Shown: positions 1 to 42,548 of the stretch, piece after piece
Numbering within the stretch: the first letter of the stretch is position 1
How the letters are laid out: the number at the start of each line of letters is the position of its first letter
Assembly (NCBI GenBank): GCA_003695675.1
Contig: RFIA01000168.1
Span: 1 to 42,548 of the forward strand
DNA from: Chloroflexota bacterium
GTDB taxonomy: Bacteria; Chloroflexota; Anaerolineae; Aggregatilineales; Phototrophicaceae
Direction of reading: 5' to 3'
DNA length: 42,548 nt
Program-made: the position numbers and the translations under genes
The notes under the pieces: model-generated
Seen by the model: the letters and a program-made list of their open reading frames with translations, nothing else
The model's database searches: none
Told to the model about the DNA's origin: nothing

Positions 1-2
1 AT

Positions 3-1919
3 ACACGTCACGTCAAGATGCTGATTACCTCGCGAGAACGAATCAATTTTCAGAACGAACATGTGCATGAAGTAAAGGGCTTGGCTGTACCGAAGCCGAC
101 AGCAACCGATAATCTTGAAGATTATGCCTCTGTACAATTATTTGTTCAAATCGCACAACGGTATAACAAAGATTTTTTGCCGACAACCCAAGATTTGGCG
201 CATATCGCCCAAATTGCTCGTTTCGTCGAAGGCATCCCTTTGGCGCTCATCATGGCTGCCAGTTGGATACGAGTCCATGCTTGCGAAGAAATTGTCGCCA
301 AACTCGACGAACTCATGAAAATACATCTGCGAGATTTTCCAGACCGCCATCTGAGCATGAACGATGTTTTTGATCACTCGTGGGACTTGTTATCAAACGA
401 AGAACAAGAAGCCTTCAAGCGATTGGCTGTCTTCAGGGGGCCGTTTGACCTCAAAGCTGCGCAACATGTCTCAGGCGCATCGGACAGTATTGTCTTGGCC
501 TTGCGAGACAAATCATTAGTGTCGATGAATGAAAAGCAGCGCCTAATGTTATACAATCTCGTCCGGCAATATGCCTATAAAAAATTATGTGAAGACCTGA
601 AGACGCATGAGCAAACCGTCGAATTGTACACGGGTTATTATATGAAGTTTCTCGACACACGCCGCCGAGATATTGAGGGGCAGAATGCCGAAAAAGTGTT
701 GATCGAAATCCAAAATGAAATCGAAAATATTCGCGAGGCATGGTGTTATGCGCTTGAAAACAGAGACTATTATCGTATCGCCATAGCCGCCTATACATTA
801 AATTATTATTTTTTCTTACGCGGTTTGCGACAAGAAGGTGAGGAATTTTTCCGCCATGCCGTCATGCAATTGCGGCAAGCTCCGGTTAGTCAGGGGCGCA
901 ATCATGCGCTGGCCTATACCCTGATGGCACACGCTCGTCAACAGAAAGAATTGATGCACATCGAAGAAGCACAACACGATGCCGAAGAAAGCCTACAATT
1001 TTTCAGCACACTCGAACCGTCCGACCATTACGGCACGGCATTCACCCGTCTGCTGCTAGCCTTCTTATACATGATACAAGGACGAAGTGAGATTGCGATT
1101 ACGATCATTGAGGATACGTTGGACAGTTTTCGCACGGCCTCAAATCCCGGCGTCATCCCTGCTATTGGTTATACGTATCTGGGACAATCGGCTTTTGAGA
1201 AAGGGCATTATGCAGAAGCCAAATCCTTGTTGGAAACGGCGGTTCAAGAAACAACTTACTCTCGGTTGCAGTCTGGCCAACTTTATGTGTGGACACTGTT
1301 AGGAATTACCTGTCTTGAACTCAATGAATATGGCGAAGCGAGAAAACATTTCAAGTCGGCGCTGGCACTGTGCAAACAACTTTCGATTGTGCTGCCATTT
1401 TATTGGCTGGTGCATGGGGTTGCACTGTTGTGCCAACGCTGCAATTATACACTTGATGCTGCTGAACTGCTTGCAGTCATCGCCCAACATCCACTCGTCG
1501 ATTCGCGGACTCGACAACGGGCACACGAGCAACTGAATATGCTTGTGAAATATTCGTCACAATGGGAAGAGGTTTTGACCAACGCCCGGCAACAAGCGTC
1601 GGGCTGGATCGTCAATCATCAATTCGGTGGCCCCCCGCTGGGTATCCGCGAGGAATTTCTGGATTATGTACTCATGAAGCTCGAACAAACAGTGGGCTGT
1701 GGCGAAGGGATACAACTCACAGAGCGCGAACTTCAGGTATTACGCGCACTGGTCGATTATCCAGATGATACGCTGACAGAAATTGCGCAAACATTCGGTA
1801 TTGCCAGAGTGACCGTTCAAACGCATATCCGCAATATCGGTGAAAAAATGGGAATGACCGGCGATTACAAGCGAAAAGATGTCTTGAATCGTGCCATTCA
1901 GCTCGGTTTATTATACTGA
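3..1919 (+). CDS. NB-ARC/TPR/LuxR-type transcriptional regulator, C-terminal part (cut by window edge)
   Basis: The reading frame is open from base 3, and the first residues (VKMLITSRERINFQ) match the interior of an NB-ARC-type ATPase (the LLVTSRERL segment), so the true start and the P-loop lie left of the window; the ATG at 18 is internal. The GIPLALIMAAS stretch matches the conserved GLPLAL motif of these signal-transduction ATPases. A winged-helix-like segment follows (FDHSWDLLSNEEQEAFKRLAVF), then about 250 residues of helical TPR-like repeats, and finally a LuxR/GerE helix-turn-helix (LTERELQVLRALV ... IAQTFGIARVTVQTHIRNIG). The family consists of cytosolic, ligand-gated transcription activators. 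The target is unknown; no plus-strand gene follows. An intrinsic terminator lies about 150 bases downstream. Confidence 0.85.
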   Translation, partial: TRHVKMLITSRERINFQNEHVHEVKGLAVPKPTATDNLEDYASVQLFVQIAQRYNKDFLPTTQDLAHIAQIARFVEGIPLALIMAASWIRVHACEEIVAKLDELMKIHLRDFPDRHLSMNDVFDHSWDLLSNEEQEAFKRLAVFRGPFDLKAAQHVSGASDSIVLALRDKSLVSMNEKQRLMLYNLVRQYAYKKLCEDLKTHEQTVELYTGYYMKFLDTRRRDIEGQNAEKVLIEIQNEIENIREAWCYALENRDYYRIAIAAYTLNYYFFLRGLRQEGEEFFRHAVMQLRQAPVSQGRNHALAYTLMAHARQQKELMHIEEAQHDAEESLQFFSTLEPSDHYGTAFTRLLLAFLYMIQGRSEIAITIIEDTLDSFRTASNPGVIPAIGYTYLGQSAFEKGHYAEAKSLLETAVQETTYSRLQSGQLYVWTLLGITCLELNEYGEARKHFKSALALCKQLSIVLPFYWLVHGVALLCQRCNYTLDAAELLAVIAQHPLVDSRTRQRAHEQLNMLVKYSSQWEEVLTNARQQASGWIVNHQFGGPPLGIREEFLDYVLMKLEQTVGCGEGIQLTERELQVLRALVDYPDDTLTEIAQTFGIARVTVQTHIRNIGEKMGMTGDYKRKDVLNRAIQLGLLY

Positions 1920-2011
1920 AGGGGACAGGGGACACTCGCGAGAGAAAATATCAACAAAATGTTGAGAGACAATCAGAGTACAAAATGGTATAGTGAATTT
2001 GTAGCATGACA

Positions 2012-2048
2012 CTACCCATAAAAAATACTATTTTGACATTATGGGTGG
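2012..2048. repeat. Imperfect inverted repeat in convergent gap
   Basis: A 10-bp arm CTACCCATAA (2012-2021) pairs with TTATGGGTGG (2039-2048) with one wobble. It is AT-rich inside and has no T-tract on either strand, so it is not a standard terminator by itself. It lies directly before the stronger hairpin at 2071-2114. Confidence 0.4.
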
Positions 2049-2070
2049 ATTGTTGTGACCTCCTTCCTAC

Positions 2071-2122
2071 AGATAAGGGCGTGTTAGCTACGGGGTTCTA
2101 ACATGCCCTTATCTGTGTTTTT
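2071..2122 (+). terminator. Rho-independent terminator
   Basis: A 17-bp stem (2071-2087 with 2098-2114, one G-T wobble) encloses a 10-base loop and is followed by GTGTTTTTT. The orientation fits termination of plus-strand transcription from the LuxR-type regulator, or of a short transcript starting in the 1920-2070 gap. Confidence 0.85.
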
Positions 2123-2171
2123 TCCAAAATCGATCTGCCTAATTGTAACGGGCAAGTTTTACCCATGAGGC

Positions 2172-5100
2172 TCAGTCTTTTGCTAATGGCAATGTGACGG
2201 TGAATGTGCTACCCACACCCGGCTGACTGTAAACTTCAACAACACCGTCGTGCATTTCAATAATTTTCTTCACAATAGCCAACCCCAAGCCACTCCCGCC
2301 AGTATTTGTCGCTCGTGCTTTGTCTGCTCGATAAAAACGATCAAAAATATGTGGCAAGTCTTTCGCTTCGATCCCAACACCGGTATCTGTTATTATGATA
2401 CGAGCTTGACCATTCGTCGTATCAAAGGCGACAGCAATCTGCCCACCATTCGGCGTATATTGCACAGCATTTTCAACCAAATTCGTTATGGCGCGGGTTA
2501 ATTGATTTTCATCCCCCCAAAAATGGGTTCTGGTTTCGGGCACGGTCAACGCCAGCGCGATATTTTTTTGTTTCGCGATCCCTTCTAAGCCTTCGATAAC
2601 GTTGTAAAGTACATGATTGAGATCAACTAATGAATAATCTACGCGGAGGTCTTCGTCGAGTCGTGATAACATCAACAGATTGTTAATCATGTGTTCGAGA
2701 CGATGAATCTGCCTAACCATAACATCGAAGTGCTTTTCGTAGCTATCGTCTTCAAGCGAAAGTCGCAGCAGATGCACTTTGTTAAGTAGAATTTGCAACG
2801 GCGTTTTCAAATCGTGTGACGCATCGCTGATGAAATTACGCAACATCCGCACGCGCTCAGCTTCTACATTGAGGTCGATTATTTTCTGCTGCACCTCTTT
2901 GCGCTCCGTCACATCTTGTGAAATCGTCGTTACGCGCACAACTTCATCATCATTCCATACGGGAAACGTTCGCGCGAGAATCCAGCGAATATTTCTGCTG
3001 CTATGAATAATACGGAACTCAATTTCGTGTACATGATGTGGATTAGCTTTGATTTTGCGCAGATGATCGAGAACAAGATCGTGATCTTCAGGATGAATAG
3101 TGTCAAGAAAACGATAATCGGGCTGGTAAACTGTTTGTACAGGCCGCCCCCAAACATTCTCATAAGCCGGGTTGACATAAATAACCTCGCTCATATCAGC
3201 TTTATATAACCAAAAAACTTCGTTGACACTTTCGGCTAATTGGCGGAAGCGTTCTTCACTCTCTTGCAGCTCTTCAAACAGACGCGCATTTTCCAACGCA
3301 AATGCCGCTTGATCCCCCAATTGTTGCAACAAATTCAAATCATTCTCACTAATGATGCGCGGTTGTGGATAGTAAACACGCAACACACCAACAACATGCT
3401 CGGCCACCCGCAATGGAATTGCAAGGGTTGCGCCGTTCCATTGTGATGGTGCATCTTCAAAGAGGGGATGCTCACGAAGATTATTGATGACCATAGGCTT
3501 ACCACTACGAGCGACTGTGTAGTGCATACCGTCCGGTCGTGGCTCATAAATCGTTTCTTCTTTGCTGCCATCGCGCCAATGCATCATACCAAACGATAAC
3601 TTATCGTTTTGATACAGGTAGATGTACGCATTTTCGGCATCATCGAAGAGCCGCATTGTGCCTTCCAACACTGTATCGAGGACGAGACGTGTATCGATGC
3701 GCGATGCGAGACTGAGGCTTGCCTGCCGCAATGATTCCAATTCGGCAGAGCGCCGCCGCACATTGTCATAGAGTCGCGCATTTTCGATAGCAATTGCGGC
3801 GCGGTCTGCAAAATCTTTCAAACGTTCGGCATCAATTTTATTGAAGGCATGTGGTTGAGCACTGTCGAGATTGATGAAGCCGATAGCACGATTATCATGT
3901 TGTAGGGGGGCACCAAGATAGGAACGGATCCATTTTGTTTCTTCAATATCAACCCAGTCCGATAATGTTCGCACATCATTGACGATAATCGGTTGATTGG
4001 TTTCAATCATCAATGCGAAATCATATTTTTCTTTGGAAACCGGAAAGCGAATTTGTTCAATCACTTTGCGCGTCGCTTCATCAAACCCCCGACTGCGGAC
4101 AATACGGGCGTAATCATTTTCGATCAACATCACCGATGCGCTATCAAACTGAATCACACGGGCAATTTGTGCCAAAATATGATCGAGCATTTGATCGAGA
4201 TCGAAGGCGCTTTCGAGCAAAATTGATGTGGCGTCGCGCAAGGCTTCGGCAAAAATCAAATCTTGTTGTTCTTGATACTCTTTTTCTTTTTGTGCCGAAA
4301 TATCGCGGGCTGTTTCGATAAATCCAACCGGGCGTTCGCTATCATCGTGAAGTAAAGTAATCGTCATCGTCGTTGGGAAGATACTGCCATCTTTACGAGT
4401 ATGCCCGACTTCTCCCGTAAATGTCCCGATCTCAACGAGATCACCAAGTAACGCGACTACATCCGTTTCAATTTGTTCGTCGTTATGACAAACGAACAAA
4501 CTTTGCCCGATGAGTTCATCAATTTCATAGCCGTGCATGTGTGCCCACGCACGATTGACGAATTCAAAATTGCCTTGCTCATCGACAATCGCAATGCCGT
4601 CGGCTGCTTGCAAAGTCGCTTGTTCAAGCCGCCTGAGATGCTGCTCGACTTCCAATCGTTCAGTAATATCGCGGATGATGGCTTGACGACGACCATCAGC
4701 GAGTGTCGCCACGCTGACCTCAACGGGAATGCGATGCCCGTCTTTATGAATCATTTCCCGCTCATGAGTGACAGCGCCCCCCTGCATTCCTTCCCTCTCA
4801 ATGGGGGTTGCGGCTTTATCTGCATCAACAACAATGTCAGCAACCGTGAGTCGGCGGATTTCTTCCAATGTGTAACCAAGCATTTCCAACGCGCGTTGAT
4901 TGGCATCGATATACATGCCCTGCGCGTTTGCTAGTAGAATCCCATCGGCAGCTTGTTCCATCAAGGCACGATAATCCTGCTCTCGCTTGCGTAATGCCGA
5001 CTCGGTATTTTTTTGCTCAGTGATGTCAACACTGATGACAACCAACCCAAGACAAGCGCCATCGTTATCATAGACGGGCGTTTTGGTCGTCAACCGCCAC

Positions 5101-6005
5101 TCGGTCTCGCCTGTTACAGGATTGACAAGCTCTTCTTCATAATTGATAAGTGCTTGTTTGGTTTCGATGATACGCCGGTCGTCAGCATCGATTCGTTGGG
5201 CAACCTCTTGTGGAAAGAAATCGTAAACCGTTTTGCCGATTAATTCATCGTTATTTTGCAAGCCGACAAATTTCGCTAGAGTATCATTCGCCAGCAAGTA
5301 ACGCCCATCTTTGTCTTTGATGATGAAGAATATATGCCACAAATCTTTTGAAACGTGAAGTAAATAGCCTTCTTGTTGCAGTTGCTGTTGTTTTTCTAAG
5401 TGACTTTGCTCGTCAAATTGTATGTGCTGCCATATATAGAGCGTCGCCAATGAAAACACTGAGAGTGTTATCGAGACTGATTCGATTGTGTAGGTCGCAT
5501 TGTCCGGGAAGATGGGCCACGTCCAGACGATAGCAATGATAGCAGCGAGGAGACCGAGACTTGACGAGACGATATTCTGCGACCATCGCTGTTGGCTTTG
5601 CAGCCATCGTGTCGCCGCTATCGTCATCAAAAGCGTCGTCAGCGTGATACCGATGTGGTTCACGAGGCCTGTGTCGAGTATCGTTACGGCGCCGCCAATC
5701 GCAATCGCGGACGCAATCACACCCGTCAGCCAACCCCCGGCAAGTACCGCAATCACAATGACGACAAAATGTGCATCGACTGCCATGTTCGACGTCAGTT
5801 CAATCGGTATAAGCAGCGCGACAATAGCAACAATTCCTAGCAAGAGTCCCACGCCTATGCGTCGATAACGCGGGGCATGTGTGTCGATATAAAAAGCGAA
5901 GACATTGCAAACGAGTGTCAGCGCAAATAATAAGGCAATATGTTGACCAAAAACATGAATTATTCTCATCAGTTTCGCTTTGGAAACATGCCGAGCAAAA
6001 GCCAC
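2172..6005 (-). CDS. Membrane-bound multi-sensor (PAS/GAF) histidine kinase
   Basis: This is a 1277-aa sensor kinase. Residues 15-195 hold about six hydrophobic segments resembling the 5TM/7TM sensor modules of bacterial kinases. Then come three PAS domains (about 218-340, 345-460, 465-580), two GAF domains (about 600-740, 765-900), a fourth PAS (about 925-1045), and the kinase core. The H-box is SHDLKTP with phospho-acceptor His1064; the N-box is TNLVENAVQYTPNGG, G1 is DTGVGI and G2 is GGSGLGLAIVKK. All kinase motifs are intact, so it should autophosphorylate. No receiver domain is fused and no response-regulator gene is in the window, so it is an orphan kinase here. The GTG start at 6005 has only a weak ribosome site; the ATG 12 codons downstream (5967-5969) is a plausible alternative. 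The signal sensed is not deducible. Confidence 0.93.
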   Translation of the reverse strand: MAFARHVSKAKLMRIIHVFGQHIALLFALTLVCNVFAFYIDTHAPRYRRIGVGLLLGIVAIVALLIPIELTSNMAVDAHFVVIVIAVLAGGWLTGVIASAIAIGGAVTILDTGLVNHIGITLTTLLMTIAATRWLQSQQRWSQNIVSSSLGLLAAIIAIVWTWPIFPDNATYTIESVSITLSVFSLATLYIWQHIQFDEQSHLEKQQQLQQEGYLLHVSKDLWHIFFIIKDKDGRYLLANDTLAKFVGLQNNDELIGKTVYDFFPQEVAQRIDADDRRIIETKQALINYEEELVNPVTGETEWRLTTKTPVYDNDGACLGLVVISVDITEQKNTESALRKREQDYRALMEQAADGILLANAQGMYIDANQRALEMLGYTLEEIRRLTVADIVVDADKAATPIEREGMQGGAVTHEREMIHKDGHRIPVEVSVATLADGRRQAIIRDITERLEVEQHLRRLEQATLQAADGIAIVDEQGNFEFVNRAWAHMHGYEIDELIGQSLFVCHNDEQIETDVVALLGDLVEIGTFTGEVGHTRKDGSIFPTTMTITLLHDDSERPVGFIETARDISAQKEKEYQEQQDLIFAEALRDATSILLESAFDLDQMLDHILAQIARVIQFDSASVMLIENDYARIVRSRGFDEATRKVIEQIRFPVSKEKYDFALMIETNQPIIVNDVRTLSDWVDIEETKWIRSYLGAPLQHDNRAIGFINLDSAQPHAFNKIDAERLKDFADRAAIAIENARLYDNVRRRSAELESLRQASLSLASRIDTRLVLDTVLEGTMRLFDDAENAYIYLYQNDKLSFGMMHWRDGSKEETIYEPRPDGMHYTVARSGKPMVINNLREHPLFEDAPSQWNGATLAIPLRVAEHVVGVLRVYYPQPRIISENDLNLLQQLGDQAAFALENARLFEELQESEERFRQLAESVNEVFWLYKADMSEVIYVNPAYENVWGRPVQTVYQPDYRFLDTIHPEDHDLVLDHLRKIKANPHHVHEIEFRIIHSSRNIRWILARTFPVWNDDEVVRVTTISQDVTERKEVQQKIIDLNVEAERVRMLRNFISDASHDLKTPLQILLNKVHLLRLSLEDDSYEKHFDVMVRQIHRLEHMINNLLMLSRLDEDLRVDYSLVDLNHVLYNVIEGLEGIAKQKNIALALTVPETRTHFWGDENQLTRAITNLVENAVQYTPNGGQIAVAFDTTNGQARIIITDTGVGIEAKDLPHIFDRFYRADKARATNTGGSGLGLAIVKKIIEMHDGVVEVYSQPGVGSTFTVTLPLAKD

Positions 6006-6129
6006 CTATTCAACTAACTTCATTTTAATATAGATTATTCAATTGGTTGCTAAACTTTGGGTCAAAATGGCATGTACGTTGTTGCTTTGCCAATAAGTGT
6101 GATAAACCGAAGCGTCGTCTCGGCAAGAA

Positions 6130-6200
6130 AACGCCAAAAATCTAATGCAAAGGTGCAAAGAGGTAAAGAGGCACACGACGCAAAGTATACTTTGCCAAAG
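6130..6200. repeat. Degenerate CGCAAAG/AAAGAGG-type dispersed repeat
   Basis: A G/A-rich stretch of repeated GCAAAGAGG-like units ends in the short palindrome CAAAGTATACTTTG. It belongs to the same loose intergenic family as 7119-7150, 17664-17735 and 25209-25241. The small plus-strand open frame across it is not credible as a gene. Confidence 0.45.
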
Positions 6201-6287
6201 CTCTCTACATCGCTCCGCAGTTCAATCACTGATTTGGGAAAGATGTAGACACAATCCTATGGGGGATTTTCTATCCGTCGTTATTGC

Positions 6288-7091
6288 TCACTCGCCGGTT
6301 TGTTCGGGGGCGCGGGCTTCGAGTTCCTGCGACATGCGGAAGCTACCGGCGGTCAATCCGCCATCGACCGAGAGCGCTTCACCGGTTATCCATGACGCAT
6401 CGTCCGAGGCGAGGAATAACGCCGCCTTCGCGATGTCTTCGGGTTGACCAACGCGCCCTAGCGGATACCAGCGTGCCAACCGCTCAAATATATCCGGGTC
6501 AACTTTGACACGTTCGTCCCATATCGGCGTATGAATCGTGCCGGGACAAATCGCATTGACGCGAATATTGTACTCACCATACGTGACGGCCAGATTTTTC
6601 GTCAGGTTAATCACACCGGCTTTGCCTGCGCTGTACGGCATGTGGCCATAAGCACCGAGTCCATTGACCGAAGCAATATTGACAATCGCGCCGGAACGCT
6701 GTGCTTTCATCGACGGCAACGCGGCGCGAGTGCAGAGATAAACACTCTTCAACACAACAGCGAGGTCTGCATCCCACACAGCTTCTTCCACATCGATGAT
6801 GTCGTTGCCTTCAGCCGCAGCCGCATTATTGACAAGAATATCGAGTCGTCCATAAGTCGCGAGTGTGTCTTTCATCATCTGCGAGACTTGTTCGCTTTTC
6901 GTGACGTCAATTGTCATCGCGGTCGCTTGCCCACCTTTTTCAGTAATGTGCGCGGCGGGTTCGGCAGCACGTTCTGCAATCACATCGACAATGACGACGC
7001 TAGCACCCTCGTCACTGAACAATTCGGCAATTGCCCGGCCAATACCCGACCCACTGCCGGTAATCAACGCTGTTTTATCTTTCAGACGCAT
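6288..7091 (-). CDS. Short-chain dehydrogenase/reductase (SDR), NAD-type
   Basis: This 267-aa classical SDR has the Rossmann glycine motif TGSGSGIG near the N-terminus, an acidic residue ending strand 2 (VIVDV, favouring NAD over NADP), NNAAAAEG, the catalytic Ser in NIASVNG, and YSAGK (YxxxK), with the usual ITGEALSVDGG tail. The substrate is probably a sugar, polyol or hydroxy acid, judging by the catabolic neighbours. I chose the ATG at 7091 because GAGGAG stands 7 bases before it. The open frame runs 24 codons further upstream, but that extension is encoded by the CGCAGAGACGCAGAG repeat. It is the last gene of the minus-strand block. Confidence 0.9.
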   Translation of the reverse strand: MRLKDKTALITGSGSGIGRAIAELFSDEGASVVIVDVIAERAAEPAAHITEKGGQATAMTIDVTKSEQVSQMMKDTLATYGRLDILVNNAAAAEGNDIIDVEEAVWDADLAVVLKSVYLCTRAALPSMKAQRSGAIVNIASVNGLGAYGHMPYSAGKAGVINLTKNLAVTYGEYNIRVNAICPGTIHTPIWDERVKVDPDIFERLARWYPLGRVGQPEDIAKAALFLASDDASWITGEALSVDGGLTAGSFRMSQELEARAPEQTGE

Positions 7092-7118
7092 TGGTAGTCT
7101 CCTCATGAAAACAAAAAC

Positions 7119-7150
7119 ATTGAACCGCAGAGACGCAGAGAATATCTTGT
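7119..7150. repeat. CGCAGAGACGCAGAG dispersed repeat
   Basis: The copy reads CATTGAACCGCAGAGACGCA followed by GAG. It lies in the 113-base gap between the SDR and RidA genes and artificially extends the SDR reading frame at its 5' end. It resembles the element starting at 14273, which also begins CATTGAACCGC. Confidence 0.55.
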
Positions 7151-7204
7151 TGGAGCACAGCACGTTGGTAGCCCCAACATTGCGTCAATGCAGCTCGGTT
7201 AATT

Positions 7205-7588
7205 TTATTCTGGAACGATGGCGATACAATCGACCTCAATCAGCATATTCGGCGGCAGACCGGCAGCGACGGTTGTCCGTGCCGGATAAGGCTCGGTCAA
7301 ATATTCACGATAAATCTCGTTCATCGCGCCGAAGTTGCTCAGGTCGGACAAGAAGACACCGACGCGCACAACATTCGCCCATGATGTCCCCGCCGCTTCG
7401 AGCAATGTCGTGATATTATCGAATGTCAGACGTGCTTGCTCCTCGAATGTGCCGAGCCGAAATTCACCGGATGCAGGGTCAATCGGCCCCTGCCCCGAGA
7501 CATAAAGTGTCGGGCCACTGGCGACAATCGCGGGCGAGTACACACCTTGCGGCGGCGCAGCTTTATCGGATGTGATTTGTTTACGCAT
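7205..7588 (-). CDS. ridA: RidA/YjgF-family enamine/imine deaminase
   Basis: This 127-aa protein has a full-length Rid fold: YSPAIVASGPTLYVSGQGP at the N-terminus, SWANVVRVGVFLSD in the middle, and PARTTVAAGLPP then IEVDCIAIV at the C-terminus. The Arg of PART and the Glu of IEVD correspond to the conserved active-site pair of RidA. The family hydrolyses reactive 2-aminoacrylate or other enamines/imines released by PLP enzymes or by amine oxidation. The ATG at 7588 has GGAG six bases upstream; an ATG four codons earlier is possible. The gene lies 44 bases downstream of a second, larger Rid gene. Confidence 0.93.
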   Translation of the reverse strand: MRKQITSDKAAPPQGVYSPAIVASGPTLYVSGQGPIDPASGEFRLGTFEEQARLTFDNITTLLEAAGTSWANVVRVGVFLSDLSNFGAMNEIYREYLTEPYPARTTVAAGLPPNMLIEVDCIAIVPE

Positions 7589-7632
7589 GAGATGCTCCAT
7601 TATGATTTGCGGAAAATATTTCTTATAATTCT

Positions 7633-8400
7633 TTATCTTGTTGTCGGCAGGCGAATTTCATGCCGCACACCGCGCATGTCCATCTCAAATTCAACATCGA
7701 TAATCGGTGGGCGGCTGTAAAACCAATGTACGTCGTGCAATGTCGAGGGTCGCATGACGCCTAAAATTGTCGCTGTGAGATGGGGTTGCAAGATATGTAT
7801 CGTATACACATCGACAGTCGTCACATCAGCCCAACCGACTTGCAGCCCATCGAGACGCGCTTGCATTGTCGCCATGACAGTCGCCGCTTTTTCTCGCAAC
7901 GCATCGACCGATGTTTCACCGGCGCGGACGATTGCGTCCGGCGACAATCTTTGCTCGACCAAATCCCCCGCACCAGCAACGATGAATGTTGGCACCGAGT
8001 CCGAGTCTCTCGTCGGACGAGTGTACGCAAAAGCGAACAGCGACGGCTCTGTGGGTGGGCGGATTGCGGGTACGATATTCGTGCGGGCGATTGGATTGAG
8101 TCCGTCCACCCACAAATCCCACTTTTGCAATAACACTTGATAGGACTCGTTGAAAGCGGCGAATCCCTCAAATGACAAGGGTCGCGGTGAGCGCAATTGA
8201 ATGGCGCACAATGCTTGACGCGGACGACCGACTTCGGCGAGGAAACGGTCAACCATTTCAAAACCCGCTTGATATGGCAGCATTGGGTGCAGGACGACAT
8301 GTACAATTTCATAATCGGGCATGGCGATGACGCCTGATGAATATGGCGCGATACCAGTCAGGAATCGATAACTGCCGCGTGGATGCTCGACAAGCTGCAT
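7633..8400 (-). CDS. Tandem-domain Rid-superfamily protein (deaminase-like)
   Basis: This 255-aa protein reads as two Rid-like halves. In the N-half, FNESYQVLLQ followed by NPIARTNIVPA and FAFAYTRP parallels the FxxxNxxY...PART...(I/F) pattern of RidA. In the C-half, TFIVAGAGDL, VGWADVTTVDVYTIHI and PPIIDVEFEMDMRGV match the Rid N-terminal strand, the xWADVxxVxVY helix and the C-terminal strand. Some ring-cleavage deaminases (CnbZ type) are, as I recall, large Rid relatives, so a deaminase acting on an amino-enoate is possible; I cannot verify that. AGGGA is 7 bases before the ATG at 8400. It sits 11 bases after cutC, so it is probably co-transcribed. Confidence 0.72.
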   Translation of the reverse strand: MQLVEHPRGSYRFLTGIAPYSSGVIAMPDYEIVHVVLHPMLPYQAGFEMVDRFLAEVGRPRQALCAIQLRSPRPLSFEGFAAFNESYQVLLQKWDLWVDGLNPIARTNIVPAIRPPTEPSLFAFAYTRPTRDSDSVPTFIVAGAGDLVEQRLSPDAIVRAGETSVDALREKAATVMATMQARLDGLQVGWADVTTVDVYTIHILQPHLTATILGVMRPSTLHDVHWFYSRPPIIDVEFEMDMRGVRHEIRLPTTR

Positions 8401-8411
8401 GATGTATCCCT

Positions 8412-9167
8412 TTAGGACTCTATATCAACAGCGTCAAGAAACGATTTGACTCGTCCGGCATCGGTGACGAGACGCGAATATTCTGGCGGGCGCAACTCGC
8501 CACCCATGAAGACTCGCGTATTGCGATAATTCATCGCACTTTCGGCGCTGACTGTGCTCGTTGCGTGGAATTCAGTCACGCCACTCGCTTGTACGATCTT
8601 GTTGACATTGCGCTCAGTGATGCCGCCGCCGGGCATGATGATGATGCGCCCATCGGCCTGCTTGACGAGTTCGATGATCAGGTCGAGTCCTTCAAGCACC
8701 GAGATTTCTTGACCGGATGTGAGTACACGGTCGATGCCGAGACTGATGAGGTCTTCTAATGCTTGATGTGGATCGCGAGTCATGTCGAAGGCGCGATGGA
8801 ATGTCACATTCATCGGACGGGCTAAATCCACGAGTTCGCGGGTGCGCTCCACATCGATTGTGCCGTCGGGATTGAGCAAACCAATGACGACGCCATCCGC
8901 ACCGAGTTGTTTCGCCCGTTCGATGTCGTATTTCATGATCTCGAATTCGACATCGCTGTAACAAAAGTCGCCACCGCGCGGACGAATGATGACCTGAATA
9001 CCGATGTCGAGATGCTTCCGCGCCATCGCGATGGTTCCGGCGCTCGGAGTCGTCCCGCCTTCGACAAGATTGTCGCATAATTCGACGCGATGTGCGCCGC
9101 CCGCTTGCGCTGCAATCGCGGACTCAACCGAGTCAACGCATACTTCAAAGATCAATTCGTCGGGCAT
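8412..9167 (-). CDS. cutC: CutC family protein
   Basis: This 251-aa TIM-barrel protein carries the CutC signatures: FEVCVDSVESAIAAQAGGA with RVELCDNL at the N-terminus, VIIRPRGGDFCYS, TFHRAFDM, VLTSGQ and IIIMPGGGI, ending in HATSTV. CutC was named for copper homeostasis in E. coli, but its biochemical role is unsettled and the barrel looks like that of sugar-metabolising enzymes. Its place between a Gfo/Idh/MocA gene and two Rid genes in a catabolic operon fits a metabolic rather than a metal role. AGGAGA stands 7 bases before the ATG. A candidate promoter and operator lie in the 87-base gap upstream. Confidence 0.93.
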   Translation of the reverse strand: MPDELIFEVCVDSVESAIAAQAGGAHRVELCDNLVEGGTTPSAGTIAMARKHLDIGIQVIIRPRGGDFCYSDVEFEIMKYDIERAKQLGADGVVIGLLNPDGTIDVERTRELVDLARPMNVTFHRAFDMTRDPHQALEDLISLGIDRVLTSGQEISVLEGLDLIIELVKQADGRIIIMPGGGITERNVNKIVQASGVTEFHATSTVSAESAMNYRNTRVFMGGELRPPEYSRLVTDAGRVKSFLDAVDIES

Positions 9168-9227
9168 GGGAATCTCTCCTAAATGTGGGTATCTATTTCA
9201 CAACGCAGGTATTGGTTCAGAATTGCG

Positions 9228-9245
9228 GACGGTATGTATTGTGTC
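9228..9245. promoter_or_regulatory. Candidate operator, GAC-N12-GTC site upstream of cutC
   Basis: On the plus strand the 22 bases 9224-9245 begin TGCGGACGGTATGTAT and end TGTGTC. They match 18 of 22 positions with 11436-11457, and the core is related to 21437-21454. The site overlaps the proposed -10 box of the cutC promoter, a position expected for a repressor. Confidence 0.45.
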
Positions 9246-9258
9246 TATATAATTTCAA
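9231..9258 (-). promoter_or_regulatory. Candidate promoter for the cutC-rid-SDR unit
   Basis: On the minus strand TTGAAA (9253-9258) is followed after 16 bases by CATACC (9231-9236). The -10 is weak, but its position coincides with the conserved GAC-N12-GTC element, as at 11443 and 21474. Confidence 0.3.
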
Positions 9259-10265
9259 TTGTCCCGCGTTACATTAACCCATTGACCGGTCGCGCTCGCC
9301 TGATACGTCGCCTCGACAAGCGCCAACGCATCGCGGCCATCCTCACCGGACGGCGACGGCGGGCGACCTTCGCGCACGGAGGCAATCATCTCAGAAATCT
9401 CGGCGACAATGCCGACCATCGAACGCTCGGCGAGACCCTGCTCCGGACGATAAAAATGTCGTATCGTGTGTTCACCATCGCGAATCATTTCGAGCGAGTC
9501 CCATGAACGCACATGTATCGTCCCCTCTTCGCCAAAGACTTGCATTTCGCACATCACCGTGCGATATGCCCCCCAATGTTGAAAGAATGTCGCTTGTGCG
9601 CCCCCCGCGAATTGCGCAATGGCTGTGCCGTATTCTTCGGCCTGTGTGCCGTTCCGATCTTCCACCTGCGCGGTGAGACGTGTGATGTGGTCGTCGAGCA
9701 CCCAACTCACGCGGTCGAAGCCGTGTATCGCATTCGTCATGAAGACGCCGCCCCCGGCAATCTCGGCATTACGATACCACGGCAAGACGAGATTGTACGT
9801 GATCGACATTGAGTCGAGCACGGTCAACGGCTTACCAATCGCGCCGTTTGCAATCAAACGTTTGGCCTCGCGCATTTCGGGATAAAAGCGATGGGTGAAG
9901 CCGGTCATCAGATGCACACCGGCATCACGACAAGTCGCAATCATCTGGTTCGCCTCCGCAACAGTGCGCGTAATCGGTTTCTCCATCAATATGTGAACAC
10001 CAGCCCGTGCCGCTGCTTCTGCTGCCGGGAGGTGCAGCGCCGGAGGCAAACACACACTGACGACATCAAGCCGCGCTCTCTTCAGCATGTCGGTATAATC
10101 GTTGAAAGATTGGCAGCCAAACTCACTCGCAAGCGACTGCGCCTTGTGCATGTCTTTATCCGCAATGGCGACTAAGGCTGTATTCTCAATTTGTTGATAT
10201 GCTCGCGCATGAATGACACCGATGAAACCGACTCCGGCCACACCGACGCGAATTTTCTCCGCCAT
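9255..10265 (-). CDS. Gfo/Idh/MocA-family NAD(P)-dependent oxidoreductase (copy 1)
   Basis: This 336-aa protein has an N-terminal Rossmann fold (VGVAGVGFIGVIHARAY), the EKP motif at residues 95-97 (LMEKPI; the Lys helps bind the nicotinamide and contributes to catalysis) and the C-terminal GGGVFMTNAIHGFDRVSW segment. His181 there corresponds to the usual catalytic His and Asp184 follows. Members oxidise or reduce sugars, inositols and amino-sugar derivatives; the substrate is not deducible. It lies downstream of the sugar-importer permeases and upstream of cutC. The ATG at 10265 has only a weak ribosome site (GAAAGA). Confidence 0.88.
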   Translation of the reverse strand: MAEKIRVGVAGVGFIGVIHARAYQQIENTALVAIADKDMHKAQSLASEFGCQSFNDYTDMLKRARLDVVSVCLPPALHLPAAEAAARAGVHILMEKPITRTVAEANQMIATCRDAGVHLMTGFTHRFYPEMREAKRLIANGAIGKPLTVLDSMSITYNLVLPWYRNAEIAGGGVFMTNAIHGFDRVSWVLDDHITRLTAQVEDRNGTQAEEYGTAIAQFAGGAQATFFQHWGAYRTVMCEMQVFGEEGTIHVRSWDSLEMIRDGEHTIRHFYRPEQGLAERSMVGIVAEISEMIASVREGRPPSPSGEDGRDALALVEATYQASATGQWVNVTRDN

Positions 10266-10347
10266 GATGATGGTCTTTCATAATTAGCCGCCCGAAAATA
10301 TATCCTCATTCAGGCACGGGACGATTGCTTTTGGTCTATCGAGTTCT

Positions 10348-10375
10348 GTAGACGCGATTCGCGAACAGCGCCTAC
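10348..10375. repeat. Palindromic repeat, TTCGCGAA-core type
   Basis: GTAGACGC and GCGCCTAC flank the core ATTCGCGAAC. It is an imperfect member of the GTAGGGGC palindrome family, lying between the permease and Gfo/Idh/MocA genes. Confidence 0.5.
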
Positions 10376-10451
10376 GAGAGATTTTTGCCAAATTTAAAAT
10401 TAAGCTGCATTGTCGCGTCCGAAAATTGAAAGGGCTGCCTTGTATATCACA

Positions 10452-11351
10452 CTAGGCCTTCAATGCGCCTTCCATCAGCCCCTTGAAGAATAATTTTTGT
10501 GCGGCGGCAAAGGCGACGATTCCCGGTGTGACGACGATGACATACACCGCAGCGATACGCGGCCATGCCCACTGCCCCATCCCCCCCTGCGCCGACGCCA
10601 ATACAACCGGCATCGTGCGGACAGACTGGTCATTCGTCAGCGTTGAGCCGATGAGAAATTCACCCCATGCTGTCACAAAATTGACGACGATGATGACGAC
10701 AATACCATTGACCGCGAGTGGCAAGGCGACCACCCAGAATGTTCGCCATGCACCAGCGCCGTCAATCCGCGCCGCGTCGATGAGTTCTGTGGGCAATTGT
10801 TGAAAAATACTGCGCATGATGAGCACACTAATGGCGAGATTGAGCGTGACATACGGCAAAATCAAGCCGCTTGTGCTGTTGATGAGACCGAGAAAATCTT
10901 GAATCTGGAAGATCGAAATGATCGACACCACGCGAGTCGGGAAGTAGAGCGACGCAAGCAACAGCCCGACGATGATATGCCGACCGCGTATCTTGAGGTG
11001 AACGAGCGCGTACCCGGCCAATACCGCCGACACCGTTGTGATGAGAACGGTTCCGCCAGTCACATAGATGCTGTTGAAGAAATTACGCGGCAAGGTTTCG
11101 ATTTGTTCAAAGACAAAGCGATAATGTGTGAAGTCAAAATTTTCCGGCCACAAATTGCCGCTATACGCATCCGGACGCGATTTGATAGACAGCAATAAAA
11201 CCCACGCTAATGGCAGCAATATCACCAGCAAAAACATGATGATGACAGCATGTCGCAGAATCGTGCCTTTTTTCCAATGCGGTCGTTTTTTTGCTGGCGA
11301 TGGCGAATAGACCGTTTTCGATTTTGCTTGTGTTTGAGATAACGTAGCCAT
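10452..11351 (-). CDS. ABC sugar transporter permease, MalG-like (CUT1)
   Basis: This 299-aa inner-membrane permease has a hydrophobic segment at about residues 35-57 and five more downstream. The EAA loop reads ELIDAARIDGAGAWRTFWVV, the contact site for the ATPase subunit, and the C-terminus KLFFKGLMEGALKA is typical of MalG-type proteins. It should pair with the MalF-like gene at 11485 to form the channel. I prefer the ATG at 11351; a TTG two codons upstream is also in frame. The 133-base gap to the upstream permease gene is unusually long for such a pair and carries a candidate promoter and operator. Confidence 0.93.
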   Translation of the reverse strand: MATLSQTQAKSKTVYSPSPAKKRPHWKKGTILRHAVIIMFLLVILLPLAWVLLLSIKSRPDAYSGNLWPENFDFTHYRFVFEQIETLPRNFFNSIYVTGGTVLITTVSAVLAGYALVHLKIRGRHIIVGLLLASLYFPTRVVSIISIFQIQDFLGLINSTSGLILPYVTLNLAISVLIMRSIFQQLPTELIDAARIDGAGAWRTFWVVALPLAVNGIVVIIVVNFVTAWGEFLIGSTLTNDQSVRTMPVVLASAQGGMGQWAWPRIAAVYVIVVTPGIVAFAAAQKLFFKGLMEGALKA

Positions 11352-11439
11352 ACTCAATATTCTTTTCTATATGCGAACAGACGATTCGTTTTTCTTGCCC
11401 AACCTTGTCGTATCGTGTCTGTCGGGTCAATCTTCTGCG

Positions 11440-11457
11440 GACAGTATATATGCTGTC
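11440..11457. promoter_or_regulatory. Candidate operator, GAC-N12-GTC site between permease genes
   Basis: The 18-bp near-palindrome GACAGTATATATGCTGTC has only its AT-rich centre imperfect. With its four preceding bases TGCG it matches 9224-9245 at 18 of 22 positions. It overlaps the TATACT box of a candidate minus-strand promoter. Confidence 0.5.
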
Positions 11458-11472
11458 TCTACATTCACCCAA
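11443..11472 (-). promoter_or_regulatory. Candidate internal promoter before the MalG-like gene
   Basis: On the minus strand TTGGGT (11467-11472) and TATACT (11443-11448) are 18 bases apart. The -10 is good and the -35 weak. It would allow separate control of the distal half of the importer operon. Confidence 0.35.
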
Positions 11473-11484
11473 ATTGTTGGACGC

Positions 11485-12429
11485 TTAATCGCGTGAGCGG
11501 AAGACCCACAACAGCCCGGCGACGACAATCATCATCACGATGGCGCCAATCATGCCGATGGCGGCGGCGAAACCCTGTCGCCACAAGCCAGACTTGAAGG
11601 CTTGATCGTACATGAAGACCGTCCATGTATAGGTCGGCGTTGCCCGATTGAAGCCGCCGAGAATTAGATATTCGTCGATGACGGCCATCGCTGAACCAAA
11701 GCGCAGCACGACGAGAATCGCCATAATCGGTTGCAAACGCGGCAACGTCACGTGCCAGAATAATTGCCATTCATTCGCGCCATCGACTCGTGCTGCTTCG
11801 GGCAACTCTTTGGGGATCGACGCCAACCCTGCGAGGAAAAACAGCGCGTGATACCCCAACCCCCACCATACTTCCATGATGGCAATCGCGGGTAGTGTTA
11901 GGCTCGTCCCGCCCAACCATTGGGGCGCCGTCCGAATGGTGTAGAGACCGAGTATATTGACGAGAATATGATTGATCGGGCCGATTTGAAAATTGTACAT
12001 CCATTTCCATAGCACGAAGACGAGTGTGCTAGGAATGACTGCCGGTATCAACAAAATGACACGATAAATCGTCGCGACTCTTTGATTGCGCACCCGGTCG
12101 ATTAAAATGGCGAGCAACAACGGCAAGATGATTGTGCCCGGCAAGAACATCAGCGTGAACTGTCCCGCACGCCACAACCCCTGCCATAAAAGTGGATCTT
12201 TGAGCGCGTTAATATAATTTTTAAGCCCCACCCAATTGGCTGGGTCGCCGCTTAAATATTGCAGGTCGGTGAAGCTCATCCACAACACGCGTAGAATCGG
12301 ATAGGCTTGATACCCGATGAAGAACACCAATGCCGGAAGCACAAATAGCCAATTGCCATTCAACCGCAAGCGAGCAAGGAGACCTTTGCTTTTGATATGG
12401 GTTTCAGGTTTAACGGTTACAGTCGTCAT
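11485..12429 (-). CDS. ABC sugar transporter permease, MalF-like (CUT1)
   Basis: This 314-aa inner-membrane permease has its first hydrophobic segment in WLFVLPALVFFIGYQAYPIL (residues about 28-47). The EAA loop reads ELPEAARVDGANEWQLFWHV. The ILRVLWMSFTDLQYL region after TM1 is typical of MalF/UgpA-type proteins. It sits between the binding-protein gene (12629) and the MalG-like gene (10452). No CUT1-type ATPase is encoded in the window, so the importer must use an ATPase encoded elsewhere, as in systems served by a shared MsmX/UgpC-like subunit. Confidence 0.93.
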   Translation of the reverse strand: MTTVTVKPETHIKSKGLLARLRLNGNWLFVLPALVFFIGYQAYPILRVLWMSFTDLQYLSGDPANWVGLKNYINALKDPLLWQGLWRAGQFTLMFLPGTIILPLLLAILIDRVRNQRVATIYRVILLIPAVIPSTLVFVLWKWMYNFQIGPINHILVNILGLYTIRTAPQWLGGTSLTLPAIAIMEVWWGLGYHALFFLAGLASIPKELPEAARVDGANEWQLFWHVTLPRLQPIMAILVVLRFGSAMAVIDEYLILGGFNRATPTYTWTVFMYDQAFKSGLWRQGFAAAIGMIGAIVMMIVVAGLLWVFRSRD

Positions 12430-12452
12430 AAGTTTTTATCTACTCAACCAAA

Positions 12453-12467
12453 ACAGTATTTTGCGAT
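12453..12467. promoter_or_regulatory. ATCGCAAAAT-type motif upstream of the MalF-like gene
   Basis: On the minus strand this reads ATCGCAAAATACTGT. Its first ten bases ATCGCAAAAT equal the left part of the inverted repeat at 14185-14199 (plus-strand ATCGCAAAATGCGAT). It may be a second, half-site binding position; short AT-rich matches can be chance. Confidence 0.2.
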
Positions 12468-12495
12468 TATGAGAGGTTCTATTTGCCAATGTGAT

Positions 12496-12520
12496 GTAAG
12501 GGCGATTCGCGAACCGCCTC
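12496..12520. repeat. Palindromic repeat, TTCGCGAA-core type
   Basis: GTAAGGGCGATTCGCGAACC followed by GCCTC forms an imperfect hairpin of the GTAGGGGC family, next to a second copy at 12537. Both lie in the gap between the binding-protein gene and the first permease gene. Confidence 0.6.
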
Positions 12521-12536
12521 GAATTCGTGGTATATC

Positions 12537-12565
12537 GTAGGGGCGACGCGCGGCGTCGCCCTTAC
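12537..12565. repeat. Palindromic repeat, GTAGGGGC family
   Basis: GTAGGGGCGACG and CGTCGCCCTTAC form a 12-bp stem (one wobble/mismatch) around CGCGG. It could act in RNA as a stabilising or attenuating stem-loop between the highly expressed binding protein and the permeases. Confidence 0.7.
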
Positions 12566-12628
12566 AAAACCCATCATGCAGGATGAAGACTTCACCCTCA
12601 TCCCCAATATCACATTGAGCCATTCAGT

Positions 12629-14029
12629 TTATGCGTCGCGGTTGATCTCTGCTTGAACCGCATCCCACGCATTTTGCATTGCGACTGCTGGGTCAGATTC
12701 CTCGTCCGTGAGGAAGGTTTCCCAAACCGGCTTGCCAATGACAAATTGTTGCAACCCAAAGAGATGATTCGGAATCGCTTTGGCGACATCAAGCTGACCG
12801 CGCACGAGGCCAACGAAGTCCGGCAGCCATGCAGGAGGATTGGCTTCCCATTCGGCATAGATGGACTGATACGGCGGCAGTTGCATCGGGCGACCGGTTT
12901 CGGTACCGGCAATCGAGTCTTGCCAGATTTGCATGTCGTAGGTGAGCTCGGTCATGTACTCGGCGGCAGCTTCTTTGTTCTGGCCAAAGCGGAACAACGC
13001 CGCACCGGTTGTCCAGAAGACAGTCGAACCTTCGCCACCTTCGAAACTCGGTAACGGTCCCAAACGCACTTGGTCGGGATCGACCCAGTTTTCGGCAAAA
13101 CGAATCGGGGCATTCTGATATTTGGTGTACTGACCGGCTCGTTCTGCCGCCCATGCTGCTTCATCCGGTGTATCGTTGACACCGCCGTCCGACGCGCCTT
13201 CAAGCAGGATGTCCGGATTGGCGAATTGCATAATGTCTTTCATCAACTTAAGCGCTTCGATAGCCGGTTCGCTGCGGAAGTCGAACAGACCTTCTTCGGT
13301 ATAAACATCGGTGCTCAAGCTATGTGTGAACGGCGCCAATGAACGCCAACCGCGTGCATCAAACGTCGCACCGAAAGGTGCTGCACCGGATTCAACAATT
13401 GCTTGCGCACGTTCGAGATATTCTGTCCATGTCGCCGCCGGGGCATCTTCGAGACCTGCTTCGGTCAAGATACCGGCGTGCCAACTTTGTACGATGACAT
13501 CAAGCAAGAACGGCCATGCCCAACGTTGACCATCGACAATGCCTTCTTCGCGAATCGACGGAATCATATCATCGACGACTTCTTGCGGGATGAACGGATC
13601 CCACGGTTCAATCGCGCCCGATTCTTTCAATTGCACCATCTCGACAAAGGGCGTCGTGCCGACGTAGACATCCCACGTGCTTTCTTGATTGCGTGCCTCG
13701 GCGACAAAACGTTCAACACCGAAGCCTTGTACTGGTGCGATTTGGAAATTCAGATTGTCAAAACGTGGATTGACTACGCTTTCAATGCCCGGATGCAGGT
13801 CATCAATCCATTGGTAAAAGGTTGGCGTCAATGGACGGGTGTCTTGTCGTGCGGGTGCGCCTAACGCGGCGCTGTCTGTCAAAACACTCAATCCGGCGAG
13901 GCTAAGGCTACCGGCCAACATTCGCGTCAAGAAGCCACGTCGCGAGATTTGCCCGGCGTTTAATTGTTTCACCAATTTCTGATGCAGAAGATATTCTTGT
14001 TCTTTATTGCGTTGAATTTTTTTCGCCAT
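12629..14029 (-). CDS. ABC transporter extracellular sugar-binding protein (Tat-exported)
   Basis: This 466-aa family 1 solute-binding protein has the long N-terminal tail typical of a Tat substrate: twin arginines at residues 30-31 in SRRGFLTRM, then the hydrophobic stretch LAGSLSLAGLSVL and an Ala-rich cleavage region before about residue 60. The mature part has the length and the mixed Trp/Glu-rich character of CUT1 binding proteins, with AAAEYMTELT near the C-terminal lobe. It should deliver a sugar or oligosaccharide to the permeases at 11485 and 10452. GGAG is 7 bases before the ATG. A good promoter lies about 150 bases upstream. Confidence 0.92.
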   Translation of the reverse strand: MAKKIQRNKEQEYLLHQKLVKQLNAGQISRRGFLTRMLAGSLSLAGLSVLTDSAALGAPARQDTRPLTPTFYQWIDDLHPGIESVVNPRFDNLNFQIAPVQGFGVERFVAEARNQESTWDVYVGTTPFVEMVQLKESGAIEPWDPFIPQEVVDDMIPSIREEGIVDGQRWAWPFLLDVIVQSWHAGILTEAGLEDAPAATWTEYLERAQAIVESGAAPFGATFDARGWRSLAPFTHSLSTDVYTEEGLFDFRSEPAIEALKLMKDIMQFANPDILLEGASDGGVNDTPDEAAWAAERAGQYTKYQNAPIRFAENWVDPDQVRLGPLPSFEGGEGSTVFWTTGAALFRFGQNKEAAAEYMTELTYDMQIWQDSIAGTETGRPMQLPPYQSIYAEWEANPPAWLPDFVGLVRGQLDVAKAIPNHLFGLQQFVIGKPVWETFLTDEESDPAVAMQNAWDAVQAEINRDA

Positions 14030-14179
14030 TTTTCATCTCCAAATGGTAATCAATTTACTTTGTTGAGATATTTTGTAGATGGTAATGTGAAACTTCTCTA
14101 TAGGCCACCTCCATAAGAATCGATTATTGATGTTGACGTGTCGTGGGAATTTGGCAACGATTACAATGATTATACAGAC

Positions 14180-14209
14180 ACTATATCGCAAAATGCGATT
14201 CATTTGCAA
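14180..14209 (-). promoter_or_regulatory. Promoter of the sugar-importer operon
   Basis: On the minus strand TTGCAA (14204-14209) and TATAGT (14180-14185) are separated by 18 bases. The inverted repeat ATCGCA-AAA-TGCGAT (14185-14199) fills most of the spacer, a typical repressor position. Predicted transcription start is near 14173. Confidence 0.5.
14185..14199. promoter_or_regulatory. Candidate operator, inverted repeat ATCGCA-N3-TGCGAT
   Basis: Perfect 6-bp arms with a 3-base spacer lie inside the spacer of the importer promoter. ATCGCAAAAT recurs upstream of the MalF-like gene (12453-12467, minus strand). Confidence 0.4.
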
Positions 14210-14272
14210 CAAAGCGCCAGATGATTTCAAAATAACGCCCACTCAACCACACGAGGACTCAATAATGAAAAT

Positions 14273-14333
14273 CATTGAACCGCCAAGTGTGTCAAGAAAA
14301 TCGCTAAATTCTTTCTGCGCCTTTGCATTGAAC
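14273..14333. repeat. Degenerate dispersed repeat (CATTGAACCGC ... CTGCGCCTTTGC)
   Basis: It begins CATTGAACCGCCAAG like the copy at 7119 and ends CTGCGCCTTTGCATTGAAC, related to the CTGCGTCTTTGC arms at 17664-17735 and 25209-25241. Confidence 0.4.
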
Positions 14334-14341
14334 CTTCACTT

Positions 14342-15475
14342 TTAACCAACTTGATTGAGCGCGTCATGAAGATGCTCCAGAAAATGCTCAATATCCGCCA
14401 TCGTATTGTAACCATGAATGGCAACCCGCAGACGACCGGCGTGCGCCATGATGTGGATGTCGTTGTCCAACAAGTGCTGATGAATCTGTTCCGCTTTGGG
14501 ATGACGAAAAGCGATGATGCCCGCCCATGAGTCCGGGTCGTTTGGTGTGAGCAATTCAATCGGCAAATCGCGAATGCCATCATAACACGCCTGTACGAGA
14601 TCACTCGTCACGTCGGCGATTGCATCGACCCCGACACCGAGAAGATAATCCAACGCCGCACGAATGCCGTAAATCGCCGGGTAATTCGGCATCCCGACGC
14701 TGAAACTCGCCGCACCTTTGAGGCTGTGTGCTTGTTCATATTGCTGCGGGCCGAATGGGTCTTGCAAATTGAACCAGCCACCTGCGGGGACAGTCCAATC
14801 ATCGGCGCGTGAGTCCGGCACACCGATGAGACACCCACCGTGTAGCGCGAGAATCCATTTGTGTGTACTGCTGATGATGAGATCAACATCGGTCATATCA
14901 AGCGGGATGCGCCCCAAGGCTTGTGTCACATCGACCGAGACGAGGGCGTCCGAATATTTGCGAACAGTTTCAATCATCGGTTGTAGGGCGACTTTGAATC
15001 CGTTGAAGAAGCTGACGAGTGAAACTTGCACCAAGCGTGTTTTCGGGCTGAGTAACGGTATCAAGTCATCGATATGCAGTGCGCCGTCGCGATTACGCCA
15101 CACCTTGACTGCCGCCGGAGAAGTCGGTTGTAACCACGGTGTCGCGCCCGCGGGGAAGTCGAGATCGTTGATGACCACTTCGTCGCCCGCTTGCAATTGC
15201 AACGCCATCGCCGCGAGATTGTAGGCTTCCGAACTACATGAGCAAATGCCAATTTCGTCCGCACTGAGGCCGTATAATTGCGCAGTCAACGCTTTGACCG
15301 CCTCTCGCTGTGCGGTATGCAACTCGCGGCCATCCATGCCGAGTTGATGATCGCGAAAATAAGTTTGCAAGGCCTCACCGACTTCAAGCGGCGGGATGCC
15401 TTCGGCGGCGGTATTGAGATACGTCATCTCGCTTAGCGATGGGAATGATTGTTGGCGTGTCGCTTCGTCTAGCAT
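14342..15475 (-). CDS. Class V PLP-dependent aminotransferase/desulfurase-family enzyme
   Basis: This 377-aa protein has the class V layout: TYLNTAAEGIPP at the N-terminus, a cofactor-ring loop around SSEAYNLAAMAL, the PLP Asp in ALVSVDVTQALG (DxxQ) and the Schiff-base Lys in ISSTHKWILALHGG. The C-terminal domain ends with HAGRLRVAIHGYNTMADI, as in isopenicillin-epimerase/kynureninase-like members. It may transaminate, epimerise or eliminate; the substrate is unknown. PLP enzymes of this type can release enamines, which would explain two Rid genes in the same block. AGGA lies five bases before the ATG at 15475. Confidence 0.88.
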   Translation of the reverse strand: MLDEATRQQSFPSLSEMTYLNTAAEGIPPLEVGEALQTYFRDHQLGMDGRELHTAQREAVKALTAQLYGLSADEIGICSCSSEAYNLAAMALQLQAGDEVVINDLDFPAGATPWLQPTSPAAVKVWRNRDGALHIDDLIPLLSPKTRLVQVSLVSFFNGFKVALQPMIETVRKYSDALVSVDVTQALGRIPLDMTDVDLIISSTHKWILALHGGCLIGVPDSRADDWTVPAGGWFNLQDPFGPQQYEQAHSLKGAASFSVGMPNYPAIYGIRAALDYLLGVGVDAIADVTSDLVQACYDGIRDLPIELLTPNDPDSWAGIIAFRHPKAEQIHQHLLDNDIHIMAHAGRLRVAIHGYNTMADIEHFLEHLHDALNQVG

Positions 15476-15505
15476 GATCGTCCTTATATTTAATGTTCAT
15501 GTCAT

Positions 15506-15534
15506 ATAGGGGCAACCCGGCGGGTCGCCCCTAC
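15506..15534. repeat. Palindromic repeat, GACCCGCCGGGTC-core type
   Basis: ATAGGGGCAACCC and GGGTCGCCCCTAC flank GGC. It lies in the 63-base gap between the aminotransferase and Gfo/Idh/MocA genes, ending four bases before the stop codon of the latter. Confidence 0.65.
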
Positions 15535-15538
15535 GACC

Positions 15539-16537
15539 TCATTCGTCTGAACGCAACGCCGACTGTTCCAATTGTTCGAGCCAGCCTTGAATACGCAGCG
15601 CATCGGCGTAACTCGCGCCGAGAGGTGGTTCGCCCGTCCCACGCACAACGCGGCAAAAATGACGCAATTCTTCCGCCAGCCAGCCACTCGGCGCGACGGG
15701 ATTGGCATCGACATTGAGTGGCAACGGCCACTCGGCGCGTTCCGCCCACACCTGCAACGGATGCGGCACGGGATGAATCTGTGCCGCCCAACCCCGCCCA
15801 AAAACTTCAAGCCGGTCATAGCCCTCGGCACTCATGCCCGGCGGCGTCAGATACGAGGCGGTCAAGGTCGCCCACGTCCCACTTGCCCATTCGAGGTCTG
15901 CCAACGCAAGATCATAACCGCCATCGTCCCGTTGATGCACACGTCCCACAATGCGGGTCGGCTCTTCGCCGTTGACGAGCGCATACGTCACATACAAATC
16001 GTGAATCATCAGCAAACGAAAGGGACTCTCCTGATAGACATCCCACGTCGCAATCGGACGATGCCGCACGGAATGCAAATACGTCAACGAGCCGCGGCGT
16101 TCAATCTCGCGCAAGATTTGCCGGATTTCGGTCGCGTACAACAAAATGTGACCGAGCATGACTCGATTCGGATTTTGCGCAACGAGCGACTCAATGTGCC
16201 GGGCGGTCATCAGATTCTCGGCCAATGGCTTCTCGATGAGCAGCGCCAACTCATCATTGTCGCGCAAAATTTTCTCGGCGATGTCGATGTGGGTTTCGGT
16301 GCGCGTCGCTATCACCCACGCATCGGCATCGGCGTCGTTGAGTGCGTCGTCGAGATTATGCCACGTCGTCACATCCGGCAATTCATCGCGCAAAGCATCT
16401 AATTGCTGCGGATTGGTATCGACGACGCCGACAAGCTGCGCCTCGCTGAGACCCGCGAGTGTCAGCGCGTGCAGGCGTCCAAAATTACCAACCCCGATGA
16501 CACCGATACGAACCGGATTGAATACTTGCGACGACAT
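15539..16537 (-). CDS. Gfo/Idh/MocA-family oxidoreductase (copy 2)
   Basis: This 332-aa protein has a Rossmann motif GVIGVGNFGRLHALTL at residues 13-28, EKP at residues 102-104 (LLIEKPLAE) and HDLYVTYALV where family members carry the catalytic H-x-x-D/H region. The C-terminal domain is Trp-rich. It starts five bases after the end of copy 3, so the two are surely co-transcribed. Two adjacent, divergent Gfo/Idh/MocA enzymes usually act on consecutive or related sugar intermediates, or form a mixed oligomer. The ATG at 16537 lies close to the upstream stop, consistent with translational coupling. Confidence 0.87.
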   Translation of the reverse strand: MSSQVFNPVRIGVIGVGNFGRLHALTLAGLSEAQLVGVVDTNPQQLDALRDELPDVTTWHNLDDALNDADADAWVIATRTETHIDIAEKILRDNDELALLIEKPLAENLMTARHIESLVAQNPNRVMLGHILLYATEIRQILREIERRGSLTYLHSVRHRPIATWDVYQESPFRLLMIHDLYVTYALVNGEEPTRIVGRVHQRDDGGYDLALADLEWASGTWATLTASYLTPPGMSAEGYDRLEVFGRGWAAQIHPVPHPLQVWAERAEWPLPLNVDANPVAPSGWLAEELRHFCRVVRGTGEPPLGASYADALRIQGWLEQLEQSALRSDE

Positions 16538-16542
16538 GGCGA

Positions 16543-17547
16543 TTACTGATTCAACATAACAATCGTACCCGTCTCAGCCGATTTTTCCGCCGCGAGGCAG
16601 GCTTCGACCGCCGCCATCGAGTCTTCCGGGCTGATGACAGACGGCTCGACATTACGCTGCACACAATCGACGAAGTAGAACAATTCCTCGCGCAATGCGC
16701 CGGAACGAATGCCATGAATCTCCGGCCAATATGTCGTGTCCAATGAATGCCAACCGTCGTCATCCGTGATCGAAAAATTGGGATGCGTATCGTGAATGCT
16801 GATGGCGCCTTTCGTGCCGACGATTTCCATACGTTCGTCGATTTGGAAGGCGGTTTTTTCCGGCAGATACCAAACATTTTCGAGAATGCCAATCGCGCCA
16901 TTGTCGAAGCGATACATCGTCGCGCCGATGTCGGGGTATTTTTTACCGGTGACATTCAGCGTTTGTGCATACGCGCTGACGACTTTCGCGCCGGAGTACC
17001 ACAACATCAAGTCGGTATCGTGAACGCCATCGCCGATAATCGGGCCGATTTTGTTGAGGATGTCGGTCACAATCCAACGCGGCAGATTGCGTCGCGCATA
17101 CATCGAGACAATTTCGCCGATGCGTCCCTCATCGATGGCGGCTTTCGCGGCGGCGTAACGCGGATTGAAACGACAGATATGCCCAACCATGAATTTGCCG
17201 GATGCTTTCTTGGCCGCGTCGACAATCGCCGCACAATCTTCGACCGTCGAGGCCATCGGCTTTTCGAGGAAGACATGCTTGCCCGCCGCCAACGAGTCCA
17301 ATGACGGCTGCGCATGTTGATCCCACATCGTCGTAATGCTGACGGCATCGACCTCTTCATTGGCGAGAAGTTCGCGATAATCGGTGTAGGTATGCTCAAC
17401 ACCGAAGCGCTGCGCGACTTCTTGCAGGCGTTCCGGTGTACGTGTGCTCAGCGCATAGAGTTCAGCATTCGGCAGGCCGTCAATGACTTCGCAATGCTTT
17501 TCGCCAAACCAACCGAGTCCGATGACGGCGTATTTAATCTTTTCCAT
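16543..17547 (-). CDS. Gfo/Idh/MocA-family oxidoreductase (copy 3)
   Basis: This 334-aa protein has Rossmann motif VIGLGWFGEKHCE at residues 8-20, EKP at residues 95-97 (VFLEKPMAS), HICRFNPRYAAAK, and IIGDGVHDTDLMLWYSG with the His-Asp pair of the active site. It resembles inositol-2-dehydrogenase/UDP-sugar-type members, but the substrate cannot be read from the sequence. I chose the ATG at 17547 (MEKIKYAVIG); AGGAG lies 11 bases upstream. A TTG start seven codons earlier overlaps that ribosome site and is unlikely. It is the first gene of a unit that continues into copy 2. Confidence 0.88.
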   Translation of the reverse strand: MEKIKYAVIGLGWFGEKHCEVIDGLPNAELYALSTRTPERLQEVAQRFGVEHTYTDYRELLANEEVDAVSITTMWDQHAQPSLDSLAAGKHVFLEKPMASTVEDCAAIVDAAKKASGKFMVGHICRFNPRYAAAKAAIDEGRIGEIVSMYARRNLPRWIVTDILNKIGPIIGDGVHDTDLMLWYSGAKVVSAYAQTLNVTGKKYPDIGATMYRFDNGAIGILENVWYLPEKTAFQIDERMEIVGTKGAISIHDTHPNFSITDDDGWHSLDTTYWPEIHGIRSGALREELFYFVDCVQRNVEPSVISPEDSMAAVEACLAAEKSAETGTIVMLNQ

Positions 17548-17600
17548 GATTAAGTATGCTCCTGTCAATAAATTTCACACTCAATAATATTGGATGTGTT

Positions 17601-17630
17601 GTAGGGGCGACCGGACGGAGCGCACCCTAC
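17601..17630. repeat. Palindromic repeat, degenerate GTAGGGGC family
   Basis: GTAGGGGCGACCGGACGGAG is followed by CGCACCCTAC. Its right flank GTGCAAAA also follows the copy at 28106, so the repeat unit may extend beyond the palindrome. Confidence 0.55.
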
Positions 17631-17663
17631 GTGCAAAACATCTCGCTTCAAGGAAATCATTAT

Positions 17664-17735
17664 CGCAAAGTCGCAGAGAACGCAGAGCAGTCCTTCCCCC
17701 CTCTACGAACGTCTGCGTCTCTGCGTCTTTGCCTT
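17664..17735. repeat. Inverted pair of CGCAGAG/CTCTGCG dispersed repeats
   Basis: GCAAAGTCGCAGAGAACGCA with GAG (17664-17686) faces its near inverse GTCTGCGTCTCTGCGTCTTT with GC (17711-17732) across a 24-base spacer, forming a potential long stem of about 22 bp with a few mismatches. It lies between the hydrolase and Gfo/Idh/MocA genes. Confidence 0.6.
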
Positions 17736-17751
17736 AAACAAATACTTCTAC

Positions 17752-17779
17752 GGAGGGGCGAGAAATGTCTCGCGCCTAC
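17752..17779. repeat. Palindromic repeat overlapping the end of the hydrolase gene
   Basis: GAGGGGCGAGAAATGTCTCG followed by CGCCTAC is a member of the GTAGGGGC family. On the minus strand its outer GTAG supplies the TAG stop codon of the alpha/beta hydrolase gene. Confidence 0.6.
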
Positions 17780-18681
17780 AATACTTCCCCAATAACGGCC
17801 ATTAATGAATCAATGGCGGGTGTATCCGTCGGGAACATGTGCTCACCTTCAAGGACAGTCCACGTAATATTGTATCCAGCGTCAGCCAGATCATTGTAAA
17901 GTTGCTCCGTCCATTCAACGGCAAAATCGGGCATGAGGCGATCCTGCCGCCCCAGAATGAAACGCAACACGAGATCAGGATTGCCCCCAATGTAGGTACG
18001 TGGAGTGATAACTTGCTGTAATTCAGGATCATCTTCCACAAATTGATCTTGATCGAAAAACACATAGGCACCAGCATACCCGATCATAGCATCAGGTCTC
18101 ACTGAAACATCATTATTCGCGACGCATTCGACTTGTTGAGAGGGGCCGTTGCGTGTCGCGGCAAATGTATCCCATACTTCCGAAGCACTATCGCCGACAA
18201 GTGAAACCCACAATCCGACATAGCCACCACCCGAGTGACCAAAAATGATCACCCGATCTCCACTACCACCATATTCCGCAACCATCGCACGGGCAAAGCG
18301 TACAGCACAGACACCTTCTTCGATAAATTGCCGGACACCCGCACCATTTTCATGCCTGCGATACAATTGAGCACCGTCTCCGCGCAAGATATTCGCATTG
18401 AAGACGACTGCGCCTCGTTCCGCAATCATCCGGCTGAGTTCAACCATCGGCTCAATATTTTTTGTCCCACTACCGCCATGGAACATGATAACAGCAGGCC
18501 AATCCCCATCGACAGTCGGGGCATAGACATCGAGCAGCTGTTCGTTGGCATCATCATTTAACGGAATCGTATAAGGCAGATCGCGTATTACCTCAATCTC
18601 GAGCGGGAATTGCGCATTCACCGGCGTCACAAAAACTGCTGCTAGCGCAATCACGGAAGTGACAAACATTATTGTTTTCAT
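17776..18681 (-). CDS. Exported alpha/beta hydrolase (esterase-like)
   Basis: This 301-aa protein has a signal peptide at residues 1-23 (MKTIMFVTSVIALAAVFV, cleavage near VNA-QF). The body has the alpha/beta-hydrolase layout: HGGSG oxyanion-hole motif at residues 68-72, the nucleophile elbow GHSGGG with Ser150, a candidate acid in LGRQDRLMPD and the catalytic His in EGEHMFP. The surrounding pattern (LDVYAPTVDGDWPAVIMFHGG) is that of BD-FAE-like carbohydrate and lipid esterases. It probably removes acyl groups outside the cytoplasmic membrane. I chose the ATG at 18681. An in-frame GTG at 18720 overlaps the upstream gene's stop (GTGATTAA) and would add 13 basic residues; AGGAGG lies 15 bases before the ATG, so the start is uncertain. 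Confidence 0.82.
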   Translation of the reverse strand: MKTIMFVTSVIALAAVFVTPVNAQFPLEIEVIRDLPYTIPLNDDANEQLLDVYAPTVDGDWPAVIMFHGGSGTKNIEPMVELSRMIAERGAVVFNANILRGDGAQLYRRHENGAGVRQFIEEGVCAVRFARAMVAEYGGSGDRVIIFGHSGGGYVGLWVSLVGDSASEVWDTFAATRNGPSQQVECVANNDVSVRPDAMIGYAGAYVFFDQDQFVEDDPELQQVITPRTYIGGNPDLVLRFILGRQDRLMPDFAVEWTEQLYNDLADAGYNITWTVLEGEHMFPTDTPAIDSLMAVIGEVL

Positions 18682-18712
18682 CTTTGCCGCGTCCAACCTC
18701 CTCGATACCCTT

Positions 18713-19672
18713 TTAATCACGAAACGTCAACACACGCTGTGGATTGTCTTCCATCATGATGCTGATTTGCTCATCGGTGACACCAGCTTCGCGCTGCAAT
18801 TTCGGTAAAAAGACTCGCGAGATGTAGGTGTAATCGTCGAAGACATTCTCGCCGGAGGCTTCCTCAAGCCCATAGACGAAAACCGCCGCGTCATGACTCA
18901 TCATCACCTGATTGACGTAGCCTTTGTTGATGGCATTGCCGATGACGCGCACCCAATGGTCATCATCGAAAAAGATTTTCATGCCGATGCGGTCGAAGCT
19001 GATGTTCGCGCCGCGCTTGAGCATCTGCTCCGAATAATCAAGCGGGTCTTCTTCAAATCCGATATGACTGACGATGACCTCTTCCGGCGAGACGCCCTCG
19101 CTCTCAAAAATGTCGAGTTGTTCGAGACCCATGCCATTCGTCGTGTGCGTGATGATCGGGCAGCCGGTGGCTTTGTGCGCCCGTGCCGACGCCCGCAGCA
19201 TCTTCTCCTCGTTCTCAGAGATGCGGCCTTCACCTGTCGCGCATTTGATGATGCCCGCTTTAACGAGTGTATCGCCCATGCCTTCGGTGATTTCGCGGCT
19301 GAACAAATCGACCAGCGCGTCGAGGTCGAGGGCGCGACCAATCGGGTGAATCGGACACCACGACTCATGAAAAAATCCGGTACTCGCGATAATCTTGACC
19401 GGGCCGCGCAGCGCCACTTCTTTGAACAAATCGATGTAACGGCCACAGCCAATCGGTGTGCATTCGACCATCGCACTGATGCCCGCCGCATGTAGTTCCT
19501 CCATTTTGGCGACCATCTTTTGCACCATGTCGTCAAACTCGAAATCGAGCACTTTTGGCCGCCCCAACATCTCGCCCCAATCGACACATAAATGTTCGTG
19601 GATGAGTGTCCGTCCCAAATCGCTAGGCGCGACATCGCCGGTCAATGTACGAATTTTTTGCGTCTCGGTCAT
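18713..19672 (-). CDS. Phosphotriesterase-family metal hydrolase (lactonase-like)
   Basis: This 319-aa TIM-barrel amidohydrolase has all metal ligands of the family: HEH at residues 25-27 (LIHEHL), Lys143 for carbamylation (IIKCATG), His176 (IITHT), His203 (VSHIGF) and Asp261 (MSHDA). In metabolic clusters relatives often act as lactonases or phosphosugar lactonases rather than on organophosphates. AGGA stands six bases before the ATG at 19672. The gene is followed within 32 bases by the exported hydrolase and preceded by the D-aminoacylase gene, so the three form one unit. The lack of a signal peptide makes it cytosolic. Confidence 0.92.
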   Translation of the reverse strand: MTETQKIRTLTGDVAPSDLGRTLIHEHLCVDWGEMLGRPKVLDFEFDDMVQKMVAKMEELHAAGISAMVECTPIGCGRYIDLFKEVALRGPVKIIASTGFFHESWCPIHPIGRALDLDALVDLFSREITEGMGDTLVKAGIIKCATGEGRISENEEKMLRASARAHKATGCPIITHTTNGMGLEQLDIFESEGVSPEEVIVSHIGFEEDPLDYSEQMLKRGANISFDRIGMKIFFDDDHWVRVIGNAINKGYVNQVMMSHDAAVFVYGLEEASGENVFDDYTYISRVFLPKLQREAGVTDEQISIMMEDNPQRVLTFRD

Positions 19673-19716
19673 AAACAATCCTTACGTAAAATTTATTTTG
19701 GTTTTTGTTTGTTTTC

Positions 19717-21342
19717 TCAATAAACCAACGTCGTCATCCGTTCCGGTTGGCGACCGTAAGGCGAACGCAAGGGGCGGCCCGGTGTCGCGCCGGTGACTTG
19801 TGCGCCGGCGACAACAGGTATGCCGTTGACGATGACATGATGCACGCCTTCAGGATAACTGCGCGGGTTGTCATACGTGGCTGTGTCGCGTAACGTATCG
19901 GCATCGAAGACGACAATATCCGCCATCATACCCGGTCGGATGATGCCGCGGTCAATCGCGCCGATGCGTCGCGCAGCCGCCGACGTCATCTTGCGGATAC
20001 CCTCTTCCCAACTGAGCAATCCCATATCGCGCACATAATGCGCCAAGAATTTGACGTGCGTGCCCCATCCGCGCGGATGCGGTCGCTCACCGACGAGAAT
20101 GCCATCACTGCCGACTGTGTGCGCCGGATGTTGCAAAATCGTCTGCACATTTTCTTCGTTGCCGATATGCGCGAGGCACGACACACTCAAACGCGATTGA
20201 AGCAACAACTCGACGAAAAACTCAAACGGCGATTTGCCCGCACGTGCCGCCGCCTCCGGCAGATACATCCCAACGAGGGACGGGTCAGCCTCGCCGTCCA
20301 TGATGCCGCTAATTTGTATCATCTCCCACCCCATGGGGATACCGTTGAAACCGTCTGACCCGACGACTTCCATATCATGACGCAGGCGGTCGTGTAAATC
20401 GGTGGATTGCAAACGGGCGAGTATCGCTTCGCTACCACCATCGTGCATCCAACTCGGCAAAAAGGCGTGCAGATACGTGCTGCCTGCGAGATAGGGATAG
20501 GTGTCCATCGTGACTTCAACGCCATCGGCGCGGGCGGCGTCGATATTCGCTAATAATTCGGGAGCACGGCCTTTGTTGTTGGGATAACCGAGATGACAAT
20601 GTGTCAAATGTACCGGGACATTTGCGCGGCGGGCGATTTCAATCGAGTCGGCGTAGGCTTTGAGCGCCTCGCTGCCATAATTGCGATGATGTGGGCAATA
20701 GAAACCGTTGAACGGTTGCAGGGTTTCACAAAGCGTGACCATTTCGTCATCCGTCGCGAACATACACGGCGAGTATGTCAATCCGGTCGAGAGACCGACA
20801 GCGCCTTCGCGCATACATTGCGTGATGATGTGACACATCGCTTGCATTTCATCATCGGTCGGCGCACGATTATCCTCACCCATCACAAGCATCCGCACCG
20901 TACCATGCGGCACAAGCCACGCGACATTGACGGCGGTCGTTTCCTCAAAGCGGTCGAGATACATCGTCGCCGTGTGCCAATCCCACGCCACATCCGGGCG
21001 GCCATTCCACCCGGCGAGTTGCTCTTGCAGAATCGCTGCGGTTTGCGGTGTGATCGGCGCTAGTCCAAGACCGTCGTGCCCGATGAGTTCAGTCGTCACA
21101 CCTTGACGAATTTTGCACTCTTGAAGCGGGTGCGCCAACGGTTGCAAGTCAGAATGGGTGTGCATATCAATAAAACCGGGGCAGACTACACGGTCATCGG
21201 CATCAATCGTGTGATGCGCACTGCTATCAGCCAACTTGCCAACGGCGACGATACGATTGTCCATAATCGCGATATCGGCCCGATACCACGGCGACCCTGT
21301 GCCATCGATGACGCGCCCGCCGGTGATGAGAATGTCGTACAT
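19717..21342 (-). CDS. N-acyl-D-amino-acid deacylase (D-aminoacylase)-family amidohydrolase
   Basis: This 541-aa protein opens with the small beta-domain (MYDILITGGRVIDGTGSPWY) and the metal motif GFIDMHTHSD (HTHSD at residues 61-65), followed by ECKIRQGVTTE with Cys76 in the position of the metal-ligand Cys of D-aminoacylases. Further family marks are GLSTGLTYSP, VHLTHCH, VGSDGILVGE, HPRGWGTH and the closing GMMADIVVFDADT. The family cleaves the N-acyl group from D-amino acids, and some members act on other N-acyl or dihydropyrimidine-like substrates. GAGGGAGA precedes the ATG by four bases. It is the first gene of the minus-strand block, under a promoter in the divergent region. Confidence 0.9.
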   Translation of the reverse strand: MYDILITGGRVIDGTGSPWYRADIAIMDNRIVAVGKLADSSAHHTIDADDRVVCPGFIDMHTHSDLQPLAHPLQECKIRQGVTTELIGHDGLGLAPITPQTAAILQEQLAGWNGRPDVAWDWHTATMYLDRFEETTAVNVAWLVPHGTVRMLVMGEDNRAPTDDEMQAMCHIITQCMREGAVGLSTGLTYSPCMFATDDEMVTLCETLQPFNGFYCPHHRNYGSEALKAYADSIEIARRANVPVHLTHCHLGYPNNKGRAPELLANIDAARADGVEVTMDTYPYLAGSTYLHAFLPSWMHDGGSEAILARLQSTDLHDRLRHDMEVVGSDGFNGIPMGWEMIQISGIMDGEADPSLVGMYLPEAAARAGKSPFEFFVELLLQSRLSVSCLAHIGNEENVQTILQHPAHTVGSDGILVGERPHPRGWGTHVKFLAHYVRDMGLLSWEEGIRKMTSAAARRIGAIDRGIIRPGMMADIVVFDADTLRDTATYDNPRSYPEGVHHVIVNGIPVVAGAQVTGATPGRPLRSPYGRQPERMTTLVY

Positions 21343-21436
21343 CTTGTCTCCCTCGTTGGCCTCATGTCTCCTTAATCATCAATCGTTAGGGACATTCGGA
21401 TTTTGGAACGAATCTGTCACAACAACAGATGAAACG

Positions 21437-21454
21437 GACACGATATATCGCGTC
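21437..21454. promoter_or_regulatory. Candidate operator, GAC-N12-GTC site in the divergent region
   Basis: GGACACGATATATCGCGTCC (21436-21455) is palindromic except for one base pair. On the minus strand it matches the sites at 11440 and 9228 in GGAC, the central AT-rich ATRTAT and TGTC. Confidence 0.5.
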
Positions 21455-21473
21455 CTTACGACCGAATTCATAC

Positions 21474-21501
21474 AGTATGCTGTCCGCTATAAAAATGACA
21501 A
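21474..21501 (-). promoter_or_regulatory. Promoter for the D-aminoacylase unit
   Basis: On the minus strand TTGTCA (21496-21501) and CATACT (21474-21479) are 16 bases apart. A GCGGACAG half-site overlaps the spacer and -10, and the full operator candidate lies just downstream of the predicted start. Confidence 0.4.
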
Positions 21502-21547
21502 ATCTACTATACGCATAACCCACGCATAACCCGCCATTGCGAATTTG

Positions 21548-21576
21548 TTGACAGGCTTCTGAATGTCTGGTAATTT
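21548..21576 (+). promoter_or_regulatory. Promoter for the VOC/ABC operon
   Basis: A perfect TTGACA (21548-21553) is followed after 17 bases by TAATTT (21571-21576) with TGG directly before it (extended -10). The predicted start is near 21583, about 80 bases before the first gene. Confidence 0.45.
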
Positions 21577-21666
21577 ATATGCAATCGAATGCACGCACAC
21601 GTTTGCATAAAAACTGTAACACGATTCTTCAAGAAATTACAACCATTTTTGAAAGCTGTTTGACTT

Positions 21667-22041
21667 ATGGACGATGTTGAACTGATTTTTGACCACGTTG
21701 GCATCCCCACTGATGACAAACAACCCGATGAAGATTGGGTTGAGTCCACACGAGTATGGGTGACGAATCCCCGCAATCATAAATACCGCGTCGAATTCTT
21801 GCGCTTTGAACCGGACACCCCCTGCAAATGGGAGGTCGTCAATTTGCCGCATGTCGCTTATCGTGTCAAAGCCGAGGACTTCCCGAAATTGCTTGAAGGC
21901 GTTGAAATCTTAATCGAGCCATTCGAGGTCGATGAGAATTTGACGATTGCGTATGTCAAGAAAAACGGGATGCCGGTCGAATACATGGTGTTCAAAGACC
22001 CGGACTTGTGGTTCGGCAAACGCAGCGAAGACGACGAATAA
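21667..22041 (+). CDS. VOC-superfamily (glyoxalase/dioxygenase-fold) small protein
   Basis: This 124-aa protein opens with LIFDHVGIPTD, typical of VOC proteins (first metal-ligand His in DHVG), continues with RVWVTNPRNHKYRVEFLRFEPD and HVAYRVKAEDFPKLLEG (second repeat with a His), and ends GMPVEYMVFKDPDLWFG. This is the paired beta-alpha-beta-beta-beta module of the fold. The family covers isomerases, epimerases, lyases and ring-cleaving dioxygenases, so the reaction is open. No good ribosome site precedes the ATG. It lies 89 bases before the ABC ATPase gene and is probably the first gene of that operon, so it may act on the imported compound. Confidence 0.75.
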   Translation: MDDVELIFDHVGIPTDDKQPDEDWVESTRVWVTNPRNHKYRVEFLRFEPDTPCKWEVVNLPHVAYRVKAEDFPKLLEGVEILIEPFEVDENLTIAYVKKNGMPVEYMVFKDPDLWFGKRSEDDE

Positions 22042-22048
22042 CAACCTA

Positions 22049-22076
22049 GCAGGAGCAGGGCATACCGTGTCCCTAC
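22049..22076. repeat. Palindromic repeat, degenerate GTAGGGGC family
   Basis: GCAGGAGCAGGGCATACCGT with GTCCCTAC forms an imperfect hairpin between the VOC and ATPase genes. A downstream ACAAATTAAATACCGC stretch resembles ACAATTAAATACTGC near 25121, which also lies beside a repeat copy. Confidence 0.45.
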
Positions 22077-22130
22077 AACCTACAAATTAAATACCGCGTT
22101 AAATAACGTGACAAACCAGAGAGGACTCCC

Positions 22131-22937
22131 GTGTCTGCTGACACTGCAAACGGCAAAGCAAAAATCAAAATCGATAGTGCATCGAAAGTTTATGAAACGC
22201 AGTCCGGTTATGTTCATGCGCTCGATAACTTCTCGTCTGATATTCAAGAACGCGAACTCGTGTGTGTCGTCGGGCCGAGCGGTTGCGGCAAGACGACATT
22301 GTTGTGGGCATTAAGCGGCTTGCATCCCCTCACATCGGGCACCGTTTATCTCGATGATGTGCCTGTGAAGGGGCCGCATCCTGAAATCGGGATGATCTTT
22401 CAAGAAGCCAATTTGCTGCCATGGCGCAATCTCATCAAGAATATCGAATTTCCGTTCGAGATCAAGAAATTGAATCCCAATGATTATCGTGACCGTATTC
22501 AACATCTTTTGGAAACCGTCGGCCTCGCTGGGTTCGAGAATAAATACCCGCGCGAGCTTTCTGGTGGGATGCAGCAGCGTGCCTCGCTCGTGCGCTGTCT
22601 CTCATTCGACCCATCGGTGATGTTGATGGATGAACCATTCGGCGCGTTGGACGCCTTCACCCGCGATGAGATGAATCTGTTGTTGTTGAAGCTGTGGACA
22701 GAAAATCAAAAAACCATCGTCTTTGTCACCCACAGCATCACCGAAGCATTGTTCTTGGCCGACCGCATTCTCGTTATGTCGCCGCGTCCCGGTCGTTTGA
22801 CGCGGGAATTCAAAGTGGATTTGCCGCGCCCCCGTCATCTCGATATGCAGATGACGCCGTACTTCATGGAAGCAACTAAAGAAATTAAAGACATCATTTA
22901 TGCCAGTATAGAGGTGGAACAACACGCTGATGGCTGA
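22131..22937 (+). CDS. ABC transporter ATPase, NitT/TauT type
   Basis: This 268-aa ATPase has Walker A GPSGCGKT (residues 48-55), Q-loop FQEANLLPW, signature LSGGMQQ (143-149), Walker B MLMDEP (164-169), D-loop GALD and switch His201 (VTHS). The length and the closing VMSPRPGRLTREFKVDLPRPR are typical of the SsuB/TauB/NrtD group, which energises uptake of nitrate, sulfonates, pyrimidines or other small compounds. The GTG start at 22131 is supported by GAGAGGA five bases upstream. The gene overlaps the permease gene by eight bases, indicating translational coupling. Confidence 0.95.
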   Translation: MSADTANGKAKIKIDSASKVYETQSGYVHALDNFSSDIQERELVCVVGPSGCGKTTLLWALSGLHPLTSGTVYLDDVPVKGPHPEIGMIFQEANLLPWRNLIKNIEFPFEIKKLNPNDYRDRIQHLLETVGLAGFENKYPRELSGGMQQRASLVRCLSFDPSVMLMDEPFGALDAFTRDEMNLLLLKLWTENQKTIVFVTHSITEALFLADRILVMSPRPGRLTREFKVDLPRPRHLDMQMTPYFMEATKEIKDIIYASIEVEQHADG

Positions 22938-23787
22938 CCAACTGATCGAAAAGATTCCAGATTTTGACAAAAAAGAAAGCACTGTCAATGTCGCTGAAGA
23001 AGGTTTCATCGACTGGACATCGCTGACGAAGCCGCCGACTGCGAAGAATATGCGCGAAGCGCTCATCATTCTGGCGGTTGCGGTCGCGATTGTCGGCGGC
23101 AGCGAAGTGCTTGTGCGCCTGTTCAATGTGCCGAATTACATTTTACCCGCGCCGAGCAAGATTTTCACTGCATTGGTCGAAAGTTTTGACGTCATCGGCC
23201 CGCATATTCTCATCACGTTGCAAGAGTTGGCTATCGGGTATTCAATCGGCGCCGTCATCGGCATCGTTCTCGCGGCGGTCATCACACAAATACCATTCAT
23301 CGAGAAAATCATCACGCCTTACATCATCATCCTCGTGACGACACCGATGTTGGCGTTGGTGCCGTTGCTCGTCCTCAAACTTGGCTTCGGTCTTGAACCA
23401 CGTATCGTCGCCGTCGCACTCGCCGTCGGCCCGATGGTGATGATTAATTCGGCGACCGGCTTTCGCCGGACGGATATGGCAAAGATTGCGCTGGCGCGGT
23501 CTTATGGCGCGACGACGCTGCAATTATTCATCAAAATTCGTTTTCCACTCGCTCTGCCGATGATTATCGTCGGTTTGATGGTCGGCGGCATCTTTGGATT
23601 GCTGACGGCGGTCGGTGCAGAGATGGTCGGTGGTGGTGGTGGACTCGGCAGCCGTTTGGTGTTTTACTCGTCGTTAGCACGCATGGAACCCTTCTTCGCG
23701 ACGATTGTGATTATCGCGACCATTGGCATCAGCATGTACGTCATTTTTTTCTTAATTGGCAAAAAATGGGCAAGTTGGGAAGCTTAA
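22930..23787 (+). CDS. ABC transporter permease, NitT/TauT type
   Basis: This 285-aa inner-membrane permease has a cytosolic N-terminal tail of about 45 residues, then about six hydrophobic segments starting at EALIILAVAVAIVGGSEVLV. The SsuC/TauC features are NVPNYILPAPSKIF, the EAA loop (ARSYGATTLQLFIKIRFPLA) and the LTAVGAEMVGGGGGLG loop. It should pair with itself as a homodimer and with the ATPase encoded just upstream. The ATG lies inside the end of the ATPase gene. Confidence 0.95.
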   Translation: MADQLIEKIPDFDKKESTVNVAEEGFIDWTSLTKPPTAKNMREALIILAVAVAIVGGSEVLVRLFNVPNYILPAPSKIFTALVESFDVIGPHILITLQELAIGYSIGAVIGIVLAAVITQIPFIEKIITPYIIILVTTPMLALVPLLVLKLGFGLEPRIVAVALAVGPMVMINSATGFRRTDMAKIALARSYGATTLQLFIKIRFPLALPMIIVGLMVGGIFGLLTAVGAEMVGGGGGLGSRLVFYSSLARMEPFFATIVIIATIGISMYVIFFLIGKKWASWEA

Positions 23788-23867
23788 TTACCCGGCCTGT
23801 TCATTGTGTTGCGCACCAAAACAAATTGTCCGTTTTGTTCAAATAGAAATAATTTGGAGGTTCAAGA

Positions 23868-25019
23868 ATGACTGTTAAGAATCGGGGTTTCCGTTGGGTG
23901 CTGCTTGTGAGCATTCTCGCGCTGGTCGGGTCGATTGTCCCGGCAGGTATTGTTTTCTCGCAAGACGATGTAGAATGCGGCACGGGGGAAACCGCAAGTA
24001 TTACATGGGTTTCGCCGCGTGGCACGCTCGAAGTTATGGATGATTATCCGTTATGGGTGGCGACTGAGATGGGCTACTTCGAAGAACTCGGCTTAGATGT
24101 TCAGCTTGAACCGGGCCCGCTTGGTGGCGCGAATGTCATGAGTTTGCTGCCTGAAGGTCAGGCCGATGTGGGGTATCCATCGCCGGGCGTGTTGACCTCA
24201 AGCATTGACGCCGATATTCCGATCATTCTTGCATTTGAGATGGTCGCCGGGCAAGTCTTCGATTTCGCCGTGCGTGCAGACAGCGATATTCAAACCATCG
24301 CCGATCTCGAAGGAAAGACTATTTCGCTTGGTTCAGCCGGTTGGCAACCGATTGTCGATCCGATTTTGATGGAGCAGGGCATCCCACTTGATTCCGTTAC
24401 GTATGTCGAAGCTGGTAATCAATGGGGGCAAGCGGTCGATCAAGGACAGGCCGATGTCGCCCTAGCGTGGGAAGGCCTACGGGCACAATGGGACTCGATT
24501 GGACTCGATTTCCGTTATTTGATCGGCACAGAATTCTCGAATGACCCGTCGAATGGATACGCGATTCGCGCTGCCGATCTCGAAGACCCCGATCAGGTCG
24601 CTGTATTGACATGTTTCTTCCGTGGTGTGGCGATGGGTCTTGAATTCGCCCGCGTCAATCCACAGGCAGCCGCGCAAATTACTTACAATCAATTCCCGGC
24701 CTTGCAGGAACAGATGACGCCCGAACTCGCGCTTGAGTCGATGCGTCAACTGGCATTCCTCTATAACCAAACTAACGCCGAAGGTCATGGTTATGGCTTC
24801 AGCGATGTGGACAATTGGCAAAGTTATTTGGATCGCGTTGCTGAGTTGGGGCAAACGCAACGGCAATTAAGCGCTGACGAAGTCGTGACGAATTTCTTCG
24901 TCGAAGCCGCCAACGATTTTGATCACGATGCTGTTGCGGAAGATGCGATGAATTTTGAGTTGAGCGAGGAATGGGCGAACCTCGAATTGCAAGGGCCGAT
25001 TGAACCGTCAGTTGAATAA
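23868..25019 (+). CDS. ABC transporter substrate-binding protein, NMT1/ThiY-like
   Basis: This 383-aa exported protein has a signal peptide at about residues 1-31 (WVLLVSILALVGSIVPAGIV, cleavage near IVFS). After maturation the fold is that of NMT1/ThiY/SsuA-like proteins: PLWVATEMGYFEELGLDVQL, a small-molecule pocket around GPLGGANVMSLLPEGQADVG, IADLEGKTISLGSAG, and DVALAWEG. The ligand is not apparent. Related proteins bind pyrimidine precursors of thiamin, riboflavin, nitrate or sulfonates. GGAGG stands seven bases before the ATG. It is the last gene of the operon and is followed by a clear terminator. Confidence 0.93.
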   Translation: MTVKNRGFRWVLLVSILALVGSIVPAGIVFSQDDVECGTGETASITWVSPRGTLEVMDDYPLWVATEMGYFEELGLDVQLEPGPLGGANVMSLLPEGQADVGYPSPGVLTSSIDADIPIILAFEMVAGQVFDFAVRADSDIQTIADLEGKTISLGSAGWQPIVDPILMEQGIPLDSVTYVEAGNQWGQAVDQGQADVALAWEGLRAQWDSIGLDFRYLIGTEFSNDPSNGYAIRAADLEDPDQVAVLTCFFRGVAMGLEFARVNPQAAAQITYNQFPALQEQMTPELALESMRQLAFLYNQTNAEGHGYGFSDVDNWQSYLDRVAELGQTQRQLSADEVVTNFFVEAANDFDHDAVAEDAMNFELSEEWANLELQGPIEPSVE

Positions 25020-25034
25020 AGCGTGATCGTTGAT

Positions 25035-25070
25035 ATGGACGGATGGGTTTATCCTGTCCGTCCATTTTTT
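25035..25070 (+). terminator. Rho-independent terminator of the NitT/TauT operon
   Basis: ATGGACGGA (25035-25043) pairs perfectly with TCCGTCCAT (25057-25065) and runs into six T residues, 16 bases after the stop codon. Confidence 0.9.
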
Positions 25071-25147
25071 ATCGATCACTCGCGAAGATCGTTGTAAGGG
25101 CGTGATAATGCAGGTTTACAATTAAATACTGCCTTTCATGATGTCAT

Positions 25148-25172
25148 GTAGGGGCGATTCGCGAACCTTGCG
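25148..25172. repeat. Palindromic repeat, TTCGCGAA-core type (half copy)
   Basis: GTAGGGGCGATTCGCGAACC is the left arm and core of the family; the right arm is degraded. Confidence 0.5.
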
Positions 25173-25208
25173 CATCGAGTTAAGTCTCAATTATTTTGAG
25201 ATGCTTGC

Positions 25209-25241
25209 TTTTGCGTCCTCTGCGTCTTTGCGGTTATTAAA
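25209..25241. repeat. CTCTGCGTCTTTGCGG dispersed repeat
   Basis: TTTTGCGTCCTCTGCGTCTT with TGCGGTTATTAAAG is the inverse orientation of the CGCAGAGACGCAGAG element, located upstream of the isomerase gene. Confidence 0.55.
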
Positions 25242-25278
25242 GAATTTTCACATTATTCACTCTAGGGAGAGCGACCAC

Positions 25279-26094
25279 ATGCCACTCAAGAATCGTTTGG
25301 GCGGGCACACTAACAGTTATCATACATACAGTCTTGAAGAAGCATTAGAAGGCATCGCCGGGGCCGGCTATCGTTATGTTGAGTTAAGCGCTGTGCCCGG
25401 TTGGACGGAGCATGTCCCTCTTGGTGCAGACGAAAAAACATTGGGCAAGATTCAACGGATGCTTAACAAGCTTGGCTTGATTGCCGTCAGCCTCAGCGGG
25501 CATTCCGATTTGACGACCAAAGAGGGATTGGCACAGGGGCTTCAGGCGCTTGAATTGTGTGAACGTCTCGGCATCGATATTATGAACACGGCTATCGGCG
25601 GGCATTACAGCGAAGATGAGGACGAAGCCGCTTTCATGGACAACATCGGGCAACTCGCCGCCGCAGCAGCCGAACGCGACATCATGCTCGGCATCGAAAT
25701 TCATGGCGAGATCACCAACACGGGCAAGAATGCTGTTCCCGTCATTGAGCGCATCGGGCATGACAATGTGCGCATCAATTACGACCCGGCCAATGCCGAA
25801 TTTTATGGCGGCGTCAAAGCAGAGGATGATTTGCCGTATGCGTTGCCCTTGATGGTACATGCGCACATGAAAGACAAAGAGGGCGAAGGGCGTGTTTGGA
25901 ACTTCCCCGCGCCGGGCGAAGGCCACATCGACTTCAGCAAATTGCTGGCCGATATGGAAAAAGCGGGCTATAACGGCCCATTGACCGTCGAGATTGAATT
26001 TCAGGGTGAGCCATGGCCGCCACTTGAAGAGGTCAATCGTGCCATGAAGTCGGCGTATGACCATTTGACGTCGCTCGGTGTACCAAAGGATTAA
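25279..26094 (+). CDS. Sugar phosphate isomerase/epimerase family protein (TIM barrel)
   Basis: This 271-aa xylose-isomerase-like TIM-barrel protein shows LEGIAGAGYRYVELSAVPGW at the N-terminus, a strand with a metal-binding Glu (IMLGIEIHGEI), INYDPANAEFYGG, MVHAHMKDKEG (metal-binding His) and the closing Glu strand LTVEIEFQG. The four acidic/His ligands for a divalent metal are therefore present. The family includes inosose dehydratase, tagatose and allulose epimerases and 3-keto-sugar isomerases. I chose the ATG at 25279 because AGGGAGA lies about eight bases upstream; the frame extends further but only through repeat DNA. The next gene, a Gfo/Idh/MocA oxidoreductase, follows after three bases, the usual partner in oxidised-sugar pathways. 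Confidence 0.9.
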   Translation: MPLKNRLGGHTNSYHTYSLEEALEGIAGAGYRYVELSAVPGWTEHVPLGADEKTLGKIQRMLNKLGLIAVSLSGHSDLTTKEGLAQGLQALELCERLGIDIMNTAIGGHYSEDEDEAAFMDNIGQLAAAAAERDIMLGIEIHGEITNTGKNAVPVIERIGHDNVRINYDPANAEFYGGVKAEDDLPYALPLMVHAHMKDKEGEGRVWNFPAPGEGHIDFSKLLADMEKAGYNGPLTVEIEFQGEPWPPLEEVNRAMKSAYDHLTSLGVPKD

Positions 26095-26097
26095 CTC

Positions 26098-27087
26098 ATG
26101 AAAGTCGGGGTTCTTGGGTCAGGATTCATGGGGGGGACGCACGCCCGCGCTTATGCCAAACTTGATAATGTTGAGGTCGTGCGGGTGTCATCGCGTTCGT
26201 TAGAAAAAGCACAAGCGTTGGCCAATGAGGTCGGTGCAGAAGCGACGACAGACGATATGGCCATCATCAACGACTCATCGATTGATGCCATCAGCATTAC
26301 CTTGCCGACTCATCTACACAAACAATATACACTTGCGGCGCTGCAAGCGGGCAAACACATTTTGCTAGAGAAACCGTTCGGCCTCACGGTTGCCGATTGC
26401 GATGCGATGATTGAGGCACATCAACAAACCGACCGTCATTTGATGATCGCGCATGTGTTACGCTTTTGGCCGGAATATATCAAGTTGGTTGAAACCGTGC
26501 AGAGCGGCGCATTGGGCAAACCGCTCTCGGCCAATGCGACGCGCTTGTCTGTCCCACCGGGATGGGCGGACTGGTTTCATGAACCCGAAATGAGCGGTGG
26601 TGCGGTGCTCGATTTGATGATTCACGATATTGACGCGCTCAATTGGCTCTTTGGTGAACCGAAGACGATTTACGCACGCGGTCATGAAGCGAAACCGGGC
26701 TTGTGGAATCATATTCATACCATCATTGATTATGGCGAGGCTGAAGGCTTCATCGAAGGCAGCGAATTCATGCCTGCAGATTATCCGTTCACGGCGGCGC
26801 TCAAAGTCTTGTGCGAGAAGGGAACGGTTGAATTTCTGTTTCGTGCTGGCGGCGTCAGTGTCGAGATGGCGGGCACGAACACCCTAGAGGTTTACGAAGC
26901 GGGCAACGCCTATACGCTTGAAGCCGAAGGCGACGACTTGTACGAAGCGCAAATCGCTTACTTCGTCGATTGTGTCCGCAACAACAAAGCACCCGAAGTC
27001 GGCACACCGCAGCAGGCGCGTCTCGCTGTCCGTGTAGCAAACGCTGCTCGCGAATCGCTGGAAACCGGGCAAATCGTGACATTGTGA
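26098..27087 (+). CDS. Gfo/Idh/MocA-family oxidoreductase (copy 4)
   Basis: This 329-aa protein has Rossmann motif VGVLGSGFMGGTHARAY at residues 3-19, EKP at residues 91-93 (ILLEKPFGL) and GGAVLDLMIHDIDALNWLFGEP, a textbook active-site His/Asp region of the family. It lies three bases after the isomerase gene with AAGGA overlapping the end of that gene, so the two are co-translated. The pair most simply oxidises a sugar to a keto form and rearranges it. Of the four copies in the window it has the most canonical motifs. Confidence 0.93.
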   Translation: MKVGVLGSGFMGGTHARAYAKLDNVEVVRVSSRSLEKAQALANEVGAEATTDDMAIINDSSIDAISITLPTHLHKQYTLAALQAGKHILLEKPFGLTVADCDAMIEAHQQTDRHLMIAHVLRFWPEYIKLVETVQSGALGKPLSANATRLSVPPGWADWFHEPEMSGGAVLDLMIHDIDALNWLFGEPKTIYARGHEAKPGLWNHIHTIIDYGEAEGFIEGSEFMPADYPFTAALKVLCEKGTVEFLFRAGGVSVEMAGTNTLEVYEAGNAYTLEAEGDDLYEAQIAYFVDCVRNNKAPEVGTPQQARLAVRVANAARESLETGQIVTL

Positions 27088-27247
27088 GGATGTTGTCGAT
27101 GATGGCGCGATTGGGCACTCCGCTTGCAGCGAAGGTTTAGGGGGTGGGGTTGAACATCGCTGTCGTTCACTTATTATTGTCAAACTAAAGTTGAAAGACA
27201 TAACCGCTTGTCGGCACACTCAAGCTACTGGGTTTTACAAGGCATCC

Positions 27248-27253
27248 TATAAT
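27248..27253 (+). promoter_or_regulatory. Candidate -10 box upstream of the PIG-L gene
   Basis: A perfect TATAAT stands 24 bases before the ATG and in front of the ribosome site GGGGGA. No convincing -35 box is found at 16-18 bases, so the call is tentative. Confidence 0.3.
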
Positions 27254-27276
27254 TGCTCCTATGGGGGATATTCTCG

Positions 27277-28080
27277 ATGAGCGATACGCCACTCTCTGTG
27301 CTGGTTATTGCCGCACATCCGGATGACATTGAATTCGCGATGATGGGCACAGCGCTGCTGCTCAAAGAGGTCGGTGCTGAGCTTCATTTTTTGAATATCG
27401 CCAATGGCAGCATGGGCACGGTCAGTCACTCGTATGATGAAATCAAGCGGTTGCGTTGGGAAGAAGCGCAGGAGTCGGCGCGAGAAGCCGGTGCGGTCAT
27501 GTATCCGCCAATTGTCGATGACCTCGCAATCATGTACGATACAAATTTGCTGGCGCGGGTGTCGGCGGTGGTGCGCACGGCGAAACCGACGATTGTGTTG
27601 ACTCATTCGCCGGTCGATTATATGGAAGATCACACCAATGCTTGTCGATTGGCAGTGACGGCAACTTTTGCGCGTGGGATGCCGAATTTTACGACGATCC
27701 CACCGGTCGCACCATACAGCTACGATGTCGCCATTTATCATGCCATGCCGCACGGCCTGCGAGACCCATTGCGTCGTCGTATCCATGCGGGTCAGTATGT
27801 CGATGTCACGAGTGTGATGGCGCGTAAGCGCGACTTGCTGGCAAAACATCGCACACAAAAAGAATGGCTCGACAAATCTCAAGGAATGGACTCGTATATC
27901 CTTGAAATGGAAGCGATGAACCGGCAAGTTGGGGAAATGTCCGGACGTTTTGAATATGCCGAGGGGTGGCGGCGGCATTTACATCTTGGATTTGGCGCGG
28001 CAGGCTACGACCCACTCACAGCATTACTCGGCAACAAATGTTGGGTCGATGAAGATTACGAAGCGGGGTTGGACAAATAA
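27277..28080 (+). CDS. PIG-L/LmbE-family N-deacetylase
   Basis: This 267-aa zinc hydrolase has the family motif AHPDDIE near the N-terminus (LVIAAHPDDIEFAMMG: His and Asp bind zinc, the next Asp is the catalytic base) and a second ligand region MEDHTNACRLAV. RWEEAQESAREAG is also typical. The family removes N-acetyl groups from GlcNAc conjugates, as in GlcNAc-PI, mycothiol or bacillithiol precursors and free GlcNAc or chitobiose. I chose the ATG at 27277 with GGGGGA eight bases before it. With the NagB-like gene next door it suggests processing of an N-acetylated amino sugar. Confidence 0.93.
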   Translation: MSDTPLSVLVIAAHPDDIEFAMMGTALLLKEVGAELHFLNIANGSMGTVSHSYDEIKRLRWEEAQESAREAGAVMYPPIVDDLAIMYDTNLLARVSAVVRTAKPTIVLTHSPVDYMEDHTNACRLAVTATFARGMPNFTTIPPVAPYSYDVAIYHAMPHGLRDPLRRRIHAGQYVDVTSVMARKRDLLAKHRTQKEWLDKSQGMDSYILEMEAMNRQVGEMSGRFEYAEGWRRHLHLGFGAAGYDPLTALLGNKCWVDEDYEAGLDK

Positions 28081-28105
28081 CGCATCAACAATGTGATGGA
28101 TGTGT

Positions 28106-28134
28106 GTAGGAGCACAGCATCTTGTGCCCCCTAC
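28106..28134. repeat. Palindromic repeat, GTAGGGGC family (GCACAAGATGC core)
   Basis: GTAGGAGCACAGCATCTTGT then GCCCCCTAC. The right flank CTACGTGCAAA is shared with the copy at 17601-17630. Confidence 0.55.
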
Positions 28135-28236
28135 GTGCAAACGCTGCCTGAAGGAATGTTATGTCGTCCGCCACGAAACACAAAATAAAACAATGGATAG
28201 ACAAACAAATATTCTCACACACATTTGGAGGGGTAT

Positions 28237-29166
28237 GTGGCACGTCCGATGAGTAAAGTCGCGCCGGAATGGTGGGACTACACCACACTTGACGAAGAAT
28301 TGCTCAGCGATACGGCCCGCTTAGAAGCGGACGATTTGCTGCAATTGTCACGACCGGGTTTCGAGGTCAAATTCTACGACACGCTGGAAGATTTTTATCT
28401 GGCCGAAGCGCTTGAGTATATCAATGCGTGGCGACAGGCGACCCCTGACAACCCAGCAGGGATTTGTGGCCCCATCGGCCCGACGGAACAATTGCCGCTT
28501 GTGGCGCGTCTCGTCAACAGTTTAGAGATGAAGCTGCACGATGCTCACTTTTGGGGCATGGATGAATGGGTTGAAGATGGCGAGCCGGTGCCCATCACAC
28601 ATCCGTTGTCATTTGCAAAAGCCGATCTCGACCTGTGTTTCAATCGAATTGACCCGGCGCTGCGAATGCCGGATGAGAATTTGCACTTCCCGACCGGCGA
28701 CCTCAATGCGTATAGCAAAAGCTTCGACGATGTACGCTGTGTCGTTATGCAAGGCGGTCAGGGCGAAGTCAAGCATTGGGCTTTCAATGACCCGCCACGA
28801 CGCACCGAACCGTACACTGACGAACCACCACCGCCGTCTGAGTATCGCAAATTGCAGACCCGTGTCGTAGATTTGCACCCGATGACCGTCATCCAAAACG
28901 CGCGGACATCGGGCGGCGGGCAGGTTGCGCTTGTGCCGACTCAAGCGGCAACGGTCGGCCCGGTCGAAACATGGAAGGCCGAAAAGGTTTCGATCTGGCA
29001 CGCGGGAATGCACGACAATCCATTCGGAATGCGCTTGACAACATTGATGATCTCGAAAAAGATTGTCGATACGTCCGTGCCGATGTCGCTGTTGGCCGAG
29101 CATCCGAATGTGCAATTCAATTTTTATCGACACGGTATCGGTTCTGTCGCGGCTGAGATGCACTAA
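28237..29166 (+). CDS. NagB/SugarP_isomerase-fold protein with altered active site
   Basis: This 309-aa protein is longer than NagB (266 aa in E. coli). It shows a recognisable NagB skeleton: [15 protein letters not shown] for the sugar-phosphate loop, HFWGMDEWV for FNMDEYVG (the Asp72 equivalent is Asp109) and [14 protein letters not shown] for GGVGNDGHIAFNEP. In the last motif His143 is kept (His180), but Asp141 is Val178 and Glu148 is Asp185. The region around the phosphate-contacting Lys208 (LGSQKALAL) reads [10 protein letters not shown], with no Lys. It may therefore isomerise or deaminate a non-phosphorylated or differently substituted amino sugar. I chose the GTG at 28237 with GGAGG just upstream; the ATG at 28249 is the alternative. 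Confidence 0.75.
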
Positions 29167-29184
29167 TTATCATCGCGAATATTC

Positions 29185-29216
29185 ATGTAGGTACGGTTCG
29201 CGAACCGTACCTACAT
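29185..29216. repeat. Perfect 32-bp palindrome, TTCGCGAA core
   Basis: The two 16-base arms (29185-29200 and 29201-29216) are exact reverse complements, centred on CG. It is a member of the GTAGG...CCTAC family and lies 74 bases before the lacI-type gene. CG-centred palindromes are also the form of LacI-family operators, so a regulatory role is possible. Confidence 0.7.
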
Positions 29217-29223
29217 CGTTTCC

Positions 29224-29252
29224 GTAAGGGCGACCCGCCGGGTCGCCCCTAC
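29224..29252. repeat. Palindromic repeat, GACCCGCCGGGTC-core type
   Basis: GTAAGGGCGACCC and GGGTCGCCCCTAC enclose GCC. It lies 7 bases after the perfect palindrome, making a tandem pair of two core types like the pair at 12496/12537. Confidence 0.7.
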
Positions 29253-29289
29253 AACACAGGGGCTACTACATGACCAAAAATCACTGGCA

Positions 29290-30363
29290 ATGGACAAAGA
29301 CAAAATAACAACGAAGCGCAAAGACAACGGAAAATCTCATACCAGAGTCACCATGCGAGACATTGCCGAGATTGTCGGTGTCTCGCCGAGTACCGTCTCG
29401 CGTGTGTTGAATGGCGGTGCGAACAGCGAACTTATCAGCGCAGAAACACGGCAAAAAGTGCGCGATGTCGCGGCTGAATTGGGCTTCACGCCCAACCCGT
29501 TGGCGAAAGCACTGCGCGGCGGGCGCTCCAATCTCATTGGCTTGATTGTCCGCGAAATTGCGGATCCGTTCTTCTCGAATTTGATTCAAGCGCTTTCTAA
29601 CTCCGCACGCAACAAAGGTTATCAAATTGTGCTGGGATATGTCCACAGCGACCCGGGCACGGCGCTCGAAATGTCGCGAGTCCTCGATACACGCTTTCTC
29701 GACGGTCTCATCGTCATGGGCGACTTACGTGACGATGAACACGCTGTCGTCGCCGAAACGTTGGAAAATAATCCGGCAGTCGTCGCGCTCTGTCGCGGGA
29801 CATCGCCTTCGTCGTTGTTCACGATTAACATCGACAATGTCGCCGGGATTCAGATGTTGTTCAAGCATTTGTTTGCGCTCGGTCATCGGCGCATTGGCTT
29901 TCTCGAATGCGGTTGGGTTGTCGATATTGCCGAACGCAAGCAGGCTTTCATCCATTGTATGCAAGCCAATGGTTTAGAGATTGCACCGGGCTGGATACAA
30001 AAAGCAGGCAGTGGCATGGCCGGTGGTTATGCAGCGATGCAGGTCTTGGTCGAGCAACCAAATCGCCCGACAGCTGTGATTGCCGCCGATGACTTGACGG
30101 CGGTCGGTGCGTTGAAGGCCGCGCTGGATAGTGGTTTGCGTGTGCCGGATGATCTATCGATTACCGGTTTCGATGATGTCGAGATGGCATCGTATGTGCA
30201 TCCGAGCTTGACGACGATTCGTCAACCCATCAACACCCTCGCCGAAGACGCCATCGACCACTTGATTGCATTGATTAAGTCCCCCTCTGACAACAACGAT
30301 ACCGTCATGCGTGTACAACCCGAATTGATTGTGCGCGGTTCGACGGCGCGGGTTCGTCATTAA
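29290..30363 (+). CDS. LacI-family transcriptional regulator
   Basis: This 357-aa protein has an N-terminal helix-turn-helix at about residues 22-41 (MRDIAEIVGVSPSTVSRVLN), the hinge helix NPLAKALRGGRSN with LIGLIV, and a periplasmic-binding-protein-like effector domain with the usual DGLIVMG, LGHRRIGFLEC, TAVIAADDLTAVGALKA and SITGFDDVEMA. The effector is probably a sugar or a metabolite of the adjacent pathway. As it closes the plus-strand catabolic set it is the best candidate for local control. No strong ribosome site precedes the ATG at 29290; the ATG at 29353 would start at MRDIAEIV and cut nothing essential, so the start is open. Confidence 0.93.
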   Translation: MDKDKITTKRKDNGKSHTRVTMRDIAEIVGVSPSTVSRVLNGGANSELISAETRQKVRDVAAELGFTPNPLAKALRGGRSNLIGLIVREIADPFFSNLIQALSNSARNKGYQIVLGYVHSDPGTALEMSRVLDTRFLDGLIVMGDLRDDEHAVVAETLENNPAVVALCRGTSPSSLFTINIDNVAGIQMLFKHLFALGHRRIGFLECGWVVDIAERKQAFIHCMQANGLEIAPGWIQKAGSGMAGGYAAMQVLVEQPNRPTAVIAADDLTAVGALKAALDSGLRVPDDLSITGFDDVEMASYVHPSLTTIRQPINTLAEDAIDHLIALIKSPSDNNDTVMRVQPELIVRGSTARVRH

Positions 30364-30423
30364 AAGATGCAACAAGCAGATTATACGTTGTTCGCTACAT
30401 TTTGAAGGCTTTTCGCATCAGCA

Positions 30424-30460
30424 ATAACAAAAACAGGAACGATTTGGCAACCGTCCCTGT
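30424..30460 (-). terminator. Rho-independent terminator of clpC
   Basis: On the minus strand ACAGGGACG (30452-30460) pairs with CGTTCCTGT (30433-30441) with one mismatch, followed by TTTTTGTT. It lies about 73 bases after the clpC stop codon. Confidence 0.75.
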
Positions 30461-30532
30461 CGAAGATTACATGTTATATCCGCAGATGCGCTACCACTAC
30501 AGCGCACCGCGATGATTGGCGTCGTATGCGTT

Positions 30533-33055
30533 TTATACCCCCGGCGCCTCGAGTTGATCTTCTTCGACTTTTTCGAGGATCAACTGGCCGTCATCATCCA
30601 CACCAACTCGCACCATGTTGCCGATATTAAACTCGCCGGAGAGAATGCCATCCGACAAGGCATCTTCAATTTCATTTTGAATCAAACGACGCAATGGCCG
30701 GGCGCCGAATTCTTGGTCATAACCTTGATCGGCCAGCCATCCGCGTCCCTCTTCCGTAACATCAAGTGTAATCGCGTGTTCAATCAACCGTTCTTGCACT
30801 TTGGCAAGTTCAAGATCAACAATTTGTTTGATCTCGTCGCGACTCAACGAACGGAAGACTATCGTCGCATCGACGCGATTGAGGAATTCAGGCCGGAAGG
30901 CACGGCGCAATTCTTCCATCACCTTCTTACGCATTTCATCGTACTCATGCTTTTCAGTGATTTCTTCATCGACCGGTAAAGCAAAACCGAGTGACGAACC
31001 ACGCTTGATGGTGTCTGCACCGACATTGCTCGTCATGATGATAATCGCATTGCGGAAGTCCACTTTACGCCCGCGTGCATCGGCCAGATGCCCTTCTTCC
31101 ATCACTTGCAGCAACATATTGAAGGCTTCGGGATGCGCCTTCTCGATTTCGTCAAAAACAACGATACTATAGGGACGGCGGCGAATCGCTTCGGTCAATT
31201 GACCGGCATCTTCATAACCGACATAACCCGGCGGGGCGCCAACGAGTCGCGCAATTGAATGCCGTTCCATGAATTCACTCATATCGAGTTGAATCAACGC
31301 CTCTTCGCTACCGAATAGAAACTCGGCCAATACTTTCGACAATTCTGTTTTGCCGACACCTGTCGGGCCAAGAAACATGAATGACCCAATCGGGCGTTTC
31401 GGGTCTTTGAGACCGGCACGGGCACGGCGGACAGCTTTGGCAATCGCGTCAATTGCTTCATCTTGCCCGACGATGCGCTCATGCAATGCCGACTCCATCT
31501 GCATCAACCGTTCGCTTTCTTCACCGGCGATGCGGCGTACCGGAATGCCCGTCCACATCGAGACGACTTCCGAGATGTCTTCCGAGACAAGACGCGGGCG
31601 TTGTGTCTCCGGATTCCAGTTGACTTGAAGCCCGTCAAGTGTTTCTTGCAAATTGTCGCGTTGTGAACGCAGCACTTCGAGACGCGAGTCCACATCGTCT
31701 TCGTCAGCGCTCAGTGGGAAATGTTGCAGCGCTTCGAGTTCATGTTCGACTCGTTCTAACTCATTGCGAATATTGCGAACTGATGCGGCTTCAGGACTCT
31801 TGTACATTCGTAAACGAGCCGCAGCTTCGTCGATCAAGTCAATCGCCTTGTCCGGCAAGAAGCGGTCGGAGATATACCGCGCCGACAAATTCGCTGCCGA
31901 ATCAATCGCGTCGTCGGTTATTTCGACATTGTGATGATCTTCATACGGCTCTTTGATTCCTTGAAGAATTTCGATTGTTTCTTCAATCGTCGGTTCTTCG
32001 ACTTGAATTTGTTGGAAGCGTCGTTCGAGCGCAGCATCGCTCTCGATATGCTTGCGATATTCGTCGAGCGTCGTCGCGCCGATACATTGCAATTCGCCCC
32101 GCGACAACGCCGGTTTAAGGATATTCGCGGCATCTACTGTGCTCCCAGCAGACCCCGCGCCGACGAGCATGTGAACCTCATCAATGAAGAGGATACTGTC
32201 GGATGATTTCAATTCTTCGATGACTCGTTTGAGTCGTTCTTCAAATTGTCCCCGATACATCGTACCCGCGACGAGCGAGCCGACATCAAGCTGCAAAACC
32301 CGTTTACCGAGAAGCGGCTTGGGCACATCACGATTGATAATACGTTGCGCCAACCCTTCGACAATTGCTGTTTTGCCCACGCCGGGTTCGCCAATCAGCG
32401 CCGGGTTATTCTTACGTCTACGGCTGAGGACTTGTATCACCCGTTCGATTTCCATCTCGCGCCCAACAACCGGGTCAAGTTTGTTGTCCATCGCCAACTG
32501 CGTCAAGTCGGTCGCCAATTGGTCAACCAATGGCGTTTTATCACCTCGTGGCGTGCGTGGCCCGCGTAATGGCGGACGTTCCTCTTTGTCCGACCGACTC
32601 GATTGTACCGGGCTTTCGCGCAAGACATCGCGGGTTTGCTTGCGCACTTCGTCTGGGCTGATGCCCATGTGTCGCAAGACTTCAATCGCGATGCCATCAT
32701 TCTGGCGCACCAACCCCAGCAACAAATGCTCGGTGCCGATATAGTGGTGTCCCATACGCCGCGCTTCGTCAACGGCCAATTCGAGAACCTTCTTTGTACC
32801 CGGCGACAAATCCAATTGGCCGGTGATTTTGCGTGGGCTACTTTGCACCAAGCGGTCGACGAGTTCTTCGACTCGGCGTGTGTCGAGGCCAAGTTCGCGT
32901 AAAACCCGCCCCGCAACACCACCGTCTTCACGCATCAAACCCAATAACAAATGCTCGGTGCCGATGTAATTATGTTGCAGCCGTTCAGCCTCTTCTTGTG
33001 CCAGACTGAGTACACGCCGCGCCCGTTGTGTAAAGCGCTCAATGTTATTTGGCAC
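30533..33055 (-). CDS. clpC: ClpC-type AAA+ unfoldase (Clp protease ATPase subunit)
   Basis: This 840-aa protein has two Clp-N repeats (residues 1-145, [10 protein letters not shown] twice), AAA-1 with Walker A GEPGVGKT (222-229) and Walker B ILFIDE (288-293), the coiled M domain (about 415-480), AAA-2 with Walker A GPTGVGKT (563-570) and Walker B IVVFDE (631-636), and the ClpP-docking tripeptide LGF (689-691). The LGF loop and M domain identify ClpC rather than ClpB. It unfolds damaged or tagged proteins and feeds them to ClpP. The GTG start at 33055 has GGAGG nine bases upstream. The usual Firmicutes partners ctsR, mcsA and mcsB are absent, and I see no CtsR-type or CIRCE box upstream. Confidence 0.97.
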
Positions 33056-33151
33056 GGTAACTTACCTCCGTCGCCATCGACTCTAATGGTGGTCGATGTA
33101 TGATCGATCTTTTGTAAATGTCATACAACAACGCGAAAACAACTTTAACTC

Positions 33152-33160
33152 ATTATAACA
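33152..33160 (-). promoter_or_regulatory. Extended -10 promoter of clpC
   Basis: The minus strand reads TGTTATAAT, a perfect extended -10 (TGn-TATAAT). No strong -35 is seen, as is usual for extended -10 promoters. The predicted leader is about 90 bases. Confidence 0.5.
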
Positions 33161-33332
33161 GGACATGCCATCAGATGTATGTCCATAATATCAGTAGTTC
33201 GTTAGAATTTTTGTTTAAAAGTCGTAATGTTTCTTAACCCTACACGCACAGCAAGTGTATAATCATGTTGGCTGATTTGAAATAGCAAAATCGCTAAGGG
33301 TATGGCTTGCTAGCCTCCGTCAAGATTATGCG

Positions 33333-33824
33333 TCAGTCAGGCGTAATCACCAGCAAGGTTTGCCCACGTTCTACCGTGTCACCAACAGCGACGAAAATAT
33401 TTTTGACGACTCCGTCCATCGGTGCGCTGACGCGAATTTCCATTTTCATCGCTTCGAGAATCATAAGCGTTTGCCCCCGTTCTACCGTGTCACCAACAGC
33501 GACTGCCACAGCCAACACTTGGCCCGGCATTTGCGCCGTCAAATCGCCACTGCCGCCAGACTGTGCCCGTCGACGACTGCGCACATCCGGCACCGTCAAC
33601 GCGATGTGTTGGCCAGCAAGATGCACAAAACGCGCCTTGCCTTGCGCGGCGACTGTCGCCCGGGTTCGCACGCCATCGACTGACAACAACCACACACCAT
33701 CGCGCAGCATCTGTGCTTCGACGGTGTGGCTATCTTCGCCAATGACAACCGTGTATGTGCCATCTGCATGACGTTCAAGCGAGACGGTGTGTATGTCGTC
33801 GTTATGTTGGTATTGAACAATCAT
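33333..33824 (-). CDS. Biotin carboxyl carrier-like protein
   Basis: This 163-aa protein has a C-terminal biotinyl domain from about residue 94: MPGQVLAVAVAVGDTV, the biotinylation site EAMKMEI with Lys127, and SAPMDGVVKNIFVAVGDTV. The N-terminal 90 residues are a beta-rich cap, as found before the biotinyl domain of acyl-CoA carboxylase alpha subunits. It would carry CO2 between a biotin carboxylase and a carboxyltransferase, neither of which is in the window. VGDTVERGQTL occurs twice (110-120, 147-157), encoded by near-identical 35-base DNA repeats. The ATG at 33824 has GGAG five bases upstream. It may end a larger set scattered elsewhere or act with a general acyl-CoA carboxylase. Confidence 0.9.
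   Translation of the reverse strand: MIVQYQHNDDIHTVSLERHADGTYTVVIGEDSHTVEAQMLRDGVWLLSVDGVRTRATVAAQGKARFVHLAGQHIALTVPDVRSRRRAQSGGSGDLTAQMPGQVLAVAVAVGDTVERGQTLMILEAMKMEIRVSAPMDGVVKNIFVAVGDTVERGQTLLVITPD
33358..33392. repeat. 35-bp direct repeat inside the biotinyl domain (copy A)
   Basis: It matches 33469-33503 at 34 of 35 positions. It encodes the second VGDTVERGQTL, near the C-terminus. Confidence 0.9.
33469..33503. repeat. 35-bp direct repeat inside the biotinyl domain (copy B)
   Basis: It encodes the first VGDTVERGQTL, before the biotinylated Lys. It differs from copy A by a single base. Confidence 0.9.
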
Positions 33825-33981
33825 GCCTGCTCCGTTATTTGCCCAACTGCGTTTCAAGCTGCTGGGCCCGACCGCGCAAGAAGAATGTTTACACCTATTT
33901 TATCACACCACCTTGGATGCCGCACAAGTCTCTTGCTGCTGTGATGTCGTTCATCACGCCTGTATCAACGGCCTCCATCTC

Positions 33982-34010
33982 TTGACATCTCCTCGACTAG
34001 CCCCTAATCT
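33982..34010 (+). promoter_or_regulatory. Candidate murJ promoter
   Basis: A perfect TTGACA (33982-33987) is followed after 17 bases by TAATCT (34005-34010), a weak -10. It lies 44 bases before the chosen start. Confidence 0.25.
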
Positions 34011-34054
34011 GTGCATCGATTCGCATCATCCATTCAGTGACGGACGAAGATACG

Positions 34055-35674
34055 ATGACACAATCGAAAGCACTCTCGAATCGACAAATTGCGCGGGCAG
34101 CATTGATTGTGCTGTTTGGTTTTGTCGCCAGTGGCGTACTCGGTCTGATACGCACATCGATTATCTCGGCGACTTTCGGCACGAGCGACGCGCTCGACGC
34201 CTTCTATGCCGCGCAGCGCATTCCCGAAACAATCTTCGTCCTCGTTGCGGGCGGGGCATTGGGGTCGGCCTTCATCCCCGTCTTTTCGCGATATTTGTCG
34301 CGAGAAGATGGCGAAGATGACGCATGGCGACTGGCAAGCGCGGTGACGACACTCATCACATTGATTGCGACGTTGTTGGCCATTATCGTCGTCTTACTGG
34401 CAGACCGGCTTGTCCCCCTACTTCTCGTCCCCAATGCGCCGCCGGATGTACAAAATTTGACGGTTTCGTTGACCCGCTTGATGCTCATTACACCCGTTAT
34501 CTTCAGCATAAGCGGCCTGATGATGGGCATTCTCAATACGCATCAACGCTTTGTGTTGGCGGCCTTAGCCCCGGCAATGAACAATATCGGCCTCATCATC
34601 GGCGCGGTCATCATCACACGCATCATCTCAGTTGACGAAAGCCTTGCGCAGGTTGGCAGTGCGAATGTTTATGGCCTTGCGTGGGGGACGATACTCGGCG
34701 CAGTGTTACATCTCGCTATTCAATTGCCCGGACTAATTTCACTACGCGGACGACTGCGCTTGTTACCCAACTGGCGTGTGCCCGGCGTCCGCGAGGTGTT
34801 GCTATTGATGGGGCCGCGTGTGCTCGGCTTGGCGGTTGTGCAAATCAACTTCGCCGTCAATGTCGCTTTGTCGTCCGGCATGGTCAGCGGCAGTTACACC
34901 GCGCTCAATACTGCGTGGTTTCTGCTGTTCTTCTCGCTCGGTGTCATCGCGCAAAGTGTCGGAACGGCAGTCTTTCCGTCGCTGTCTACATTGGCTGCGG
35001 AAAATGACATGGCTGGTTACAAAGACCGTCTCGCGGGGGCGATGCGCAATGTGTTGTTCCTGTCATTCCCGGCAACAGTCGCGATGATTATCTTCGGTGA
35101 ACCAGTGATCGGTCTGTTATTTGAACGTGGCGAGTGGTCTGCCGAAAGTACCGCCGCGACCGCATGGGCATTGCAATTTTTCGCGCTTGGCATCGTCGGG
35201 CATAGTTTGCTTGAGGTGTTGTCGCGTGCCTTCTACGCGCTTTCTGACACGCGTACACCGGTCACAATCGGCGTCATCGCAATGGTGGCGAACATCATCC
35301 TCAGCGTGATATTCATCCGCATTATTGGGGACTCAAACAGCTTGATACACGGCTCGTTCGCCGGCCTCGCGCTGGCGAATTCGCTGACAACATTGTGGGA
35401 AGGCGCGATGCTGTGGTGGTTGTTGCGGCGACGCATCGGCGACTTAAACGATGCTTATGTCCGCGATGGAGTCTGGCGTGCGTTATTGGCTGCGGCGGGC
35501 ATGGGCATTGTGGGATGGATTATCGTGGCGGCGCTTAACGATGCCGGTTATTTGTTGACGGCGCTTATTGGCGGTGGAACGGCCGTCGCCGTATTTTTCG
35601 CGATGAGCCTTGCGCTTGGCATCGACGAAGCCCGCAGCGTCCCGCGTGTGCTATTACGACGCGGTCGTGGTTAA
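34055..35674 (+). CDS. murJ: MurJ/MviN-family lipid II flippase
   Basis: This 539-aa polytopic membrane protein has about 14 hydrophobic segments. The N-terminus carries the family features LIVLFGFVASGVLGLIRT, FGTSDALDAFYAAQRIPE and AGGALGSAFIPVFSRYLSR. Further on come NTHQRFVLAALAPAMNN, SGSYTALNTAWFLLFFSLG and RAFYALSDTRTPV, all typical of MurJ. It moves lipid-linked peptidoglycan precursor across the cytoplasmic membrane, so the organism probably makes peptidoglycan or a related glycopolymer. I prefer the ATG at 34055 (MTQSKALS); a GTG six codons upstream is in frame. It has no obvious operon partner. Confidence 0.93.
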   Translation: MTQSKALSNRQIARAALIVLFGFVASGVLGLIRTSIISATFGTSDALDAFYAAQRIPETIFVLVAGGALGSAFIPVFSRYLSREDGEDDAWRLASAVTTLITLIATLLAIIVVLLADRLVPLLLVPNAPPDVQNLTVSLTRLMLITPVIFSISGLMMGILNTHQRFVLAALAPAMNNIGLIIGAVIITRIISVDESLAQVGSANVYGLAWGTILGAVLHLAIQLPGLISLRGRLRLLPNWRVPGVREVLLLMGPRVLGLAVVQINFAVNVALSSGMVSGSYTALNTAWFLLFFSLGVIAQSVGTAVFPSLSTLAAENDMAGYKDRLAGAMRNVLFLSFPATVAMIIFGEPVIGLLFERGEWSAESTAATAWALQFFALGIVGHSLLEVLSRAFYALSDTRTPVTIGVIAMVANIILSVIFIRIIGDSNSLIHGSFAGLALANSLTTLWEGAMLWWLLRRRIGDLNDAYVRDGVWRALLAAAGMGIVGWIIVAALNDAGYLLTALIGGGTAVAVFFAMSLALGIDEARSVPRVLLRRGRG

Positions 35675-35731
35675 GGTTAATTTCTGACGCGAATGTGTCA
35701 GACTCGCGGCGATCACATTGCCACCAATTTG

Positions 35732-35760
35732 TTGATACGTTCCTAGAAATGCAGTAAGAT
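35732..35760 (+). promoter_or_regulatory. Promoter of the oligopeptide-type importer operon
   Basis: TTGATA (35732-35737) and TAAGAT (35755-35760) are 17 bases apart, a good housekeeping promoter. The predicted leader is about 80 bases and includes a small hairpin (TAAGC ... GCTTA, 35773-35785). Confidence 0.55.
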
Positions 35761-35848
35761 TGTGGCACAGTCTGCTAAGCATGGCTTACCATATAGACGG
35801 CAGATTGATATTCGACAAATTATTTATCTTTGTGAAAAGAGGTATTAG

Positions 35849-37615
35849 ATGAGAAAATTTCAATATTTGAGTCTCGCTGTAGCGCTTGTGATGCTCGCAG
35901 CCATTTTTGCGCCCCTTGCGGTTTTCGCGCAAGACATCCCACCCGGCGAAGGCGCACCAATCATCGAATCGAATTTTGGCGGCGACATCACCACGCTAAA
36001 CCCGTTGCTTGTCGCCGATGGTGCGAGTGGCGATGTGACCGATTTCATGTTCCCAGATTTCATCGCAGGTGACCCGGACACTGGCTTGCCCGTGCCGAAT
36101 GGAGAAAATGGCAGCAGTGGCGCGTTGGTGACAGATTGGGAAGTGTCGGAAGACGGCACGGTATACACCTTCACCCTGCGCGACGATTGGACATGGGGCG
36201 ATGGCACGCCGATTACCGCGGCGGACGTGCAGTATGCGTGGGACGCACTTGCCAGTGGTGATGTCGATAACATCATCTTTGAACAACTCGTCGGCATCGA
36301 AAGTGTTGTTGCCGACGGCCCGAACACCGTTGTCGTCACATTTGAAAGTGCCAGTTGCAACGCACTCAATGTCGCTGCGGGTTTGCCGGTCGTCCCCGCA
36401 CACGCCTATCAAGAACTTTACCCGACCTTTGCGGACATGACGATTGATCATCCGAACAACTTCGACCCGCCGACGACAGCCGGTGTGTTCACATTCAGCA
36501 ACTTCCGCCCTGGTGAACAGGTCACCTTATTAGACGATCAAAACTTCCCCGACCCCCATCTCGACGGCGTGATCCCTCAAGCGTGGGTACTCAAACAAGT
36601 TGCCGACCAAACTGTGGCGGTTGAGCAATTCCTCGACGGACAAATCACTTTGATCGACAGCATTCCGATTGACCGTCTGGAACAATTGCAGGAACTCGGC
36701 GCGCAGGGCGAAATCAATTTTGATCAAGCGCCGTCGGCCAGTTGGTTCTACTTCTACTTCAACCTAGCCGACCCGACCAACCCACAAGACGGTGTTGACG
36801 AAGATGGCAATCCCATCGATCAAGGCCATCACCCGATTCTGGGCGATGTTCGTGTTCGTCAGGCGATTGCGATGTCCATCGACCACGATGCCTTGAACGA
36901 AGGAGCGTTCAACGGTGTCAGCCAACCGATTGGCTCGTATGAATTGCCACAATCGTGGGCATATAATGGCGAGGCGGCGCCACCATGGCCGTTTGACCTC
37001 GAAGCGGCGGCGGCATTGTTGGATGAAGCCGGTTTTGTCGATGACGACGGCGACCCCGAAACACCGCGTGTCGCCACAGAAGACGCGCTCTATGCCGAAC
37101 CGGGCACGCCGCTTGAGTTCACACTGACGGCCTTCTCCGGCAATAACGAAGTCGATGCTAGCACCGTCTTGATTCAAGATCAGCTTCGTCGTTCGGGTAT
37201 CCAAATGAATTTGGACATCATCGAATTCACCAGCATGATCGATCTGCTTTTCAGTCAAGAATTCGACGCCGTAGTTCTGTTCCTTGGCCCGTTCGACCCG
37301 AACGATCCCGGTGAGGTACTCGGTGTACTCGGCGCCGATGCCGACACAGTTGGTGGCGGTTTGAATGCCGGTTCATACAACAATCCCGAATTTGAAGAAC
37401 TCATCAGGACTGCAGACAGCCTGCCGGGTTGTGATCAGGCTGAACGCTTTGAATTGTACAGCCAAGCACAGGCCATCATCCGCAATGACTTGCCAATTTA
37501 CTTGATCGGTAATCGTCAGGTGCCGTTCGTGGCACAGGGTAATGTCGGCAATTATGACCCGCGTCCGCGTTCGTTGCGTTGGAACATTGATGCGTGGTCG
37601 ATTCCATCGTCCTAA
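35849..37615 (+). CDS. ABC transporter substrate-binding protein, oligopeptide/SBP_bac_5 family
   Basis: This 588-aa exported protein has a signal peptide at residues 1-27 (LSLAVALVMLAAIFAPLAVF, cleavage after VFA). The mature protein begins by placing FGGDITTLNPLLVADGASGD like DppA/OppA. It continues with the family features LVTDWEVSEDGTVYTFTLRD, WGDGTPITAADVQYAWDALA, GDVRVRQAIAMSIDHDALNE, LDEAGFVDDDGDPETPR and LRRSGIQMNLDIIE. There is no lipobox Cys, so it is free or held some other way. It delivers peptides or other compounds to the permeases at 37749 and 38836. AGAGGT lies five bases before the ATG. Confidence 0.95.
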   Translation: MRKFQYLSLAVALVMLAAIFAPLAVFAQDIPPGEGAPIIESNFGGDITTLNPLLVADGASGDVTDFMFPDFIAGDPDTGLPVPNGENGSSGALVTDWEVSEDGTVYTFTLRDDWTWGDGTPITAADVQYAWDALASGDVDNIIFEQLVGIESVVADGPNTVVVTFESASCNALNVAAGLPVVPAHAYQELYPTFADMTIDHPNNFDPPTTAGVFTFSNFRPGEQVTLLDDQNFPDPHLDGVIPQAWVLKQVADQTVAVEQFLDGQITLIDSIPIDRLEQLQELGAQGEINFDQAPSASWFYFYFNLADPTNPQDGVDEDGNPIDQGHHPILGDVRVRQAIAMSIDHDALNEGAFNGVSQPIGSYELPQSWAYNGEAAPPWPFDLEAAAALLDEAGFVDDDGDPETPRVATEDALYAEPGTPLEFTLTAFSGNNEVDASTVLIQDQLRRSGIQMNLDIIEFTSMIDLLFSQEFDAVVLFLGPFDPNDPGEVLGVLGADADTVGGGLNAGSYNNPEFEELIRTADSLPGCDQAERFELYSQAQAIIRNDLPIYLIGNRQVPFVAQGNVGNYDPRPRSLRWNIDAWSIPSS

Positions 37616-37644
37616 GCCAATCGCCGAATTGCAACAGTAACTGG

Positions 37645-37667
37645 GGGGCGCAACATGTTGCGCCCCT
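37645..37667. repeat. Palindromic repeat between binding protein and permease genes
   Basis: GGGGCGCAACATGTTGCGCC plus CC is a perfect palindrome of the GTAGGGGC type with a CATG core. It is a strong RNA hairpin without T-tract, placed as in the binding-protein/permease gap of the sugar importer. Confidence 0.65.
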
Positions 37668-37748
37668 ATTGAACGCTCTGAATTGTGCACTATGTTGTTG
37701 CTCAATTTTTAATCGAAAATTTTTGCAGGAAATTGGATAATATCGTTT

Positions 37749-38822
37749 ATGCGTCGGTATATCATTCGTCGTCTGATTCAGGCGATCCCCACTTTTTTGG
37801 GCATTACCATTCTCTCGTATGCACTCATGACCGCGTCCGGCAATCCGGTGCGGACGTTGTCATTTCGACCCGGTAGAACGCCTGACGATATGGAACGTCT
37901 CGCAGCGCGGCTTGGCGTCAATGACCCGTGGCCGGTGCAATATGTGCGCTGGTTGCTGGGGGACGATTGGATGCGGCGTGATACCGATGGCGACGGCATT
38001 GCCGACACAGCGATCATCATTGAATTGGATGCGGATGGCGACGGCGAACCCGACCCACCGGGAACTCGTCGCGGGGTGCTGCGCGGTGACTTCGGCAATT
38101 CGTTTGTCGCCGGGCGTCCCGTTATTGATATTTTGACCGAACGTTTTCCAGCGACTCTCGAACTTAGCATTGCGGGAATCACATTGGGCGCACTCATCGG
38201 CATCGCAATTGGCATCATCGCCGCCGTGACGCGAGGGGGCATGTTCGACAATGTCAGCCGTGTGATCGCGGTTGCCTTCGACGCGATACCATCATTTTGG
38301 TTGTCGATTATGCTGTTGTTGATCTTCAGCGTGCAGTTGAATATTTTCCCGATTGGTGACCGGTGTGGCTTCACATTGGAACCAAGTTGCCCACCGATTT
38401 ACCAACGCTTGGAATATATGGTGCTGCCGGTGTTCGTCTTCGCGACCGGGTTTATCGCCGCCTACTCGCGCATCATGCGAGCGTCGATGCTCGACATCCT
38501 CAACAAAGATTACATCCTAACAGCACGCGCCAAAGGCCTGACGAATCGCAGTATATGGTTTCGGCATGGGGCACGTAATGCGATGATACCGATTGCGACA
38601 TTTCTCGGCCCAGCAATTACAAGTTTGTTGGCAGGGGCGGTGATTATCGAACGCATCTTCAATTATCCTGGAGTCGGCAGTACCGCACTCAATGCGGCGT
38701 TGCAACGCGACTTCCCAGTTGTGATGGCGACGACCATCTATGCTGGCCTCGCGACGATCATCGGCTATTTGATCTCTGACATGTTGTATGCGGCGATTGA
38801 TCCGCGTATCCGGTTTGAATAA
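37749..38822 (+). CDS. ABC transporter permease, DppB/OppB-like, with Asp-rich calcium-binding-like insert
   Basis: This 357-aa inner-membrane permease begins with the typical MRRYIIRRLIQAIPTFLGIT and carries LGVNDPWPVQYVRWLLGD, LRGDFGNSF, TLELSIAGITLGALIGIAIG and DILNKDYILTARAKGLTNRS (EAA region). Residues 72-108 hold an insertion not usual for DppB: DTDGDGIAD (78-86) and DADGDGEPD (94-102), both of the DxDxDG form that binds calcium in thrombospondin type-3 and dockerin repeats. It lies in the external loop after TM1, facing the binding protein. I infer a calcium-stabilised loop; function untested. Confidence 0.95.
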   Translation: MRRYIIRRLIQAIPTFLGITILSYALMTASGNPVRTLSFRPGRTPDDMERLAARLGVNDPWPVQYVRWLLGDDWMRRDTDGDGIADTAIIIELDADGDGEPDPPGTRRGVLRGDFGNSFVAGRPVIDILTERFPATLELSIAGITLGALIGIAIGIIAAVTRGGMFDNVSRVIAVAFDAIPSFWLSIMLLLIFSVQLNIFPIGDRCGFTLEPSCPPIYQRLEYMVLPVFVFATGFIAAYSRIMRASMLDILNKDYILTARAKGLTNRSIWFRHGARNAMIPIATFLGPAITSLLAGAVIIERIFNYPGVGSTALNAALQRDFPVVMATTIYAGLATIIGYLISDMLYAAIDPRIRFE

Positions 38823-38835
38823 TAGAAGGCAAGTT

Positions 38836-39777
38836 ATGGCATCGCACACCAATCCGAAATCGAATATTGCCCGCATTCATCTCGACGAACGCGAACTGTA
38901 TCATAGCGAGGGATTTTGGATGCGTGGTTTTCGTCGCTTGCGTCGTGACCCGCTCAGCATGATCAGTTTGAGCGTGTTGACGGTGCTTGTCGTCATCACG
39001 GTATTCGCGCCGTTGATTAACAATTACATCCTAAAAGTTGATCCCAATTTGACGGATCCATCGATTCGACTCATGCGGCCATTCTCGGCAGAATCTATCG
39101 AGACTGGGCATCTTCTGGGAACGGATGATCTCGGTCGTGATTATCTGGGACGCCTGCTGCAAGGCGGTCGAATTTCGCTGGCGATAGGATTCTTCGGCGC
39201 GGTGATCACACTCGCAATTGGAGTCTCGATTGGGATGGTTGCTGGGTACTTTGGCGGGCCGGTCGATGACGCAATCAATTGGGCAATCACAACGCTCGAC
39301 TCGATTCCCTCGCTTTACTTGCTGATTTTGATCACGGTCATCCTGCGACCGTCGGCACAATCGTTGATTCTCGTGCTGGCATTAGTGGGTTGGACGGGGG
39401 GAACGCGCTTGATGCGTGGGCAAACGATAGCGCTGCGCCATCAGGAGTACATCATCAGCGCCGAGGCGTTAGGGGCGACCCCATGGCGCATTATGTTCGT
39501 CCATATTTTCCCGAATCTCCTCTCGATCTTAACTGTCGTCTTGACACGCGGCATCGGCAATTTGATTTTGGTCGAATCGGTGTTGAGTTTTTTCAGTCTC
39601 GGCGTGCTACCACCAACACCGACTTGGGGCAATATGCTGACCAACGCGCAAGACTTCTTCCGCACTGGGCCACACATGGCGACCATTTCCGGCCTGATGA
39701 TCTTCATCACGGTATTGTGTTTGTATGTGCTTGGCGACGGCCTGCGCGATGCCTTCGACCCTGAACTCGTAGATTAG
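38836..39777 (+). CDS. ABC transporter permease, DppC/OppC-like
   Basis: This 313-aa inner-membrane permease has the OppC N-terminal segment (GFRRLRRDPLSMISLSVLTV), HLLGTDDLGRDYLGRLLQGG, the EAA region HQEYIISAEALGATPWRIM and the closing GDGLRDAFDPEL. It pairs with the DppB-like protein. I chose the ATG at 38836 with GAAGG six bases upstream, 13 bases after the previous stop; the longer frame runs into the upstream gene. No DppD/DppF ATPase follows; the next gene is convergent. Confidence 0.95.
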   Translation: MASHTNPKSNIARIHLDERELYHSEGFWMRGFRRLRRDPLSMISLSVLTVLVVITVFAPLINNYILKVDPNLTDPSIRLMRPFSAESIETGHLLGTDDLGRDYLGRLLQGGRISLAIGFFGAVITLAIGVSIGMVAGYFGGPVDDAINWAITTLDSIPSLYLLILITVILRPSAQSLILVLALVGWTGGTRLMRGQTIALRHQEYIISAEALGATPWRIMFVHIFPNLLSILTVVLTRGIGNLILVESVLSFFSLGVLPPTPTWGNMLTNAQDFFRTGPHMATISGLMIFITVLCLYVLGDGLRDAFDPELVD

Positions 39778-39804
39778 CATATTGAGCTTGCCGACATAAA
39801 CCAC

Positions 39805-39830
39805 AAGGGCGACTCAATGATGAGTCGCCC
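39805..39830. terminator. Hairpin between convergent genes (possible bidirectional terminator)
   Basis: GGGCGACTCA (39807-39816) and TGAGTCGCCC (39821-39830) form a perfect 10-bp stem with a 4-base loop between the dppC-like and PPC genes. There is no T-tract on either strand, so termination would have to be Rho-dependent or weak. The GGGCGAC...GTCGCCC arms relate it to the palindrome family. Confidence 0.4.
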
Positions 39831-39863
39831 GATAGTACATCGTTTTGTGAGCTACGTTGTGCG

Positions 39864-41339
39864 TCAGAGCACTTCCACCAACAATCCGAACATCCCGGAC
39901 AGCGGCCCACTGGGGCTGAACATCCCGTTGTTGACGCGGAACAGATACGTCCCAGTCGCGGGCAATGTGACTTCATACGTGGCGGTTGCCGGAATACCGC
40001 CGTTCATCCCGACGATGAAGCTGCTATCGCCACCACCGCCCATGCCCATGTCAAAGGCTGGTTCAAAGCCCGGCATACCATTGCCCGGCCCCTGAACATT
40101 CAGACCGGGAGCGTAGTTGTTGTTCACACTGCGCAAAGTGATACGAATCGTTTGCCCTTCTACACCGTCAAAGCGGAAGACTTTTTCAAAGTTTTGATCG
40201 CCCCCGACCGTATCTGTGATTTCGATGCCCGGTTGCAAAAAAGCGGTCTGCGAAGGTGATATGGTAAATGTGTATTCGCTCACACCGCTTACAACAGGGC
40301 CTTCAACCGAAATGCGACGCACAATTGCGAGGTGCTGCCCCCCCTCGAAAATTTGCACCGGGTCAACGGTGAATTGGCCGGGCGTATCGGTGAACGGTGT
40401 GGCTGCACCGGTGATGCTGAAACCGTCTGGCCCGTAAAGTACCACTTCAAAGGCTTGTGACCCGACCGTCTCGGCGCCGGTCATCCGTAACAGGTCGCTT
40501 GCCGTGGCGTTGAATGCGTAATATGCCGACGGATTCTGGTCATCGATGACGCCGCTAACCGTCTCGCCGAGTTGAAGCGGTTGGATGGTGGGTTGACTGA
40601 CAATGAAGGACAAGCGCACAGAGTCAGTTTCGGGGGCGCCGAATTGGTCAGTCGATTGCCGCCGAATGTTGATGAGGTAGCGTCCACTCTGATTGATGAT
40701 GATGGGTTCAACTGTGAACTGCGTCATTTCGCCGAATGTGCCGCCGCCATTAATGTTCATGCCCTGCGGGTCGCGCACTTCTATGAAGAAGTCGGCATCG
40801 CCCGCAATTTTGCTGGCCGCGATGCGCAATACATCACCAACTGAGTCGGCATCAAGCGCGAAAGCCACCGACGACTCGGCATCAGTCAGATCAACGGTAA
40901 TGCGTTCATCAAGCGAAACGACATTCAACTTTGTCCGCATCAGACGCAGCTCATACGGGCCGGTGCTTCCTTGTGGGCCGACAGGCGGACAGCAGCGCGT
41001 TGCTTCGATGGTGTAAACGCCGTCTGCGGGCAATGTGAACGGGCCGAGCAAGGAGTTGAGGTTGCCCCCGCTATCATCGTCGCGGAAGATAACGTTGCCG
41101 TTTGCATCAAGCAGATTGAGATAACTGTCGAGTCCTTGCTGTGTGGCGGTCATGCTGATGCTGATGACATCACCGGCGGTGCCTTGAAATTGATAGCGTA
41201 CAGCCGGGTTGTCGTTCGTGATTTCACCGGTGACGACCTGATCAAAAGTGATCGTTGTCTCTTGTGCAAAAGCGATGATGGATATACTCATCAACACTAG
41301 GCTGATGAGAATGATTGTTATGATCTGTTGTTTCGACAT
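39864..41339 (-). CDS. Exported pre-peptidase C-terminal (PPC)-domain repeat protein
   Basis: This 491-aa protein has a signal peptide at about residues 1-25 (IITIILISLVLMSISIIAFA). The mature part is four beta-sandwich units of PPC type, each starting near a VTGEI/VSGVI/DTVGG strand. Unit 1 is the clearest (VRYQFQGTAGDVISISMTAT ... GPFTLPADGVYTIEATR) and unit 4 ends LPATGTYLFRVNN. Unit 1 has an adjacent Cys pair (TRCCPPVG) and unit 4 a Gly/Met-rich loop (DMGMGGGGD). PPC modules usually accompany secreted proteases, but no catalytic domain is present, so a binding or structural cell-surface role is likely. AAGGAAAG precedes the ATG by six bases. Confidence 0.85.
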   Translation of the reverse strand: MSKQQIITIILISLVLMSISIIAFAQETTITFDQVVTGEITNDNPAVRYQFQGTAGDVISISMTATQQGLDSYLNLLDANGNVIFRDDDSGGNLNSLLGPFTLPADGVYTIEATRCCPPVGPQGSTGPYELRLMRTKLNVVSLDERITVDLTDAESSVAFALDADSVGDVLRIAASKIAGDADFFIEVRDPQGMNINGGGTFGEMTQFTVEPIIINQSGRYLINIRRQSTDQFGAPETDSVRLSFIVSQPTIQPLQLGETVSGVIDDQNPSAYYAFNATASDLLRMTGAETVGSQAFEVVLYGPDGFSITGAATPFTDTPGQFTVDPVQIFEGGQHLAIVRRISVEGPVVSGVSEYTFTISPSQTAFLQPGIEITDTVGGDQNFEKVFRFDGVEGQTIRITLRSVNNNYAPGLNVQGPGNGMPGFEPAFDMGMGGGGDSSFIVGMNGGIPATATYEVTLPATGTYLFRVNNGMFSPSGPLSGMFGLLVEVL

Positions 41340-41418
41340 TTGGAGCTTTCCTTCCCTAAGCGAGGCTGTTACCGACGGGCAGCCAATACGCTACACCATC
41401 AGCCGGTAACTATTATGA

Positions 41419-41446
41419 ATCATATTCGGATTTTGTGCGTTGTAAA
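41419..41446 (-). promoter_or_regulatory. Promoter of the PPC-protein gene
   Basis: On the minus strand TTTACA (41441-41446) and TATGAT (41419-41424) are 16 bases apart. The predicted start is near 41412, leaving a leader of about 70 bases. Confidence 0.45.
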
Positions 41447-41482
41447 GAACGGTTGCCCTACGATTGAGCGACGCTGTGCCTC

Positions 41483-41519
41483 AAAAAAAATAAAACCACG
41501 ACCCAATGGCGGGTCGCGG
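41483..41519 (-). terminator. Rho-independent terminator (minus strand, no upstream protein gene)
   Basis: On the minus strand CCGCGACCC (41511-41519) pairs with GGGTCGTGG (41496-41504, one G-T wobble) around a 6-base loop, followed by TTTTATTTTTTTT. It points away from the epimerase gene and lies upstream of the PPC gene, with no protein gene to terminate. Confidence 0.85.
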
Positions 41520-41567
41520 TCTCATTTGCATCCTTAAGAGCAACTTGCTCGGATGCCCCCCTTCTCA
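41483..41567 (-). ncRNA. Candidate small RNA of about 85 nt (or leader with attenuator)
   Basis: A promoter-like pair TTGCCA/TATACT precedes a short structured stretch that ends at the strong intrinsic terminator. The 5' part can fold as GCATCC (41551-41556) with GGATGC (41528-41533), containing an inner GAGC-AAGTT-GCTC hairpin; then come a short single strand and the terminator hairpin. I match it to no RNA family I know. Because the PPC gene seems to have its own promoter downstream, a free-standing small RNA is favoured over an attenuator, but both are open. Confidence 0.5.
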
Positions 41568-41573
41568 TAACAT

Positions 41574-41603
41574 AGTATAAAGGATAAATTAAGGATTTGG
41601 CAA
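41574..41603 (-). promoter_or_regulatory. Promoter of the candidate small RNA
   Basis: On the minus strand TTGCCA (41598-41603) and TATACT (41574-41579) are separated by 18 bases; predicted start near 41567. Confidence 0.5.
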
Positions 41604-41653
41604 TGGGAATAAGATAGCAGCTTCCATAATGATAGTTTGGCACAGCCGATTGA

Positions 41654-41700
41654 CACCGCAGACGCCGAAGAAATCTTGGCGGTCTTTGTGGCTTGGCGAT
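41654..41700. repeat. Degenerate dispersed repeat (CACCGCAGACGCCGAAGAAA)
   Basis: It begins ACCGCAGACGC, like the copies at 7119 and 17664, and continues into GGCGGTCTTTGTGGCTTGGC. The -35 box proposed for the epimerase gene lies in its right end. Confidence 0.4.
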
Positions 41701-41721
41701 TTAACGCCTTTTCATTACAAT
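41693..41721 (+). promoter_or_regulatory. Candidate promoter of the epimerase gene
   Basis: TTGGCG (41693-41698) and TACAAT (41716-41721) are 17 bases apart; predicted start near 41728, 32 bases before the ATG. Confidence 0.4.
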
Positions 41722-41759
41722 CGGCGATATTCACTTCAATATCAAAGAGAGTATAGCGC

Positions 41760-42317
41760 ATGAGTCAACAGCCGCCGTCCCCTGTGCAGCCGTTAGAAAC
41801 TATCGCCGATGTGTACTATGTACCATTCAAATCTTTCGCCGACGAACGGGGCCGCTTTGCCGAAATCTTTCGCCGCGAGTGGTTTCCACAAGTGAGTTGG
41901 GAACGAATTCAGAGCAATCGTTCCGACAGCGTGGCCGGGGTCTTGCGTGGTGTCCATTATCACCATCATCAAATCGATTATTGGACAGTCGCGGCTGGCA
42001 CGATTCGGGTCGCGCTAGTCGATATGCGCCCGGCATCCCCGACGCATCGCGTCGCGACAACGATTGACATCGGGCCGGAGAACAATATCGGCCTGTTCAT
42101 TCCGGTGGGGGTTGCACATGGCTTCCTCGCGCTGACCGATTGTACACTGATTTACGTCGTCAACAATTATTATGATGGCGGCGCAGATGAACAAGGCATC
42201 GCATGGAACGACCCGGAACTCGGCATTGAGTGGGGACTCGAACGCGAACCAATACTCTCGGAACGCGACCGCAATAATCCCCTCCTGCGTGACATCCCGC
42301 CGAACAACATGCCCTAA
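41760..42317 (+). CDS. RmlC/RfbC-like NDP-sugar 3,5-epimerase-family protein
   Basis: This 185-aa cupin-fold protein carries DERGRFAEIFRREWFP, QSNRSDSVAGVLRGVHYH, VALVDMRPASPTHR, IPVGVAHGFLAL and YDGGADEQGIAWNDPELGIEW, the ordered motifs of dTDP-4-dehydrorhamnose 3,5-epimerases. The catalytic His is His66 (LRGVHYH) and the likely general-acid Tyr is Tyr132. The QGKLVRV segment with its conserved Lys is replaced by HQIDYWTV, so the Lys is missing; this matches a variant subfamily of unclear substrate. No rmlA/B/D gene is nearby, so I give no gene symbol. The ATG at 41760 has a weak AGAGAG ribosome site. Confidence 0.85.
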   Translation: MSQQPPSPVQPLETIADVYYVPFKSFADERGRFAEIFRREWFPQVSWERIQSNRSDSVAGVLRGVHYHHHQIDYWTVAAGTIRVALVDMRPASPTHRVATTIDIGPENNIGLFIPVGVAHGFLALTDCTLIYVVNNYYDGGADEQGIAWNDPELGIEWGLEREPILSERDRNNPLLRDIPPNNMP

Positions 42318-42503
42318 TCGTTGGCATCTCGCGCCCATTGCAATTTGTTACCCGCTTTACTGCGCCATTGTGTGCCCCCACTCCGCACACTGCACGGCGG
42401 AGAGGGAGCGAGGTTATCGTTGAATACGGCCTACTATTCTGTGGAGATACGTTAGGCTCTGTTGACATTTGCGCTTTGATGCAAAAATAGGGGACAATCG
42501 TTG

Positions 42504-42547
42504 GGGTTTAGCTTGCTAAACCCTTCAGGGCATTGCACGCAATGCCC
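42504..42547. repeat. Two adjacent hairpins downstream of the epimerase gene
   Basis: GGGTTTAGC (42504-42512) pairs with GCTAAACCC (42515-42523), then GGGCATTGC (42528-42536) pairs with GCAATGCCC (42539-42547). Both are palindromes of 20 bases with 2-base centres and no T-tract. They resemble the dispersed palindrome family and touch the window edge, so the unit may continue. Confidence 0.55.
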
Positions 42548-42548
42548 C

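Follow-up and report, generated by a model that had tools for sequence, protein, structure and literature searches.

The window, by which we mean the whole stretch of 42,548 nucleotides that was analysed, is part of contig C253 of a genome of 421 contigs and 4.7 Mb. Within it, a gap of 420 bp separates two divergent genes, one on the minus strand for a protein with a bacterial pre-peptidase C-terminal (PPC) domain and one of the rfbC family on the plus strand. The candidate unit lies inside this gap, and the features of the locus are as follows.

39864-41339, minus strand: PPC gene, encoding a PPC domain protein of 491 amino acids (flanking gene)
41419-41446, minus strand: promoter-like site TTTACA-16-TATGAT of the PPC gene, downstream of the terminator; 0.7% of shuffles as good
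41483-41568, minus strand: predicted short transcript of about 84-86 nt, placed from promoter, fold and U run
41488-41527, with a U run (eight U) to 41483, minus strand: intrinsic terminator stem-loop of 17 pairs, z = -7.45
41528-41556, minus strand: 5' nested hairpin of 11 pairs, GCATCC/GGATGC with inner GAGCA/TGCTC, -12.8 kcal/mol
41574-41603, minus strand: sigma-70-type promoter-like site TTGCCA-18-TATACT from a consensus scan; 3.6% of shuffles as good
41760-42317, plus strand: rfbC-family gene, dTDP-4-dehydrorhamnose 3,5-epimerase-like, divergent from the PPC gene (flanking gene)

The terminator is the most prominent of these elements. On its own it folds at -25.8 kcal/mol, a value that none of 200 shuffles reached, and the 87-nt stretch that comprises hairpin and terminator folds at -40.5 kcal/mol (z = -5.92). 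The 5' hairpin, laid out on the minus strand as GCATCC-GAGCA...TGCTC-TTAA-GGATGC, is present where the preliminary description of this DNA had placed it, though it is weak and modestly better than chance: its z score is -2.41, it was matched by 3 of 200 shuffles (53 of 2000 in a larger run), and 5.3% of the 6540 39-nt windows across the window are equally stable.

The small promoter (TTGCCA at 41603-41598, an 18-nt spacer, TATACT at 41579-41574) agrees with the consensus at 10 of 12 positions. It is the sole minus-strand site of this quality in the 233 nt from rfbC to the terminator and lies about 46 nt upstream of the terminator stem. Sites of at least 10/12 occurred on the minus strand in 3.6% of 5000 dinucleotide shuffles of that stretch, while a wider regional scan found four promoter sites with 4.0 expected, i.e., no excess. 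A consensus match does not amount to proof, and we regard the site as a moderately supported candidate. With the start placed 6-8 nt past the -10 box and the end in the U run, the predicted RNA has 84-86 nt, in line with the 85-nt transcript proposed earlier; strand and position of the promoter likewise proved correct.

The terminator ends 149 nt before the PPC gene, with the PPC promoter in between. A -10-like motif TA[TC][AGT]AT is present at -130 to -20 in nine of 12 PPC genes, the window's included, compared to 2.5 expected from shuffles. Moreover, the window's gene and four of its 11 orthologues, two of which (L027 and L028) are near-identical sister sequences, have TATGAT itself at -77 to -86. 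The earlier suggestion that the PPC gene has a promoter-like site of its own is thus supported by these sequence comparisons.

It had also been claimed that no protein gene precedes the terminator. This holds, with the caveat of a 75-aa open reading frame (ORF; 41534-41761, minus strand) whose stop lies 7 nt ahead of the terminator. This frame has no Pfam match, and a search of 60 related genomes gave no convincing relative (best E 0.0145). Its GC periodicity of 0.39/0.43/0.45 is not coding-like, compared to 0.57/0.44/0.63 for the PPC gene. The same gap carries, at 41670-41716, a copy of a dispersed intergenic repeat of the CTTGGCGGTCTTTGTGGCTTGGCG type, with 14 further matches in the genome at E ≤ 1, around nine of them with E < 0.01. 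The candidate unit itself matches only its own sequence and two chance sites in a DNA search of the genome, which rules out a repeat or mobile element as its identity. Rfam gave no match in the whole window at gathering score and nothing credible in the gap at E ≤ 10, where the best minus-strand match was rnk_pseudo (14.7 bits with 55 required; E 7).

Comparison with related bacteria

The relatives compared belong to other genera of the family or order, none to the same genus, so that conservation of a younger age is outside their reach. Among 11 near full-length or long PPC relatives, none has a comparable element upstream of the gene. A same-strand terminator within 450 nt upstream is absent in ten of them, and the eleventh (L032) has a weaker one (-10.8 kcal/mol) around 440 nt upstream, by tRNA-like sequences. 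Such tRNA-like sequences were seen by eye just upstream of PPC in four relatives (L031-L034), pointing away from the gene. The 29 rfbC loci neither contain a comparable element nor a terminator on either strand within up to 450 nt upstream. As rfbC is found in 0/11 PPC loci and PPC in 0/29 rfbC loci, the junction is particular to this lineage.

Broader searches gave the same picture. No homologue was found by DNA search in 100 relatives; 42 foreign genomes have matches at E ≤ 1 (best 0.00355), all of them short (16-37 bp) and at chance level. A scan for the PPC protein in a collection of 84,980 species returned no confirmed relative. A covariance model, R1, was made from one sequence entered twice and knows solely the folded window sequence. 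In 101 genomes it matched five besides our own at E ≤ 1, and in 154 genomes of the order none in the corresponding place; five foreign genomes of the 154 have a match at E ≤ 0.1, compared to a chance expectation of about 15. The hairpin pattern gave 67 scattered matches in the 84,980-species collection (around 30 expected by a rough estimate); after rescoring with R1, a single locus (L164) had a match at E ≤ 1, two weak ones in fact (E 0.13 and 0.45). Among the rfbC loci, R1 weakly matched L097 (1282-1360, 16.4 bits, E 0.08), on the same strand as rfbC and not the opposite one, and L098 (2146-2228, E 0.78).

The best foreign match of R1, in genome G048 (33.6 bits, E 5.9e-6), scores like the true homologues in the control described below. 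It begins 9 nt past the stop codon of a same-strand 377-aa ORF that contains CxxCH haem motifs, and no promoter-like site lies near it. It was rejected as a homologue by this context, in which it looks like a gene-end terminator; strictly speaking, an origin shared with the window's stem-loop is still conceivable. The case suggests that R1 can be matched by convergence.

As a positive control, a model of the hisS leader of the same genome (R3) was run by the same method in the same 100 relatives. Seven of its ten best foreign matches lie directly upstream of hisS, and matches at E ≤ 0.1 occur in ten of the 29 hisS loci from other genomes. An element with the age and constraint of the hisS leader should therefore have been seen. 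The preliminary description had itself named missing conservation of the stems as evidence against its proposal, and by covariance-model search and in the homologous loci no conservation of the stems was found in relatives outside the genus. A search of the literature on Chloroflexi small RNAs and start-site maps yielded nothing specific.

Terminators and leader peptides elsewhere in the genome

A survey of 563,605 bases of the same genome (the window and 60 other stretches) with a simple terminator search and a crude ORF caller yielded 20 terminators of at most -14 kcal/mol after a same-strand gene, eight orphans, five inside ORFs and one at a contig end. The window's terminator shares the lowest energy of the survey with one other, which bears out the earlier statement that it is strong. 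Before correction of caller errors, orphans thus make up eight of the 28 strong intergenic terminators. One (L201) lies downstream of two tRNA genes, and for another (L078) the sequence itself suggests a preceding gene that the caller missed. Several others are located in gene leaders, namely of argC-like (L219), recX-like (L082) and sulfite-reductase-like (L203) genes. These leader terminators lie 5, 17 and 41 nt from the respective ORF, and a further terminator of -13.5 kcal/mol (L210) lies 26 nt from hisS; the spacing in the window, with 149 nt and a promoter in between, is unlike that of these sampled cases. The recX-like case (L082 5453-5482, G000:C325, minus strand; -19.6 kcal/mol) was followed with a covariance model of its own (R2), whose best foreign match had an E of 0.028, i.e., no conservation was found. 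An orphan terminator is consequently no rarity in this genome, and leader attenuators have to be taken seriously here as an alternative to small RNA genes.

Some of these leaders contain short frames rich in His, Arg or Cys. Ahead of hisS (L210 2042-2128, G000:C114; hisS loci L255-L284), a short frame with ...MLETRINHHP is followed by the terminator, and a terminator is present in 17 of 30 hisS leaders, our own included. A His-His pair in any frame at -150 to -50 also occurs in 17 of the 30, and His-His-His in nine; in 300 mononucleotide shuffles, the His-His count averaged 3.1 and reached 9 at most. Because Ser-Ser (23) and Arg-Arg (18) pairs in any frame are commoner in these leaders, the His-His count is meaningful solely against its own shuffle. 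An Rfam scan of seven of the 30 loci gave no match. A conserved histidine leader-peptide attenuator before hisS, kept across much of the family, is probable. Histidine leader peptides have been described before hisS-family genes of bacilli (PMC2965389) and, in three Firmicutes lineages, for histidine genes (PMC9413887), and our literature search retrieved no report of a hisS leader-peptide attenuator for the present clade.

A Cys-rich short frame (..HLCCMCCCMPAK..) with a terminator precedes the nitrite/sulfite reductase gene of L203 (1380-1672, G000:C107), as well as those of L248 and L250. Across 13 sulfite-reductase-like leaders, from which the partial match L254 was left out, the combination of terminator and Cys-rich frame is found in three (L241, L248 and L250) and the Cys motif in four. 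Polycysteine attenuators occur in mycobacteria, and the L203-type leader resembles them. In L219 (17331-17512, G000:C243, minus strand), an RRRRR leader frame and a strong terminator immediately precede the gene for an argC-like semialdehyde dehydrogenase, and a TTGACG-17-TACACT site is located upstream; L219 is likely an arginine leader-peptide attenuator.

Interpretation of the candidate unit

We consider a short, self-contained transcription unit that is particular to this lineage to be the best explanation, with a probability of about 0.5. From the TTGCCA-18-TATACT promoter, RNA polymerase would initiate on the minus strand at around position 41567, make an RNA of about 85 nt and stop at the very strong terminator near 41483. 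The RNA would fold in sequence, the 5' hairpin before the terminator. The latter would keep transcription out of the PPC gene, which would start from its own promoter at 41446-41419. That transcription reaches the terminator is suggested by the perfect stem followed by eight U; that the small promoter is active and the RNA accumulates is our inference.

The most serious rival holds that the promoter match is due to chance and that the stem-loop is either a relict of a lost minus-strand gene or an insulator of PPC against stray or antisense transcription from the rfbC side. Though this is the less likely account, the lineage-specific junction of PPC and rfbC fits it, as do the frequency of orphan terminators in the genome, the 75-aa ORF without coding character that runs up to 41534 and the repeat copy in the same gap. 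Conversely, the perfect 17-pair stem and the U run look maintained rather than decaying, and a suitably placed promoter with 10/12 agreement arises in 3.6% of shuffles. Attenuation of PPC, by which the small promoter would be a distal PPC promoter whose transcripts mostly end early with regulated readthrough into the gene, is disfavoured and appears rather unlikely. The terminator does lie upstream of PPC on the same strand, as in the premature terminators and attenuators surveyed by Naville and Gautheret (2010; PMC2965389), and leader terminators do occur in the same genome, for instance ahead of hisS-, argC- and sulfite-reductase-like genes, where short ORFs rich in His, Arg and Cys accompany them. 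Yet the PPC gene has its own promoter-like site past the terminator, and the survey of Naville and Gautheret regards linkage of element and gene across strains as the chief indication, short of experiment, of a cis element; with no linkage to PPC in the 11 orthologues, of which ten lack a same-strand terminator within the upstream 450 nt and L032 has only its weaker, distant one, the main argument for such an element is gone. The same survey gives averages of -16.5 kcal/mol for 5' terminators and -20.2 kcal/mol for 3' ones, so a stem as stable as the window's is untypical of the former. The unit also differs from these attenuators in that neither an antiterminator nor a leader peptide is visible: on reading the sequence, no regulatory codon run precedes the stem, and when the 3' arm is barred from pairing, the best fold reaches -18.4 compared to -40.5 kcal/mol. 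Beyond the 5' hairpin, that fold gains only around five pairs, between the RNA's initial G run and the terminator's 5' arm, which is too little for a switch.

Two further readings invoke translation. An ATG at 41568-41566, at most 2 nt away from the inferred start of the RNA, opens a 36-codon ORF to 41458; in the first reading, the unit serves to express this ORF or a shorter one contained in the RNA. We deem such a small protein gene very improbable, since the 36-codon ORF crosses the terminator and ends past it, the enclosing 61-aa frame has weak periodicity (0.47/0.39/0.47) and no Pfam match, and an open frame of such length is estimated to arise by chance about one time in five. Marginally less credible still is translation-coupled antitermination on a leaderless message, for which pyrBI-type control is the comparison system. 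A ribosome on the 36-codon frame, which spans both hairpins and exits past the U run, would block folding of the terminator and permit readthrough into PPC, while an untranslated message would yield the 85-nt RNA. This would resemble pyrBI-type control, with the differences that the ORF would be leaderless and the gene one for a PPC-domain protein.

What the short transcription unit would produce is perhaps a small RNA of recent origin, perhaps a mere terminated by-product. Intergenic small RNA genes of bacteria commonly show the order of promoter, short structured RNA and strong terminator, with no ORF of note and a next gene that has its own promoter, and the predicted unit, with its candidate promoter, is alike in all of this. 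It differs from them in that no conservation and no Rfam match were found and in that it is known from its sequence alone. The RNAs derived from 5' untranslated regions by premature termination in E. coli (PMC7815308) are likewise short and terminated ahead of a gene, and the window's RNA could similarly act as a sponge or small RNA; those were mapped experimentally, whereas ours is predicted. According to the figures taken from PMC2965389, 2.2% of 5' terminators map to annotated small RNAs, so that a small RNA, too, has a low prior probability. Of the earlier proposal of a candidate small RNA, the anatomy, the lack of an upstream protein gene and the PPC promoter stand; a functional small RNA, with no conservation of the stems found in the relatives compared, is unsupported. 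Such an identity is possible on the anatomy, and action in trans would be putative. Since the searches of related bacteria yielded nothing like it, the unit probably represents an ordinary short transcript or a punctuation mark specific to its lineage, rather than a known regulator.

By itself, the unit therefore matters little and adds one more unproven candidate to the short transcripts of bacteria. A more general caution follows from the survey, in which the gene-less terminators that could be explained are a tRNA end, a gene-caller error and likely leader-peptide attenuators. The hisS leader that served as positive control is of independent interest.
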